Shown piece after piece: positions 1 to 55,303 of a stretch of DNA of 55,303 nt (within the stretch, counting starts at the first letter, position 1; every line of letters starts with the position of its first letter). This DNA is from a bacterium MS4. Its GTDB lineage: Bacteria > Bacillota > Clostridia > Oscillospirales > Acutalibacteraceae. A program made the position numbers and the translations under genes. The notes under the pieces were generated by a model. It saw only the letters and a program-made list of their open reading frames with translations. It searched no databases and had not been told where the DNA came from. The DNA is taken from positions 1 through 55,303 of the forward strand of contig CCFG01000013.1 in assembly GCA_000752215.1 (NCBI GenBank). The letters run 5' to 3'.

Positions 1-405
1 GATGGTCACGCGCAGGGAATCATAGTCCCCCGCCGGGAGAGTCACCGTCTGGTACTCTCTGGTGGTAAAATACATGTGGACCATTTCGACATTGACGGGA
101 TAATCAAAGCCCTGCTTTTTGACTTCGTCCGCCGCCGCCGCTTTCAGCTGCGGAATGGCGGAGCGAACGGCTTCCTGTGCCTCGGCTTTATTTTTGACGT
201 TGTCCATCAGGCCGCGGCTCTCGGTAAGAATCCGGTCGCGCACCTTCAGTTTCAGCGCCTGATCCGATTCGGAGTCGGAATTTGCGAGGACGTGCAGGCG
301 AAGCACGTGGTTCGGTATATCTTCACAGCCGGCGGCAAAGCCGGTGAAGGAAAACAGCACGGTTAATATCAGTGCCAGTAAAAGCGATTTTTCAAACAGT
401 TTCAT
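1..405 (-). CDS. spoIIR: Stage II sporulation protein R (SpoIIR), 3' end cut by window edge
   Basis: SpoIIR is made in the forespore under sigma-F and exported to trigger SpoIIGA processing of pro-sigma-E in the mother cell. The 135 visible N-terminal residues start MKLFEKSLLLALILTVLFSF, a signal peptide or anchor, followed by the family signature HVLRLHVLANSDSESDQALK and then VRDRIL. The C-terminal part lies beyond base 1. The ATG at 403-405 follows an AAGGGG-like ribosome site. The B. subtilis protein is about 220 residues, so roughly 40 percent is missing here. No convincing sigma-F promoter was found in the 100 bases upstream. Identification rests on the signature; the sporulation role is family knowledge. 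Confidence 0.88.
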   Translation of the reverse strand, partial: MKLFEKSLLLALILTVLFSFTGFAAGCEDIPNHVLRLHVLANSDSESDQALKLKVRDRILTESRGLMDNVKNKAEAQEAVRSAIPQLKAAAADEVKKQGFDYPVNVEMVHMYFTTREYQTVTLPAGDYDSLRVTI

Positions 406-508
406 GTTAAGTAAGTCCCCTTCTGCATTTATGTTGCAAGGGAATTATTGACACAAAAAACCGTTTTTATTCGTTATGGCCTTAAATTGTATACATGATG
501 GGACAAAA

Positions 509-850
509 TCACTCCCACGTTTTCCATACCTCGGGCTGATAACCGACGGTCGCCTGTTTTCCGTTGCGGACGATGGGCGTTTTCAGCAGCCGCGGATTTG
601 CGAGAAGCTTTTCCTCTTTGGCCTGTTCCCCCGCGAGATAGCGGAGGAGCACAGCATCATCCTCCTTTGAATCCCCGTCAATCAGCTTCTCAAGGCCGCC
701 GACAGCCGACTTGACGCTGTTGAACTCTCCCTTGCTCATGCCGTATTTCGCAACGTCGATGCTCTGGTATTTTATTTTGCGTTCCTTAAAATAGCGTTCC
801 GCCTTTTTGGTATCAAAGCATTTCGGTTTTCCGAATATCTGAATATTCAA
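509..850 (-). CDS. ArsC/Spx/YffB-family thioredoxin-fold protein
   Basis: This is a 113-residue thioredoxin-fold protein of the ArsC/Spx family. The start is TTG at 848-850, placed by an AAAGGAGG ribosome site a few bases upstream; longer upstream reading would run into the neighbouring gene. It opens MNIQIFGKPKCFDTKKAERY, with one active-site-like cysteine (Cys11) in a C-F-D-T context. It therefore lacks the CxxC redox switch of classical Spx and is closer to the single-cysteine YffB/ArsC branch. A TPIVRNG segment near residue 90 matches the cis-proline region of the fold. It lies 25 bases after a methionine sulfoxide reductase gene, so a thiol or oxidative-stress role is plausible. Arsenate reduction is not established. 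Confidence 0.75.
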   Translation of the reverse strand: MNIQIFGKPKCFDTKKAERYFKERKIKYQSIDVAKYGMSKGEFNSVKSAVGGLEKLIDGDSKEDDAVLLRYLAGEQAKEEKLLANPRLLKTPIVRNGKQATVGYQPEVWKTWE

Positions 851-875
851 TTTTTCCTCCTTTCCCCTCCTGTGT

Positions 876-1385
876 TCACTGCAAACCGGGCAGTTCGGAC
901 CAGTCGCACGAATTTTCGATGATTCGGGCGAGCGCCTCGAGTTCGCGGGCGTCCGTTTCGTCGAAGCGGGCAAGCAGCGGACTGTCAATGTCCAGCACGC
1001 CGACGACCTGCCGATGACTGAACAGAGGAACGACGATTTCAGAATTGGAATCGCAGTCACAGGCAATGTGCCCCGGGAACTGATGGACATCCTTCACCAG
1101 CACGGTTTCCCCGCGGCTGTACGCGGTGCCGCAGACACCCTTCCCAAACGCAATATGCACACAGGCAAGCTTTCCCTGAAACGGACCGAGCAGCAGCTCC
1201 TCCCGATGCTTCAGGTAAAAGCCCGCCCAGTTGATATTCTGCAGCGCGCCGCCCAGCAGGGCGGAAGCGTTCGCCAGATTGGGAATGACGTGGCGCTCCC
1301 CCTCCAGAACCGCCTTCATCTGCGCCTTTAAAAGCGCATACATTTCTTTTTGATCTTTTGGATAAAGAGACGCTGTCTGCTCCAT
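876..1385 (-). CDS. msrC: Free methionine-(R)-sulfoxide reductase (GAF domain)
   Basis: A 169-residue single GAF-domain protein, the usual length for fRMsr. This enzyme reduces free L-methionine-(R)-sulfoxide in the cytoplasm with thioredoxin-type reductants. The diagnostic cysteines are present: one in GKLACVHIAFGKGVCGTAY and the next cysteine of the same stretch, then one or more in HIACDCDSNSEIVVP, followed by GVLDIDSP, which closes the ligand pocket. The ATG at 1385 follows GGGAGG with good spacing. It is probably cotranscribed with the ArsC-like gene 25 bases downstream, giving a small oxidative-stress unit. The function is assigned from the conserved cysteine pattern and is fairly secure. 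Confidence 0.87.
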   Translation of the reverse strand: MEQTASLYPKDQKEMYALLKAQMKAVLEGERHVIPNLANASALLGGALQNINWAGFYLKHREELLLGPFQGKLACVHIAFGKGVCGTAYSRGETVLVKDVHQFPGHIACDCDSNSEIVVPLFSHRQVVGVLDIDSPLLARFDETDARELEALARIIENSCDWSELPGLQ

Positions 1386-1472
1386 AGTAAGCCTCCCGTT
1401 TTTTACAGTGATTCCTTTCAGATTTGCAATGCCGGAACGAAACGGCTCCGCCGTTCAGACTGAAAATACGAT

Positions 1473-1510
1473 AGAAAGCCGCATTCCATTGATCGGGAAC
1501 ACGGCTTTCT
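1473..1510 (-). terminator. Putative terminator after the FAH-family gene
   Basis: Nine-base arms AGAAAGCCG and CGGCTTTCT enclose a 20-base loop just beyond the stop codon of the FAH-family gene. On the minus strand the stem is followed by a broken T-rich stretch rather than a clean run, so efficiency is uncertain. Confidence 0.5.
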
Positions 1511-1512
1511 GT

Positions 1513-2397
1513 TTATTGAACGGTATTTCTCAGCGTACCGATTTTCTCGACTTCACATTCGACCACATCGCCCGATTTTAAAAATCTCGGCGGGCAAAAG
1601 CCCATGCCGACCCCGGCGGGGGTCCCCATGGAAAGAATGGTCCCCGCTTTCAGCGTCATCCCGCAGGACAGCTCGCTGACGGCGGACTCAATCGAGGTAA
1701 TAAACAGTCCGGTGGTGCTGTCCTGCCTGATTTCCCCGTTCACCCGCGACTGGATGGACAGAACCGGGGGCCGGGTAAACTCCCCTTCCGTGACGATCCA
1801 GGGTCCCATCGGCGTAAAGCCGTCCAGACTCTTTCCAAAATACCACTGTTTGTGGCGGGTCTGAATATTTCTGGCGCTGACATCATTCATGACCGTGTAG
1901 CCGAGGACATAGGAAAAAACGTCTTTTTCCGGAACATTCCTGGCGTCCCTGCCAATGACAACGGCAAGCTCGGCCTCATAGTCCAGAGAATCCACAATGT
2001 CGAAATGGCCGTCGATCAAGCCGCCGTTCGGGACGGCCCTGTCCACCCTTTTGGAAAAATAGACGGCGGCGGCCTGATCCCGCTCGAACGTCTCCTTTTT
2101 ATAGCGGGCGGATTCCTCCGCGTGGGCGAGGAAATTGACGCCCAGACAGATAATATCCTGTGCCGGAACCGGAATGGGAGCCAGCACCTGAATATCCTGA
2201 AAAGGGACGGCTCCGTCCTCTTTCGAATCCAGCGCGCGTTGGATTTCACTCAGCCTGTCCATCCCCGCGTCCCGGATAAACGAATTCATATCTTCATACG
2301 GCAAACCGAAGCCGGCGAACGGAAAAACGCCTGTCCCGTCCTTTGACAGCACACCCGCGTTTTCTTTGCCGCCGTATAAATAAGTCAGTAATTTCAT
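1513..2397 (-). CDS. Fumarylacetoacetate hydrolase (FAH) family protein
   Basis: This 294-residue protein has the FAH C-terminal fold in its last ~210 residues. The metal-binding acidic residues lie in segments such as DYEAELAVVIG and the conserved GYTVMNDVSARN, followed by the KSLDGFTPMGPWIVT block and the terminal GTPAGVGMG loop. The family includes acylpyruvases, oxaloacetate decarboxylases and 2-hydroxyhepta-2,4-diene-1,7-dioate isomerases. The substrate cannot be told from sequence. The ATG at 2397 has an AAGGGG ribosome site. It is the last gene of a minus-strand run (PHP phosphatase, Lrp regulator, aminotransferase, ispE), and a hairpin follows it. Family call secure, substrate unknown. 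Confidence 0.85.
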   Translation of the reverse strand: MKLLTYLYGGKENAGVLSKDGTGVFPFAGFGLPYEDMNSFIRDAGMDRLSEIQRALDSKEDGAVPFQDIQVLAPIPVPAQDIICLGVNFLAHAEESARYKKETFERDQAAAVYFSKRVDRAVPNGGLIDGHFDIVDSLDYEAELAVVIGRDARNVPEKDVFSYVLGYTVMNDVSARNIQTRHKQWYFGKSLDGFTPMGPWIVTEGEFTRPPVLSIQSRVNGEIRQDSTTGLFITSIESAVSELSCGMTLKAGTILSMGTPAGVGMGFCPPRFLKSGDVVECEVEKIGTLRNTVQ

Positions 2398-2453
2398 AAG
2401 TACCCCTTTTTGTAGATGATTTTGTAAGGCAAAAAATCGAATGGCCGGGACAT

Positions 2454-3320
2454 TTACCCCTGAAGCAGACAGCCGGACGAAGCCGGCTCACAGACAAAGG
2501 CTTCGGGATAAACGCCCTTCAGCGCCGATTGGCAGGACACGGCCCTTCCATCCTCTTCAAAAATACCGAAGACGGCCGAGCCGCTTCCGGTCATGCACGC
2601 ACCGAGCGCGCCGTGCCGAAGCATCGCGTTTTTGATATGCGCCGCTTCGGCAAGGTGCATCACCTGTTCAAACTCGTTGCCAAGATTCCGTGCGACCTCG
2701 CCTAGGTCTCCCTTTCGGACCGCGTCGAGCATGACGGCGGAAAAACCGCTTTCTTTTTTCGAGGCGGCGTCCGCCAGCGCATAGGCCCTTTTGGTGTCGA
2801 CCCCCACCGGCGGCTTACAGATCACAATACGGCACGGGGGCAGGGCGGGCAAAGCCGTCAGCTTTTCCCCGATCCCTTCGGCAAGCGCGGTCCCGCCGAC
2901 AACGCAGAACGGAACGTCCGCACCGATTTTCAGCCCGATTTCACAGAGCGTTTGCTCCGGTAAACCGGCGCCGTATATTTGGTTCAGCGCAAGCAGTACG
3001 GCGGCGGCGTCGGCACTTCCGCCGCCCAGTCCGGCCTGGGACGGGATCGCCTTATCGATATGTACCGTCAGATTCGGGTTAATGCCGGTATGGGCAAAAA
3101 AGGCCGACGCGGCTTTATAAACGGTATTAAGTTCATTACAGGGAATTTCGCTCCGGTCACAGAAAAGGCGGATGCCCTTTCCTTCCGTATGGAGCGTAAG
3201 GGTGTCGCAAAGGGTGACGGACTGCATCACCATGCGCAGAAAATGATAGCCGTCCTCCCGTTTCCCGGTAATATCCAGCGTAAGGTTGATTTTCGCGTTT
3301 GCTTTGACTGTGAAAGGCAT
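2454..3320 (-). CDS. ispE: 4-diphosphocytidyl-2-C-methyl-D-erythritol kinase (IspE)
   Basis: IspE phosphorylates CDP-methylerythritol in the MEP isoprenoid pathway. The 288-residue protein is of normal length for this GHMP kinase. It begins with the family motif ANAKINLTLDI, where the lysine is catalytic, and carries the glycine-rich ATP loop IPSQAGLGGGSADAAA at residues 92-106. The C-terminal GHMP signature GACMTGSGSAVFGIF is intact. AGAGGAG precedes the ATG at the expected distance. It starts 23 bases after the aminotransferase gene, so it is probably translated from the same transcript, although the two functions are unrelated. Confidence 0.95.
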   Translation of the reverse strand: MPFTVKANAKINLTLDITGKREDGYHFLRMVMQSVTLCDTLTLHTEGKGIRLFCDRSEIPCNELNTVYKAASAFFAHTGINPNLTVHIDKAIPSQAGLGGGSADAAAVLLALNQIYGAGLPEQTLCEIGLKIGADVPFCVVGGTALAEGIGEKLTALPALPPCRIVICKPPVGVDTKRAYALADAASKKESGFSAVMLDAVRKGDLGEVARNLGNEFEQVMHLAEAAHIKNAMLRHGALGACMTGSGSAVFGIFEEDGRAVSCQSALKGVYPEAFVCEPASSGCLLQG

Positions 3321-3343
3321 CCTTGTGTTCTCCTCTTCCGGCC

Positions 3344-4513
3344 TTATAAGCTCTTCAGGAAATGGCCGATCCGCGACATTGCTTCCGTAATATGCTTAAT
3401 GGAGTACGAATAGGACACGCGGACATACCCTTCCCCGCAGCTGCCGAAAGCGTCGCCCGGAACGACCGCGACATGCTCCGCGTAAATCAGCTTTTCGCAG
3501 AAAGCCTGGGAAGTCATTCCCGTTTTCTTAATGCAGGGGAACACATAGAAGGCCCCCTCCGGCTCAAAGCAGGTCAGCCCCATGGAATTGAAACCGTCCA
3601 CAATCAGCCGGCGGCGCATGTCGTACTGTTCCCGCATTTCGTCAATGTCGCCGTCACCGTTTTTCAGGGCTTCGATCGCGGCGTACTGCGCCATGGTGGG
3701 AGCGCTCATGATGCCGTATTGATGAAGCTTCGTCATCTGCCCGACGATTTCCTTCGGCCCTACGGCATAGCCGAGGCGCCAGCCGGTCATGGCAAACGCT
3801 TTGGAAAAACCGTTCACGACAACGGTGCGTTCCTTCATTCCTTCGATCGCGGCAAAAGAGACGTGGCGGGTATCGCCGTAGGTGAGCTCGCTGTAGATTT
3901 CGTCCGAAAGCACCAGCAGGTCGTTTTCCCGGACGACCTCGGCGATCTCCTCCAGATTTTTGCGGCGCATGACCGCGCCGGTCGGGTTGTTGGGGAAAGG
4001 AAGAATCAGCAGCTTCGTTTTCGGCGTGATCTTCTCCCGCAGCGCTTTCGCGGTCAGACGGAATTGATCCTCCTGCTTCGTTTCGATCGTGATCGGCACG
4101 CCGCCCGCCATTTCCGTCAGCGGACGGTAGCACACAAAGCTCGGTTCGGGGATCAGCACTTCCTCGCCGGGGTTAATCAGGCAGCGGATACACAGATCGA
4201 TCGCCTCGCTGCCCCCAACCGTCACGACGACGTCCGTCTTTGCCTCATATTCAATATGGTAGCGGCGCTTCAGCCATCGGCAGATTTCTTCCCTCAGCTC
4301 TATAAATCCGCGGTTCGGCGAATACCAAGTCTTGCCGTCCTCCAGCGATTTGATTCCCTCCTGGCGGACATGCCAAGGCGTGGAAAAGTCGGGTTCGCCG
4401 ATGGACAGGGAGATCACGTTCTCCATTTCGTTTGCAATATCGAAAAAGCGGCGGATTCCGGACGGCTTCAGCTGCCTGATTTCCTTATTGAGCACGGACT
4501 GGTAATCAATCAC
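3344..4513 (-). CDS. PLP-dependent class I/II aminotransferase
   Basis: A fold-type I aminotransferase of about 389 residues. The Schiff-base lysine is in NGFSKAFAMTGWRLGY at about residue 238. The N-terminal ISLSIGEPDF, the PFPNNPTG loop and LVLSDEIYSEL complete the class signature. It resembles aromatic or PatA-like aminotransferases; the amino donor cannot be fixed from sequence. I chose GTG at 4513 because AGGAG sits 6-7 bases upstream; an in-frame GTG at 4522 would sit on top of that site. The gene overlaps the end of the Lrp-family regulator by 8 bases, suggesting translational coupling. An Lrp regulator paired with an aminotransferase suggests amino-acid-responsive control, which is inference. 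Confidence 0.9.
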   Translation of the reverse strand: MIDYQSVLNKEIRQLKPSGIRRFFDIANEMENVISLSIGEPDFSTPWHVRQEGIKSLEDGKTWYSPNRGFIELREEICRWLKRRYHIEYEAKTDVVVTVGGSEAIDLCIRCLINPGEEVLIPEPSFVCYRPLTEMAGGVPITIETKQEDQFRLTAKALREKITPKTKLLILPFPNNPTGAVMRRKNLEEIAEVVRENDLLVLSDEIYSELTYGDTRHVSFAAIEGMKERTVVVNGFSKAFAMTGWRLGYAVGPKEIVGQMTKLHQYGIMSAPTMAQYAAIEALKNGDGDIDEMREQYDMRRRLIVDGFNSMGLTCFEPEGAFYVFPCIKKTGMTSQAFCEKLIYAEHVAVVPGDAFGSCGEGYVRVSYSYSIKHITEAMSRIGHFLKSL

Positions 4514-4991
4514 ACAGAACACTCCTTCTCTCGTCCTTCTCGTCCTCGGAGTTGAGGATGACGCCGCCGTCTTTGTAGCGGGTCAGGATAAAGTGGGTGG
4601 CTGTGGAAAGGACGGAGTCGAGCGTGGACAGGCGGCGCATAACGAACATGGCGATTTCCTGCATGCTTTTGCCGTGCACCTTGACCGCCAGATCATAGCC
4701 GCCGGACATCAGGTAAACGCTTTCCACCTCGTCAAACTGCATAATGCGGTTGGCAATTTCATCAAAGCCGCGGTCGCGCTTCGGCGATACGCGCAGCTCG
4801 ATCAGCGCGCTTGCTTTATTCTCATCGATTTTTTCCCAGTTGATAAGCGCTTTATAACCCCTGATAACCCCTTGCTTTTCGTAATCGGCGATCGCGTCGG
4901 CGACCTCGTCCGGGGTCTTGTTCAGCATAACGGCCAGCTGTTCGGTGCTCAGGCGTGCATTTTCATCCAAAAGATTCAGTAAACGGTCCAT
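4506..4991 (-). CDS. Lrp/AsnC-family transcriptional regulator
   Basis: A 161-residue regulator with an N-terminal winged helix-turn-helix (MDRLLNLLDENARLSTEQLA onward) and a C-terminal RAM domain (LIELRVSPKRDRGFDEIANR onward, including the GGYDLAVKVHG core). Lrp-type proteins form octamers and sense amino acids through the RAM domain. The start was set at the ATG ending at 4991, which has GGGAGG nine bases upstream. An in-frame ATG five codons earlier would overlap that ribosome site. It overlaps the following aminotransferase gene, its most likely target or partner. The ligand is unknown. Confidence 0.9.
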   Translation of the reverse strand: MDRLLNLLDENARLSTEQLAVMLNKTPDEVADAIADYEKQGVIRGYKALINWEKIDENKASALIELRVSPKRDRGFDEIANRIMQFDEVESVYLMSGGYDLAVKVHGKSMQEIAMFVMRRLSTLDSVLSTATHFILTRYKDGGVILNSEDEKDERRSVLCD

Positions 4992-5020
4992 AATAATTCC
5001 TCCCAAAATTTTTCATGAAT

Positions 5021-5833
5021 TTAAGATATCGGTAAAAATTTAGGTATATGATGTTGATAGACGGTAAAATGATGGAAGCCCGCGGCAAGCAAAAGGCTGA
5101 GCCCCTTTTCCACCCCGCCCCCCACGTCGGCCCAGCGGTGTGCGTCCGAGCCGATGGTGATCAGCTTGCCGCCCAGCTCGCGGTAACGGGCCAGCACCGG
5201 CAGATCCGGCAGGGTCGTGCCGATTTTCTGGCGGAGGCCCGAAGTGTTGATTTCCAGCGCCCTGTGCTTTAGGATCAGCGCTCTCAGCACCTCGTCTATT
5301 CTTCCTTCAAATTTTTGATTGTCGATTTTGATGTCGTGTTCGCCGACAATATACCGCCAGGGATAGGTCAAGTGGGCAAGCGAATCGAATTTTCCCCATT
5401 CGATTACTTCCAGAATCTCGTCGAAATATCTTTCCAGGGCATCGTCGACATCCGCGTAACTGTAATCCAAATCGTAAAAATCCACACTGTTTTTAATGCT
5501 GTGCACGGAAGCAAGCACAAAATCGAAATCGCAGGAGCCGAGAACATCGTCCGCGGCGGCAGTGTCCTGTACAGGCTGTCCGAGCTCCACTCCGGCATAG
5601 ACATGCAGGCGGCTGTGAAAAACAGCGCCCGCCTTGCGCGCTTCAAAATAAGACTGCCGGATGCTTCTGTCGTACTCTTCCTCACGGTAGACGTTGCATT
5701 CGCAATGGTCCGTCATGGTGATGGAATAAAGCCCGAGCCGAACCGCGCTTTCGCACATCATCATGGTCGGGTCGTTGGCGTCACGGGAACAGTCGGAATG
5801 GACGTGGCTGTCCGATATATAATGATATTTCAT
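5021..5833 (-). CDS. PHP-domain phosphatase, histidinol-phosphatase (HisJ) type
   Basis: This 270-residue PHP-family metallo-phosphatase carries the four PHP motifs: DSHVHSDCS near the start, ITMTDHCE, VYAGVELG, and the C-terminal TIGSDAHRWADVG. Internal FVLASVHSIK and SLAHLTYPWRY supply the further histidines expected for a trinuclear metal site. Length and motif order match the histidinol-phosphatase (HisJ/HisK) subfamily, which catalyses the penultimate step of histidine synthesis. No other his gene is nearby, so a different phosphoester substrate is possible. GGGAGG precedes the ATG. The gene heads the minus-strand run with the Lrp regulator and aminotransferase. Confidence 0.85.
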   Translation of the reverse strand: MKYHYISDSHVHSDCSRDANDPTMMMCESAVRLGLYSITMTDHCECNVYREEEYDRSIRQSYFEARKAGAVFHSRLHVYAGVELGQPVQDTAAADDVLGSCDFDFVLASVHSIKNSVDFYDLDYSYADVDDALERYFDEILEVIEWGKFDSLAHLTYPWRYIVGEHDIKIDNQKFEGRIDEVLRALILKHRALEINTSGLRQKIGTTLPDLPVLARYRELGGKLITIGSDAHRWADVGGGVEKGLSLLLAAGFHHFTVYQHHIPKFLPIS

Positions 5834-5997
5834 AAATTTCCTCCCGGTAAAAAACGAATTGCCTCAATTTGCCTTATTAATATAACATAGTATCATAAAA
5901 CGCTGTATATTTATAGGTCAATCATCAATATTTTTGCACCCAATAAAAGGGCTTATATTTGAACAGATTGACTACTCCGTGCGCCCCACGGCTTCTA

Positions 5998-6026
5998 TTG
6001 ACAAGAATTCAAATGTCGTTCATAAT
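5998..6026 (+). promoter_or_regulatory. Sigma-A-type promoter for the ACT-PFL pair
   Basis: TTGACA at 5998-6003 and CATAAT at 6021-6026 are separated by exactly 17 bases, with the start codon of the ACT gene 46 bases further on. The 239-base gap upstream of the gene otherwise holds only AT-rich sequence. Confidence 0.72.
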
Positions 6027-6072
6027 GAAGTGTAAGTTTTTTCCTAACAATATTCATCTGGAGGTAATAACT

Positions 6073-6342
6073 ATGCGTGCGGTAATTACGGTCATAGGCA
6101 AAGATATGGTAGGCATCCTTGCCAGGGTTTCTACGATCTGTGCCGACAACGGCGTCAACGTAGTAGAAGTGACACAATCCATTTTACAGGACCTGTTCGC
6201 CATGATCATGATGGTCGATATTTCAAAATCCACCATCCCTTTCAACGAGCTTTCGGACAAGCTCACGGCAATCGGCAGCGATATGAACCTGACCATCCAC
6301 GTCATGCACGAGGATATCTTCAACTCCATGCACCGGATATAA
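6073..6342 (+). CDS. ACT-domain protein (UPF0237 family)
   Basis: An 89-residue protein consisting of one ACT domain, a small-molecule (often amino-acid) binding fold. It begins MRAVITVIGKDMVGILARVS, matching the first strand and helix of the UPF0237 family, and ends with IHVMHEDIFNSMHRI, also typical. The ATG at 6073 follows GGAGG with ideal spacing; reading further upstream would place the start inside the promoter. The gene lies 39 bases before the PFL (UPF0210) gene. This pairing is conserved in many Firmicutes and archaea, suggesting that the ACT protein regulates the PFL protein. No biochemical function is firmly known. Confidence 0.9.
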   Translation: MRAVITVIGKDMVGILARVSTICADNGVNVVEVTQSILQDLFAMIMMVDISKSTIPFNELSDKLTAIGSDMNLTIHVMHEDIFNSMHRI

Positions 6343-6381
6343 AAGCCTACATTATATAAAAGAAGGGTCTGAGGACAAGCA

Positions 6382-7740
6382 ATGGTCAACTCCCACGACA
6401 TACTGGAAACCATCAACATGATTGACAATGAAAATCTGGACGTACGCACCATTACAATGGGGATTTCCCTTTTGGACTGCGTCGATTCGGACATTGATAA
6501 ATCCTGCGATAAAATCTACGATAAAATTTGCCGTTACGCGGGTAATCTGGTAAAAACCGGCGAAGATATCAGCAAAGAATACGGCATCCCGATCATTCAC
6601 AAAAGAATTGCCGTTACCCCCATCGCGATGGTCGCGGCCGCGTGCCCCGGCAACAACCCGGTGCATTTTGCCAAAGCCCTTGACCGCGCCGCTAAATCGA
6701 CCGGCGTCAACTTCATCGGCGGTTATTCCGCGCTGGTTCACAAGGGATTCGCGCCCGGCGACTACGCCCTGATCAAGAGCATTCCGGAAGCGCTGAGCGA
6801 GACGGAATTCGTCTGCTCCTCCGTCAATATCGGAACGACCAAGGCGGGCATCAACATGGACGCCGTAGCCAAAATGGGCAAAATCATCCGCGAGCTGGCG
6901 GAGGCCACCGCCGACCGGGACTGCATTGGCGCGGCCAAGCTGGTCGTCTTCTGCAACGCGCCGGAGGACAACCCGTTTATGGCGGGCGCCTTCCACGGGG
7001 CGGGCGAACCGGACTGCGTGATCAATGTGGGCGTTTCCGGCCCCGGCGTCGTCCGCGCGGCGCTGGCAAAGGCCGGCGACTGCGACATTACGGCGGTAGC
7101 GGATATCATTAAGAAAACGGCGTTTAAAATCACACGCATGGGCCAGCTGGTGGCGCAGGAAGCTTCCCGCAGGCTGTACGTTCCGTTCGGTATCGTCGAC
7201 CTTTCCCTTGCTCCGACTCCGGCCGTGGGCGATTCCGTGGCGTATATTCTGGAGGAAATGGGCCTTGAGTGCTGCGGCGCACACGGCACGACCGCCGCTC
7301 TTGCCCTTCTGAACGATGCCGTCAAAAAAGGCGGCGTTATGGCGTCCTCCCATGTAGGCGGGCTATCCGGCGCGTTTATCCCAGTGACGGAAGACGCGGG
7401 CATGATCCACGCCGCGCGGTGCGGCGCGCTGAGCATCGTCAAGCTGGAAGCAATGACCGCCGTATGCTCCGTAGGTCTGGACATGATCGCTGTCCCGGGC
7501 GACACGCCCGCAGAAATTCTCTCCGCCATAATTGCGGATGAAGCCGCGATCGGCATGGTCAACTCAAAGACGACCGCCGTGCGCATCATTCCGGCTATCG
7601 GGAAAAAGGCCGGAGAAGAGCTGAATTTCGGCGGCCTTCTGGGCGGCGGCCCCGTAATGGAAGTCAACCGGTACTCCCCTTTGAAATTTATAGAGCGCGG
7701 CGGAAGGATTCCCGCACCGATGCAGAGCCTAAAAAATTAG
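6382..7740 (+). CDS. PFL family protein (UPF0210)
   Basis: A 452-residue member of UPF0210, a family related in fold to pyruvate formate-lyase/glycyl-radical barrels but without an established activity. The sequence is typical in length and composition: [20 protein letters not shown] at the N-terminus, the central [11 protein letters not shown], and a glycine-rich end [17 protein letters not shown]. No glycyl-radical motif was seen. It is translated with the ACT-domain gene from the promoter near 6 kb. The pair may sense or process an amino-acid-like metabolite, which is inference from the ACT partner. No clear terminator follows; the next promoter starts about 100 bases on. Confidence 0.9.
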
Positions 7741-7840
7741 ATCGAAATACCACTTTATAAGGCCCTTCGTTTTTCTGCTAATTTAAACACAATGTATAAT
7801 TTTATAAAAAACAAAGCCGCTCCTTGCGTATTATTGCACA

Positions 7841-7869
7841 TTGTAAAAGCCGCACAACAGGACTATAAT
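7841..7869 (+). promoter_or_regulatory. Sigma-A-type promoter of the V-ATPase operon
   Basis: TTGTAA at 7841-7846 and a consensus TATAAT at 7864-7869 are separated by 17 bases. Transcription would start near 7876, leaving about 73 bases of leader before the first ATPase gene. The leader is AT-rich and shows no strong hairpin. Confidence 0.72.
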
Positions 7870-7948
7870 AGATAATCGCCGAGTATGTAATATGTTTACA
7901 AATATTTTGAAATAAATTGTTTATTTCGCCATGAGGAGGCGCGGTCAA

Positions 7949-8260
7949 ATGCAGGATTTGATTAAACAGATTGTCGAAATGGACCGTCAGGCCAGGGAGA
8001 TCACGGACGCGGCCCAGCGGGAAAAAGTCAGTTCCGAAAAGGAAGTCGCGGGAAAACGGGAACAGATTCGAAACGATTATCTGGAAAGAGCCAGAAAACG
8101 GATTGTACTGAACGAACCGAGCGAACGCGCGGCTGCCGAGACCGAATGGAATGAAAAAAAGAAGAAAATCGTCGAGCTTTCTTCAAAGCTTGACGACCTT
8201 TACGCCAAAAACGGCGACACTTGGGTAAATGCAATCGTTGCGCGCGTATTAGGAGAGTGA
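7949..8260 (+). CDS. V/A-type ATPase peripheral-stalk small subunit (G/H-like)
   Basis: A 103-residue, highly charged, almost wholly helical protein. Long runs of E, K, R and Q with heptad spacing (for example AQREKVSSEKEVAGKREQI) indicate coiled coil. This matches the G/H (AhaH) stalk subunit that pairs with subunit E to form the peripheral stalk of V/A-type ATPases. The C-terminus is globular and different from archaeal AhaH, so the assignment relies partly on operon position. The ATG at 7949 follows AGGAGG by 10 bases; an in-frame ATG at 7931 overlaps that site. It is the first gene of the operon, 6 bases before subunit C. Confidence 0.72.
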   Translation: MQDLIKQIVEMDRQAREITDAAQREKVSSEKEVAGKREQIRNDYLERARKRIVLNEPSERAAAETEWNEKKKKIVELSSKLDDLYAKNGDTWVNAIVARVLGE

Positions 8261-8266
8261 TAAAAA

Positions 8267-9328
8267 ATGCTTTCCACTTTTTCTTCCAATGCGATTTTGT
8301 CGAAAGCGCGCGCCATGTACGGAAGGCGCCTTACAAAACAGAATTACAAGGAATTGTTGGCATGCCAGAGCGTGGGGGAAGTCGCCAACTACCTGAAAAC
8401 GCGGACGGTTTACAGCAAGGCGCTCGCGGGAATTGACCAAAACAGCGTCCACCGCGGTCAGCTTGAGGCCAAGCTGAAACAGAAGCTTTTTGAGGATTAT
8501 GCTTCTTTGTGCAGATATGAAATATCCGTCGGGGATCATTTTGCCCAATATCCGATCATGCGCAGCGAAATCGAGCAGATTCTTCACAGCATCCTTTTAC
8601 TGGAAGCCGGCACGCCGGAGGATTACCTGTTCTCTTTGCCGATGTATCTGACCCGGCACACGCACATTAACCTGACGTCGCTCAGCCAGATCAAAAGCTA
8701 CGACGACCTGCTCAGTGCGCTCAGCCACACGCCATACCAAAAGCTTCTGGAAGGTTTCAAGCCAATTAAAGGAATTCCGATCAATTATACCGGAATTGAA
8801 AATACGCTGTACACCTATCTATACAACAGTGTTTTTGAGGTAATCGACCGCTATACCCATGGGGAAACCGCAAGACAGCTCCGTGACATTTTCAACTCTT
8901 ATATTGACCTGATTAATTATGCCCGCATGATCCGTCTAAAAACTTCATACAATGCGGGTCCGGATTTTATCCGGAGTTCTCTCCTGCCGTTCGGAAACAT
9001 AAACAAACGAATCCTGAACGAAATGATTGAAGCGGAGAATGCCGACGCTGTGACCAAGCTGATGGAACAGACCACCGTTGGCAAGCATTTTCTGAAAATT
9101 GAACACAGCTATGCCGGTGAAATCTCCAGCCGGGTAAAGTATATGACCTGTCGGCACGATATTCATTTTTCCACCCATCCGTCGGTTGTGATGATTTCGT
9201 ATACCTTTATTATGGAAACGGAAGTAAGGGACATCATTACGATTGTCGAGGGAATCAGATACAAATTACCTCCTGAAGAGATTGTAAAATTGCTTGTAGT
9301 CTATCATTTCAATGAAAGGAGTGATTGA
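8267..9328 (+). CDS. atpC: V/A-type ATPase subunit C (AC39/V0D family)
   Basis: The 353-residue subunit C caps the membrane rotor ring and couples it to the central stalk. The N-terminal segment NAILSKARAMYGRRLTKQNY and repeated Y/L-rich helices such as LINYARMIRLKTSYNAG fit the all-helical AC39 fold. Length is usual for the bacterial form. AGGAG precedes the ATG and overlaps the end of the stalk-subunit gene. The stop lies three bases before the TTG start of subunit I, so translation is probably coupled. Family assignment is strong because the neighbours on both sides are ATPase subunits. Confidence 0.9.
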   Translation: MLSTFSSNAILSKARAMYGRRLTKQNYKELLACQSVGEVANYLKTRTVYSKALAGIDQNSVHRGQLEAKLKQKLFEDYASLCRYEISVGDHFAQYPIMRSEIEQILHSILLLEAGTPEDYLFSLPMYLTRHTHINLTSLSQIKSYDDLLSALSHTPYQKLLEGFKPIKGIPINYTGIENTLYTYLYNSVFEVIDRYTHGETARQLRDIFNSYIDLINYARMIRLKTSYNAGPDFIRSSLLPFGNINKRILNEMIEAENADAVTKLMEQTTVGKHFLKIEHSYAGEISSRVKYMTCRHDIHFSTHPSVVMISYTFIMETEVRDIITIVEGIRYKLPPEEIVKLLVVYHFNERSD

Positions 9329-9331
9329 TAT

Positions 9332-11275
9332 TTGGCCGTTTTAAAAGTGAAAGTGATCAGTATAATAGGAAGAATGGACGATTTGGATCAAGCTACCGCG
9401 CTGTGCGGAAAATCGTGTGCATTTCACCCGGACAACGCTCTGTCATTTTACTCCGATACTTCCGATTTTTCCCCGTTGAATGAAGAAAACCCTTACTCCG
9501 AGCCCCTGCAGCAGCTTACCGACGCTATGGTGGGTTCCAAAAAGAAACTTACCCTTTTGAGCGCCGCCGAAGTTTCCAGAATCAAGATGAGCCGCGAAGA
9601 GATGAACGATTATGTTGACTATATATCGTCAGCTTTCAGCCGTCTGCAGAAGGAACGTTCGGACGCACAGCTCAAGATTCAGGAATATAGCGGCGAAATA
9701 GAAAAAATCAGTCATTTTGTGGGCCTTGAGCTGGATCTGGATCAGATTCACGCCTGCAAGTACATTAAGGTTCGGTTTGGCTCTCTTCCAAAAGAAAGCT
9801 ATGAAAAACTGAATTCTTACAAACAAAATCCATATGTTATTTTTTTCCCGTCTACGAGCGATGCGACTCATTACTGGGGGGTTTATTTTTCGCCCATTGA
9901 TATGGTCAGCGAGGTCGACCGGATCTTTTCCAGTCTCTATTTCGAAAGGACGCGCCTGACGGAACTGACCGGCAGCCCGGAATCGGGTGTGGAAACGCTT
10001 CGCCAAAAACGCGATGCGGAAACAGAGCGGCTCAAGCGTATCGACGAACAGTTTGAAGCGCTTTGGAAAAAGGAAAAGACGATGTGCCGGAAGGTTTATT
10101 CCTGGCTGACCGAGCAATCCGTCTATTTCGGGATCCGGCGCTATGCGGCCCGCTACAACGATAATTTTATTCTGACCGGCTGGATTCCGGCAAATCAGGA
10201 AAACCGTTTCAAAAAAGAGCTCGACAAGGTAGATTCCCTGAATTACACCTTTGAGGGAGCCGAGGAAGAACTGATTCACTCCCCGCCCGTAGAGCTGAAA
10301 AACAAGAAGATATTCCGGCCCTTTGAATTCTTTGTCGATATGTACGGGCTTCCGTGTTACGATGAGGTCGACCCTACCCCGTTTGTCGCCATTACCTATT
10401 TTCTGCTGTTCGGCATCATGTTCGGCGACCTTGGCCAGGGGCTCTGCGTTTCCCTGATCGGCTGGTACATGTGGAAAAAGAAGCAGATGAAGCTTGGCAG
10501 AATCCTGATTCCCTGCGGCTTTTCTTCCGCTGTTTTCGGACTGGTCTTCGGTTCGGTATTCGGCTTTGAGAACGCGCTCGACCCGGTGTACCGTGCGCTC
10601 GGCTTTGCCGAAAAGCCGGTGGAAGTGATGAAGCCCGCCACTACCAACACGATTATCTATTCTGCAGTGGGAATCGGCGTGGTGCTGGTCATGCTGGCAA
10701 TCTTAATCAATATTTACTCTTCCCTGAAGAGAAAGCACTATGAAAACGCTCTGTTCGGCCCCAACGGGGTCGCCGGTTTCATTTTCTATACGTCGCTGGT
10801 GTTCGGTTTCGGCGGACAGATGCTGTTTGGCTGGCAGATCGTCACCCCTTCCTATGTCGTCTGTTTCATCATCCTGCCGATTGCCGTGATGTTCTTCCGC
10901 GAAGTGCTTGGCGGTTTAGTGGAGCGCAGGCCGGACTGGAAGCCCGAAAAATGGGGCGATTTCATCATGCAGAACTTTTTTGAGGTGTTTGAATTCCTGC
11001 TGAGCTTTGCGACAAACACCATGAGTTTTCTGCGCGTAGGCGCTTTTGTGCTTGTTCACGCAGGTATGATGCTGGTTGTGTTTACGCTTGCCGAGATGTC
11101 CGGCGGCATTGGATATGCTCTGGTCGTAATAATCGGCAACGTGTTCGTTATGGCCCTGGAAGGCCTGCTTGTGGGAATCCAGGTATTGAGGCTTGAATTC
11201 TACGAGATGTTCAGCCGTTTCTTCGACGGCGGGGGCCGCCCGTTCAATCCTGTTGTTGTTCGCAGAGAGCAGTAA
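9332..11275 (+). CDS. atpI: V/A-type ATPase subunit I (a-subunit homologue)
   Basis: Subunit I is the stator that forms the ion half-channels beside the rotor ring. The 647-residue protein has a soluble N-terminal half (about 1-340) with coiled-coil stretches near residues 95-125 and 225-260. A membrane half of seven or eight predicted helices starts at FVAITYFLLFGIMFGDLGQG. The helix containing NTMSFLRVGAFVLVHAGMML carries the essential arginine that faces the rotor glutamate, and GLLVGIQVLRLEFYEMFSRF closes the protein as in the family. The TTG start at 9332 has GAAAGGAG about 10 bases upstream. Confidence 0.93.
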   Translation: MAVLKVKVISIIGRMDDLDQATALCGKSCAFHPDNALSFYSDTSDFSPLNEENPYSEPLQQLTDAMVGSKKKLTLLSAAEVSRIKMSREEMNDYVDYISSAFSRLQKERSDAQLKIQEYSGEIEKISHFVGLELDLDQIHACKYIKVRFGSLPKESYEKLNSYKQNPYVIFFPSTSDATHYWGVYFSPIDMVSEVDRIFSSLYFERTRLTELTGSPESGVETLRQKRDAETERLKRIDEQFEALWKKEKTMCRKVYSWLTEQSVYFGIRRYAARYNDNFILTGWIPANQENRFKKELDKVDSLNYTFEGAEEELIHSPPVELKNKKIFRPFEFFVDMYGLPCYDEVDPTPFVAITYFLLFGIMFGDLGQGLCVSLIGWYMWKKKQMKLGRILIPCGFSSAVFGLVFGSVFGFENALDPVYRALGFAEKPVEVMKPATTNTIIYSAVGIGVVLVMLAILINIYSSLKRKHYENALFGPNGVAGFIFYTSLVFGFGGQMLFGWQIVTPSYVVCFIILPIAVMFFREVLGGLVERRPDWKPEKWGDFIMQNFFEVFEFLLSFATNTMSFLRVGAFVLVHAGMMLVVFTLAEMSGGIGYALVVIIGNVFVMALEGLLVGIQVLRLEFYEMFSRFFDGGGRPFNPVVVRREQ

Positions 11276-11324
11276 TGCTTTTGACGATAACCATATCAAT
11301 CAGATATTTGATGGAGGTACTATC

Positions 11325-11768
11325 ATGAATTTCGTATTAATTTGCTTACCTGTATTGTTTTTGATTGCTTCGGTAATCCTTTCCGTCCGTTCCGTTAAGA
11401 ACGGAAAAAAAGTGCGCAGTACCGTAGCGACACAGCTTTTGGCCTTCATGGCGGTTTGCGTTCTTACCTTTGCGATTCCTGTCGTGGCTTCCGCCACCAC
11501 TCCTTCCGATACTCCCGCCAAACCGTCCTCCTCTGAAACCGGGGCTGTTGACAATTCTACGGGAATGGGCCTGATTGCAGCCGCTCTCGTTACCGGCCTT
11601 GCGGGCATCGGCGGCGGTATTGCCGTTGCCGCGGCGGCTCCCGCCGCTATCGGCGCGACCAGCGAAGATCCGAAGGCATTCGGTAAGGCGCTGATCTTCG
11701 TGGCTTTGGGCGAAGGTATCGCTCTGTACGGCCTGCTGATTTCCATTCTGATTCTGAACAAGGTTTAA
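11325..11768 (+). CDS. atpK: V/A-type ATPase rotor subunit K (c-subunit), four-helix form
   Basis: The 147-residue rotor-ring proteolipid. The ATG at 11325 follows GGAGG. The C-terminal half holds the canonical hairpin: MGLIAAALVTGLAGIGGGIA, then a GATSEDPKA loop, then FVALGEGIALYGLLISILIL with the ion-binding glutamate. The N-terminal half holds two further hydrophobic segments (residues 2-21 and 38-58) without a glutamate, followed by a Ser/Thr/Pro-rich linker at about 60-80. It is thus a fused or extended c-subunit with one ion-binding carboxylate per four helices. The glutamate is followed by glycine, not Ser/Thr, and the first hairpin helix lacks the glutamine common in Na+-specific rings, so proton coupling is somewhat favoured. 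That is inference. Confidence 0.92.
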   Translation: MNFVLICLPVLFLIASVILSVRSVKNGKKVRSTVATQLLAFMAVCVLTFAIPVVASATTPSDTPAKPSSSETGAVDNSTGMGLIAAALVTGLAGIGGGIAVAAAAPAAIGATSEDPKAFGKALIFVALGEGIALYGLLISILILNKV

Positions 11769-11795
11769 CTGATCGAAAGCTGAGGTGCATTGCCT

Positions 11796-12104
11796 ATGCG
11801 CTTTTATCTGATAAGCGACAATGTGGATACGCAGGTTGGGCTGCGTCTGGCCGGGATTGACGGTGTGGTGGTTCATGAAACCGCCGAGGTGCAGAAGGTA
11901 CTGAAGGAGGCCATGGCAATGGAAGATGTCGCCGTTATTCTGATAACGGAGAACCTTCTTTCCCTTTGCCCCGATCTGATTTATGATTTAAAGCTCAATC
12001 AAAAGCGCCCGCTTATTCTGGAAATTCCGGACAGACACGGCAACGGCCGTACGAAGGATTCGATTACCCGTTATGTCCGCGAGGCCATCGGGCTGAAAAT
12101 TTAA
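11796..12104 (+). CDS. atpF: V/A-type ATPase subunit F
   Basis: A 102-residue subunit F, the small Rossmann-like protein of the central stalk that contacts subunit D and regulates the A3B3 head. It begins MRFYLISDNVDTQVGLRLAG and contains the family block DVAVILITENLLSL, then RPLILEIPDRHG before a C-terminal helix (SITRYVREAIGLKI) that inserts into the head. The ATG at 11796 lies 8 bases after GAGGTG; a TTG two codons earlier is less well placed. It lies between K and E, a common order in clostridial operons. Confidence 0.92.
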   Translation: MRFYLISDNVDTQVGLRLAGIDGVVVHETAEVQKVLKEAMAMEDVAVILITENLLSLCPDLIYDLKLNQKRPLILEIPDRHGNGRTKDSITRYVREAIGLKI

Positions 12105-12137
12105 GCCGCAATTACGGCGGAACGGGGGGATTCAATC

Positions 12138-12734
12138 ATGGCTGTCAACGATGATAAAATGAATAAATTCTACCTTGCCATCAATCACTACGCGGAGGAA
12201 CAGCGTAAAAAGATTGAGCGGGAAGTGGCGGAATTCAAGCAAAAAGAGCTGGATGAAGCCGAGGTGGAGGTGCTGACCGAAGCATACCGGCTGATCCAAA
12301 AGGAAATGGCGGAGATGCGCAACGGGATTTCCCGTGAAATGGCCCAGCGTGAAATGGAAGGCCGGAAGGAGCTTCTGGCTCAACGCCAGAAAATCACTGC
12401 GAAGGTTTTTGAGCGCGCCAAAAACGCGCTGACGGAATTTACGCAGAAAAGCGATTATTCCTCTCTGCTGAAAAAATTCGCGGCCGAGCTTTCGGGGACC
12501 TTTACAACACCCGGCACTGTCCTTTGCATTAAAAAAGAAGACGAGACCTATCAGGAGCTGATAAAAGAAGCTTTTGGAAAAGACTGTACTTTTCAGATCA
12601 GCCCCGACATTCATATCGGCGGAATCCGCGCCTACAATTCCCGGATGGGCATTGCCGCGGACATAACGCTCGATTCCATGTTGGAGGACCAGCGCGAGTG
12701 GTTTGCAGAAAACTCGGGGATGGCTATTGTTTGA
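12138..12734 (+). CDS. atpE: V/A-type ATPase subunit E
   Basis: The 198-residue subunit E forms the peripheral stalk with the G/H-type coiled-coil protein encoded at the head of the operon. Residues about 10-100 are a continuous charged helix (for example AEEQRKKIEREVAEFKQKEL). The C-terminal ~80 residues form the mixed alpha/beta cap with the family-typical IGGIRAYNSRMGIAADITLD segment. GGGGGGAT precedes the ATG. It ends 35 bases before subunit A. Sequence identity in the stalk helix is low across the family, but the cap and operon position make the call secure. Confidence 0.9.
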   Translation: MAVNDDKMNKFYLAINHYAEEQRKKIEREVAEFKQKELDEAEVEVLTEAYRLIQKEMAEMRNGISREMAQREMEGRKELLAQRQKITAKVFERAKNALTEFTQKSDYSSLLKKFAAELSGTFTTPGTVLCIKKEDETYQELIKEAFGKDCTFQISPDIHIGGIRAYNSRMGIAADITLDSMLEDQREWFAENSGMAIV

Positions 12735-12769
12735 GCCTGTACCCAATTGTTATAACGGAGATGAATGAG

Positions 12770-14530
12770 ATGGAGAATCATGATGTAATATTCGGAATAA
12801 ACGGTTCCGTCGTAACCGTAAAGGACTCGCGCAGCTTTTCCATGATGGAAATGGTATATGTCGGGAATGAACACCTGGTCGGCGAAGTAATCGGCATTAC
12901 AAATAAATTTATTACCATTCAGGTCTATGAAGAAACTACGGGACTGAAGCCCGGAGAACCTGTTTCCGGTACCGGCAGCCCCATGAACGTTACGCTCGGC
13001 CCTGGAATTATCGACAATATTTTCGATGGAATCGAACGTCCGCTGAAAAGTATTGCGGAACAGTCCGGCGCCTTTATCGCCCGCGGAAGCAATGTGTCCG
13101 CTTTGGATGAGGACCGGCTTTGGGACGTTACGGTCACCGTAAAAGAGGGCGACCTGTTAAAGGGCGGCGACGTTTACGCCGAATGCCCGGAAACAACCAT
13201 CATCAAGCATAAGTGTATGGTGCCGCCGCTTCTTTCCGGCGTGGTCACAAAGGTAAACGCAGACGGCAAATACAAAGTGGCCGATCCCGTTGTGGAGCTG
13301 CAGGATGAACACGGGGAAACACACCGGCTTTCCCTATGCCAGCGCTGGCCGATCCGCGTGCCGCGCCCGGTAACCGAGCGCTTACAGACAAAAGTGCCGC
13401 TGATTACCGGTCAGCGTGTCATAGACACCCTCTTCCCCATTTCAAAGGGAGGCACGGCGGCGATTCCGGGCGGTTTCGGAACCGGAAAGACCATGACGCA
13501 GCATCAGCTTGCCAAATGGTGCGACGCCGATATCATTATTTACGTCGGCTGCGGCGAGCGCGGCAATGAAATGAGTCAGGTTCTGGATGAGTTTTCGGAA
13601 CTGATCGACCCGAAATCCGGCAGGCCGATGACCGACCGGACCGTATTGATCGCGAACACCAGCAACATGCCCGTCGCGGCGCGCGAGGCTTCCATTTACA
13701 CGGGAATCACGCTTGCCGAATACTACCGCGACATGGGCTACCATGTTGCCATCATGGCAGACTCCACTTCCCGCTGGGCGGAGGCTCTCCGCGAGATATC
13801 CGGCCGGTTGGAGGAAATGCCCGCCGAGGAAGGCTTCCCGGCCTATCTGCCCAGCCGCCTTTCCGAATTCTACGAGCGCGCAGGCATGGTCAAAAACCTG
13901 AACAGCACGGACGGCTCCATTACCATTATCGGCGCCGTTTCCCCGCAGGGCTCCGACTTTTCCGAGCCCGTCACACAGAACACAAAACGTTTTACCCGCT
14001 GCTTCTGGGCGCTGGACAAAGCCCTTGCTTACGCAAGGCATTACCCGGCCATCAACTGGACCCAAAGCTACAGTGAATATTTCACCGATCTGGATCCGTG
14101 GTACGCGGAGCATGTGGGCGAAGACTTTATCAGATACCGCAAAGAGATCAATAAAATCCTGCAGGAAGAAAACCAGCTGATGGAAATTGTCAAGCTGATC
14201 GGTTCGGACGTTCTGCCCGACGACCAGAAGCTGATTATTGAAATTGCCAGGATTATTCGGGTCGGTTTCCTGCAGCAAAACGCTTTCCACGCGGAAGACA
14301 CCTTTGTTCCCCTTGAAAAGCAGAAGCTGATGATGAAAGTAATCCTGTATCTCTATAAAAAGGCAAAGCAGCTTGTGTCCGCATCCGTGCCGATTTCCGG
14401 CATTGTACAGTCCGGGCTGTTTGACAAGCTGGTAAAGATGAAATATGACATTCCCAACAACAAACTGGAAATGTTCGACGACTATATAAACGAAATAGAC
14501 CGGACTCTCTCCTCACTTCTCGCTTCCTGA
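12770..14530 (+). CDS. atpA: V/A-type ATPase catalytic subunit A
   Basis: The 586-residue nucleotide-hydrolysing subunit. The P-loop GGFGTGKT lies at residues 234-241, followed by [11 protein letters not shown] and the Walker B/arginine-finger region [20 protein letters not shown]. The non-homologous insertion typical of A subunits lies between residues ~110 and 190. GGAG is directly before an in-frame ATG at 12761, too close to use it, and nine bases before the ATG at 12770, which I chose. The P-loop is G-T-G rather than the common G-C-G, an acceptable variant. Together with subunit B it forms the hexameric head. ATP hydrolysis or synthesis cannot be decided from sequence. Confidence 0.95.
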
Positions 14531-14575
14531 CGCCCGGATGAAACTACTAATTTTACCTAAGAAGGTGGTTACGCC

Positions 14576-15991
14576 ATGATTCTTGATTATATCGGCTTAC
14601 AAGAAATTAACGGCTCTCTGATCGTTCTGGACGATGTCACAAACGCCTCGTTTGAAGAGGTCGTCGATATCCGACTGAACGACGGTACGCTGCGTCGGGG
14701 ACGAATTGTTCAGATGGAAGGCAGCCGCGTTGTGATTCAGGTGTTTGAAGGCACCCGCGGCATTTCCCTTGACAATACCAGCACGCGGCTGATGGGGCAT
14801 CCGATGGAGATGCCGCTTTCCCCGGAAATTCTGGGCCGCGTGTTCAACGGTTCCGGCCGCCCGATCGACGGGCTGGGCGAAATATTCCCCTTGAAAAAGG
14901 CCAATATCAACGGGACGCCGATCAACCCGGTCTCCAGAGAATATCCGAAAAACTATATTAACACCGGCATTTCTACCATAGATACCCTGATGACGCTGAT
15001 TCGCGGCCAGAAGCTCCCGATCTTTTCCGGCTCCGGCATGAAGCACAACGAGCTCGCCGTCCAGATTGCGAGGCAGTCGAAGATCAGCGACGACAGCGGC
15101 AGCAACTTCGCGATTGTTTTCGCCGCCATGGGCGTGAAAAACGACGTTGCCGAATACTTCCGCCGCTCGTTTGACGAGTCCGGCGTACTGCAGAAGGTCG
15201 TTATGTTCCTGAACCTTGCAAACGACCCGATCATTGAAAGAATCCTGACCCCGCGCTGTGCGCTGACGGTCGCCGAATACCTCGCCTTTGAGCTGGGGAT
15301 GCACATCCTCGTCATTATGACGGATATGACCTCCTATGCCGAGGCGCTGCGTGAATTCAGCTCCTCCAAGGGCGAAATCCCGGGCAGAAAAGGATTCCCG
15401 GGCTACCTGTACTCCGACCTCGCTTCCCTTTACGAACGGGCCGGAATGATTCGCGGCAAGAAAGGCTCCGTCACGCAGATTCCGATTCTGACCATGCCGA
15501 ACGACGACGTGACCCACCCTGTCCCCGACCTGACCGGCTATATTACCGAGGGGCAGATCGTTCTGGACCGTTCGCTCGACAGCTCCGGCTTCTATCCCCC
15601 GGTTTCCGTACTCCCCTCCCTCTCCCGTCTGATGAAGGACGGCATCGGCGCGGGCTACACGCGCGAGGATCATTCCGCGCTTTCCAACCAGCTTTTCGCG
15701 TCCTACGCGAAGGTGATGGACGCCCGTTCCCTGGCGTCGGTTATCGGCGAAGAAGAGCTTTCGCCCGTCGATAAGAAATATATCGAATTCGGCAGGCTGT
15801 TCGAATCTCAGTTCGTCAACCAGGGCTTCAATGAAAACCGCACGATCGACCAGAGCCTTGACCTGGGCTGGAAGCTGCTTTCCACGCTGCCGCGCGGGGA
15901 ACTGGACCGTGTGGATGACGCGATTCTCGATAAATACTACAGCAAAGCCCAGGAACCTGAGAAAACCGAACAGGAAACCCCGGAGGAGTAA
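14576..15991 (+). CDS. atpB: V/A-type ATPase non-catalytic subunit B
   Basis: The 471-residue B subunit alternates with A in the head. As expected it has no intact P-loop; the corresponding segment reads [15 protein letters not shown]. The block [20 protein letters not shown] carries residues that complete the A-subunit active site, and [20 protein letters not shown] is typical. AAGGTGG precedes the ATG. The C-terminal 15 residues are acidic ([12 protein letters not shown]), as in several bacterial homologues. The gene follows A by 45 bases and precedes D by 22. Confidence 0.95.
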
Positions 15992-16013
15992 TCCCAAAAG
16001 GAGGTGAGCCGCA

Positions 16014-16628
16014 TTGAGCAACCAGATCGTCCCCACAAAAGGGAATCTGCTCGCTACCAAAAAGACCCTTGCGCTTTCGCGCACCGGCTTTGATCTTCTG
16101 GACCGTAAACGCAACATCTTAATCCGTGAAATGATGGCTTTGATTGAGCGCGCCGCAAAAATCCAGAGCGTCATTGACGATACCTACGACGAAGCTTACG
16201 CCGCGCTGCAGAGAGCAAACATCACGCTGGGCATCTGCAACGAGCTGTCCCGCACGGTACCGCTCGACAACAACCTGAACGTGGCCTACAGAAGCGTCAT
16301 GGGGGTGGAAATTCCCATGGTTTCGATTGATACGGTGTGTGCGCCGATTCCGTTCGGGCTGAATTCCACCAATATTATGCTTGACAACGCCTATATGAAA
16401 TTCAACGAAGTAAAGCGGCTGACCGCAGAGCTGGCAGAGGTGGAAAACAGCGTTTACCGGCTGGCGGACGCAATCAAAAAGACGCAGAAGCGTGCCAACG
16501 CGCTGAAGAATATTATGATCCCCCGCTTTGAGGAAACCGTAAAGTTTATTTCCGATGCGTTGGAAGAAAAGGACAGAGAAGAGTTTTCCCGCCTGAAGGT
16601 CATTAAAAGGCAGAAAGCCAATAAATAA
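16014..16628 (+). CDS. atpD: V/A-type ATPase subunit D
   Basis: The 204-residue central shaft. It starts with TTG at 16014 after GGAGGTGAG. N- and C-terminal long helices (KGNLLATKKTLALSRTGFDL, and the region from VENSVYRLADAIKKTQKRAN onward) form the rotating antiparallel coiled coil, joined by a short beta-rich middle. The C-terminus RFEETVKFISDALEEKDREE matches the family. It is the last gene of the operon and is followed directly by a strong hairpin. Confidence 0.93.
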   Translation: MSNQIVPTKGNLLATKKTLALSRTGFDLLDRKRNILIREMMALIERAAKIQSVIDDTYDEAYAALQRANITLGICNELSRTVPLDNNLNVAYRSVMGVEIPMVSIDTVCAPIPFGLNSTNIMLDNAYMKFNEVKRLTAELAEVENSVYRLADAIKKTQKRANALKNIMIPRFEETVKFISDALEEKDREEFSRLKVIKRQKANK

Positions 16629-16660
16629 AAAAGGATGCATCCCGCGGGATGTATCCTTTT
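16629..16660. terminator. Bidirectional terminator between atpD and ackA
   Basis: Two 15-base arms (16629-16643 and 16646-16660) pair with one mismatch around a two-base turn. A-runs on one side and T-runs on the other would serve both the V-ATPase operon and the convergent ackA gene. Confidence 0.88.
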
Positions 16661-16680
16661 CATTTTATTCCTTAATTTTA

Positions 16681-17934
16681 TCAGATATCCTCGGGGTCGA
16701 CGACCGTCTTGTCCTCTGTGGAAGCGTAGGCCAGCTTCTCGACGATCTCCTTGGTGTCGCGTGCAATGACGAGCTCTTCATTGGTAGGAATCACATAAAC
16801 GGCGACCTTGGAATCATAGGTGGAAATTTTGCCTTCGCGGCCGGAAACCATTTTGTCGTTCAGAACCGGATCGATCTTCACGCCGAAGAACTTCAGGCCG
16901 CGGCAGACCGCGTAACGCAGATGAGCCTGATTTTCGCCGAGACCGGCTGTGAAAACGATGCAGTCAAGGCCGTTCATTGCCGCCGCATAGGAGCCGATAT
17001 ATTTGATAATCTGATAGGAAAGCATTTCGTGGGCAAGAATAGCTCTGGGATCGCCCTCGATTTCCGCTTTGGTGACGTCGCGGTCATCGCTGTGTCCGCT
17101 GATGCCGAGCAGGCCGGATTTCTTGTTCAGAATTTCGTCCATCTGTTCGGGGGTAAGGTTTTCTTTCTGCATAATGAAGGTTACGACCGACGGATCAAGC
17201 GAGCCGGAGCGGGTACCCATCATAAAGCCGTCCAGCGGAGTAAGGCCCATGCTGGTATCGACAACATTGCCGCCCTTGATGGCCGCAATGGAGGAACCGT
17301 TGCCGATATGGCAGGTAACCATGTTGATGTCCTCAATCGGCTGGTGCATCAGGTGCGCGCAGTGATTGCTGACATAGCGGTGGGACGTGCCGTGGAAGCC
17401 GTAACGGCGGATTTTATATTTCTCATAATATTCGTAAGGAATGGCAAACATGTAAGCTTTCGGGGGCATGGTGGAATGGAAGGAAGTATCAAAGACGACG
17501 CATTCCGGTATGTCTTTTCCGAAAACCTCGCGGCAGGCAAGGATTCCCTGAAGCTCAGGCCCGTTGTGCAGCGGAGCCAGCGGAATCAGGCTCTTGATTC
17601 CCTCGATCACATCTTCGTTGATGAACAGGGATTTACTGAAAATCGCGCCGCCCTGAGCAACGCGGTGGCCGATTGCCGTAACCTCCGACAGATTTTTGAC
17701 AACACCGACCTCTTTATCCGTTAAAGCTGCCGTAACAAGCTTGAATGCCTCTTTATGATCGGACATGGTGACCTGCAAGTCCTTCTTGCGGCCGTCCGCA
17801 GTCTTATGGGTAAACGTTCCGCCCTCTATTCCGATCCGTTCGCAGTTCCCCTTTGCAAGCATCTCTTCGCTTTCCATATCAATCAGCTGATATTTGAGTG
17901 AAGAGCTTCCTGCATTTATTACCAAAATCTTCAT
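16681..17934 (-). CDS. ackA: Acetate kinase
   Basis: Acetate kinase interconverts acetyl phosphate plus ADP with acetate plus ATP and is the ATP-yielding last step of acetate fermentation. The 417-residue protein begins MKILVINAGSSSLKYQLIDM and carries VVFDTSFHSTMPPKAYMFAI, the HGTSHRYVS histidine, and GMLTPLDG-type and GLGENQ motifs of the ASKHA fold. It is 15-20 residues longer than usual because of an acidic C-terminal tail (ASTEDKTVVDPEDI). AGGAGG precedes the ATG. The usual partner pta is not adjacent; instead the divergent neighbour is the acetate-using tmcAL. Confidence 0.97.
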   Translation of the reverse strand: MKILVINAGSSSLKYQLIDMESEEMLAKGNCERIGIEGGTFTHKTADGRKKDLQVTMSDHKEAFKLVTAALTDKEVGVVKNLSEVTAIGHRVAQGGAIFSKSLFINEDVIEGIKSLIPLAPLHNGPELQGILACREVFGKDIPECVVFDTSFHSTMPPKAYMFAIPYEYYEKYKIRRYGFHGTSHRYVSNHCAHLMHQPIEDINMVTCHIGNGSSIAAIKGGNVVDTSMGLTPLDGFMMGTRSGSLDPSVVTFIMQKENLTPEQMDEILNKKSGLLGISGHSDDRDVTKAEIEGDPRAILAHEMLSYQIIKYIGSYAAAMNGLDCIVFTAGLGENQAHLRYAVCRGLKFFGVKIDPVLNDKMVSGREGKISTYDSKVAVYVIPTNEELVIARDTKEIVEKLAYASTEDKTVVDPEDI

Positions 17935-18003
17935 GCTTTTTCCTCCTAAAAATGCTTTTCAGATACCTGAGCGGCTATTGAATCCGCCGAGAGAATACTG
18001 TAT

Positions 18004-18032
18004 ATTATAATAATAGTACATCAAACTGCTAA
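18004..18032 (-). promoter_or_regulatory. Putative ackA promoter
   Basis: On the minus strand TTAGCA (18027-18032) and TATAAT (18004-18009) are 17 bases apart, about 70 bases before the ackA start codon. The same AT-rich patch holds TATATT on the plus strand, 17 bases after TTGAAT (17978-17983), which could serve tmcAL. The two promoters would overlap. Confidence 0.45.
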
Positions 18033-18063
18033 ATTCAAGGAAAATCAAGGAGTTTGTCATAAA

Positions 18064-19263
18064 ATGCTTGTGGCCGGAATCGTTTCTGAATACAACCCGT
18101 TCCATAACGGACATGCCGCGCTGGTTTCGGAAACCCGCAAAGCGGGGGCAACCCACGTTGCGGCGGTCATGAGCGGCAACTTCGTGCAGCGCGGCGAACC
18201 GGCGATCCTTTCCAAGTGGGCAAGAACAAGGCAGGCGCTGGAAAACGGCGTCGATCTGGTCGTGGAGCTGCCGCTCCCCTGGGCGCTTGCGGGAGCGGAA
18301 AAGTTCGCTTACGGCGGTGTGGCGCTGCTGGACGCGATGGGAATCGACCTGCTGAGCTTCGGCAGCGAATGCGGCCGCACGGAGGATTTATACAAAGCGG
18401 AGCGGGCGCTCGTCTCCGGAGAACTGCGGGAAAAAATCCGTTCCGAGCTGAAAAGCGGTGCAACCTTTGCAAAAGCACGGCAAAACGCAGTCGCCGCCCT
18501 GTTCGACGAAGAAACCGCGGAACTTTTAAGCGAGCCAAACAATATTTTAGGCATAGAATACCTGAAGGCGCTGCGCAGGCTGAATTCCCGCATCAAACCG
18601 TTTACAGTCAGGCGCGTGGGCGCCGCGCACGACGCGCAGGCCTCGGAGGGATTTGTGGCCTCCGCCTCACAGATACGGAGGATGATGCGCTCCGGGGAAG
18701 ATTTTCCCCCGCTGATGCCTCTTTCCTGTGCGGAAACGGCAAGGCGGGAAATCAAAGCCGGAAACGCACCCGCCGATCTTGCCTTGATTGAGCGGGCCGT
18801 TCTGGCAAAGCTGAGAACGATGGGTCCCGACCGGTTCGCCGCCCTTCCCGATATCAGCGAAGGACTGGAAAACCGGGTTTATGCCGCGGTGCGCAGAGCC
18901 GGCGGCCTGGAGGAAGCATACAGCCTGACTAAGTCCAAAAGATATACGCACGCCAGAATCCGCCGGATCATTCTTTCCGCTTTTCTGGGTCTGGACGCTT
19001 CCATGAGCGCGGGGATTCCTCCCTATCTGCGCATTCTCGGCTTTAATCAGCACGGCACGGAAATTCTGCATTCCATGAAAGGACGGGCAGCCTTGCCGGT
19101 CATCACCAATTCGTCGGATATATTTTCTCTTGACAAAAATGGAAAAAATATGCTTGAATTAGAAAACAGAGCAACGGACCTTTATGCGCTTTGTATGCCG
19201 AAAATCGCGCCCTGCGGGCTCGACAGGACAACGGGTATTATTTCTATTTCGTCTTTTGACTGA
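18064..19263 (+). CDS. tmcAL: tRNA(Met) cytidine acetate ligase TmcAL (YlbM)
   Basis: TmcAL activates acetate with ATP and transfers the acetyl group to the wobble cytidine of elongator tRNA-Met, giving ac4C34. The 399-residue protein has the nucleotidyltransferase-like N-terminus MLVAGIVSEYNPFHNGHAAL, with the HxGH-type motif, then VMSGNFVQRGEPAILSKWAR and the SFGSECG block, all diagnostic. AAGGAG lies 11 bases before the ATG. It is transcribed divergently from ackA and is followed 16 bases later by a DUF4380-like gene. Function is inferred from the B. subtilis homologue and the motif match is close. Confidence 0.92.
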   Translation: MLVAGIVSEYNPFHNGHAALVSETRKAGATHVAAVMSGNFVQRGEPAILSKWARTRQALENGVDLVVELPLPWALAGAEKFAYGGVALLDAMGIDLLSFGSECGRTEDLYKAERALVSGELREKIRSELKSGATFAKARQNAVAALFDEETAELLSEPNNILGIEYLKALRRLNSRIKPFTVRRVGAAHDAQASEGFVASASQIRRMMRSGEDFPPLMPLSCAETARREIKAGNAPADLALIERAVLAKLRTMGPDRFAALPDISEGLENRVYAAVRRAGGLEEAYSLTKSKRYTHARIRRIILSAFLGLDASMSAGIPPYLRILGFNQHGTEILHSMKGRAALPVITNSSDIFSLDKNGKNMLELENRATDLYALCMPKIAPCGLDRTTGIISISSFD

Positions 19264-19279
19264 AAGGATGTGTCTTCTC

Positions 19280-20215
19280 TTGTCTATTGAAATTAAGGAA
19301 ACGGAATATGAGAATTACGGAAAATGCCTGAGGCTGGATAACGGCCTGATCGACGTTGTTGTAACCATTGAGTTCGGGCCGCGCATCGTACGCTTCGGCT
19401 TTATCGGCGAAGAAAATATTCTTTACAACGATCTGGAACGCCGCAATTATATCAGCAGCGAAAGCATGTTGGAACGCTACGGCAAGGACGCGGCTTTTTA
19501 CCATTACGGCGGACACCGCGTATGGCTCAGTCCCGAAAAGATGCCCGAAACGTATTATCCGGACAACGAGCCGGTCGTATACGGCATTCTGCCGGAAGGC
19601 GTCAGCTTTACGCCCCCGCGCCAGAAGCGCAACGACGTTCAACTGAGCTTTGAAGTGATCATGACCGAGGGCACTACGGATATCATGGTGGTGCACAGCG
19701 CGAAAAACTGCTCGAAGGAAAAACGGAACTGCGCGCTGTGGGCGCTGACCATGGTGAAGGGCGGCGGCGTAGAGGTGATCCCGATGAACAAGGACACCGG
19801 CAGCTCTCTGCTTCCCAACCGGCTTCTCACTCTTTGGCCGTATTCCGATATCCGGGACAAACGTTTGTCGGTGGGCAACCGGTTTATTACAATCCGGCAC
19901 AATGCGGGCATTCCCAACGCGCTGAAGCTGGGCGTTAACAATACGCCGGGCTGGGCGTCGTACACCTGCGGAGAATATACGCTGGTAAAGCGTTACCTTC
20001 ACACTGCTCAGGCGGCGTATCCGGATTACGGCTGCTCCTATGAGACGTACGCGTGCGGCGATTTTATCGAAATGGAATCGCTGAGCCCGCTGTACGGCCT
20101 GGAGCCGGGCGAAGGAATCCGACACGTGGAAAATCTTTCTCTGATCAAACAGCCGTTCCCCGAGGACCCGACCGACGAGGACGCGATAGAAAAATTCTGC
20201 GCGCATTTCAAATAA
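19280..20215 (+). CDS. Galactose-mutarotase-fold protein (DUF4380-like)
   Basis: A 311-residue protein that I place, with moderate certainty, in the DUF4380/aldose-epimerase-like superfamily of beta-sandwich sugar-binding proteins. Supporting segments are VVTIEFGPRIVRFGFIGEEN near the start, YHYGGHRVWLSPEKMPETYY with an aromatic and histidine pocket, and SYETYACGDFIEMESLSPLY near the end. The start is TTG at 19280, placed by AAAGGATG about 10 bases upstream; the in-frame ATG at 19268 would overlap that site. It begins 16 bases after tmcAL and ends before a strong terminator, so the two are probably cotranscribed. Substrate unknown. Confidence 0.72.
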   Translation: MSIEIKETEYENYGKCLRLDNGLIDVVVTIEFGPRIVRFGFIGEENILYNDLERRNYISSESMLERYGKDAAFYHYGGHRVWLSPEKMPETYYPDNEPVVYGILPEGVSFTPPRQKRNDVQLSFEVIMTEGTTDIMVVHSAKNCSKEKRNCALWALTMVKGGGVEVIPMNKDTGSSLLPNRLLTLWPYSDIRDKRLSVGNRFITIRHNAGIPNALKLGVNNTPGWASYTCGEYTLVKRYLHTAQAAYPDYGCSYETYACGDFIEMESLSPLYGLEPGEGIRHVENLSLIKQPFPEDPTDEDAIEKFCAHFK

Positions 20216-20258
20216 ACTTTAAACACATGATACGCGACAACTTTTTCAATACAATCAA

Positions 20259-20285
20259 GAGGGGGCGGCCAATGGCCGCCCCCTC
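20259..20285. terminator. Strong terminator after the DUF4380-like gene
   Basis: Perfect 12-base arms (GAGGGGGCGGCC / GGCCGCCCCCTC) enclose a three-base AAT loop, followed by TTCTT. It lies between convergent genes, the DUF4380-like gene and upp, and could act for both. Confidence 0.88.
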
Positions 20286-20299
20286 TTCTTGCAGTTATT

Positions 20300-20932
20300 T
20301 TACAGTGTTCCGAAAATACGGTCGCCCGCGTCGCCAAGACCCGGTACAATGTAGCCGATGTCGTTCAGGTGATCGTCGACGGCGGCACAGAAAAGCTGTA
20401 CGTCGGGATGCGCTTCGGTAAATGCCTTTACCCCTTCCGGAGCGGCAATAATGCACATAAAGCGGATACTCTTCGGCTTGCTGCGCTTGATGATGGTGAC
20501 TGCGTCGATCGCAGAGCCGCCGGTGGCAAGCATCGGGTCCAGCACGATGACGTCGCGCTCTTCAATATCCTGCGGCAGCTTGCTGTAATATTCCACCGGC
20601 TGCAGCGTCTCGTGGTCGCGGTAAAGGCCGATATGGCCGACCTTCGCGGCGGGAACCATTTTCAGTACGCCGTCCACCATGCCCAGGCCCGCCCTTAAAA
20701 TAGGAACAAACGCAAGCTTTCTTCCTGCGATCACCTTTGTTTTCGCTTTCCCCATGGGGGTCTCGATCGTCGTGTCCTCCAAAGGGAGATCGCGGGTCGC
20801 CTCGTAGCACATCAGCATCCCGATTTCACCGACCAGCTCACGGAATTCCTTGGACCCCGTATTTTTATCGCGCAAAAAAGTCAGTTTGTGCTGGATCAGC
20901 GGATGATCCATAACAAATACCTGTTTATCCAT
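20300..20932 (-). CDS. upp: Uracil phosphoribosyltransferase
   Basis: Upp converts uracil and PRPP to UMP in pyrimidine salvage. The 210-residue protein is of normal length and carries the family's [13 protein letters not shown], the PRPP-binding [14 protein letters not shown] and the uracil-binding [14 protein letters not shown] chose the ATG ending at 20932, which follows TGGAGG; an earlier in-frame ATG five codons upstream overlaps that site. It is the last gene of the minus-strand run fhs-tsaE-tsaB-rpiB-upp. Confidence 0.97.
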
Positions 20933-20974
20933 GTTGACAGCCTCCATAGTCTAGTATTGTTTGTAACCCAAAAA

Positions 20975-21418
20975 TTACAGTTCGCCGCGCTCAATCGCAG
21001 AGATTTCGTCAATGCGCTGCTGGTGGCGGCCGCCTTCAAATTCGGTTTTCAAGTAGATCTTTGCGAGCTCCACCGCCTTTTTTTCATCGATCACCCGGCC
21101 TCCGAGGCAGAGAATGTTGGAGTTGTTGTGCCGGCGGGTCATTTCCGTGCAGTAAGCGTCGGCGCACACCGACGCACGGATGCCCTGTACCTTGTTGGCC
21201 GCGATGCTCATGCCGATTCCCGTTCCGCAGCACAGAATTCCGCGCTCCGCTTCGCCGTCCGCCACACAGTGCGCGACCTTTGCCGCAACCGGCGCATAGT
21301 CGATAGAGGCTTCGTCAAACGTGCCGAAATCCTTATAGGCAATATTTTCGGCAGCAAGATAGTTCTTAATGGCTTCTTTCAATAAAAATCCGCCGTGATC
21401 CGCTCCTAAAGCTATCAT
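20975..21418 (-). CDS. rpiB: Ribose-5-phosphate isomerase B
   Basis: RpiB interconverts ribose 5-phosphate and ribulose 5-phosphate. The 147-residue protein opens MIALGADHGGFLLKEAIKNY and holds the active-site cysteine in ILCCGTGIGMSIAANK and the conserved RAS...RRHNNSNILCLGGR region. Its start codon overlaps the tsaB stop as ATGA. RpiB followed by upp forms a logical ribose-phosphate/PRPP salvage pair and recurs in many Firmicutes. The choice of RpiB rather than a sugar-phosphate isomerase of the LacAB type is supported by the single-subunit architecture. Confidence 0.95.
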   Translation of the reverse strand: MIALGADHGGFLLKEAIKNYLAAENIAYKDFGTFDEASIDYAPVAAKVAHCVADGEAERGILCCGTGIGMSIAANKVQGIRASVCADAYCTEMTRRHNNSNILCLGGRVIDEKKAVELAKIYLKTEFEGGRHQQRIDEISAIERGEL

Positions 21419-22125
21419 TTGATTTCTCCTTTTATTCGTTTTTTTAATTCCCGCTCCGCCTGCGGCGGGCGAAGATAGATCGGCATCAGAGCCGCCGGGG
21501 ACACCGCCCCGCCCTGCTCATATACTTTTTGCGCGGACTTTGCCACGCCCCACGCACGCTGATAAAGCAGGTGCTCGGGCGGCAGAACCGCGTTCAGACT
21601 TTTAAACCGCTCATTATTATAACACAATTTTGCGCCGTCTCCAACAAGGAATATCGGTTTCGTGTAATTTTCACATTCCTGTGCCAAATCCTCAATGGAA
21701 AGCGCCCGGTCGGGGGTGATTCTCTCCACGGAATTTTCATGCGCGGAAAAAATCGCGTTATAGACCTGCCCGCAGCGCGCGTCCATTACCGCGCAGACCG
21801 TGCAGTCCAGGTGCGCCAGGTTCTGCGCCATGGCCTCCAGGGCGGAAACTCCCGCACAGGGTTTATTCTGCGCCATGGCCAAGCCTTTGATACTCGCCAC
21901 ACCGATACGGACGCCCGTAAAAGAACCGGGACCCGCGGAAACCGCAAACAGGTCGACGTTTCCCAGTTCTGTCCGCGTACACTGCAGAAGATGGTCGATC
22001 ATGGGCATCAGCGTCTGGCTATGGGTCAGGCGGGTATTGATGTAAAATTCCCCCAGCAGTCTGTCGTCGTCAAGCAGAGCCGCCGAAGCCGCGGTCGCGG
22101 AAGAATCGATTGCCAGTATCCTCAT
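21415..22125 (-). CDS. tsaB: tRNA t6A synthesis protein TsaB
   Basis: TsaB partners TsaD and TsaE in threonylcarbamoylation of A37 in ANN-decoding tRNAs. The 236-residue protein starts MRILAIDSSATAASAALLDD, the ASKHA phosphate loop, and has the THSQTLMPMIDHLL and SAGPGSFTGVRIG signatures. The ATG at 22125 follows AAGGGAT and overlaps the tsaE stop by four bases (ATGA), which also fixes the start. No rimI or tsaD gene follows, so those must lie elsewhere. Confidence 0.95.
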   Translation of the reverse strand: MRILAIDSSATAASAALLDDDRLLGEFYINTRLTHSQTLMPMIDHLLQCTRTELGNVDLFAVSAGPGSFTGVRIGVASIKGLAMAQNKPCAGVSALEAMAQNLAHLDCTVCAVMDARCGQVYNAIFSAHENSVERITPDRALSIEDLAQECENYTKPIFLVGDGAKLCYNNERFKSLNAVLPPEHLLYQRAWGVAKSAQKVYEQGGAVSPAALMPIYLRPPQAERELKKRIKGEIK

Positions 22126-22547
22126 GGTTTTATCCCTTCCATCTGAAAAATTCGTTCGTTTTCCCGCGCGCCCCGGCAAATTTCAATCCGTATCGCATCC
22201 TGAGGAAGAGCGGCCTCGATGTTTTCGCTCCACTCGATGACAAGCACGCCGCCGCTGTCGAGATAATCAAAAAATCCGGTGGAGTAAAGGTCGTCCCACC
22301 CGGTTACGCGGAACATATCAAAATGGTAGACATCCAGCCTGCCGTGATATTCGTGAACGAGCGCAAAGGTCGGGCTGGAAACGCCGTCCTGGATTCCAAG
22401 CCCGCGGGCAAGGCCGCGCGTGAAAGCGGTCTTCCCCATCCCCATCCCGCCGAAAAGCGCCAGCACCTCGCCGCCGGTCAGCTTTTCCGCAATTTTCACC
22501 CCGAGTGCTTCCGTCTCGGCAGGCGAAGAAGTGATGATTTCCTGCAT
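22122..22547 (-). CDS. tsaE: tRNA t6A synthesis ATPase TsaE
   Basis: A 141-residue P-loop ATPase that drives the TsaBD complex. The Walker A motif GGMGMGKT is at residues 33-40, followed by FTRGLARGLGIQDGVSSPTF, in which the SPTF threonine region is diagnostic, and VLVIEWSENIEAALP with the conserved tryptophan and glutamate. It lies 19 bases after fhs and is translationally coupled to tsaB. Confidence 0.95.
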   Translation of the reverse strand: MQEIITSSPAETEALGVKIAEKLTGGEVLALFGGMGMGKTAFTRGLARGLGIQDGVSSPTFALVHEYHGRLDVYHFDMFRVTGWDDLYSTGFFDYLDSGGVLVIEWSENIEAALPQDAIRIEICRGARENERIFQMEGIKP

Positions 22548-22566
22548 ATCCGGTCCCCTTACATCT

Positions 22567-24234
22567 CTAAAATAGTCCTGAAATTTTCCCGTTCGCGTCC
22601 ACGTCGATCTTTTCTGCGGACGGTACCTTCGGCAATCCGGGCATGGTCATAATATCCCCCGCGTACGCAACCACAAACCCCGCGCCGTTGGAAAGGCGCA
22701 GGTCGCGGATGGTAATACGGAAGCCCTTCGGCCGTCCCAGAAGCGCGGCGTTGTCGGAAAGGGAATATTGGGTTTTCGCAACGCAGACGGGCAGCCTGTC
22801 CCCGCCGAGCGCGGAGATATCGGCAATGGCCTTTTCCGCCTGAGCAGTGTAGTCCACGCCGTCCGCCCCGTAAATTTCTTTGGCAATACATTCAATCTTC
22901 TGTTTGACCGTGGAATCGACGGAATAAATCGGATGGAAATCCGACGGTTTTTCCGCCGCCTCACAGACCTTTTGCGCCAGCTCCACACCGCCCGCGCCGC
23001 CTTTGGCAAAGACTTCCGAAAGCGCGAAATCCGCGCCGTTGTCGCGGCAGTATTTTTCGATATACGCCAGCTCAGCGTCGGAATCGCTTCCGAAGCGGTT
23101 GATGGCGACGACCACCGGCACGCCGTACTTCTTCATATTGGCGATATGCGCGCCCAGATTGACGATACCCTTTTCCAGCGCTTCCAGATTCTCCGCCGCA
23201 GTACGGTCCTTCGGCACGCCGCCGTTGTATTTCAGCGCGCGAGCGGTCGCCACAAGGACAACGGCGCTGGGCTTCAGCCCCGCAAGACGGCACTTGATGT
23301 CCAGAAACTTTTCCGCGCCAAGGTCGGAGCCGAAGCCGGCCTCGGTAATGCAGTAATCGGCAAGCTTCAAAGCAAGACGCGTGGCCCTGACGGAGTTGCA
23401 GCCGTGAGCGATGTTGGCAAACGGCCCGCCGTGCATGATGACGGGCGTGCCCTCCAGCGTCTGCACCAGATTCGGGTTGATCGCGTCTTTCAGAAGCGCA
23501 GCCATGGCGCCCTGCGCCTTGAGGTCCGAAGCATAGACGGGCGCGCCCGCAAAGGTGTATGCGACCAGAATTCTTCCCAGCCGTTCCTTTAAATCCGTAA
23601 TGTCGGACGCCAGGCAGAAAATGGCCATGATTTCCGACGCAACGGTAATACAGAAGCTGTCTTCGCGGGGAATCCCGTTGATTTTTCCGCCCAGGCCGAC
23701 CACGATGCTGCGCAGGGCGCGGTCGTTCATATCGAGACAGCGTTTGATTAAAATCCTTCGCTGGTCAATCCCCAGCGCGTTCCCCTGATGGATATGGTTG
23801 TCCAGCATGGCGCAGAGCAAATTGTTTGCGGAAGTAATGGCGTGAAAATCGCCCGTAAAATGCAGGTTGATGTCCTCCATCGGCACCACCTGCGCGTATC
23901 CGCCGCCCGCGGCGCCGCCTTTGATGCCGAATACCGGGCCGAGGCTCGGTTCGCGAAGGGCAATGACGGCATTTTTCCCGATCTGCTTCATTGCCTCGCC
24001 AAGGCCCGCCGTCGTGGTGGTCTTCCCTTCCCCCGCGGGAGTGGGGTTGATTGCCGTAACCAGAATGAGTTTGCCGTCCTTGCGGGAGGCAAGTCTGTTG
24101 TAGAGAGAGTCGTTCAGCTTTGCTTTAAACCGGCCGTATGGCTCAAGTTCTTCCTCGTAAATCCCGAGGTCAGCGGCAATTCTCGCAATCGGTACGAGCT
24201 TTGCCTGCTGCGCAATTTCGATGTCCGTGAGCAT
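22567..24234 (-). CDS. fhs: Formate-tetrahydrofolate ligase
   Basis: Fhs makes 10-formyl-tetrahydrofolate from formate, THF and ATP, feeding purine synthesis and the methyl branch of acetogenesis. The 555-residue protein is full length. [18 protein letters not shown] at residues 65-82 holds the nucleotide-binding loop, and [20 protein letters not shown] is the second family signature. TAGGAG lies nine bases before the ATG. No other Wood-Ljungdahl gene is nearby, so a C1-supply role for purines is as likely as acetogenesis. It heads the fhs-tsaE-tsaB-rpiB-upp run. Confidence 0.97.
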
Positions 24235-24267
24235 TCATGCATTCTCCTAACACATAATTATGACAAA

Positions 24268-24273
24268 ATTATA
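24268..24273 (-). promoter_or_regulatory. Extended -10 element for fhs
   Basis: Minus-strand TATAAT at 24268-24273 is preceded by TGA, an extended -10, with only a poor -35 (TTCATT) 17 bases upstream. It lies 34 bases before the fhs start codon. Confidence 0.55.
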
Positions 24274-24354
24274 TCATATTCTTTTGTAAAAATGAACAGG
24301 AAAGAATAATATTTCCTGATAAAAACAGGCGGCGGAAGCATCGTTGCCAGGATA

Positions 24355-24363
24355 TGTTATAAT
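24355..24363 (+). promoter_or_regulatory. Extended -10 promoter of the two-component operon
   Basis: TGT-TATAAT is an extended -10 with no clear -35 element. It would start transcription near 24370, leaving a 130-base leader that contains the palindrome at 24389 and the tandem repeats at 24416. Confidence 0.55.
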
Positions 24364-24388
24364 AAAAAGCAGCTCCACTGATCAGGAA

Positions 24389-24402
24389 CCGGGTGCACCC
24401 GG
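24389..24402. repeat. Perfect 14-base palindrome in the leader of the response-regulator gene
   Basis: CCGGGTGCACCCGG is self-complementary with no loop, lies about 20 bases after the predicted transcription start, and has no T-run after it, so it is more like a protein-binding site than a terminator. Confidence 0.6.
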
Positions 24403-24415
24403 GGGAATTAAAATC

Positions 24416-24458
24416 TTCAGTTTTTTGTAAGAAATCCGTTCAGTTTCTTTTAAGAAAT
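24416..24458 (+). repeat. Tandem direct repeats upstream of the VanR-like regulator
   Basis: Two 20-base copies (24416-24435 and 24439-24458) match at 18 of 20 positions and are 23 bases apart, about two helical turns. Each ends in TAAGAAAT. OmpR/PhoB-family regulators bind direct repeats at such spacing, so autoregulation is a reasonable guess. Confidence 0.6.
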
Positions 24459-24500
24459 ATGCGGTAAGCTGTTGTTAAGGTTTTTGGGGGAGGAAATCAA

Positions 24501-25202
24501 ATGGATAAAAAACAGATCCTGATTGTCGACGACGACCGCGAGATCGTCCGCGCAATCGCCATTTTGCTGGAAAAAGAGGGCTATTCGGCCCTGTGTGCCT
24601 ATGACGGGCTGGAGGCCGTCGACGCGGCGATGAACAACGAAATTCATTTGATTTTGATCGATGTGATGATGCCGAGGCTGAACGGGCTTTCCGCGGTCAT
24701 GAAAATCCGTGAAAAGCGCAATATCCCGATCATCGTGCTTTCGGCGAAAAGCGAGGACACCGACAAAATTCTCGGGCTCAGCATGGGTGCGGACGATTAC
24801 GTGACAAAGCCGTTCAATCCCATGGAGCTTGTCGCGCGCGTCCGTTCCCAGCTCAGGCGCTACATCAGCCTGGGTGACATCAACGCGAATGCGAACGCAA
24901 ACGAAATCGTCAACGGCAGACTGAGCTACAGCACGGACGCGCGCATCCTGAAGGCGGACGGCGAGCCTGTCCGCCTGACGGCGACGGAAAGCAAAATCGT
25001 CGACCTGCTGATGCGCAATCTGGGCAGGACCTTTCCCGCGGAGGAAATCTACCGCCGCGTATGGAACGAGCCCGCCTACTGTGTGGAAAACACCGTGATG
25101 GTACATATCCGCCGCATCCGGGAAAAAATCGAACTCAACCCAAAGGAACCCGAATATTTAAAGGTGGTGTGGGGCATTGGCTACAAAATCGAAAAAGTTT
25201 AA
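24501..25202 (+). CDS. OmpR/PhoB-family response regulator (VanR-like)
   Basis: A 233-residue regulator with an N-terminal receiver domain (residues 1-120). The acidic pair is in ILIVDDDREI, the phospho-acceptor aspartate in LILIDVMMPRLNG, and the signalling lysine in DDYVTKPFNP. The C-terminal winged helix has the recognition-helix region TVMVHIRRIREKIE. Overall resemblance is to VanR-type regulators of cell-envelope systems. The ATG has GGGGGAGG upstream. The end overlaps the kinase gene by 26 bases, tying the pair together. No resistance or transport gene follows; the next gene is a separately promoted RodA homologue. Confidence 0.92.
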   Translation: MDKKQILIVDDDREIVRAIAILLEKEGYSALCAYDGLEAVDAAMNNEIHLILIDVMMPRLNGLSAVMKIREKRNIPIIVLSAKSEDTDKILGLSMGADDYVTKPFNPMELVARVRSQLRRYISLGDINANANANEIVNGRLSYSTDARILKADGEPVRLTATESKIVDLLMRNLGRTFPAEEIYRRVWNEPAYCVENTVMVHIRRIREKIELNPKEPEYLKVVWGIGYKIEKV

Positions 25203-27213
25203 GCCGGTATTCGGCTGGCTCTGTTTTTTCTTCAGTATGGTGACGATTACGGGCATCCTGACCTTGGCCCTTTTTTCCGGGGAATTCATCAACCGCGGCG
25301 ACTACTTCCTCAGAGAAGTGAAAGATGCGTTTGAACAGGACTATCAAAAAACTTCCCTGTTCAGTCAGGGGATGGGGTACCGACTGCAGGATATTCTGGA
25401 TTCGCTGGCCGCAGGAAAAGAAGCTGACGACACCGGTGCCTGGGACGTTTTGGACCGGGACGCGAGCAAAAACATCCTCTATTCGGCGGGAACAAAGGAA
25501 AAGCCCGCCAAATATTCCAACGGATACCCGAATCTGGATCTGGACACCGCCCCGCTGCCGGACGGGTATAACTTCAAGCTGAACTTCGACGGCGAAAAAG
25601 TGACGATTACCAAGGACGGAAAAAATCTGGATATTTACGGAGACGGCGTTTACCGGCCGAACAAATCCATGTGGTATGTTCCGGGTTACACCAGCAACAC
25701 GGACCTGAACGATTCCGCGCTGGAGGACTACCGCGTAACCATGTTTGTCCGCAATGAGCTTGTCGAACCGATCAGCGGCAGCAGCGTGCTGTCCTACATT
25801 CCGGAGGAGCAGACAAATATGAAAACCGCTTTGTATGCCGCCGGGGTCTTTCTGCTGCTCGGCCTGATTGCCTTTGCCGCATATGTTCTGCTGAGGAAAG
25901 ACAAAAAGCTGGCCGATCTGGCGCTGGCCCGCTTTACCGGCTGGTTCTGGTGGGAATTCAAGGCGCTGTGCGTCGCCGTGCTGATCTACCTGGACGTTGT
26001 TTTTATTACCAACACCTGGCGCAGCAACTGGATTCTATGGGGAATCTGCGCGGTGGTTTCGCTGTTCTGTTATTATCTGGTGGTAAACGATATGCGCTAT
26101 AACCGTCCCTTCTACCGGCACAATATTTTCAACTCCGCTTTAAACAATTACAGAAGGTTCGAATTTTCAAGGCCGTTCCAGCGGCAGATGGTCCAACGGT
26201 TCTGGGCGCTGCTGGCAGCTGAAATCCTGCTGCTGCTGTTTGGTTTGACCGTAACGGCCGTCATTCATCCCAGTTCATTCTTCGTCATGGTCTTTCTGCT
26301 GCTGGTGCTTGCCGGGATGATTTATCTGATTTACCGGTATGTGCGCAGATTTCAGAACACCGTCTACGACATCGGGCTTCTGATACGCCATATTTCCCTT
26401 GTAAAAACCGGCGATCCTTCGGCGGTGGTCGAGCTGCCCGCGGAAGCGGACCTGAAAAACGCTTCGCTGGAATTGAATGAGATCCAGTCCGGCATCGGCG
26501 AAGCGGTGGAGGAACGCCTCAAAAGCGAACGGATGAAAATAGAGCTGATCACCAATGTGAGCCACGACCTGAAAACACCGCTCACGTCCATCATCAGCTA
26601 TATCGACCTGTTAAAGCAGGAAGAGAGTCTTCCCGACCATGTAAAGGACTATATCGAAATCCTTGCCCAAAAATCCGACCGGCTGAAAAACATGGTGCAG
26701 GACATCTTTCAGGTGAGCAAGGCGACCAGCGGAAACATTGAGATGAATCCGGAAATTCTGGATTACGGCAAGCTGATCCTGCAGACACTGGCAGATATGA
26801 ACGAACAGGTGGAAGCCTCCGGCCTGCTATTAAAAATCGACGTTCCGGATACCCCCGTCATGATCCGGGCAGACGGAAAGCTCTTATACCGGGTGTTCCA
26901 GAATCTCATCGGCAACGCGCTGCAGTATTCGCTGGACGGCTCCCGTGTTTTTATTACGCTGGAACAAACCGGGGAAGAAGCCTCCGCCTCGGTAAAGAAC
27001 ACCTCCCGCTTTGAGCTGGACGGCGACCGGGATATGACCGAACGCTTTGTAAGGGGAGACAGCTCGCGCACGACAAGCGGCAGCGGACTGGGGCTTTCCA
27101 TTGCGCGCAGTTTTACAGAGGCCTGCGGGGGCAGGTTCGGAATCAGTGTCGACGCCGACCTCTTTTCGGCCAGAGTCGACTTTCCGCTTATCCAGCGGCC
27201 GGAAGAGCAGTGA
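25177..27213 (+). CDS. Membrane sensor histidine kinase
   Basis: A 678-residue kinase. One helix lies near residues 12-34, an extracellular domain at about 35-205, then about five more helices between residues 212 and 388 (for example YAAGVFLLLGLIAFAAYVLL and FFVMVFLLLVLAGMIYLIYR). A coiled linker leads to the catalytic core. The phospho-acceptor histidine is His463 in NVSHDLKTPLTSI; the N box is VFQNLIGNALQYS and the G2 box SGSGLGLSIARS. The TTG start at 25177 follows AAGGTGG by 9 bases and lies inside the regulator gene. Six helices are more than the two of a simple VanS, so the membrane part may itself sense. The ligand is unknown. Confidence 0.9.
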   Translation: MATKSKKFKPVFGWLCFFFSMVTITGILTLALFSGEFINRGDYFLREVKDAFEQDYQKTSLFSQGMGYRLQDILDSLAAGKEADDTGAWDVLDRDASKNILYSAGTKEKPAKYSNGYPNLDLDTAPLPDGYNFKLNFDGEKVTITKDGKNLDIYGDGVYRPNKSMWYVPGYTSNTDLNDSALEDYRVTMFVRNELVEPISGSSVLSYIPEEQTNMKTALYAAGVFLLLGLIAFAAYVLLRKDKKLADLALARFTGWFWWEFKALCVAVLIYLDVVFITNTWRSNWILWGICAVVSLFCYYLVVNDMRYNRPFYRHNIFNSALNNYRRFEFSRPFQRQMVQRFWALLAAEILLLLFGLTVTAVIHPSSFFVMVFLLLVLAGMIYLIYRYVRRFQNTVYDIGLLIRHISLVKTGDPSAVVELPAEADLKNASLELNEIQSGIGEAVEERLKSERMKIELITNVSHDLKTPLTSIISYIDLLKQEESLPDHVKDYIEILAQKSDRLKNMVQDIFQVSKATSGNIEMNPEILDYGKLILQTLADMNEQVEASGLLLKIDVPDTPVMIRADGKLLYRVFQNLIGNALQYSLDGSRVFITLEQTGEEASASVKNTSRFELDGDRDMTERFVRGDSSRTTSGSGLGLSIARSFTEACGGRFGISVDADLFSARVDFPLIQRPEEQ

Positions 27214-27237
27214 AGAGTGCGATTGCTGTGAACATAA

Positions 27238-27282
27238 AAAGGAAAACCGATGCGAGCTTCTCGCCCGCGCCGGTTTTCCTTT
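27238..27282 (+). terminator. Terminator after the two-component operon
   Basis: Twelve-base arms AAAGGAAAACCG and CGGTTTTCCTTT enclose a 21-base loop that can itself pair in part (GCGAG/CTCGC). A short T-rich stretch follows. Confidence 0.75.
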
Positions 27283-27291
27283 ATTATTCGC

Positions 27292-27320
27292 TTGCAGTTT
27301 TCGCGTTTCCATCATATAAT
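27292..27320 (+). promoter_or_regulatory. Sigma-A-type promoter of the rodA-like gene
   Basis: TTGCAG (27292-27297) and a consensus TATAAT (27315-27320) are 17 bases apart, 21 bases before the start codon. It begins directly after the preceding terminator, so rodA is transcribed on its own. Confidence 0.78.
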
Positions 27321-27341
27321 AAGTAAATTAGAGGTGAAGTC

Positions 27342-28490
27342 ATGCGAGGTTTGAAATCTTTTCTCAACTATTTAAAACGGGCGGACAAGCTGTATTGGAC
27401 CGTCATGATTCTGATATCGGCGTACAGCCTCCTGCTGCTCAAAACCGTGCCCAACAGCGATTCGGGCAAGTCCTATTTTACTGTACAGCTGGTCGCCATT
27501 ATGATCGGCTATGTGGGCGCGATCCTGTTCACGCTGATCGATTACCGGGAAATCGCGAGCTATTGGTATATTGTGGCGGGATTTTGCCTTTTTTTAATTA
27601 TTTATACGCAGATTTTCGGTATTGCGGTGAAAAGCAGCGGCGGCATTAACGCAAAAGCGTGGATTCAACTGCCGGGTACCACCTTTCAGCCCAGTGAACT
27701 GGTCAAAATCGGTTTTATCATTACATTTTCCAAACATGTATCGGAACTGAAAGAACGCGATCTGCTGAAATCCTTTCCGCAGGTCATCCTGCTGGCTCTC
27801 CATGCGATGATTCCGATCGTACTGGTCCATTTTCAGGGAGACGACGGCACCGCAGTCATCTTCTTCTGCATGTTTCTTGCCATGGCGTTTGGAGCCGGGG
27901 TCCAGTTCAGATACTTTGGAGCGGTTTTTGCGGCAATCGCGGTCGCTTTTCCGATCGCATGGGAGTATCTTCTACAGGATTATCAGAAAGACCGCTTTAC
28001 CATTTTCCGCCATCCGGAAACGGACCCGCTGGACAAGGGCCTGCAGCAGATTCAGGGCAGGCTGTCCATCGGTAGCGGACAGTTGTGGGGACGCGGGCTG
28101 TTCAACGGCAATTCCCGTGTCAGCAAAGGCCTAGTACCCGTACAGCAGAGCGATTTTATTTTCTCGGTCGCGGGCGAGCAGCTCGGCTTTTTCGGCTGTA
28201 TGCTGATTATGGTTCTTCTTCTGCTGCTCCTGCTGCGGACGCTCCGGATCGCGAGAAAGTCCCCCGACTGTCTGGGCAGCAGCATCTGCTTCGGCTTCTT
28301 CGGCATGATTGCGGCGCAGGCACTGTTCAATTTAGGCATGTGCCTGAACCTTTTGCCGGTCATGGGTGTCACGCTCCCGTTTTTCAGCGCGGGCGGTTCG
28401 TCCGCGGCCTGTCTGTATCTGGGGTTCGGGTTAGCGCAGAACGTGCATATGCACAGAATGAACACGGACAAAGTCACGCTCCGGCGATAG
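27342..28490 (+). CDS. rodA: SEDS-family peptidoglycan glycosyltransferase (RodA-type)
   Basis: SEDS proteins polymerise lipid II with a class B penicillin-binding protein. The 382-residue protein has about ten hydrophobic segments. Signatures include NAKAWIQLPGTTFQPSELVK, the conserved aspartate in HFQGDDGTAVIF, QQSDFIFSVAGEQLGFFG, and the C-terminal GVTLPFFSAGGSSAACLYLG. It is nearer RodA/SpoVE than an O-antigen ligase. RodA and FtsW/SpoVE are hard to tell apart without an alignment. AGAGGTG precedes the ATG. There is no adjacent pbp gene. A terminator follows. Confidence 0.85.
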   Translation: MRGLKSFLNYLKRADKLYWTVMILISAYSLLLLKTVPNSDSGKSYFTVQLVAIMIGYVGAILFTLIDYREIASYWYIVAGFCLFLIIYTQIFGIAVKSSGGINAKAWIQLPGTTFQPSELVKIGFIITFSKHVSELKERDLLKSFPQVILLALHAMIPIVLVHFQGDDGTAVIFFCMFLAMAFGAGVQFRYFGAVFAAIAVAFPIAWEYLLQDYQKDRFTIFRHPETDPLDKGLQQIQGRLSIGSGQLWGRGLFNGNSRVSKGLVPVQQSDFIFSVAGEQLGFFGCMLIMVLLLLLLLRTLRIARKSPDCLGSSICFGFFGMIAAQALFNLGMCLNLLPVMGVTLPFFSAGGSSAACLYLGFGLAQNVHMHRMNTDKVTLRR

Positions 28491-28501
28491 AGCGTCATGA
28501 T

Positions 28502-28540
28502 AAAAAACACCGTCTGGCTGTTGTCCAGACGGTGTTTTTT
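28502..28540. terminator. Bidirectional terminator between rodA and the DUF3006 gene
   Basis: Perfect 16-base arms (28502-28517 and 28525-28540) surround a seven-base loop. A-run and T-run at the two ends make it work for both convergent units. Confidence 0.92.
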
Positions 28541-28557
28541 ATCATATCCCGTATTTT

Positions 28558-28779
28558 TTATTGAAAAAGTTTATCCTGCAGTTTTTTTGTTTTGGATCGC
28601 CTTTGCGCCGTCGCTTCCGCATTGACGCTGAGCGTCCCCTCGGCGTCGTCCACGTTCAGCACGTCGCCTTCCCGCGCGCCCTGCGGGAGCTCGGAGGTTT
28701 CAATGGCGAAGAATTTCTGATCCTTATCCTCACAGATTGCGTAGGTTCCCTCAAAACGGTCTATGACCAGCATTTTCAT
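28558..28779 (-). CDS. DUF3006-family small protein
   Basis: A 73-residue protein that begins MKMLVIDRFEGTYAICEDKD, typical of DUF3006, with the ELPQGAREGDVLNV core. The predicted fold is a small beta barrel with a charged, Lys/Arg/Gln-rich tail (residues 55-73). DUF3006 genes commonly lie next to ComEC/Rec2-like metallo-hydrolases, as here, 24 bases downstream. Its role is unknown; a modulator or nucleic-acid-binding partner of the hydrolase is only a suggestion. Confidence 0.82.
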   Translation of the reverse strand: MKMLVIDRFEGTYAICEDKDQKFFAIETSELPQGAREGDVLNVDDAEGTLSVNAEATAQRRSKTKKLQDKLFQ

Positions 28780-28803
28780 TTTTCTATCCCCTCTTTATTA
28801 TCA

Positions 28804-29727
28804 TCAGCGCTCGGCTGCAAGCTTTATATTTTGCCCGTCACTCATAAAAATAAGCGTTCCGCTGACATCGGTCCGGTAAACCGCCGCGCCGGCGGACAAC
28901 AGTCTTTTCAGTACTTCCCGTTTCGGAAGCCCGTTGGAGTCGTCGGCAACGGAAATCGCCGCCCATTTCGGCTTTACGGCGTTCAGCAGAGCGTCCGTGG
29001 TGGAGGTACTGCTGCCGTGGTGGCCGACCTTCAGAACATCGGCGGAAAGGTCTTCCCCGTCTGCGATCAAATCGGATTCCTCCTCTTTTTCCGCGTCGCC
29101 CATCAGCAGAAACCGCGTTTTTCCATAGGTCAGCTTCAGGACGATGGAATTGTTGTTGGTGCTTCCGCCCTGCCGAACAGGAGCAAGAACCTCTATTTTC
29201 ATACTGCCGAGAAAGAAAGTCTCTCCGGGCAGGGGAACAACTGTGGAAATCTGTTTTTCGTTCAGCGCTTTTTGTGTGGAAAGATATTCCTCGCTGAATG
29301 GAATCAGGTCCTTCGGGATATCAGGCGCAAAATATTTTTTGACGGGATAATGCCCAATCAGGTACGCAAAACCGCCGATATGGTCCTCGTCGGGATGCGT
29401 GTTGACCATATACTCCAGTTCCTTTACGCCCCGGCGGTCAAGATATTCCGCCACCGGCTCCCCGCAATCGACAGTCCCGCCGTCCACGAGCATTGCTTTC
29501 CCCTCGCACTCAATCAAGATGCTGTCGGCCTTTCCGACCTCCAACACATGGAGGGACATCGGGCTGGAATCCGCCGCCGAAGAAAAATCGCTCAGTCCGA
29601 AAAAGGAAAAAGCCCGGTGCCAGAAGGCTGCTGCCCCGAACGGCAGCAACGAAACAACGAGCCCCATCGCCAGAAACAGTGAAATGGTGATTTTCAGCGC
29701 CTTTTTACTGCTTTTTTGCTGCTCCAT
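28804..29727 (-). CDS. Membrane-anchored metallo-beta-lactamase-fold hydrolase (ComEC C-terminal-like)
   Basis: A 307-residue protein with an N-terminal anchor (residues 11-34, ITISLFLAMGLVVSLLPFGA) and an outside-facing hydrolase domain. The metal motif NTHPDEDHIGG has the HxDxDH pattern, and FLLMGDAEKEEE and VLKVGHHGSSTSTT supply the remaining ligands. It resembles the C-terminal domain of ComEC/Rec2, whose homologues cleave DNA, but without the ComEC channel. The start is the ATG ending at 29727 (MEQQKSSKKALK), which overlaps the YgiQ gene by 34 bases. No other competence gene is near, so a DNA-uptake role is unproved. Confidence 0.83.
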   Translation of the reverse strand: MEQQKSSKKALKITISLFLAMGLVVSLLPFGAAAFWHRAFSFFGLSDFSSAADSSPMSLHVLEVGKADSILIECEGKAMLVDGGTVDCGEPVAEYLDRRGVKELEYMVNTHPDEDHIGGFAYLIGHYPVKKYFAPDIPKDLIPFSEEYLSTQKALNEKQISTVVPLPGETFFLGSMKIEVLAPVRQGGSTNNNSIVLKLTYGKTRFLLMGDAEKEEESDLIADGEDLSADVLKVGHHGSSTSTTDALLNAVKPKWAAISVADDSNGLPKREVLKRLLSAGAAVYRTDVSGTLIFMSDGQNIKLAAER

Positions 29728-31568
29728 CTGCCCTGCTTCTCTCTTTTTTGAACTTGGGCTGCACGCTGCATGGCAGGGCTGGGAGGAACAAGACACGAGC
29801 CGCCCGTACCGATCAGGTCGCTGCGGCCCGCGGCTTTCAGCGCCGCAATTACCAGATCCCTGTTCTTTGGATTAAAATACTGCAGAAGCGCCCGCTGCAT
29901 CGCCTTTTCCCGGTCGGTGCGGGGAATATAGACTTCTTTCATCGTATAAGGATCGAGCCCGGTGTAGAACATGCAGGTGGAAATGGTGCCGGGCGTGGGA
30001 TAAAAATCCTGCACCTGCTCCGGACGAAGATGCTCGCGCTTTAGAAACAGGGCGAGCGAAACCGCGTCTTTCAGGGTGCTGCCTGGGTGGGAGGACATCA
30101 GGTATGGAACAAGATACTGCTCCTTGCCCTCCTCCTTACAGAATCGATAATACTTTTTTTCAAATTTCAAAAACGATTCAATATGCGGCTTGCCCATACA
30201 GTCAAGGACCTCCGGCGTACAGTGCTCCGGCGCAACCTTCAGCTGTCCGCTGACATGATACTTGACCAGTTCCTTAAAAAAGGCGTCGTCCTTGTCTTCA
30301 ATCAAATAATCAAAGCGGATGCCGGAACGGATAAACACGCGTTTGACCTTCGGCAGGGCGCGCAGCCTGCGCAGAATGTCGAGGTATTCGCTGTGGTCCA
30401 CCTTGAGCAGAGGGCACGGTTTCGGTGAAAGGCATTTTTTGCCGCCCGCGCAGAGCCCCAGCTTTTCCTGCTTGTCGCAGGACGGATGGCGGAAATTGGC
30501 GGTCGGACCGCCGACATCGTGGATATATCCTTTAAAATTCGGGCTTTCCGTCAGCTTTTTCGCTTCGCGCAGGATGGACTCCTCGCTGCGGGTGGTGATG
30601 GAACGGCCCTGATGGAAGGCGATCGAACAGAAATTGCAGGCGCCAAAACAGCCGCGGTTGTGAGTAATGGAGAACTCCACCTCCCGAATGGCCGGAACCC
30701 CGCCCATGCTTTCGTAGCACGGGTGATAGGTGCGCATATACGGCAGCTCATAAACGGCGTCGAGCTCCTTTTGCTTTAAAGGCGGCATCGGCGGGTTTTG
30801 AACCAGTATTTTGCCGCCGTGGCGCTGAATGACTCTGCGTCCCCGCACGGCGTCCTGCTCATCCTGCTGTTTGCGGCAGGAAACGGCGTACTCTCTTTTA
30901 TTCTGACAGACCTGCTCAAAGCTGGGACAGTCGACCGCCGGAACGGGCCGGTATTCCTTTGTGGGAACCGCATAGCAGGTGCCGAGGATATCGGTGATCG
31001 TACTGATCGGCTCGCCGGAAAACAGGCGGCGGGCAATTTCGACCGTCTGGCTTTCGCCCATGCCGTAGGTCAGCAAATCCGCCCCGGAGTCCAAAAGAAT
31101 CGACGGGCGGATTTTGTCGTCCCAGTAATCGTAATGTGCGAAACGGCGGAGGGAAGCTTCCAGCCCGCCGATAACGACCGGCGAATCCGGATAGATCTCC
31201 CTGATTTTCTTCGTGTAGACAATAACGGCGCGGTCGGGCCGGAGACCGGTTCTGTTCCCCGGAGAATAGGCGTCTTCTTTGCGCCTGCGGCGCGCCACGG
31301 TGTAATGGGCGACCATGGAATCAATGTTTCCCGAGTTGACCAGAAAGCCGTATTTCGGCTTGCCGAAGCGGGTAAAGTCCCGGTCGGTGCGCCAGTCCGG
31401 CTGCGCCAGAATGGCCACCCGGTAGCCAAACTGCTCCAGCACGCGCGAGATGATCGCGGTGCCGAAGGTGGGATGGTCAACGTAGGCGTCGCCGGTTACA
31501 ACGACGAAATCCGGCACGTCCCAGCCAAGAGCATTTATTTCTTCTTTTGTAATGGGTAAAAAAGGCAT
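29694..31568 (-). CDS. YgiQ-family radical SAM protein
   Basis: A 624-residue radical SAM protein of the UPF0313/YgiQ type. The cluster motif is RGCFGACNFCSI (CxxxCxxC, at about residue 320), with the N-terminal PDFVVVTGDAYVDHPTFGTA and the GGLEASLRRFAHYDYWDD region characteristic of the family. It carries an extra cysteine-rich segment, CDKQEKLGLCAGGKKCLSPK, which may bind a second cluster. The reaction is unknown. Its start lies 6 bases from the end of the ftsK gene, so it is in the same transcript. Confidence 0.9.
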   Translation of the reverse strand: MPFLPITKEEINALGWDVPDFVVVTGDAYVDHPTFGTAIISRVLEQFGYRVAILAQPDWRTDRDFTRFGKPKYGFLVNSGNIDSMVAHYTVARRRRKEDAYSPGNRTGLRPDRAVIVYTKKIREIYPDSPVVIGGLEASLRRFAHYDYWDDKIRPSILLDSGADLLTYGMGESQTVEIARRLFSGEPISTITDILGTCYAVPTKEYRPVPAVDCPSFEQVCQNKREYAVSCRKQQDEQDAVRGRRVIQRHGGKILVQNPPMPPLKQKELDAVYELPYMRTYHPCYESMGGVPAIREVEFSITHNRGCFGACNFCSIAFHQGRSITTRSEESILREAKKLTESPNFKGYIHDVGGPTANFRHPSCDKQEKLGLCAGGKKCLSPKPCPLLKVDHSEYLDILRRLRALPKVKRVFIRSGIRFDYLIEDKDDAFFKELVKYHVSGQLKVAPEHCTPEVLDCMGKPHIESFLKFEKKYYRFCKEEGKEQYLVPYLMSSHPGSTLKDAVSLALFLKREHLRPEQVQDFYPTPGTISTCMFYTGLDPYTMKEVYIPRTDREKAMQRALLQYFNPKNRDLVIAALKAAGRSDLIGTGGSCLVPPSPAMQRAAQVQKREKQGRWSSKKAVKRR

Positions 31569-31573
31569 TCCGC

Positions 31574-34072
31574 TTATTCTTCACTTTCTTTTTGATCTGC
31601 CTGCTGCATGGTCATTTCCAGCCACTGCTGGTATGTAATGAGCACCTGACGCGGCTTGGAGCCTTCGTGTGGGCCTACAATGCCCATCTGCTCCATCTCG
31701 TCGACCAGACGGCCGGCGCGGGCATACCCGAGGCGCAGACGGCGCTGGAGCAGAGAGGTCGAAGCCTGTCCCGCTTCCACAACGCATTTGACCGCTTCCG
31801 GCATCATGGGGTCGGTATCGCCGTTCACGCCGCTGTCGCCTCCGCTGTCCTTTTCGGCTACGGCGTTTTTCTCAATCTCTTCGGCAATATTTTTATCATA
31901 TCCCGCTTCCTGCGACTTCTTTACGAAATTCACGACGGATTCAATTTCGCTGTCGCTGACAAAGCAGCCCTGGATTCTGGTGGGCTTCTGCGAGCCGACG
32001 GGCGAAAACAGCATATCCCCGCGCCCCAGAAGCTTTTCCGCGCCGCCCATGTCCAGAATGGTTCTGGAATCCACCTGGGAGGAAACGGAGAACGCGATAC
32101 GGCTTGGGATATTCGCCTTGATAATTCCGGTGATGACGTCGACGGAGGGCCGCTGTGTGGCAATCAGCAGATGCATGCCCGCGGCACGCGCCATCTGCGC
32201 CAGACGGCAGATGGAATCCTCCACCTCGTTGGGGGCGGCCATCATCAGGTCGGCAAGCTCGTCAATGATGATGACGATCTGCGGCAGGTGCGGCATGGGC
32301 TGCCCGTTTTCATCCTGAAAGCCGTTGCTTTCCGCCAGCGCGTTGTATCCGCCCAGGTCACGCACATTGTTCGCGGCGAAGGTCTTGTAACGCTTGAGCA
32401 TTTCCGTGACGGCCCATCCCAAAGCGCCCGCGGCCTTGCGGGGATCGGTGACGACCGGAACCAAAAGCTGCGGAATCCCATTGTAAATGCCCAGTTCCAC
32501 CACCTTCGGGTCGATCATCAGAAATTTGACTTCTTCCGGAGTGGATTTATACAGAAGGCTGACGATAAACGAGTTGATGCACACGGATTTTCCGGAACCC
32601 GTGGCGCCCGCAATCAGAAGATGGGGCATCTTGCTCAGATCCGCCGTTGCGACCGCGCCAGCGATGTCGCGCCCGAGCACGACGGTCAGGCGGCTTTTCG
32701 CTGCGCCGAAGCTGTTGGACTCGATCAGCTCGCGCATTCTGACGACGCTGACCTTCTTGTTCGGGACCTCTATCCCGACGGCGGCCTTGCCCGGAATCGG
32801 CGCTTCGATACGCACGCCGGACGCGGCGAGGTTCATGGCGATATCGTCGGACAGATTCGTGATTTTACTGATTTTTACACCCGCGGCGGGCTGCAGCTCG
32901 TAACGGGTCACGGCGGGGCCGCGGCTGATATCCACGATTTTTGTCTGGACCCCGAAGCTCTTCAGCGTCTGCACCAGCATCTGCCCGTTCAGCTTCAGTT
33001 CCTCGGTCACATCCTGTTCGCTTAGTTCCTTTGTGGTTTCAAGCATAGTGACCGGCGGGAAATGGTAGGTGCCGTCCTGCGGCGGCTCGTCGGTAAACAT
33101 GGTCATCTGCACGCCGGCGGGTTCGGGTGTTTTTTGCGTTTCCGGCTGCGGCGAAACGGCCTGACGGGCGGCATAAGCGGCGGCGGCCGCTGCGGAGCCG
33201 GTTTTATCCGCGGACGGCGGAACCGGAGCCGCGGGCTGCTCTATCTTTTCCACTACGGGCTCTTTGACCCCGAATACCTTTTCCAGCTGTTCGAGCTTCT
33301 TGTTTTTCTGCTGTTTATCCTTGGCCTGAACGGCACGCTTCGCCATATCCTCGCGGTCAAGCGCAATATCGATGTTGGAATTGGCCTGACGGGCGCGTTC
33401 CACAGCCCGCTGTTCCTGTGCGCTGCTGAAACTGGCAGCCATCATGTCGGCCGGTTTTGTCACCGCCCGGAACAATTGGACGAGGCTGGTCCCGGTCAAA
33501 ATCATAACCGCTACGAAAAGAGACAGAATAATAACGATTTTTGCCCCTGTCGAACCGAGAGCCGCGACGAACGGGATTCCGATCAGGCCGCTGAACAGCC
33601 CAGCGCCGGACCTTTGGATACCCAGGGTATAAAGATCCTTGAGCCTGTCCCAGTACGAGGTAATGGGCGTATTGTTCTGATCGGTAAAAATATAGACAGC
33701 CGCGCAAAACAGCGCAATAATGACGATCATAAAAATGACTTTGCTGCCCAGCCGGTTTTTCTGGCGCTCAAAAGCCGTTACGAGCGATATGTAGCAGAGA
33801 AGGATCGGCCAGATGATCGCGCAGCTTCCAAAAAGGCCCAGAAGCGCGTTGTGGCACCACAGCCAGATGTGGTCGCCCCCGATCAGCACAAGGCAGACCA
33901 TCAGAATGGACATGGCAAACACCACAATCGCGTTGATCTGATTGCGCTGCCTGATATACTCGGCATCCTTTTCCGCCCTTGTTTTTCTTCCGCCGGCAAG
34001 GTGCTGTGCCTTCGGCTTGCTCCGTGTGCGGGGCGCCGCTTTCTTATTCGTATTTGTTCTTTGAGTTGCCAC
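31574..34072 (-). CDS. ftsK: DNA translocase FtsK/SpoIIIE
   Basis: An 832-residue hexameric DNA pump of the division or sporulation septum. Residues ~48-200 hold four to five membrane helices, followed by a charged and Pro/Ala-rich linker (about 240-345). The motor domain has Walker [16 protein letters not shown] and Walker [13 protein letters not shown]. The last ~65 residues form the gamma DNA-reading domain ([20 protein letters not shown]). The start is GTG at 34072 after AAGGTG. Neighbouring tepA-like genes also lie near spoIIIE in B. subtilis, suggesting the SpoIIIE side, but FtsK and SpoIIIE cannot be told apart here. Confidence 0.95.
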
Positions 34073-34196
34073 CTTATAATCACCTTATATTTTTATTTTA
34101 ATTTGTTCCGGTCATTCGTTATATGTAACTTACGATGAAGAATGATTCGGGAAACGCATTCCTGAAAGCTTCCCTTTTCATTCTCCATCAGATGTT

Positions 34197-35033
34197 TTAT
34201 ACGCTGCGGCTTTTGGCAGCGGTCTTTGCCGTTTTGGGCTCCGGCTTTTTTGCCCCCGCCCTGGCGGTTCTTGCGCCGGACTTTTTTTGCTGCGCTTTCT
34301 TTTTGTCTATCATATCGTAGAGGCAGTCGATGGCGTCGGAAAGGCTTCCGAGCGAATCGATCAGGCCCTCACTGACGGCGTCGTTTCCGTCCAGGACCGA
34401 CCCCACGTCCATAACCAGCTCCTGCGTGTTCATGGAAAGCTCGTGGAACCGTTCGGGGGAAATGTGAGAATTCTGCGTGACGAACCGCGTAATGCGCTCC
34501 TGCATCCGCTGGAAATACTCAAGGGTCTGCGGAACGCCGAGCAGCATGCCGTTCATACGCACCGGATGAATGGTCATCGTCGCGCTCGGGGCGATGAAAG
34601 AATGCTTGGCGGCAACCGCCAGCGGTACGCCGATGGAATGGCCGCCGCCCAGCACGAGCGACACGGTCGGCTTTTTCATACCCGCAACCAGCTCCGCAAG
34701 GGCAAGTCCGGCTTCCACGTCGCCGCCGACGGTGTTCAAAATGATCAGAAGCCCGTCTATGGTGGGCTCTTCCTCAATCGCGACAAGCTGCGGAATCACA
34801 TGCTCGTACTTGGTCGTCTTGTTCTGCGAAGGCAGAATATAATGTCCTTCGATCTGACCAATGATCGTCAGGCAGTGAATCAGATGTTTGCCGTTGCCGG
34901 TGATCACCGAACCGGTGTCGATAATCTGGTCGGTCTGCTTTTCGTTTTTCTCGGCTTTATCGTCATCATTGGCCCGCTTTATATAATCCTGGTCTTCTTT
35001 CTGGCCTTTTGCTTTTTGGTCTTTATGGCTCAT
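34197..35033 (-). CDS. tepA: ClpP-like protease, TepA family
   Basis: A 278-residue ClpP-fold protein matching the TepA (YmfB) family named for translocation enhancement. A charged N-terminal ~40 residues precede the core. The nucleophile serine is in [15 protein letters not shown], the histidine in [13 protein letters not shown], and [16 protein letters not shown] is the oxyanion-side loop. The C-terminal ~35 residues are a Lys/Ala/Arg-rich tail ([20 protein letters not shown]), unusual in ClpP itself. GGAGGG precedes the ATG. It heads the unit with ftsK, YgiQ, the metallo-hydrolase and DUF3006. Protease activity is inferred from the conserved Ser-His. Confidence 0.87.
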
Positions 35034-35119
35034 TGATAATCCCTCCTACCGCTTTATTGTGCCGTAAGAAGGGTGTTCTCATACACGGAAATGTACAAGT
35101 TTGAAATATCAATATTATG

Positions 35120-35148
35120 ATTATATCATCTGTTGTGATATTCATCAA
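35120..35148 (-). promoter_or_regulatory. Sigma-A-type promoter of the tepA-ftsK unit
   Basis: On the minus strand TTGATG (35143-35148) and TATAAT with a TGA extension (35120-35125) are 17 bases apart, about 87 bases before the tepA start codon. Confidence 0.68.
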
Positions 35149-35198
35149 GAAAATAAAGCGTCAAAATAGAATGCTTTGGCAGAAAGTGATTGGATAGA

Positions 35199-35227
35199 TT
35201 GACAATTTTGCTTTTTTATTGGATAAT
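35199..35227 (+). promoter_or_regulatory. Sigma-A-type promoter of the aconitase operon
   Basis: A consensus TTGACA (35199-35204) and GATAAT (35222-35227) are separated by 17 bases. Transcription would begin near 35234, 44 bases before the aconitase start. No clear Rex operator was found over it. Confidence 0.78.
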
Positions 35228-35277
35228 GGTTATATATTTAACTATGTTGGGAATTCGAATTGGAAGGAAGCTTGCTA

Positions 35278-37212
35278 ATGAGTTTGACTTTGGCACAAAA
35301 AATTATAAAAACCCATCTTCTAAGCGGCGAAATGACGCCAGGCAGCGATATCGGTTTGAAAATAGACCAGACGCTGACGCAGGATGCCACCGGAACCATG
35401 GCCTATCTGGAATTCGAGGCTATGGGCGTTCCGCGCGTAAAAACAGAGCGCTCCGTCGCTTATATCGACCACAATACCCTGCAGACCGGTTTTGAAAACG
35501 CAGACGACCACCGGTACATTCAGACGGTCACCAGGAAACACGGAATTTATTTTTCAAGACCCGGCAACGGGATCTGCCATCAGGTCCATCTGGAGCGCTT
35601 CGGCGTTCCCGGCAAAACGCTGATCGGCTCGGACAGCCACACCCCTACCGGCGGCGGAATCGGCATGCTCGCCATGGGCGCCGGCGGGCTTGACGTTGCG
35701 GTTGCCATGGGCAGCGGCGAATATTACATCCCCATGCCGAAAATGCTGCGTATCAATCTGACCGGAAAGCTTTCTCCATGGGTTTCCGCTAAAGATATCA
35801 TTTTGGAGGTCCTGCGCATTCTGTCCGTAAAGGGCGGCGTGGGCAAGATCGTGGAATACGGCGGCGAAGGAATCGCGGCGCTGAGCGTGCCGGAGCGCGC
35901 GACCATCACCAACATGGGTGCGGAACTGGGCGCAACCACCTCCATCTTCCCTTCCGACGAAGTAACCCTTGCGTTTTTAAAAGCACAGGGCCGTGAAAAG
36001 GACTGGGTGGAGCTGAAGCCGGACACCGACGCGAAATACGATGAAACCATCGGGATCAACCTGTCCGAACTGAAACCGATGGCGGCCTGTCCCCACAGCC
36101 CGGATGCGGTAAAAGCCGTGGACGAAATCGGCCCCATCAAAGTGGATCAGGTCTGTATCGGGTCCTGTACCAATTCCTCTTACCGCGACATGATGCGGAT
36201 CGCTTCCATACTGAAAGGAAAGACGGTCCACCCAGACGTCAGCCTTTCGATTGCCCCCGGCTCCAAGCAGGTTTACAATATGCTTGCGAAGAACGGCGCG
36301 CTGGCCGATCTGATTTCCGCCGGAGCGCGGATTCTGGAATGCGCCTGCGGCCCCTGCATCGGGATGGGACAATCCCCGAATTCCGGCGGCATTTCGCTGA
36401 GGACCTTCAACCGCAACTTTGAGGGACGTTCCGGCACGGCGGACGCCCAAATCTACCTTGTCAGCCCGGAAACCGCCGCGGCTTCCGCCATCAACGGCGT
36501 TCTGACCGATCCCCGGACGCTGGGCGAGGAGGCTCCCATCGAACAGCCAGAAAAATTCCTGATCAACGACAATATGATCATTCCCCCCGCCAGTGAGGAG
36601 GAAGCGAAAAACGTGGAAGTTCTGCGCGGGCCGAATATCAAGGAAGTCCCCACCACCACCGCCCTTCCCCGGGACATTGCCGCAAAAGCCCTGCTGAAGG
36701 TCGGCGACAATATCACGACCGATCACATTATGCCGGCGGGGGCAAAAATTCTTCCGTACCGTTCCAACATTCCCCACCTTTCCAACTTCTGTTTCACCGT
36801 CTGCGACAAGGAATTCCCGGAGCGCTGCCGCCAATATGGCAAGGGCATCATTGTAGGCGGTTCCAACTACGGGCAGGGTTCGTCCCGTGAACACGCCGTT
36901 CTGGTCCCGCTGTATCTTGGAATCAAAGCGGTGATTGCAAAGAGCTTTGCGCGGATCCACTGCGCCAATCTGGCGAACGGAGGAATCCTTCCGCTCGTAT
37001 TCAAAAACGAGAAGGATTACGACGGAATCGACCAGATGGACGAACTGGAGCTGCCGGATATCCGCGCCACCATTGAAAACGACGGAACCGTTCTTGTAAA
37101 AAACCTGACAAAGGGCACCTCCTTTGAAGCAGACGCCATTTTGAGCGACCGTCAGAGAAAGATCGTTCTCGCGGGCGGCCTGCTGAGCTACATCAAAGAA
37201 CAGAACAGCTGA
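35278..37212 (+). CDS. Aconitate hydratase (Aquifex-type, short form)
   Basis: Aconitase isomerises citrate to isocitrate through a [4Fe-4S] cluster. The 644-residue protein is about 250 residues shorter than AcnA/IRP1 types and fits the shorter Aquifex-type family. Cluster cysteines are in CIGSCTNSSYRD and CACGPCIGMGQSPNS; GSDSHTPTGGG and the C-terminal swivel domain with GSNYGQGSSREHA are intact. The ATG at 35278 follows GGAAGGAAG; upstream in-frame starts lie inside the ribosome site. Followed by isocitrate dehydrogenase and rex; citrate synthase is not in the window. Confidence 0.93.
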   Translation: MSLTLAQKIIKTHLLSGEMTPGSDIGLKIDQTLTQDATGTMAYLEFEAMGVPRVKTERSVAYIDHNTLQTGFENADDHRYIQTVTRKHGIYFSRPGNGICHQVHLERFGVPGKTLIGSDSHTPTGGGIGMLAMGAGGLDVAVAMGSGEYYIPMPKMLRINLTGKLSPWVSAKDIILEVLRILSVKGGVGKIVEYGGEGIAALSVPERATITNMGAELGATTSIFPSDEVTLAFLKAQGREKDWVELKPDTDAKYDETIGINLSELKPMAACPHSPDAVKAVDEIGPIKVDQVCIGSCTNSSYRDMMRIASILKGKTVHPDVSLSIAPGSKQVYNMLAKNGALADLISAGARILECACGPCIGMGQSPNSGGISLRTFNRNFEGRSGTADAQIYLVSPETAAASAINGVLTDPRTLGEEAPIEQPEKFLINDNMIIPPASEEEAKNVEVLRGPNIKEVPTTTALPRDIAAKALLKVGDNITTDHIMPAGAKILPYRSNIPHLSNFCFTVCDKEFPERCRQYGKGIIVGGSNYGQGSSREHAVLVPLYLGIKAVIAKSFARIHCANLANGGILPLVFKNEKDYDGIDQMDELELPDIRATIENDGTVLVKNLTKGTSFEADAILSDRQRKIVLAGGLLSYIKEQNS

Positions 37213-37263
37213 TACAAAATACAACGTACTTGCAGAACGCTTACAGAAAACGGAGGGCTACGA

Positions 37264-38472
37264 ATGAATAAGATTCAAATGACGACGCCGCTGGTGGAAA
37301 TGGACGGCGACGAAATGACCAGAATCATTTGGAAAATGATTAAAGAGATCCTGCTGAACCCTTATATCGACCTGAAAACGGAATATTACGATCTTGGGCT
37401 GGAAAACCGCGACGCAACCGACGACAAGGTCACGTTTGATTCCGCTTACGCCACAAAGAAATACGGCGTTGCCGTAAAATGCGCGACGATCACCGCGAAC
37501 GCGGACAGAGTGCGCGAGTATGGATTAAAAGAAATGTGGAAATCCCCGAACGGCACCATCCGTGCAATTCTGGACGGCACCGTTTTTCGTTCCCCTATCC
37601 TTGTGAAGGGAATTACGCCCTTTATCACCACCTGGAAAAAGCCGATCACCATTGCGCGCCACGCCTACGGCGACATCTACCGCAACACGGAAATGACCGT
37701 TCCCGCCGGCGCTAAGGCCGAGCTTGTCGTCACAAAAGCGGACGGCACCGAAGAGCGCGCGCTGATTCATGATTTCGAGACATCCGGCATTATTCAGGGC
37801 CAGCACAACATTGACAAAAGCATTGAAAGCTTTGCCCGGTCCTGCTTCAGCTATGCGCTCGACGTCGGGCAGGATGTGTGGTTTTCAACCAAGGACACGA
37901 TTTCAAAAAAATACGATCATCGTTTCAAGGATATTTTTCAGGAAATTTACGAATCCGATTACAAAGAAGAATTTGAAAAAGCCGGTATCACCTATTTTTA
38001 CACCTTAATTGACGACGCGGTAGCCCGTGTGATCCGTTCAGAAGGCGGATACATCTGGGCCTGCAAAAATTACGACGGCGACGTCATGAGCGATATGGTC
38101 GCGACTGCCTTCGGCAGCCTTGCCATGATGACGAGCGTCCTCGTTTCGCCCGAGGGAATCTATGAATACGAGGCGGCCCACGGCACCGTGCAGCGCCATT
38201 ACTACAAACATCTGAAGGGCGAAAAGACGTCCACCAATTCTATGGCTACCCTGTTTGCCTGGACCGGCGCGTTGAAAAAACGCGGAGAGCTCGATCATCT
38301 TCCTGCGTTGATGGATTTTGCGTCAAAACTGGAAGAGGCGTCTATTCAGACCGTTGAAAGCGGCATTATGACCGGCGACCTTGCCGCTCTTTCCACGCTG
38401 CCAAACAAAACTACAATCGACACCGAAACCTTTTTGAGGGAAGTCAATAAAAGTCTGGTTCGGCTTTTATAA
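37264..38472 (+). CDS. icd: NADP-dependent isocitrate dehydrogenase (eukaryote-like type II)
   Basis: A 402-residue IDH that oxidatively decarboxylates isocitrate to 2-oxoglutarate, giving NADPH. It resembles the eukaryotic/type II enzymes rather than E. coli Icd: [20 protein letters not shown] at the start, [20 protein letters not shown], and [20 protein letters not shown] near residue 300. Metal-binding aspartates are in LIDDAVARV and in the [11 protein letters not shown] block. With aconitase it gives the oxidative half-TCA route to glutamate. GGAGG precedes the ATG. It is 51 bases after aconitase and 27 before rex, so the three form one transcript. Confidence 0.95.
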
Positions 38473-38499
38473 ACCGGACTATTTACGGAGGAAAAGCGT

Positions 38500-39141
38500 A
38501 TGCCAAGACGCGAAAATATTTCAATGTCGGTAATCAGAAGATTGCCCCGCTACTATCGTTTTTTAATTCATCTGAAACAAAAAGGGGTCACCAGAATCTC
38601 TTCCACCGAGCTGTCCGTGAAGCTGGGCCTGACCGCCTCGCAGATCCGTCAGGACCTGAACTGCTTCGGCGGGTTCGGCCAGCAGGGTTACGGCTATATT
38701 GTCGACCAGCTCTGTGATGAAATCGGAAATATTCTGGGCCTTTCCAATGAGTATAAAGCGATTCTGGTCGGAGCCGGAAATTTGGGAAGAGCAATTGCCT
38801 CTCACATGTCGTTTGATGATGAAGGGTTCAGACTGGTCGGTATTTTTGACAGTTCCCCCAGTAAAACAGGGACAAGAATCAACGGTCAGATCGTACTCGA
38901 CACGGTAGAGCTGGAAGATTTTTGCCGGAAGGAACAGCCGACCATGGCTGTGCTCTGCATCCCCCGCGACGGCGTTCATGCCGTGATTGAACGCCTGTAT
39001 ACTCTGGGTGTGCGCAATTACTGGAACTTCAGCCATTATGATATTGCAATGAAGTACGAAGATACGATTGTGGAAAACGTTCATCTGAATGACAGCCTGA
39101 TGACGCTTTGCTACCGAATTTCAAACCCGAGCCAGAAATAA
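38500..39141 (+). CDS. rex: Redox-sensing transcriptional repressor Rex
   Basis: Rex represses fermentation and NADH-using genes and is released by NADH. The 213-residue protein has an N-terminal winged helix (ISMSVIRRLPRYYRFLIHLK and SSTELSVKLGLTASQIRQDL) and a Rossmann domain with the loop LVGAGNLGRAI, which ends in a domain-swap helix near LMTLCYRISN. GGAGG precedes the ATG. Most clostridial rex genes lie with groES or butyrate genes, so sitting behind icd is a less usual place. It may link NAD redox state to the citrate branch, as inference. Confidence 0.95.
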   Translation: MPRRENISMSVIRRLPRYYRFLIHLKQKGVTRISSTELSVKLGLTASQIRQDLNCFGGFGQQGYGYIVDQLCDEIGNILGLSNEYKAILVGAGNLGRAIASHMSFDDEGFRLVGIFDSSPSKTGTRINGQIVLDTVELEDFCRKEQPTMAVLCIPRDGVHAVIERLYTLGVRNYWNFSHYDIAMKYEDTIVENVHLNDSLMTLCYRISNPSQK

Positions 39142-39149
39142 ACCGTTCA

Positions 39150-39182
39150 GGGGAAAGGATACAAAAGTCCTTTCCCCTTTTT
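39150..39182 (+). terminator. Terminator after rex
   Basis: Ten-base arms GGGGAAAGGA and TCCTTTCCCC with an eight-base loop are followed by five T residues. It closes the aconitase-icd-rex operon. Confidence 0.92.
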
Positions 39183-39255
39183 GCACGGCAAATAAAATCT
39201 GTTTTCGGGGTACAATAAGGATTGTTTTCCCCCGCTTTTCTTTTTATGTAAAATA

Positions 39256-39264
39256 TGTTATGAT
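39256..39264 (+). promoter_or_regulatory. Extended -10 promoter for lemA
   Basis: TGT-TATGAT fits an extended -10 element, about 66 bases before the transcript's first ATG. No good -35 hexamer is seen 17 bases upstream (TTTTCT). The 195-base gap otherwise holds the rex terminator and AT-rich sequence. Confidence 0.45.
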
Positions 39265-39336
39265 CATTTTGTAGCAATTTAACCGATGTTTTGAGATGTT
39301 TTCAAAAATCGCAGAGATGATTAGGAGGTACACATC

Positions 39337-39894
39337 ATGGATTGGATCACCTTTGGCATTATTGCCGCAGTTATTCTGATTCTTGTTTTCTGGGTCACAG
39401 GCATGTACAACAAGCTTGTCTCTTTTTCCGTAAGAGTGGACAACGGATGGGCACAGGTGGACGTTCAGCTGAAAAAGCGCTTTGACCTCATCCCCAATCT
39501 CGTGGAAACCGTCAAGGGATACGCTTCCCATGAAAAATCGACCCTGGAAGAGGTCACAAAATGGCGCAGCGCGGCCATGAGCTCCAAAACCCCCGAAGAG
39601 GCGATGGAGAACAACGCCAAGCTGTCCCGCGCGATGGTAAACCTGTTTGCCACGGCGGAGCAATACCCGGACTTGAAGGCAAACCAGAATTTTCTGGACC
39701 TGCAGGGTCAGCTGAAGGACATTGAAAGCAAAATTGCTTTCGCCCGCCAGTTTTATAACGACACCGCAATGAAATACAACGAATACGTCATGCATTTCCC
39801 GTCCAACATCATTGCTTCCCTCTTCCATTTCGGACAGAAAAAATACTTTGAGATCGAGGAAGCCGATAAAGCCGTACCACAGGTAAAATTCTGA
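39337..39894 (+). CDS. lemA: LemA family protein
   Basis: A 185-residue LemA-type protein: one N-terminal membrane helix (residues 3-22) followed by a helical extracytoplasmic or cytoplasmic domain. FSVRVDNGWAQVDVQLKKRF and DLIPNLVETVKGYASHEK are family hallmarks, as is the C-terminal FARQFYNDTAMKYNEY. The biochemical function is unknown. GGAGG precedes the ATG. It lies 28 bases before a DUF2207 membrane protein, a conserved pairing in bacteria, and the two probably act together at the envelope. Confidence 0.92.
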   Translation: MDWITFGIIAAVILILVFWVTGMYNKLVSFSVRVDNGWAQVDVQLKKRFDLIPNLVETVKGYASHEKSTLEEVTKWRSAAMSSKTPEEAMENNAKLSRAMVNLFATAEQYPDLKANQNFLDLQGQLKDIESKIAFARQFYNDTAMKYNEYVMHFPSNIIASLFHFGQKKYFEIEEADKAVPQVKF

Positions 39895-39922
39895 TTTTCA
39901 GCGAACGAAGGGAGCATACAGA

Positions 39923-41869
39923 TTGGCCAAAAAGCTTTTTGGCGGGATGGCTGCGGCCGTCGCCGCTATACTATTGATTCTTTTTATCATCGGCATCGGC
40001 GCCGGCGGCTACAAGCACGGAGCAAAGCAGACTTTGGAAAATCTGGATATCGTTTCTCAGCTGAACAGTAACGGCGATATGCAGGTGACGGAAACCTGGC
40101 GAATCAATCTGGAAGACCGCGGCAAGCCCTACAGCAACCTGTATAAAACCTTCCCGGTAAACGGAAGCCAGAGCGCAGGAATCGAGAATTTATCCGTGTA
40201 TGACATGGATGAAAACGTTCAGTACAGCTTCCGTGACGATATCAATCCGACAAGCGGCTATTTTTCCGAAGATAACGTCTGTTACATTTACAACACGGCG
40301 GAGGATATTGAAATCGGCTGGTTTTTGCCGTCAATCGACAGCGGCGTACGCAACTTCAAGGTGCAGTACACCGTCAAGAACCTTGTCAGCGTATACGGAG
40401 ATACTTCCGTACTGTACAACGCCTTTGTCGGAAACAAATTCAGTATCCCGATCACTCAGCTGCACGGTACGATTTTGATTCCGTCCGGCGCGAAGGATAA
40501 GGAAGTAAAGGGATGGCTGCACTGTACGGCACAGAGTCAGCTGACCATCGATTCCCCTTCCCGGATTTCCTTTACCGCAAACGAGGTTCCGCCGGAAACG
40601 CTGGTGGAAACACGCGTTTGCATGCCTGTTTCCCTGTTTCCGGATTCAACAAAAATCAGTACGGTCAACGTACTGAGCGATATTGAAAAGGAAGAAAACA
40701 AATGGGCGCAGGACTGGGAGAAGCAGCAGAAGCTGAACTACACGGTCGGCGTAGTGGATGCCGTGGCCGGAGTTGTTCTGGTGATAGCGGGAATTTTCAT
40801 TCTGATATGGCTGAAAAAGAAAGCCAGACCGTATCCGGTGGATGCTCCCGAATACACCCGTGAGATACCGGAGGACAGTTCCCCCGGCGGCGCGGCAAAC
40901 CTGTTCTATTATTACAGCGGCGGGGTCACCAGCAAAGAAGAAGGGCGTGTTTTCAGCGCTACGCTGATGAGTCTGGCGCGCAAGGGGTACGTTCAGTTTG
41001 ACTCCAACGAGAAAAAAGATTTTGTGGTAAGCATAGCGGAAAATACAAAACATATGCCGCTTACGCAAAGCGAGCAGACATTTTACGATATGATTTCCGC
41101 CGTTGCGTCGTCATTTGACGGCCGGTTTACCATGAAGCAATTTGAAAATTACGCCAAGGATCACAACAAATCGATCGACAGCAAAATGGAACTCTTTCTG
41201 TCGCAGACAAAGAGGGAAATCGCCTCGCGCGGGTATTATGAGCGCCGGCCCTCTTTTCTGACGGTCAGCTCCGTTCTGGGAATTCTCGGTATTGTGGGAG
41301 CCATCGCGATCCTTTTGCTTTCAGGCGGCTGGCTGGTCTACATTCCCGTGGGATTCATCATTTTTGGAGTTCTGCTGATCATTGCTTCGAGCGGAAAAAC
41401 AAGGCTGAGCAAAAAGGGAGAATACGATTACGCCGTATGGCAGGGGCTGAAAAAATACATGCTCGAATTTTCGCGCATGAAGGAATACGGCGTCCCGGAG
41501 CTTATGCTTTGGGAGGAATACCTTGTTTACGCAACCATGATGGGCATTTCCAAAAAGGTCTGCGATCAGCTCAGAATGGTCTATCCGCAGCTGAATGACG
41601 ACGGCTACCTCTACACGAATTACGGAGGCAGCTACATGTACTACATGTTCGGCCGTTCCATCGGCATGGGCGGATTCAGCCACATCGGCAGCGATTTCGG
41701 CGCCTCGCTGGGAAACACGATCAGCAACATCAGCACTTCCGCCACGCGCCTTGCGCACCCGCCCCAATCCGGAGGCTCGGGCGGCTTTGGCGGCGGTGGT
41801 TTTGGCGGCGGCGGCTTCGGAGGCGGCGGTGGCGGCTTTGGCGGCGGCGGTGGCGGCGGTGCCAGATAA
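39923..41869 (+). CDS. DUF2207 membrane protein with Gly-rich tail
   Basis: A 648-residue protein typical of the DUF2207 family, partner of LemA. There is an N-terminal helix (about residues 6-27), a large extracytoplasmic beta-rich domain (30-265), a helix at about 275-297, a cytoplasmic winged-helix-like region (about 320-440), two further helices (about 450-490) and a C-terminal domain. The last ~35 residues are almost entirely Gly with a few Phe (SGGFGGGGFGGGGFGGGG). Such tails recur in this family and may aid low-complexity contacts. The start is TTG at 39923, with GGGAG upstream. Function unknown. Confidence 0.88.
   Translation: MAKKLFGGMAAAVAAILLILFIIGIGAGGYKHGAKQTLENLDIVSQLNSNGDMQVTETWRINLEDRGKPYSNLYKTFPVNGSQSAGIENLSVYDMDENVQYSFRDDINPTSGYFSEDNVCYIYNTAEDIEIGWFLPSIDSGVRNFKVQYTVKNLVSVYGDTSVLYNAFVGNKFSIPITQLHGTILIPSGAKDKEVKGWLHCTAQSQLTIDSPSRISFTANEVPPETLVETRVCMPVSLFPDSTKISTVNVLSDIEKEENKWAQDWEKQQKLNYTVGVVDAVAGVVLVIAGIFILIWLKKKARPYPVDAPEYTREIPEDSSPGGAANLFYYYSGGVTSKEEGRVFSATLMSLARKGYVQFDSNEKKDFVVSIAENTKHMPLTQSEQTFYDMISAVASSFDGRFTMKQFENYAKDHNKSIDSKMELFLSQTKREIASRGYYERRPSFLTVSSVLGILGIVGAIAILLLSGGWLVYIPVGFIIFGVLLIIASSGKTRLSKKGEYDYAVWQGLKKYMLEFSRMKEYGVPELMLWEEYLVYATMMGISKKVCDQLRMVYPQLNDDGYLYTNYGGSYMYYMFGRSIGMGGFSHIGSDFGASLGNTISNISTSATRLAHPPQSGGSGGFGGGGFGGGGFGGGGGGFGGGGGGGAR
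41770..41862 (+). repeat. GGC/GGT-rich tandem repeat coding the Gly tail
   Basis: Repeated GGCGGC, GGCGGT and TTTGGC/TTCGGA units encode Gly and Phe at the end of the DUF2207 gene. The coding strand is extremely G-rich, so slippage or G-quadruplex formation is possible. The opposite strand gives a spurious Pro-rich reading frame. Confidence 0.75.
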
Positions 41870-41886
41870 CCGAATAACAGCACAAA

Positions 41887-41928
41887 AGAACCGTTGGAAA
41901 CCGTTTGGTTTCCGGCGGTTCTCTTTTT
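41887..41928 (+). terminator. Terminator after the DUF2207 gene
   Basis: AGAACCG (41887-41893) pairs with CGGTTCT (41916-41922), enclosing a second stem GGAAACC / GGTTTCC around GTTT. Five T residues follow. It closes the lemA operon. Confidence 0.85.
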
Positions 41929-41960
41929 ATTCCCAGTCAAACGGCCGGCAAAGCAATCCC

Positions 41961-42062
41961 TACAGCAATTTCATTTGGGTTTGCGAGACAAAACACGTTT
42001 CTCCCCTGCCTTCGGCGGGGGAGAAACACAACCTTGTGGCAAAATCGACTGGAAATGCTGTA
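41961..42062. repeat. Structured repeat, copy 1
   Basis: A 102-base element whose ends are imperfect inverted repeats (TACAGCAATTTC and GGAAATGCTGTA). Its centre forms a long hairpin, 41997-42010 pairing with 42014-42027 around a three-base loop with one G-T wobble. A second copy in opposite orientation lies at 46505-46608, with about 75 percent identity by eye. It carries no open frame of its own. It looks like a MITE or structured non-coding repeat. It occupies most of the 288-base gap between the DUF2207 gene and pyrG. Confidence 0.78.
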
Positions 42063-42091
42063 AAACAAATCCCAAATGGGATTACGGCTGC

Positions 42092-42157
42092 AAAAAATGC
42101 CGCCTCCCATCGAAAATGGAAGACAGCATTGAAAATTCGGATATTGGATACGGCGGC
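42092..42157 (-). terminator. Possible pyrG terminator
   Basis: On the minus strand, just after the pyrG stop, GCCGCC pairs with GGCGGC over a ~45-base loop that contains its own seven-base stem, and ATTTTTT follows. The long loop makes it less certain than the others. Confidence 0.5.
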
Positions 42158-43771
42158 TTATTTCTTTTGGCCTGCCTTGTACTCCTTTGCCGCGCCGACC
42201 AAGCCCTTGAAAAGCGGGTGCGGGCGGTTCGGACGGGATTTGAATTCCGGATGGAACTGGGAGCCCAGAAACCACGGATGCTCCGGAATTTCCATCATTT
42301 CCACGATATGGTCGTCAGGCGATTTCCCGCAGAAGACCACGCCCGCCTGTTCAAACCGCTCGCGGTAATCGTTGTTCACCTCAAAGCGGTGACGGTGGCG
42401 CTCGGAAATGAGCGGCTCGTTGCCATAAAGCGCAGCCGCCTTTGTACCTGCGGTCAGCTTGCACGGATACTGTCCAAGGCGCATGGTGCCGCCCAGCTGG
42501 ACAACGTCTTTCTGCTCCGGCATCAGGTCGATGACATGGTTGCTGCTCTGCGGATCGAATTCCGCCGAGTTCGCGTCCGCAAGGCCCAGCACATCGCGGG
42601 CGTACTCCACAATCGCAAGCTGCATGCCGAGGCAGATGCCAAGGCACGGAATCCCGTTGACTCTGGCATAGTGAATCGCCGTAATCATACCCTCGATGCC
42701 CCTCTCGCCGAATCCGCCGGGCACGATCACGCCGTCCATACTGGTGAGGATTTCCGCGACGTTGTCCGGGGTGATCGTCTCGGAATCAATCCACTTGATA
42801 TTCACTTTGACGTTATTTCCGATTCCGCCGTGGGTCAGGGCTTCGGCAACGCTCAAATACGCGTCGTGCAGTTCCACATATTTGCCTACAAGCCCGATGG
42901 TGACGCTTTCCGTCATGGACATGGCCGTGTTGACCATGGCGATCCAGTCGCTCAGGTCGGCGCCGGGCGTGTCCAGCCCAAAGCGTTTGCAGACAATATC
43001 GTCCAAACGCTCGTCCTTCAGCGCAAGAGGGACCTGATACAGAAGCGGAAGGTCCAGGTTCTGGATCACGCAATTTTCATTGACGTTGCAGAAAAGCGCA
43101 ATCTTCTTTTTAATATCGTCGCCGACCGGCCTTTCGGAACGGAGAACAATAATGTCCGGCTGAATGCCGATAGAGAGGAGTTCCTTGACGCTGTGCTGGG
43201 TAGGCTTAGACTTATGTTCATGGGAACAGATCAGATAAGGAACCAGGGTAACATGGATAAACAGGCAGTTGTTTCTGCCGACCTCCGTCGCAAACTGACG
43301 GATGGCCTCCAGAAAAGGCTGGCTCTCAATATCGCCGACCGTACCGCCCACTTCAATGATCGCTACGTCAATATTGTCCTTCCCGTCGTAGATACGGGAT
43401 TTGATTTCGTTGGTAATGTGGGGGATCACCTGGACCGTACCCCCGTCGTAATCGCCGTTGCGCTCGTTCTGCAGGACATTCCAGTAAATTCTGCCCGAAG
43501 TGATATTGCTGTTCTGGGTCAGGCTCTCGTCGATAAAGCGTTCGTAATGGCCAAGATCCAGATCCGTTTCCGCTCCGTCATTGGTTACGAAAACCTCTCC
43601 GTGCTGAAACGGGTTCATGGTGCCCGGATCAACATTCAGATAGGGGTCAAATTTCTGTATGGTAATTCTCAGTCCCCTTGCCTTCAGTAAACGCCCCAAA
43701 GAAGCCGCCGTGATTCCTTTTCCCAATCCGGATACAACCCCGCCTGTTACAAAAATATATTTTGCTGACAT
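42158..43771 (-). CDS. pyrG: CTP synthase
   Basis: CTP synthase aminates UTP with glutamine and ATP. The 537-residue protein starts [20 protein letters not shown], the nucleotide loop, followed by the amidoligase domain to about residue 270. The C-terminal class I glutaminase domain carries the catalytic cysteine in [14 protein letters not shown] and the histidine in [21 protein letters not shown] precedes the ATG. It stands alone under a promoter with a striking inverted repeat. The GGGC start required for B. subtilis-type CTP-sensing reiterative transcription is not seen after the predicted -10. Confidence 0.97.
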
Positions 43772-43827
43772 AGTTACCCTCCATAAGCACTTGAATTTAC
43801 TGCCGCTGCAAAAACCAAATTAGATTA

Positions 43828-43871
43828 ATTATATCGCCTGTTGTATTGGCTTGTCAATGCAATAGGCGATA
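43828..43871 (-). promoter_or_regulatory. pyrG promoter overlapped by a 17-bp-arm inverted repeat
   Basis: Minus-strand TTGACA (43852-43857) and TATAAT (43828-43833) are 18 bases apart. Arms 43832-43848 and 43855-43871 pair completely (two are G-T pairs in RNA terms) around a six-base loop that contains part of the -35. The repeat covers the -35, the spacer and the edge of the -10, so it is well placed for an operator. No T-run follows, arguing against a terminator for the upstream lipoprotein gene. Confidence 0.72.
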
Positions 43872-43961
43872 ATAAATGCTGTTCTTACAAGATTTGAAAC
43901 AATCCGCCAATAATCGGCCCGAGTGCCCCACCGACCTGTGCACCCTGCCTAACGGCCTGTA

Positions 43962-44837
43962 TTACGGCTGGTATTTTTCTATCTCCGCTTTTTGGATGGT
44001 GACCGGGGTAGCGGGCTTGCTCTTCTCCCCCTGGTCGTTTTCGGAAACGGGAACCGCGGCAATTTTGTCGACGACATCCATTCCCTCGATTACCTGCGCA
44101 AAAACGGTGTGTCCCCGTTCCACAATATTGTACGCGCCGTCCAGATTGGGATTGCCGCCGTTATCGTCATACAGCTTTTTATAGGCGTCGGTGACCTTGT
44201 CCATGTTAAGGAAATAGGTGCCGTACTGCTGGATAAAGGCATCCGGATACTGCTTATAGACATTGTACGCCTGCTGATAGTCCTCCCAGTTCACCTTTTC
44301 GGAGGTTCCCCTCTGGTTGATGAAGAACTGGCTTCCGTTGGTGTTTTCACCCGCGTTCGCCATGGAAACGGAGCCGCGGACGTTGACCAGGTTCGCGTTG
44401 AACTCATCTTCAAAGTCCTTATCCCAGATGCTTTCCCCGCCGGTGCCGTCACCCTTGGGGTCGCCGGACTGAATCATGAAGTCGTTAATCACGCGGTGGA
44501 AGGTCAAACCATTGTAATAGCCCTTCTGAATCAGACCTTTAAAATTCTCAACGGCTTTCGGAGCGGCCTGCGCAAAAAGACGGAGCTTGATCACGCCCAT
44601 ACTGGTGGTTAGTACGGCAATGTCTTCACCGGCGGCAGGCTTTTCAAGCTGATAGCCTATTTTTTTGCCGTCGTCCGGCTTTACCCGGCTGGAAGCGGCC
44701 GAGCTCGCCGGTGCGGAGGAGGCCGGAGAGGACGATGCTGCAGAGCTTGCGGCGCTGCCGCCGGAACAGGCGGTCAGGCTCAGAAGCAAGGCGAAAACAG
44801 AAACAAATCCAAGCATTTTTCTGGTGTATTGTATCAT
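43962..44837 (-). CDS. Lipoprotein peptidyl-prolyl isomerase (cyclophilin)
   Basis: A 291-residue secreted cyclophilin. The lipobox SLTAC places the lipid-bearing cysteine at residue 24 after a hydrophobic signal peptide, followed by a Ser/Ala-rich spacer (about 25-50). The catalytic fold has [20 protein letters not shown] and [20 protein letters not shown]. About 60 residues ([20 protein letters not shown] onward) are inserted before [18 protein letters not shown], where typical cyclophilins have a short turn. AGGAGCT precedes the ATG. It probably folds exported proteins at the cell surface. Confidence 0.92.
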
Positions 44838-44999
44838 AAAAATAGCTCCTTTTCGTAATACATAAATTATATTTTATTATAGAAAGCAATAATATTCAAG
44901 CCGGAGAGGGATAAATTAACAATTTAATAATTAATCAGCTTAGTATTACCTATTCATTTTAAGCATATAGATAAGCGAAGACATAAAGGAGGTAGGAAA

Positions 45000-45929
45000 A
45001 TGTTTGATTACTATCCTGAGGGTTGGATCATCGATACACCCGAAAACCGCGCGGCGACCCTGAACATCTCCGCGCTGAACGACGCCTGCCGGGATGGAAA
45101 AATTTTGGAAGGACGCGCGCTGATTTGTGACAGCTCGCATAATTTACTGGTCGATTTAGGATGCATGAAGGGTGTGATTCCGCACGACGAGGGTGCTTTA
45201 GGTATTCGCGAAGGTACGGTACGTGACATTGCCATCATTTCCAGAGTCAACCGGCCGGTATGTTTTACCGTGACGGGTTTCCAGAAGGATACGGACGGAC
45301 ATATGACCGCCCTGCTGTCGCGGCGGGCCGCACAGGAAAAGTGCATGGCCGAGTATGTGAAAAAGCTTACTCCGGGCGACGTCATCAACGCGCGCGTGAC
45401 CCACCTGGAAAGCTTCGGGGCCTTTGCCGACATCGGCTGCGGGATTATCGCGCTGCTGCCGATCGACGCCATCTCCGTTTCCAGAATTGACCACCCACGC
45501 GAACGGTTTACGGTCGGCATGGATATCCGTGTTGTAATAAAGTCCGTGGAAAACGGACGCATTACCCTGAGCCACAAAGAGCTTCTGGGAACCTGGGCGG
45601 AAAACGTAGCCATGTTCAAAGCCGGGGAAACAGTGGCCGGGATTGTGCGTTCCGTAGAGTCCTACGGCATTTTCGTCGAGCTTTCCCCCAACCTTGCCGG
45701 GCTGGCGGAAGCCAAGGAGGATGTGGTACCCGGTCAGCAGGCGAGCGTTTACATAAAAAGCATCATTCCTTCACGGATGAAGGTAAAGCTTGTAATTATC
45801 GATACGTTCGACTACTCCTACCGTCCTTCCGCGCCGAAATATTTCTTCACAGGAAACAGGGTCGACCGGTTTGTCTATTCGCCCCCCGACAGCGAAAAGG
45901 AAATTGCAACCAATTTTACACCGGAATAA
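45000..45929 (+). CDS. S1 RNA-binding repeat protein (ribosomal S1-like)
   Basis: A 309-residue protein with three S1-type OB folds. The first, at about residues 32-105, is diverged (GRALICDSSHNLLVDLGCMK). The second, about 122-196, is canonical (VINARVTHLESFGAFADIGC). The third, about 207-270, is shorter (AGIVRSVESYGIFVELSPNL). It is smaller than six-repeat ribosomal S1 and resembles the short S1 proteins annotated in Clostridia. AAAGGAGG precedes the ATG with perfect spacing. The C-terminus is acidic and unstructured. A role in mRNA binding or translation is family inference. Confidence 0.88.
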   Translation: MFDYYPEGWIIDTPENRAATLNISALNDACRDGKILEGRALICDSSHNLLVDLGCMKGVIPHDEGALGIREGTVRDIAIISRVNRPVCFTVTGFQKDTDGHMTALLSRRAAQEKCMAEYVKKLTPGDVINARVTHLESFGAFADIGCGIIALLPIDAISVSRIDHPRERFTVGMDIRVVIKSVENGRITLSHKELLGTWAENVAMFKAGETVAGIVRSVESYGIFVELSPNLAGLAEAKEDVVPGQQASVYIKSIIPSRMKVKLVIIDTFDYSYRPSAPKYFFTGNRVDRFVYSPPDSEKEIATNFTPE

Positions 45930-45934
45930 GATGT

Positions 45935-45972
45935 CAGGCCGCGGGTCCGGTAAGGGCCAGCGGCCTGATTTT
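45935..45972. terminator. Terminator between the S1-repeat gene and the XRE gene
   Basis: CAGGCCGC (45935-45942) pairs with GCGGCCTG (45960-45967) around a 17-base loop, followed by ATTTTT. It overlaps the end of the convergent XRE gene. Confidence 0.82.
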
Positions 45973-46337
45973 TATGAGCGGGGCCCTTCCCTTTTGAACG
46001 CGACGATTCCGGCCACCAGGTCCGCCAGCTGTTCGGCTTCTTCCGGGGTGAGCCTTTCTGCAACCGCCGTGATCCTTTTGACGGCCGCCTCTTTCTTTTC
46101 ACATTTCTTCGGATAGCCGAAATCAAACAGCTCGGACAGGGAAATATTCAGAGCCATTGCGATTTTATTGAGCGTGTCGATCGTCGGACACTTCAGGCAC
46201 CGCTCGATATGACCTAAAAAAGCCGGGTCCAGTCCGGCGGAATTTGCGAGCGACTTCTGGCTGAAGCCCGCTATCTTGCGCAGATGTTTGATTTGCTCTG
46301 CAGTTTTCTGCATGATTTCCATTTTTGCCTTATCCAT
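45972..46337 (-). CDS. XRE-family helix-turn-helix regulator
   Basis: A 121-residue regulator with the XRE helix-turn-helix at about residues 14-70: QIKHLRKIAGFSQKSLANSA, then LDPAFLGHIERCLKCPTIDT and LNKIAMALNISLSELF. The C-terminal ~45 residues are a charged helical segment probably used for dimerisation. The start was set at the ATG ending at 46337, preceded by AGAGGT; the longer upstream reading frame has low-complexity residues and no ribosome site. It resembles SinR-like repressors. Targets are unknown, and there is no linked operon on its strand. Confidence 0.88.
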   Translation of the reverse strand: MDKAKMEIMQKTAEQIKHLRKIAGFSQKSLANSAGLDPAFLGHIERCLKCPTIDTLNKIAMALNISLSELFDFGYPKKCEKKEAAVKRITAVAERLTPEEAEQLADLVAGIVAFKREGPRS

Positions 46338-46778
46338 GTTTACCTCTGTCCCCTCGTCCTTACCAGTCACATTTTTCGCAAGCACCCAATTGATGTCTAA
46401 AGATATTCTACAAAAAGTGACTATAAGTATTGAAAAATCGTTTTTTTTCGCGTATACTGAAAAAGGCAATTATTCGATTATATTGATTTTTATGAAATAT
46501 TAACTTATAGCATTTCCAGTTGATTTTCTGCAACAAGGCTGCGTTCTTCCCTCCCTTCGGCGGGGGAAGAACGTGTTTTGTCTCGCAAACTGAAATGGAA
46601 CTGCTGTAAGAAATCCTGTAAAAGAAGAGGTGTAAACAAAATCGTTCAGTATCTGCACAGAGTATTGGGCATGGAGCGGACAGATGCGGCACCGGCATTG
46701 TTCTGATCCAGGACACATGACAAATATTAGAATACCCCGATCAGCGAAAATGACCCAAAAAGTTAAAGGGATGAGAAA
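46338..46778. other. 441-base gap between the XRE gene and the chemoreceptor gene
   Basis: The first ~165 bases are AT-rich upstream sequence of the XRE gene. The middle holds copy 2 of the structured repeat. The last ~170 bases lead to the chemoreceptor gene and show no clear sigma-A or sigma-D promoter that I could support. No gene of useful length is seen. Confidence 0.7.
46505..46608. repeat. Structured repeat, copy 2 (inverted relative to copy 1)
   Basis: Reverse complement of this ~103-base stretch aligns along its full length with copy 1 at 41961-42062, including a shared 21-base block running from the TTTGCGAGAC side into ACACGTT. Its hairpin (46542-46555 with 46560-46573) ends in a cUUCGg-type tetraloop and has one C-C mismatch. 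Where copy 1 has TTTCTCCC/GGGAGAAA in the stem, this copy has TTCTTCCC/GGGGAAGAA, so both strands changed together. Confidence 0.78.
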
Positions 46779-48542
46779 ATGTTCAGGAATATGAAAATCG
46801 CTAAAAAACTGATGATTACCTTTATTGCAGTAGCCATCATTTCCAGCATCAGCGGAATCGTAGGCGTAACCGTAACGGCGCTTCTGAACGCCACTTATGG
46901 CAATGCGCTGACGGATTACGGCTTCTCTCAGGGAGAGATCGGGCTTTTCAATACGCAATTCAATGAGAGCCGTGCCATCCTCAGCGACATCATTTACAGC
47001 ACGGAATCACAGAAAATACAGGAAAGCGAGAATGAGCTTGACCAGTCAGGCAAAAAACTGGATACTTACCTGAAAAATATGAAAAAGGGCATGGTCACGG
47101 AAAAGGAACTGGACTATTATAATCATATTCAGGAAAATCTGACAAAATTTGAACAGGTTAGCGGTCAGGTGGTTGAACTGGCCAAACAAAACCGGGACAC
47201 GGAAGCCTCCGAGCTGCTGGACCGCGAGGGCAGCCCCCTTTCCGACAGCATCCGAGCCTCCACCGAAGCGCTGCTTACGGAAAAGACGACAACCGGGAAC
47301 AAACTGGCTGTTGACCTGTCCAGACAGGCCCAGCTTGCGGACTTTGCCATTGTCGGGGTCATTTTCCTCAGCTTCCTGATTTCCGTTATCATCGCCATTT
47401 GGATTTCCCGCAGCATCAGCAAGCCTGTGGCCGAGATGTCGGAAGCCGCGCAGAAGATCGCGCAGGGCGATTTAAGCGTACAAATTGATGGAAACTCCCA
47501 AAATGAAATCGGCCGGCTGGGAGAAGCCTTCGCACAATCCACGGCTTCCATCCGGGCTTACATATCGGATATCGGAAATATTGTCAGTGAAATCGAACGC
47601 GGCAACCTTACCGTGGGCACCGACCTGGACTACATCGGCGACTATGCCCAGCTCAAGAGCTCTATTTTAGGAATTATCGCCACTCTGAACCATACCTTCA
47701 TCCAGATCGATCAGGCGGCGGAGCAGGTCGCCAGCGGTTCCTCTCAGGTTTCCAGCGGCGCGCAGGAACTGGCGCAGGGCGCTACGGAGCAGGCAAGCTC
47801 CGTGGAAGAGCTTTCCGCCAGCATTTCCGAAATATCCACCCACGTGAAAGACAACGCGGAGCATACCGCCAACGCGAGCAGATCCGTGGCCGAAGTCAGC
47901 AGGGAAATCGAGACAAGCAACCAGCACATGGACGACATGGTCAAAGCCATGACCCTGATTAACGAATCTTCCGGAGAAATCGGAAAAATCATTAAAACCA
48001 TTGAGGATATTGCATTCCAGACAAATATCCTCGCGCTGAACGCAGCCGTGGAAGCCGCCAGGGCCGGAGCGGCCGGAAAAGGGTTCGCCGTAGTTGCGGA
48101 CGAAGTAAGGAATCTTGCAAGCAAAAGCGCCGAAGCCGCAAAAAACACGACCGCTCTGATTGAAAACTCCGTAAGGCAGGTAGAAAACGGGACGAAAATC
48201 GCGGATGCGACTGCTCAGTCGCTCCACCGCGTCGTCGCCAGAGCGGAGGAAGTCACCAAAACGGTTGAAAAAATTTCGGTGGCGACCAACCGGCAGTCCG
48301 ATGCCATTTCCCAGGTCACGCTGGGCGTGGAGCAAATCTCCGGCGTTGTTCAGACAAATTCCGCAACCGCCGAAGAAAGCGCCGCTGCAAGCGAGGAGCT
48401 TTCCAGCCAGGCACAGCTTCTGAGAGACCTGGTCGAAAAATTCAGACTGAGCGGCCAGCCTTCCGCGCCGCCGGAAGCGGCAGCATACCCAAGGGAAGCC
48501 GCCGGGTTCGAGCTGCCGATGGCGGCAGGCGACAAGTATTAA
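46779..48542 (+). CDS. Methyl-accepting chemotaxis protein
   Basis: A 587-residue chemoreceptor. Helix one is at residues ~10-37 ([20 protein letters not shown]). A helical four-helix-bundle-type sensor domain covers about 40-185, helix two about 188-211 ([20 protein letters not shown]). A HAMP domain follows, and the signalling tip [20 protein letters not shown] with [20 protein letters not shown] is intact. There is no CheR-docking pentapeptide at the C-terminus. GGGATG precedes the ATG at 46779. No flagellar or che gene is nearby, so it is an isolated receptor. Confidence 0.93.
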
Positions 48543-48570
48543 CAGGAAAAATCAAATCACGATTATTTAA

Positions 48571-48604
48571 GTCAAAGAATACGTACGTATTCTTTGACTT
48601 TTTT
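48571..48604. terminator. Palindromic terminator after the chemoreceptor gene
   Basis: A perfect 28-base palindrome, with arms of 14 bases starting GTCAAAGAATACGT, followed by TTTTTT. On the minus strand an A-run precedes it, so it may work both ways. Confidence 0.9.
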
Positions 48605-48611
48605 ATGGAAA

Positions 48612-48640
48612 GCGGAGCTGCGCACCGCATGCTCCGCCTT
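48612..48640 (-). terminator. Terminator after the mcsA-mcsB-TPR unit
   Basis: GCGGAGC (48612-48618) pairs with GCTCCGC (48631-48637), followed on the minus strand by a short TTT. It lies 20 bases beyond the TPR-like gene. Confidence 0.55.
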
Positions 48641-48656
48641 GAATGACAGCCGCCCA

Positions 48657-49319
48657 TTATTGTACGGGCGGCTTATTTTCCTGTAGTTTTAAGATATGGG
48701 CATCCAGCAGCTGCTTGAAGAGATCGTTTTTACGGGCGAGGCCGAGAGAATCCGTATATTTCACCGGATCGTAATACTGGCTCTGCCTTTGCTGCTTTAA
48801 GAATTCCAGCGCTTCTTCCCTGCCGTGCAGCTTTGCCACCAGATCAGCCGCTTTAATCGCGTTCATTGCGCTGTAAGGCTCTAAACGGTACGCCTCGGTA
48901 AAATTAAAGAGTGCAGCTTCAAGGCGCCCCAGGCCCTCCTGAGCCTTCGCAAGGTCCCTCAGCACGGAGGCGCGCTGCGCGGCTGCGTAGTTGATGGCGA
49001 TGCCGTCTTCCTCCCGAATATGGTTCGGAAGGCTCCCCCAGCCGGAGGTGTGCAGGTACTCGCCGGCACAGCGGATCGTTTCCTCATAATATTTTTTTCC
49101 CAGCCAGCTGTAGGCCTTCTCGACCAGATAGAGCTGCTCCGGGGTATGCGGCTCGCCGCACAGTTCAATCACCTTCAGCAGTATTTTTTCCCGATCCTGA
49201 ATCTTCTCCTTCAGAGCAACGGCCTCTTCTTCCAGCGCCCGGCGGTGCGGCACGGTTTCCCCCAGTACAAAAAAGAGCGCCGCCGCCAGATCCATATTGT
49301 CATTTTTTAATTCGGCCAT
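48657..49319 (-). CDS. TPR-like helical protein of unknown function
   Basis: A 220-residue, all-helical protein that I do not recognise as a named family. Segments YLVEKAYSWLGKKYYEETIR and LRDLAKAQEGLGRLEAALFN, then FTEAYRLEPYSAMNAIKAAD, have the spacing and small-residue pattern of tetratricopeptide repeats (about residues 60-190). There is no signal peptide or membrane helix. AAGGTGGG precedes the ATG ending at 49319. It follows mcsB by 71 bases with no terminator between, so it is probably cotranscribed with mcsA and mcsB. A scaffold or chaperone-partner role is only a guess. Confidence 0.75.
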   Translation of the reverse strand: MAELKNDNMDLAAALFFVLGETVPHRRALEEEAVALKEKIQDREKILLKVIELCGEPHTPEQLYLVEKAYSWLGKKYYEETIRCAGEYLHTSGWGSLPNHIREEDGIAINYAAAQRASVLRDLAKAQEGLGRLEAALFNFTEAYRLEPYSAMNAIKAADLVAKLHGREEALEFLKQQRQSQYYDPVKYTDSLGLARKNDLFKQLLDAHILKLQENKPPVQ

Positions 49320-49390
49320 AGATATTCCCACCTTTTTAGAAAATCTTTTTCAGCAGTAAAATTTCCGATTGCCTGAATTTATCACGACCC

Positions 49391-50413
49391 TCAGGGACTC
49401 GGCTTTTGCAGGAAATCCCTGATCTTTTCAGCCCGCAGGCTGCGCCGCTCCGCAGGAGTGAGCTTTTTTCCGCTGTAAAACGTCAGCGTAGCGGGCTGGA
49501 CCAGAACCATCAGGCGGTTGATTTCTCCGTAATCGATCGGGTCAATCAAGCCCGCGGCCACACCGAACCGGACGTTGGAGATCAGCTGCATGAATTCCTC
49601 GTTCGCCATCATCTTCGCACTTTGCAAAATGGCAAGGGAACGGCTGACGGTATCCTGAATTTCAAGGCTTTCCGCCAGTTCTTTTCTGGCGGCACGTTCC
49701 TGTTCGATCAGCTGCATGGCAATGCTTTGAAGATTCGCAATCGCTTCCTGCTCCGACAGCCCGAAGGTAACGTGGTTGGACAACTGGTACACAGCGCCCT
49801 TCGGCTCCACCCCGGACCCAAAAGTACCGCGCAGCGCAAGACGAAGCTTACTGAGATTCGAGGAAATCCGGGAAATTCCCCCGCCTTCCCGCAGCGCGGG
49901 AAGATGCAGCGTCAGAGACGCGCGCATCCCCGTCCCGAGGTTGACGGGATTCTGTGTCAGATATCCCAGATTTTCATCAAAAGCGAAACCGAGGCATTTA
50001 TCCAGAATGTCGTCGAGGCTATCCGCCGCGGCGAACGCTTTTTGCGGATTCAGCCCCACTTCCGAGGACTGAAGATGAATGTGGTCCTCTTCATTGACCA
50101 TGATGCTGACCGTTTCATCCGCGTTTACAAAGAAACCTCTTCCGCGGCGGTCCGATATGAAATCCGCGCTGACAAGATGGCGTTCCACCAGAGAAACCGC
50201 CTCCACCCTGGACAGGCTCTCCATGTCCGTGAATTGAAAAAGGTGGGACAGGGCCTCATTGCCGCTGAAAGCCTCCGCCACTCTTTCGGAAAGCTTCTGC
50301 CGGTCGGCACGGCTCATTTTCGCGCAGAAGGGGACGTCCGTCAGATTGCGGATAAGATGAATTTGCGTACGGATCACAACGTCCTCTTCGCAGCCGGGAT
50401 TCGGGCTATTCAT
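49391..50413 (-). CDS. mcsB: McsB-family guanidino kinase homologue, active site degenerate
   Basis: McsB normally phosphorylates protein arginines, marking proteins for ClpCP. The 340-residue homologue keeps the fold, shown by VNEEDH at 106-111, NLGTGMRASLTLHLPAL at 158-174 and VYQLSNHVTFG. Many family catalytic residues are changed: the SxRxR block reads TQIHL (Gln17, His19), the arginine after NEEDH is His113, the cysteine of GYLTxCP is Asn155, and the glutamate in the RGxxGE loop is Ser200. Arg164, Arg195 and Glu109 remain. I read it as a probable pseudokinase. The ATG ending at 50413 overlaps mcsA by 8 bases; starting at an earlier in-frame ATG would extend into mcsA. No ctsR or clpC is adjacent. 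Confidence 0.9.
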   Translation of the reverse strand: MNSPNPGCEEDVVIRTQIHLIRNLTDVPFCAKMSRADRQKLSERVAEAFSGNEALSHLFQFTDMESLSRVEAVSLVERHLVSADFISDRRGRGFFVNADETVSIMVNEEDHIHLQSSEVGLNPQKAFAAADSLDDILDKCLGFAFDENLGYLTQNPVNLGTGMRASLTLHLPALREGGGISRISSNLSKLRLALRGTFGSGVEPKGAVYQLSNHVTFGLSEQEAIANLQSIAMQLIEQERAARKELAESLEIQDTVSRSLAILQSAKMMANEEFMQLISNVRFGVAAGLIDPIDYGEINRLMVLVQPATLTFYSGKKLTPAERRSLRAEKIRDFLQKPSP

Positions 50414-50900
50414 GGGCCTTCCCTCCTTCCAGTTCTTTGATTCGGTCGCGCAGGCTGGCGGCATGTTCAAAGTTTTCGGCGTCGATTGCCTCCCGCAGCT
50501 CCCGGCGCATCAGGCTGAGCTGCTCCTGCGGCCTGCTCTGAAGAGCGCCGCCGCCCGGAACCTTTCCGCGGTGCCTGGTATTGCCGTGGATACGCTGAAT
50601 CAGAGGGATCAGCCGGTCGTAAAAGGTATGATAGCATTGCGCACAGCCGACCTGCCCGCTGCGCATGATATCGTCAAAGGTCGCCCCACAGCACTTGCAG
50701 CGGACCGGGTCGTCCAATTCGGCCCCGCCGAAGAAGCCGCCCAGCAGGCTGCCGTAATCGCAGCCCAGCCCGGTCAGAAGATTTCCATACCCCAATCTCT
50801 GCGCACATTCGGCGCAGAGGGAATATTCCGTCAGTTCCCCGTTGATGATGGTTTTAATATGAGTGGTAACAGGATTTTTTCCGCAGGAATCGCACAGCAT
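50406..50900 (-). CDS. mcsA: McsA-type zinc-finger/UVR protein
   Basis: McsA activates McsB and binds zinc. The 164-residue protein has two CxxC pairs at the start, CDSCGKN and CAECAQRLG, and two more in CKCCGATFDDIMRSGQVGC with the following AQCYHTFYD, giving two zinc sites. Its C-terminal UVR motif RRELREAIDAENFEHAASLR is typical of UvrB-like interaction domains. All zinc cysteines are intact, unlike the active site of its McsB partner. The ATG ends at 50900. It lies first in the unit; usually ctsR precedes it and clpC follows mcsB, but here neither is present. Confidence 0.93.
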   Translation of the reverse strand: MLCDSCGKNPVTTHIKTIINGELTEYSLCAECAQRLGYGNLLTGLGCDYGSLLGGFFGGAELDDPVRCKCCGATFDDIMRSGQVGCAQCYHTFYDRLIPLIQRIHGNTRHRGKVPGGGALQSRPQEQLSLMRRELREAIDAENFEHAASLRDRIKELEGGKAHE

Positions 50901-50978
50901 AGAATCACCCCGTAAGATTATTAAACATAATATAATATTACTATTAATTCATCATGAATAGAAGATAGAAAAGCCTAA

Positions 50979-50999
50979 TTTTGGGGTGAGGCCCCAAAA
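50979..50999. promoter_or_regulatory. Hairpin in the divergent mcsA / Cys-peptide gap
   Basis: TTTTGGGG and CCCCAAAA form an eight-base stem with a five-base loop. It lies upstream of both flanking genes. No tandem heptads of the CtsR type were found here. Protein binding or an RNA fold is equally possible. Confidence 0.45.
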
Positions 51000-51068
51000 G
51001 AAAAATTTGTAACACGTTTTGTTCCTATGCAATATTATATACTGTAAACCGAAAGGAGGCAAACAATT

Positions 51069-51209
51069 ATGTGTAACAACAATTTCTTTGGTGGTGGTGG
51101 CAGCTGCTGTTGGATTATCATCCTTGTCATTATCCTTTTAGTATGCTGCGGCGGTGATAACGATTGCGGTGGTTGCGGCAATTGCAACAATGGATGTGGC
51201 GGCTGCTAA
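51069..51209 (+). CDS. 46-residue Cys/Gly-rich membrane peptide
   Basis: A 46-residue peptide: an N-terminal Asn/Gly stretch (MCNNNFFGGGGSCC), one membrane helix (residues about 15-25, WIIILVIILLV), then a Cys/Gly/Asn-rich tail (CCGGDNDCGGCGNCNNGCGG with a final Cys). Ten cysteines in 46 residues are remarkable. AAAGGAGG lies 9 bases before the ATG, a near-ideal ribosome site, and a bidirectional terminator follows, so it is very probably expressed. Similar short Gly/Cys-rich peptides are annotated as high-cysteine or spore-coat-like in Clostridia. I cannot assign a function. Confidence 0.8.
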   Translation: MCNNNFFGGGGSCCWIIILVIILLVCCGGDNDCGGCGNCNNGCGGC

Positions 51210-51218
51210 ACGCACAAA

Positions 51219-51246
51219 AAGGGCTGCGAGTAAAATCGCAGCCCTT
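51219..51246. terminator. Bidirectional terminator between the Cys-rich peptide and TSCPD genes
   Basis: Perfect 11-base arms AAGGGCTGCGA and TCGCAGCCCTT enclose a six-base loop. The A-run before and the T-rich run after fit both convergent genes. Confidence 0.87.
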
Positions 51247-51252
51247 CATTCT

Positions 51253-51513
51253 TTATTTATGCTTCTGCTGCTCTTTTGCCTGTGACAATGCAATCGCCAG
51301 CTGATCCGGGCAGGAGGTGGACCTGAACCCGCACTTAATTCCCTTCAGGCGCCGGATGGCTTCATCGGCCTTCATTCCCTCTACAAGCGCGCAGATTCCC
51401 TTGCCGTTCCCGTTGCAGCCCCCGATGATCTTAACCGATTTGACGGTGTCATCCTCCAGCTCCAAGTCGATTTCAGAGGAGCACGTTCCCTTTGTTTTGT
51501 ACTGATACACCAA
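51253..51513 (-). CDS. TSCPD-domain protein (TIGR03905-type)
   Basis: An 86-residue protein of the TSCPD family, a domain also found at the C-terminus of ribonucleotide reductases. The hallmarks are IGGCNGNGKGI in the middle and the cysteine-bearing GFRSTSCPDQLA near residue 65. The TTG at 51513 has GGAGG seven bases upstream; a GTG one codon later is possible. It ends the minus-strand unit with a PHP phosphatase, 18 bases away. Function unknown; cysteine or metal binding is likely. Confidence 0.88.
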   Translation of the reverse strand: MVYQYKTKGTCSSEIDLELEDDTVKSVKIIGGCNGNGKGICALVEGMKADEAIRRLKGIKCGFRSTSCPDQLAIALSQAKEQQKHK

Positions 51514-51531
51514 GTCGTTTCCTCCGCTGCT

Positions 51532-52371
51532 CTATTTTTTCAAATGTATTTTGGCCTTTTTCAGCGCTTCCAGCTGATTGTCCGGCGTTACACAGGTCCC
51601 AATCGGCATTGCGACGGTAGTATACATGCCGTGAAAATCAGTGCCGCCCGTCATCACCAGGCCATGCTCCTGCGCAATGGCGGTAAAGCGTTCCTCGTCA
51701 CCCGGCCTGTTGCGCGGATGCCAGACCTCCACGCCTTCAATTTCATGATCTTTTGCAAGCTGTTCCAGCAGATCATAGCTGTCGTACTCCCCGGGATGCG
51801 CCAGAACCGCAACACCCCCGGCGTCATGAATCTGCCCGATCACGTCGTGGACATCGGGATAATGGACGGGAAAATAAGCAAGCCCCGTCTTGGAATTAAA
51901 CAGCTTGTGATAGGTTTCACCGAAAAAATGATTGGAATAGCCCGCATCTATCAGCGCGTGCATAATATGCTGCTTAAAGATATTGGTACTCCCCTGCGCC
52001 CGGCGCAGAACCATTTCCGCAGTAATCGGATAAAGCTTCATTACCTTCTGAAGCATGATGCAGGAAGCGCGGCGGCGGCTGTCCCCGGTGCGTTTGCACA
52101 GGCCCTCCAGCCGGTCGGTATTGTCGCAAAGGTAGCACAGTATATGCGCCTTTCTTCCGGTAGCAGGGTCCGTCGTTGAAAACTCGACCCCCGAAATCAC
52201 TTTAATCCCATGTCTGTCCCCAAAAATTCTTGCTCTGGTCGATCCCGCAAATGTGTCATGATCAGTGACGGCAATCGTGGGGATCCCATGCGTCTTGGCA
52301 AGTAGAACAACCTCGTCAATACTGACCGAACCGTCGGACATTTTCGTATGACAATGTAAATCTGCAGCCAC
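51532..52371 (-). CDS. PHP-domain phosphoesterase (TrpH/YciV type)
   Basis: A 279-residue PHP enzyme. Motifs are DLHCHTKMSDGS, IAVTDHDTFAG, VISGVEFST, VLAHPGEYD and the final GGTDFHGM. The central ~100-residue insertion (from GDSRRRASCIML to about YHKLFNSKTG) is typical of the TrpH-type 3',5'-nucleoside bisphosphate and RNA 5'-end phosphatases. The start is GTG at 52371 with AAGGTG upstream. It may recycle pAp or trim RNA, by analogy. It is clearly a different subgroup from the HisJ-type PHP protein at 5021-5833. Confidence 0.87.
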   Translation of the reverse strand: MAADLHCHTKMSDGSVSIDEVVLLAKTHGIPTIAVTDHDTFAGSTRARIFGDRHGIKVISGVEFSTTDPATGRKAHILCYLCDNTDRLEGLCKRTGDSRRRASCIMLQKVMKLYPITAEMVLRRAQGSTNIFKQHIMHALIDAGYSNHFFGETYHKLFNSKTGLAYFPVHYPDVHDVIGQIHDAGGVAVLAHPGEYDSYDLLEQLAKDHEIEGVEVWHPRNRPGDEERFTAIAQEHGLVMTGGTDFHGMYTTVAMPIGTCVTPDNQLEALKKAKIHLKK

Positions 52372-52454
52372 TTAATCACCTTCCAGTCTTCGTCATTTCC
52401 ATTCTATTACAATCCTATTATAATACTTTCCGACGGCGAAGGCAAATAGGCGGC

Positions 52455-53252
52455 TCATTTTAAAAGCTTTTCCGGCGTGAAAGAGCGTGCCGCGACAAAC
52501 CAGAGCAGACAGTCAACCACCAGTAAAACCACCGCAATGATCAGCAGGATCAGAGCGTTCAGCTGAAAGAGGCCGGTGAACTGCCCCACAAAAAGAAGGA
52601 CAAGCGGCAGAACGATGTATCCCGACGTCTGGAAGGACTCCATGTAGCTTTTGCTTCTGCCGGAAACCAGCACCATAAAGACCACTCCGAAAACCGTGAC
52701 CCCGGGCGCCAGAAAAAGCACGAGTACGAGCCAGTTCCAGTTCAGGAAAAACGGCATGCCCAGAAAAAGATCCCCCGCCGTGATGACGCAGGCAAACACC
52801 ACAAAGGAGATGCCCGTGGCGATCGCGGATAAAAAAGCGCAGCTGAGCACCTTGGCTTTGAAAATGGATTTTACGCTCAAAGGGGTCAGAAGCAGCGTCT
52901 GGATCGTACCGCGTTCTTTCTCGCCGACAAAGCTGCTTGCCGCCGAAACGCTGGAAACCATCAGGGGGATCATCAGAAAGAACATGGGACAGACCACATT
53001 CGTCATAATGTAGAACATGCCCTGCTTGACGGAAAAATACGACACTTCCCGCGGAAGGAGCTGCAGCATCTGGTCAACACCGTTCATCTCCCCGGCCGGG
53101 ACGAAAAGAATCATAAGAAGGTACATAACGGGCAGGAAAAGAACCATCACCAGCGGCACCAAAACAATGGTGTTACGCGCCATTCTGGTGTTCCAGATTT
53201 CCCCGAAATCCTTATTCACAACCGCCTGCTCGGCTGACGACAGCAATTTCAT
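52455..53252 (-). CDS. ABC-2-type permease (NatB-like)
   Basis: The 265-residue permease of an ABC exporter. Six hydrophobic segments, among them VPLVMVLFLPVMYLLMILFV and WLVLVLFLAPGVTVFGVVF, surround the family's coupling block SSFVGEKERGTIQTLLLTPL. A large extracellular loop lies between helices one and two. Its start overlaps the ATPase gene stop as ATGA, so the two are made together. Substrate is unknown; NatAB-type sodium export or a peptide or lipid are the family options. Confidence 0.88.
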   Translation of the reverse strand: MKLLSSAEQAVVNKDFGEIWNTRMARNTIVLVPLVMVLFLPVMYLLMILFVPAGEMNGVDQMLQLLPREVSYFSVKQGMFYIMTNVVCPMFFLMIPLMVSSVSAASSFVGEKERGTIQTLLLTPLSVKSIFKAKVLSCAFLSAIATGISFVVFACVITAGDLFLGMPFFLNWNWLVLVLFLAPGVTVFGVVFMVLVSGRSKSYMESFQTSGYIVLPLVLLFVGQFTGLFQLNALILLIIAVVLLVVDCLLWFVAARSFTPEKLLK

Positions 53253-54157
53253 TGTGCTTCCTCCTGATGCTTTAGATATTCAAAATAGATGTCTTCCAGC
53301 GTCGGCTTGACCAAACGCGCTTCAAAAACATCATGCCCGGATTCAACGACGGTTTTCAGCAGCTTCGGCATCTGCTCTTCCCGCTCAAGCTCCGTGCGCC
53401 ACCATCCGTCGGCGGCGTCAAAGCCGTCCAGGGAATCCCCCTCGGGAAGACGGAAAGCGGCCTTGATGCGGCAGCCGATCTCGCTGCAAAGGGCTTCAAG
53501 GCTTCCCCCGGCGATCAGCCTGCCTTTATCGACGATTCCATAGCTGTCGCAGATATCCTGCGCGTAGCGCAGCTGGTGGGTGCACAGGAACACCGTCGTG
53601 CCGGCACTGCCCGCCAGGTCCGTTATCATGGAATTGACCGCCTGGGCGGATTCCGGATCAAGCCCGCTGGTGGGCTCGTCCAGAAAAAGCACCTGGGGAC
53701 GGTTGATCAGCGCGCGGGCCAGAGAGAGGCGCTGCGCCATGCCGGTGGAATATTCGCTCAGCTTTTTTTCGCGCGCGTCCCACAGGTCAAGCTCTTTTAA
53801 AAGCTGAGCCGCCCGCTCATTGCCCTCGTCGCGGCTCAGGCCCGCCGTCTGGGCAAAAAAGAGGAGGTTCTGCGCGCCCGTCAACTGGCCGTACATTCTG
53901 GCGGATTCCGTCATGACCCCGCAAAGCCGGTGGACGTCGCCGGGGGCCTTCACGGGATTCAGGTCAAGCACCGTACACTCTCCCTGCGTCGGTTTCAAGA
54001 GCCCCGTAAACAGTTTGACGGACGTCGTCTTTCCTGCCCCGTTCGGGCCCAGAAAGCCGTAAACGCTGCCCTGCGGAATATCCAGATTCAGGTCGTTCAG
54101 GGCATTGGTTTTCCCATCATAGGATTTCGTAAGACCTTTTGCGCTGACTGCGTACAA
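53249..54157 (-). CDS. ABC transporter ATP-binding protein (NatA-like)
   Basis: A 302-residue ATPase with Walker A GFLGPNGAGKTTSVKLF, the signature YSTGMAQRLSLARAL, Walker B VLFLDEPTSGLDPESAQ and the switch histidine in FLCTHQLRYAQ. The C-terminal ~80 residues are a regulatory extension. A TTG at 54163 is too close to the AGGAGG; the TTG at 54157 (MYAVSAKGLTKSY) sits seven bases after it and is preferred. It partners the permease. Its start lies 23 bases after the stop of the hydrogenase-like gene, so all may share a transcript. Confidence 0.92.
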   Translation of the reverse strand: MYAVSAKGLTKSYDGKTNALNDLNLDIPQGSVYGFLGPNGAGKTTSVKLFTGLLKPTQGECTVLDLNPVKAPGDVHRLCGVMTESARMYGQLTGAQNLLFFAQTAGLSRDEGNERAAQLLKELDLWDAREKKLSEYSTGMAQRLSLARALINRPQVLFLDEPTSGLDPESAQAVNSMITDLAGSAGTTVFLCTHQLRYAQDICDSYGIVDKGRLIAGGSLEALCSEIGCRIKAAFRLPEGDSLDGFDAADGWWRTELEREEQMPKLLKTVVESGHDVFEARLVKPTLEDIYFEYLKHQEEAQ

Positions 54158-54179
54158 AAGCAATCCCTCCTTTTCCCCT

Positions 54180-55303
54180 TTATTCTTGGGGATCCGTAGT
54201 CATTTTAATCTTTGAAAAATCGTGTATGTTCTGAATGTTTTCGAGGATGCCGCGGTGATCCGCGGACGCCATCAGCCTGCTGCGGTTTTTCAGAAGCTTC
54301 TGCAGCTCCTCCACGCCGCCGGGACCGGCGACACAGCCGCCCTCGCACGCCATGCCTTCCACAAAATCTTCTTCCAGGCGACCGGCATTCAGGAGCGTCA
54401 GAGTCTTTTTGCACTCGGCCGCGCCGTTGCATTTTACACAGGTAAACGGCAGATCAAAATTCTGTTCCTCCAGCGCCTGCTTCACCGCGCCGGAAACGCC
54501 GCCGCTCTGCGCAAAGCCCTTGCCCGCGCGGCTTCCGTCCTGCTCGTTTTCCGCTTCGTCAAGGACGTTGATCTCTCTTGCGCTGAACATGGCCTGGAGC
54601 TCTTCAAAGGTCATGACATAGTCGGCGGTATCCTGAACCTTCCGGATTTCAATTTTCTTGGCAATACAGGGACCGATAAAAACAACCCTGCTGTCGGGAT
54701 GCTCCGCCTTTATGTATCGGACGGTCAGCGTCATGGGAGAAGCGGTGTGCGAAATAAGCGGAACCAGCTTCGGGAAATGCTTTTCAATCATCTCCACAAA
54801 GGCCGGGCAGCAGGAGGTAGTCATTTTCTGTTTGTTTTCCAGCGCTTCCCGGAGCTCCTGCGCCTCGTGGAAGGTCGTCGCGTCCGCACCGAGGGAAACC
54901 TCTGCGACGCCCGTAAAACCCAGCTTTTTGATCGCGGATTTCAACATGCCGACGTTGGCGGTGCCGAAATGCCCTTCAATGGCCGGAGCGAAAACCGCGT
55001 AGACAGGTTTGCCGGATTTGATGTCCTCAATCACGTTGACTATGGCGGAACGGTCCGTGATTGCGCCGAACGGGCAGTTTTTCGTGCAGGCCCCGCAGTT
55101 GATGCAGCGGGAATAGTCGATGGCAGCCCGCTTGTATTCGTCTTTTGTAATCGCTTTTACGGGACAGGCGCGGATGCAGGGGCGCATGGTGTCGGAAATC
55201 GCATTGTACGGGCAGGCCGCCGCACAGCGCCCGCATTCCTTGCACTTGGCGGGATCGATGTATGCGCCCTTGGGAGTAATGGAAATGGCGCCGAACGGGC
55301 AGG
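54180..55303 (-). CDS. [FeFe]-hydrogenase-type ferredoxin/H-cluster protein (group B-like), N-terminus outside window
   Basis: The visible 374 residues run to the window edge without a start. They hold several [4Fe-4S] sites: part of one (CPFGAIS), then CKECGRCAAACP, RPCIRACPVKAI and CINCGACTKNCPFGAI. The hydrogenase H-cluster domain follows: L1 TSCCPAF, L2 GPCIAKKIE, L3 EGMACEGGCVAGPGG. All H-cluster cysteines are present. GPC instead of MPC in L2 and AGPGG in L3 fit group B rather than the classic group A enzymes. Group B hydrogenases exist in clostridia and are less studied. It probably oxidises or makes H2 with ferredoxin; the direction is not known. Confidence 0.88.
   Translation of the reverse strand, partial: CPFGAISITPKGAYIDPAKCKECGRCAAACPYNAISDTMRPCIRACPVKAITKDEYKRAAIDYSRCINCGACTKNCPFGAITDRSAIVNVIEDIKSGKPVYAVFAPAIEGHFGTANVGMLKSAIKKLGFTGVAEVSLGADATTFHEAQELREALENKQKMTTSCCPAFVEMIEKHFPKLVPLISHTASPMTLTVRYIKAEHPDSRVVFIGPCIAKKIEIRKVQDTADYVMTFEELQAMFSAREINVLDEAENEQDGSRAGKGFAQSGGVSGAVKQALEEQNFDLPFTCVKCNGAAECKKTLTLLNAGRLEEDFVEGMACEGGCVAGPGGVEELQKLLKNRSRLMASADHRGILENIQNIHDFSKIKMTTDPQE

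Follow-up and report, generated by a model that had tools for sequence, protein, structure and literature searches.

McsB is known as a protein-arginine kinase from Bacillus subtilis, Geobacillus and Staphylococcus aureus, with structures 6fh1, 6tv6, 8gqd and 8wtb. ClpC is described as the reader of phosphoarginine and CtsR as the classical client, and one residue sets the selectivity of YwlE apart from that of tyrosine phosphatases (PMC5506225). In S. aureus McsB, Cys157 was reported to be catalytically essential and the second zinc finger of McsA binds the McsB loop Y147–Y153, beside the catalytic Cys (PMC12467219). In arginine kinase, Glu225, Glu314 and Cys271 were called essential by a computational study (PMC11075012). 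The adaptor role of B. subtilis McsB is reported to need its kinase activity, and the two activities are said to be hard to separate (PMC5506225). McsA is a zinc protein, described in B. subtilis as a partner that responds to redox state. Under thiol stress, oxidised McsA releases McsB in this organism and McsB strips CtsR from DNA without a role of its kinase activity (PMC5506225).

Here we analyzed a McsB homologue of the genus Caproiciproducens (family Acutalibacteraceae), which is encoded in a window of 55,303 nucleotides, by which we mean the whole stretch of DNA that was analyzed. We compared it with the described kinases, with its relatives in the family and with the other parts of the arginine phosphorylation system in their genomes.

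The mcsA-mcsB locus of the window

The mcsB frame opens with an ATG at 50413, is free of frameshifts and is full length, and its start overlaps the end of mcsA (Table 1). The PF00217 domain, the McsB dimer domain and the adjoining mcsA are all present, which makes the protein a McsB homologue by descent. In a phmmer search its residues 7–336 align with Geobacillus McsB (E 5e-66), followed by the McsB proteins of B. subtilis (3e-64) and S. aureus (3e-50). The cut-offs of all five NCBIfam McsB models that it matches are missed (scores against cut-offs of 357.3/385, 307.1/500, 214.1/471, 198.0/679 and 189.0/381), and McsA, with 130.5 bits, also stays under the cut-off of 210 of its NCBIfam model. 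McsB is the sole PF00217 protein of the 3.74 Mb genome, and an active second McsB was ruled out by this search.

Table 1. Position and basis of the features of the mcsA-mcsB locus in the window
Feature	Coordinates	Strand	Basis
Putative mcsB-derived pseudokinase gene, 340 aa	49391..50413	-	PF00217, 199.6 bits (cut-off 22.4)
SxRxR motif, codons 17-19, with Gln17 and His19	50357..50365	-	Alignment to McsB structures and 80 loci
NEEDHxR Arg to His, codon 113	50075..50077	-	Alignment; genus: His 8/10, Gln 2/10
Active-site Cys to Asn, codon 155	49949..49951	-	Alignment; genus: Asn 7, Ser 2, Asp 1
Lid-loop catalytic Glu to Ser, codon 200	49814..49816	-	Alignment; genus: Ser 4, Ala 3, Thr, Pro and Lys 1 each
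RDxxRA Asp to Arg, codon 324	49442..49444	-	Asp in 139/144 intact McsB; Arg in 9/10 genus members
Predicted McsA-docking loop FDENLGY, residues 145-151 (S. aureus Y147-Y153)	49961..49981	-	Register counted from the alignment
mcsA, encoding two zinc fingers and a UVR motif	50406..50900	-	NCBIfam McsA as best match; UVR PF02151
McsA zinc finger 2 (Cys68, 71, 86, 89)	50634..50699	-	Four Cys in 22/22 clade and 28/28 other degenerate neighbours
Gene that follows mcsB, for a TPR-like protein of 224 aa	48657..49331	-	Weak TPR_2 Pfam match and AF2 model
Sigma-70-like promoter (TTGCCT-17-TATAAT), upstream of mcsA	51034..51062	-	Consensus match only

By inspection of the locus, neither a ctsR gene before nor a clpC gene after the pair was found. 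CtsR operators were scored as a direct repeat, at a spacing which we assume. The repeat unit, RGTCAAA, was taken from PMC12634643, and no match to this operator was found in the window at up to 1 mismatch. Hence none of the three marks of a CtsR-controlled clpC operon (ctsR, clpC and the CtsR operator) was found at this locus.

Active-site residues in the window protein and in the family

Aligned motif by motif to the McsB proteins of Geobacillus, B. subtilis and S. aureus, the window protein has RTQIH, NEEDHIH, TQNP, FGSG and RRSLRA where the references have SSRIR, NEEDHIR, TSCP, YGEG and RDIRRA; in their wider context, GYLTQNP stands for GYLTxCP and RGTFGS for RGxYGE. The five substitutions of the original prediction (Gln17, His19, His113, Asn155 and Ser200) are therefore correctly placed, and misalignment of the catalytic motifs was ruled out by the conserved residues that flank them. 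The same alignment bears out that the second NEED glutamate, Glu109, and two phosphate-binding arginines, Arg164 and Arg195, are still present. This leaves one of the two catalytic glutamates and two of the five ATP-phosphate arginines; the set of five, and the match of our residues to arginine kinase numbers via shared motifs, are our assumption. A sixth change, the Arg324 that replaces the Asp of RDxxRA, had been missed, and we take this Asp to be part of the McsB phosphoarginine pocket. That the overall fold remains, as was also predicted, agrees with the AF2 model (pLDDT 90.3; TM 0.90 to McsB 6fh3), in which the lid residues 199–202 have a pLDDT below 50. The dimer contacts are partly kept: the R262–E277 pair is present, F261 is Ser and R271 is Lys (S. 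aureus numbering, by eye).

Among the best 80 of 592 named relatives, 78 retain all eight key residues. The two exceptions are C. galactitolivorans (L002), with the same kinds of change, and L074, in which only the Cys is changed, to Trp. As the named relatives are nearly all intact and the same-genus L002 is likewise altered, the changes in the window protein do not result from chance or sequencing error. The C. galactitolivorans protein, also from Acutalibacteraceae, is 67% identical to the window McsB and its key residues are those of G003. McsB was found in 10 of the 11 Caproiciproducens genomes examined, the eleventh (G005) being 64% complete, and each of the ten has one PF00217 protein. 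None of the ten has the Cys, the lid Glu or the NEEDHxR Arg, and the two SxRxR arginines are lost in six and eight of them respectively; with the same state across ten genomes, a sequencing error or frameshift was ruled out. The variety of residues that took the place of the Cys (Asn, Ser or Asp) and of the lid Glu (Ser, Ala, Thr, Pro or Lys) is what is expected once the chemistry is no longer selected.

For the family, McsB was taken from 201 of the 255 genomes with a match (250 of 300 sampled and five further genus members), and four partial proteins were dropped. This gave 197 full-length proteins from 112 genera, of which 144 have all eight key residues. We call a McsB degenerate when Glu109, Cys155 or Glu200 is changed; 50 of the 197 (26 genera) lack at least one of these, and in 36 of the 50 (18 genera) both Cys155 and Glu200 are gone. 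Three proteins are altered at other key residues only; G049, G251 and G088, with the Cys and both Glu kept, are not classed as degenerate. The sample was not random, as weaker matches were taken mainly one per genus and about 54 matched genomes were left out, so that 50/197 is a rough share, or at least 50/255.

A tree was built from 141 family proteins and six outgroup rows with the eight key columns excluded, by a quick search without bootstrap. The active-site state changes on it at least 14 times, 11 times when the six long-branch lineages are not counted (g56, g60, g77, g83, g108 and the degenerate g132; the tree warns of long-branch joins) and 13 times with L138–L143 left out of the tree. 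Parsimony alone cannot separate gain from loss, though loss is the sensible direction. Caproiciproducens belongs to a clade of seven genera and 22 genomes in which every McsB is degenerate (SH-aLRT 89). The window McsB represents a clade-wide state, one of many parallel losses, rather than a single odd gene. Elsewhere in the family, L244 (G279, g101) has seven of the eight key residues, with only the Cys changed, to Tyr, and ctsR, clpC and a YwlE-type enzyme are still there; it looks like an early stage of loss.

McsA, CtsR, ClpC, YwlE and the TPR-like neighbour

McsA adjoins McsB in all 22 clade loci, in all 28 other degenerate loci and in all 144 intact loci. The window McsA keeps all eight of its zinc cysteines, as had been noted from the sequence. 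Within zinc finger 2 or directly behind it, another eight conserved residues do not vary across the clade, and this finger is kept even where finger 1 is lost (both g127 genomes) or where the C-terminal UVR part is lost (two g103 genomes). On the side of McsB, the conserved columns 144, 150, 152 and 153 of the docking-loop region are retained in 100% of the genus. Adjacency and the conserved contact surfaces support, indirectly, that McsA and McsB would bind each other in the window organism. Of the proposal that the protein may bind McsA or phosphoarginine, this half is strengthened and the other half fares badly (see below).

Whole-genome searches, mostly of drafts, found CtsR in none of the 22 clade genomes, and ClpC also in none (G006 is fragmented, with a Clp piece only). 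The best Clp matches in the clade are ClpB and a ClpE-like protein; the latter (L218) was named by its architecture, as it begins with a zinc finger and has no Clp_N domain among its best 25 Pfam matches. Among genomes with intact McsB, 26 of the 27 searched gave a CtsR (the exception is G050) and 17 of 17 gave a ClpC (in G229 as pieces at a contig end). Among the other degenerate genomes, CtsR is present in 19/28 and ClpC in 23/28 (shortened in G210 and G184, cut by a contig end in G170), so outside the clade of 22 a degenerate McsB often coexists with both. The CtsR operator matches at 12 or more of 14 positions ahead of ctsR for 114 of 131 intact loci. Ahead of mcsA it reaches at most 10 of 14 in the 20 clade loci (of 22) that were scored, which is the level of shuffled sequence. 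These losses are consistent with one another, since phosphoarginine is read by ClpC, whose classical client is CtsR.

Two further observations concern these genes. L257 (G050, g41) has an intact McsB, mcsA and a YwlE-type enzyme, no CtsR was found in its genome and its ClpC lies on another contig, which indicates that operon loss can precede active-site loss. In G210:C41 (L264) and G184:C44 (L217), two different lineages, the ClpC that adjoins a degenerate McsB is short of about 45 residues (between positions 420 and 466 of the query), presumably at the place of the middle domain.

For the phosphatase, we take the residue that sets the selectivity of YwlE to be the fifth P-loop position, Thr, and the YwlE type was scored as the P-loop C-x-G-N-T-C-R. 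Genome searches found it in all 37 intact-McsB genomes searched, in none of the 22 clade genomes and in two of the 28 other degenerate genomes (G110 and G279, both g101), that is in 2/50 degenerate genomes overall. Instead, the window genome carries a CHGNICRS enzyme and an arsenate-reductase-type relative with CVHNSCRS. No loop of the Thr type was found in G049, G251 and G088, which have lost key residues other than the Cys and the two Glu, and it is present in G026 despite the lack of a McsB match (1 of 12 such genomes searched). Among phylogenetically independent pairs that compare YwlE with the state of McsB, five are well supported, about four agree and none disagrees (median p 0.125), which is suggestive of a link between YwlE loss and McsB degeneration across independent pairs and is not proof of it.

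Degraded YwlE-like P-loops, CTENKARS and CSENQSRS, were also seen alongside degenerate McsB in G141 (L232) and G293 (L231), and both g43 genomes have YwlE-like frames with another residue in place of the nucleophile Cys (GTGDTCRS in G052 and TAGDVCRG in G170; L399, L407). G019, without a McsB match, has a similarly degraded frame (L237). G052 and G170 were scored as lacking YwlE because the Cys is replaced, as was G196, which has a C-terminal phosphatase piece only (CHGNICRS-like). Writer and eraser seem to decay together. In several intact genomes (L352, L358, L360, L361, L365 and others) the YwlE-type frame has about 290–320 residues, twice the usual length, and may be fused to a second domain.

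The gene that follows mcsB encodes a TPR-like protein whose only Pfam match, TPR_2, is weak (E 0.013). From a 2-row alignment, AF2 models it as a helical solenoid (pLDDT 86.8), and its best PDB matches are TPR proteins (E 1e-4). The gene adjoins mcsB in 20 of the 22 clade loci and by whole-genome search it was found in 13/15 clade genomes, 2/11 other degenerate, 2/16 intact and 0/3 without a McsB match. It is absent from the 144 intact loci, which means little since most of these end inside or just past clpC. In the intact G254 (L409) the order is ctsR-mcsA-mcsB-clpC-tpr, with tpr directly after clpC; the idea of a newly recruited partner was dropped for this reason, and tpr is probably an old operon member.

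On the other side of the locus, a 46-residue Cys/Gly-rich peptide (MCNNNFFGGGGSCCWIIILVIILLVCC...) is encoded at 51069–51209 (+), divergent from mcsA, with one hydrophobic stretch and a good ribosome site; a Pfam search of it gave no match. Similar peptides are seen in 9/10 genus loci and 17/22 clade loci (several of the others have short flanks), also in L003 and L006, and they are absent in L102 and L409.

Together with the parallel absence of a YwlE-type phosphatase, ClpC and CtsR, the residue changes strongly support the predicted loss of function: the McsB of the window genome would be a pseudokinase that is unable to transfer phosphate to arginine.

A possible kinase-independent role of the McsA-McsB pair

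One of the questions raised by these data is why the pair is kept. The explanation that we judge fairly likely is that the McsB pseudokinase serves as an McsA-bound, non-catalytic scaffold or binding module, freed from arginine phosphorylation. The catalytic residues are lost, eraser, reader and regulator were not found and yet the pair is under selection, so it probably has a second job that does not depend on kinase activity. In the ancestry that Caproiciproducens shares with six related genera, ctsR and clpC would have dropped out of the ctsR-mcsA-mcsB-clpC-tpr operon, the genomes would have lost a YwlE-type arginine phosphatase, and McsB its Cys, its lid Glu and arginines of the ATP-phosphate set. 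McsA was retained, and so were the fold of McsB, its loop for McsA docking and a large part of its conserved framework. McsA would dock on McsB via zinc finger 2 and control what McsB holds. A redox-controlled holding of a partner protein is plausible as the surviving function, given the kinase-independent activity of B. subtilis McsB; as CtsR was not found in the clade, the partner would have to be another protein. As partner we would guess at the TPR protein encoded alongside the pair, or else at the ClpE-like unfoldase that is still present. ClpE is the weaker candidate, since it is described as autonomous, working without adaptors (PMC13125188). We infer a scaffold or adaptor role for the pair; as the adaptor role in B. 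subtilis is reported to need kinase activity, an adaptor that does without it would represent a new mode of action.

If nothing but the overlap with mcsA and a shared transcript kept the gene, mcsB would be a decaying pseudogene. The drift of the catalytic residues would fit this, as would the 50 of 300 sampled family genomes without a McsB match (some of them incomplete). However, mcsB is under purifying selection. Its frame is full length in all ten genus members and all 22 clade genomes, and dN/dS in eight genus pairs is 0.077–0.131 (six of the eight with dS of 0.93 to 1.5, near saturation), inside the range of active relatives (0.026–0.133 in the six computable intact pairs; 4/10 were saturated and gave no value); for mcsA the genus pairs give 0.043–0.121. 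Four TPR pairs at about 0.08–0.09 identity were ignored as an artefact of reading past a stop. Most conserved columns beyond the active site are kept: within the genus the eight key columns are retained at a mean of 0.40, compared with 0.84 in a set of 62 further conserved columns (p 0.0013). A pseudogene is therefore improbable. A re-tooled pocket, which would bind another ligand (a metal or a nucleotide) via His19, His111 and His113, whether or not new chemistry came with it, is suggested by the two changed arginines being His in eight of ten genus members, beside the invariant His111 and Glu109. Across the clade this pattern is not general (His19 in 8/22, His113 in 9/22), the Cys and Glu sites vary, and no clade-wide new catalytic signature appears at the thresholds used, with only L194 and E223 as clade-typical new residues, so we regard this explanation as unlikely.

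The remaining alternatives keep the protein within phosphoarginine signaling. Glu109, Arg164 and Arg195 are still there, so some nucleotide binding may persist, and the protein could tolerate the substitutions and retain a weak or atypical arginine kinase activity; against this, three of the five phosphate-binding arginines, the Cys and one of the two catalytic Glu are gone together, two Glu and a Cys were called essential in arginine kinase (PMC11075012), and a YwlE-type phosphatase, ClpC and CtsR were not found, which makes activity very unlikely. The known phosphoarginine-bound structure of McsB (6fh3) would allow for a phosphoarginine reader, as the second half of the original proposal had it. 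Binding is disfavoured by the Asp-to-Arg change of RDxxRA in nine of ten genus members, by the lack of another PF00217 protein in the window genome to make phosphoarginine and by the lack of a ClpC reader in the searches, and we consider such a reader highly improbable. Pseudokinases often regulate active paralogues, and a dominant-negative subunit that inhibits or regulates another McsB might be imagined on this ground; with a sole PF00217 protein in the window genome, and only one in each of the ten genus genomes with a match, it is scarcely conceivable unless a gene is missing from the assemblies.

Returning to the scaffold, a wider reading is that McsA and McsB share an old function which does not depend on the kinase and which sufficed to preserve them when arginine phosphorylation was abandoned, repeatedly, in Acutalibacteraceae; we see the arguments for and against it as evenly balanced. 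The catalysis of the writer, the eraser, the reader and the regulator would then have been lost in differing combinations, and the Caproiciproducens clade would be the end point, with a stand-alone mcsA-mcsB, mostly with tpr. Nature has apparently split the kinase and adaptor roles in whole genera, where the pair persists and a working active site, the phosphatase, ClpC and CtsR are all missing. If this is true, the arginine kinase has a structural or sensory role as well, and its second function could be sought in these species in a clean setting. The data also warn against annotating each PF00217 protein beside mcsA as an arginine kinase, since this name does not fit about one in four of the full-length family proteins examined (50/197, in a non-random sample).

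Bacterial Ser/Thr pseudokinases have likewise lost catalysis and kept their fold, which is unrelated to that of McsB. The window protein has the corresponding sequence features: a kept fold, catalytic residues lost clade-wide and purifying selection. Among the matches listed in an open-access literature search, no report of McsB pseudokinases was found, and in the available part of a 2025 review on bacterial pseudokinase families McsB appears only in the reference list (PMC12599244). Arginine kinase, creatine kinase and other phosphagen (guanidino) kinases share the PF00217 catalytic-domain fold with the window McsB; unlike them, it lacks the catalytic residues and no role with a free guanidino substrate is expected. 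The closest system remains the McsB protein-arginine kinase itself. The phosphotransferase and dimerisation domains, the mcsA-mcsB order, the McsA-docking loop, the NEEDH motif, Arg164 and Arg195 are common to both, whereas the window protein lacks the catalytic Cys, the lid Glu and the SxRxR and NEEDHxR arginines, has Arg for the Asp of RDxxRA, misses the NCBIfam McsB cut-offs and comes from a genome in which ctsR, clpC and a YwlE-type phosphatase were not found. Judged by sequence, it is a protein that descends from McsB and has lost the features that define a protein-arginine kinase.
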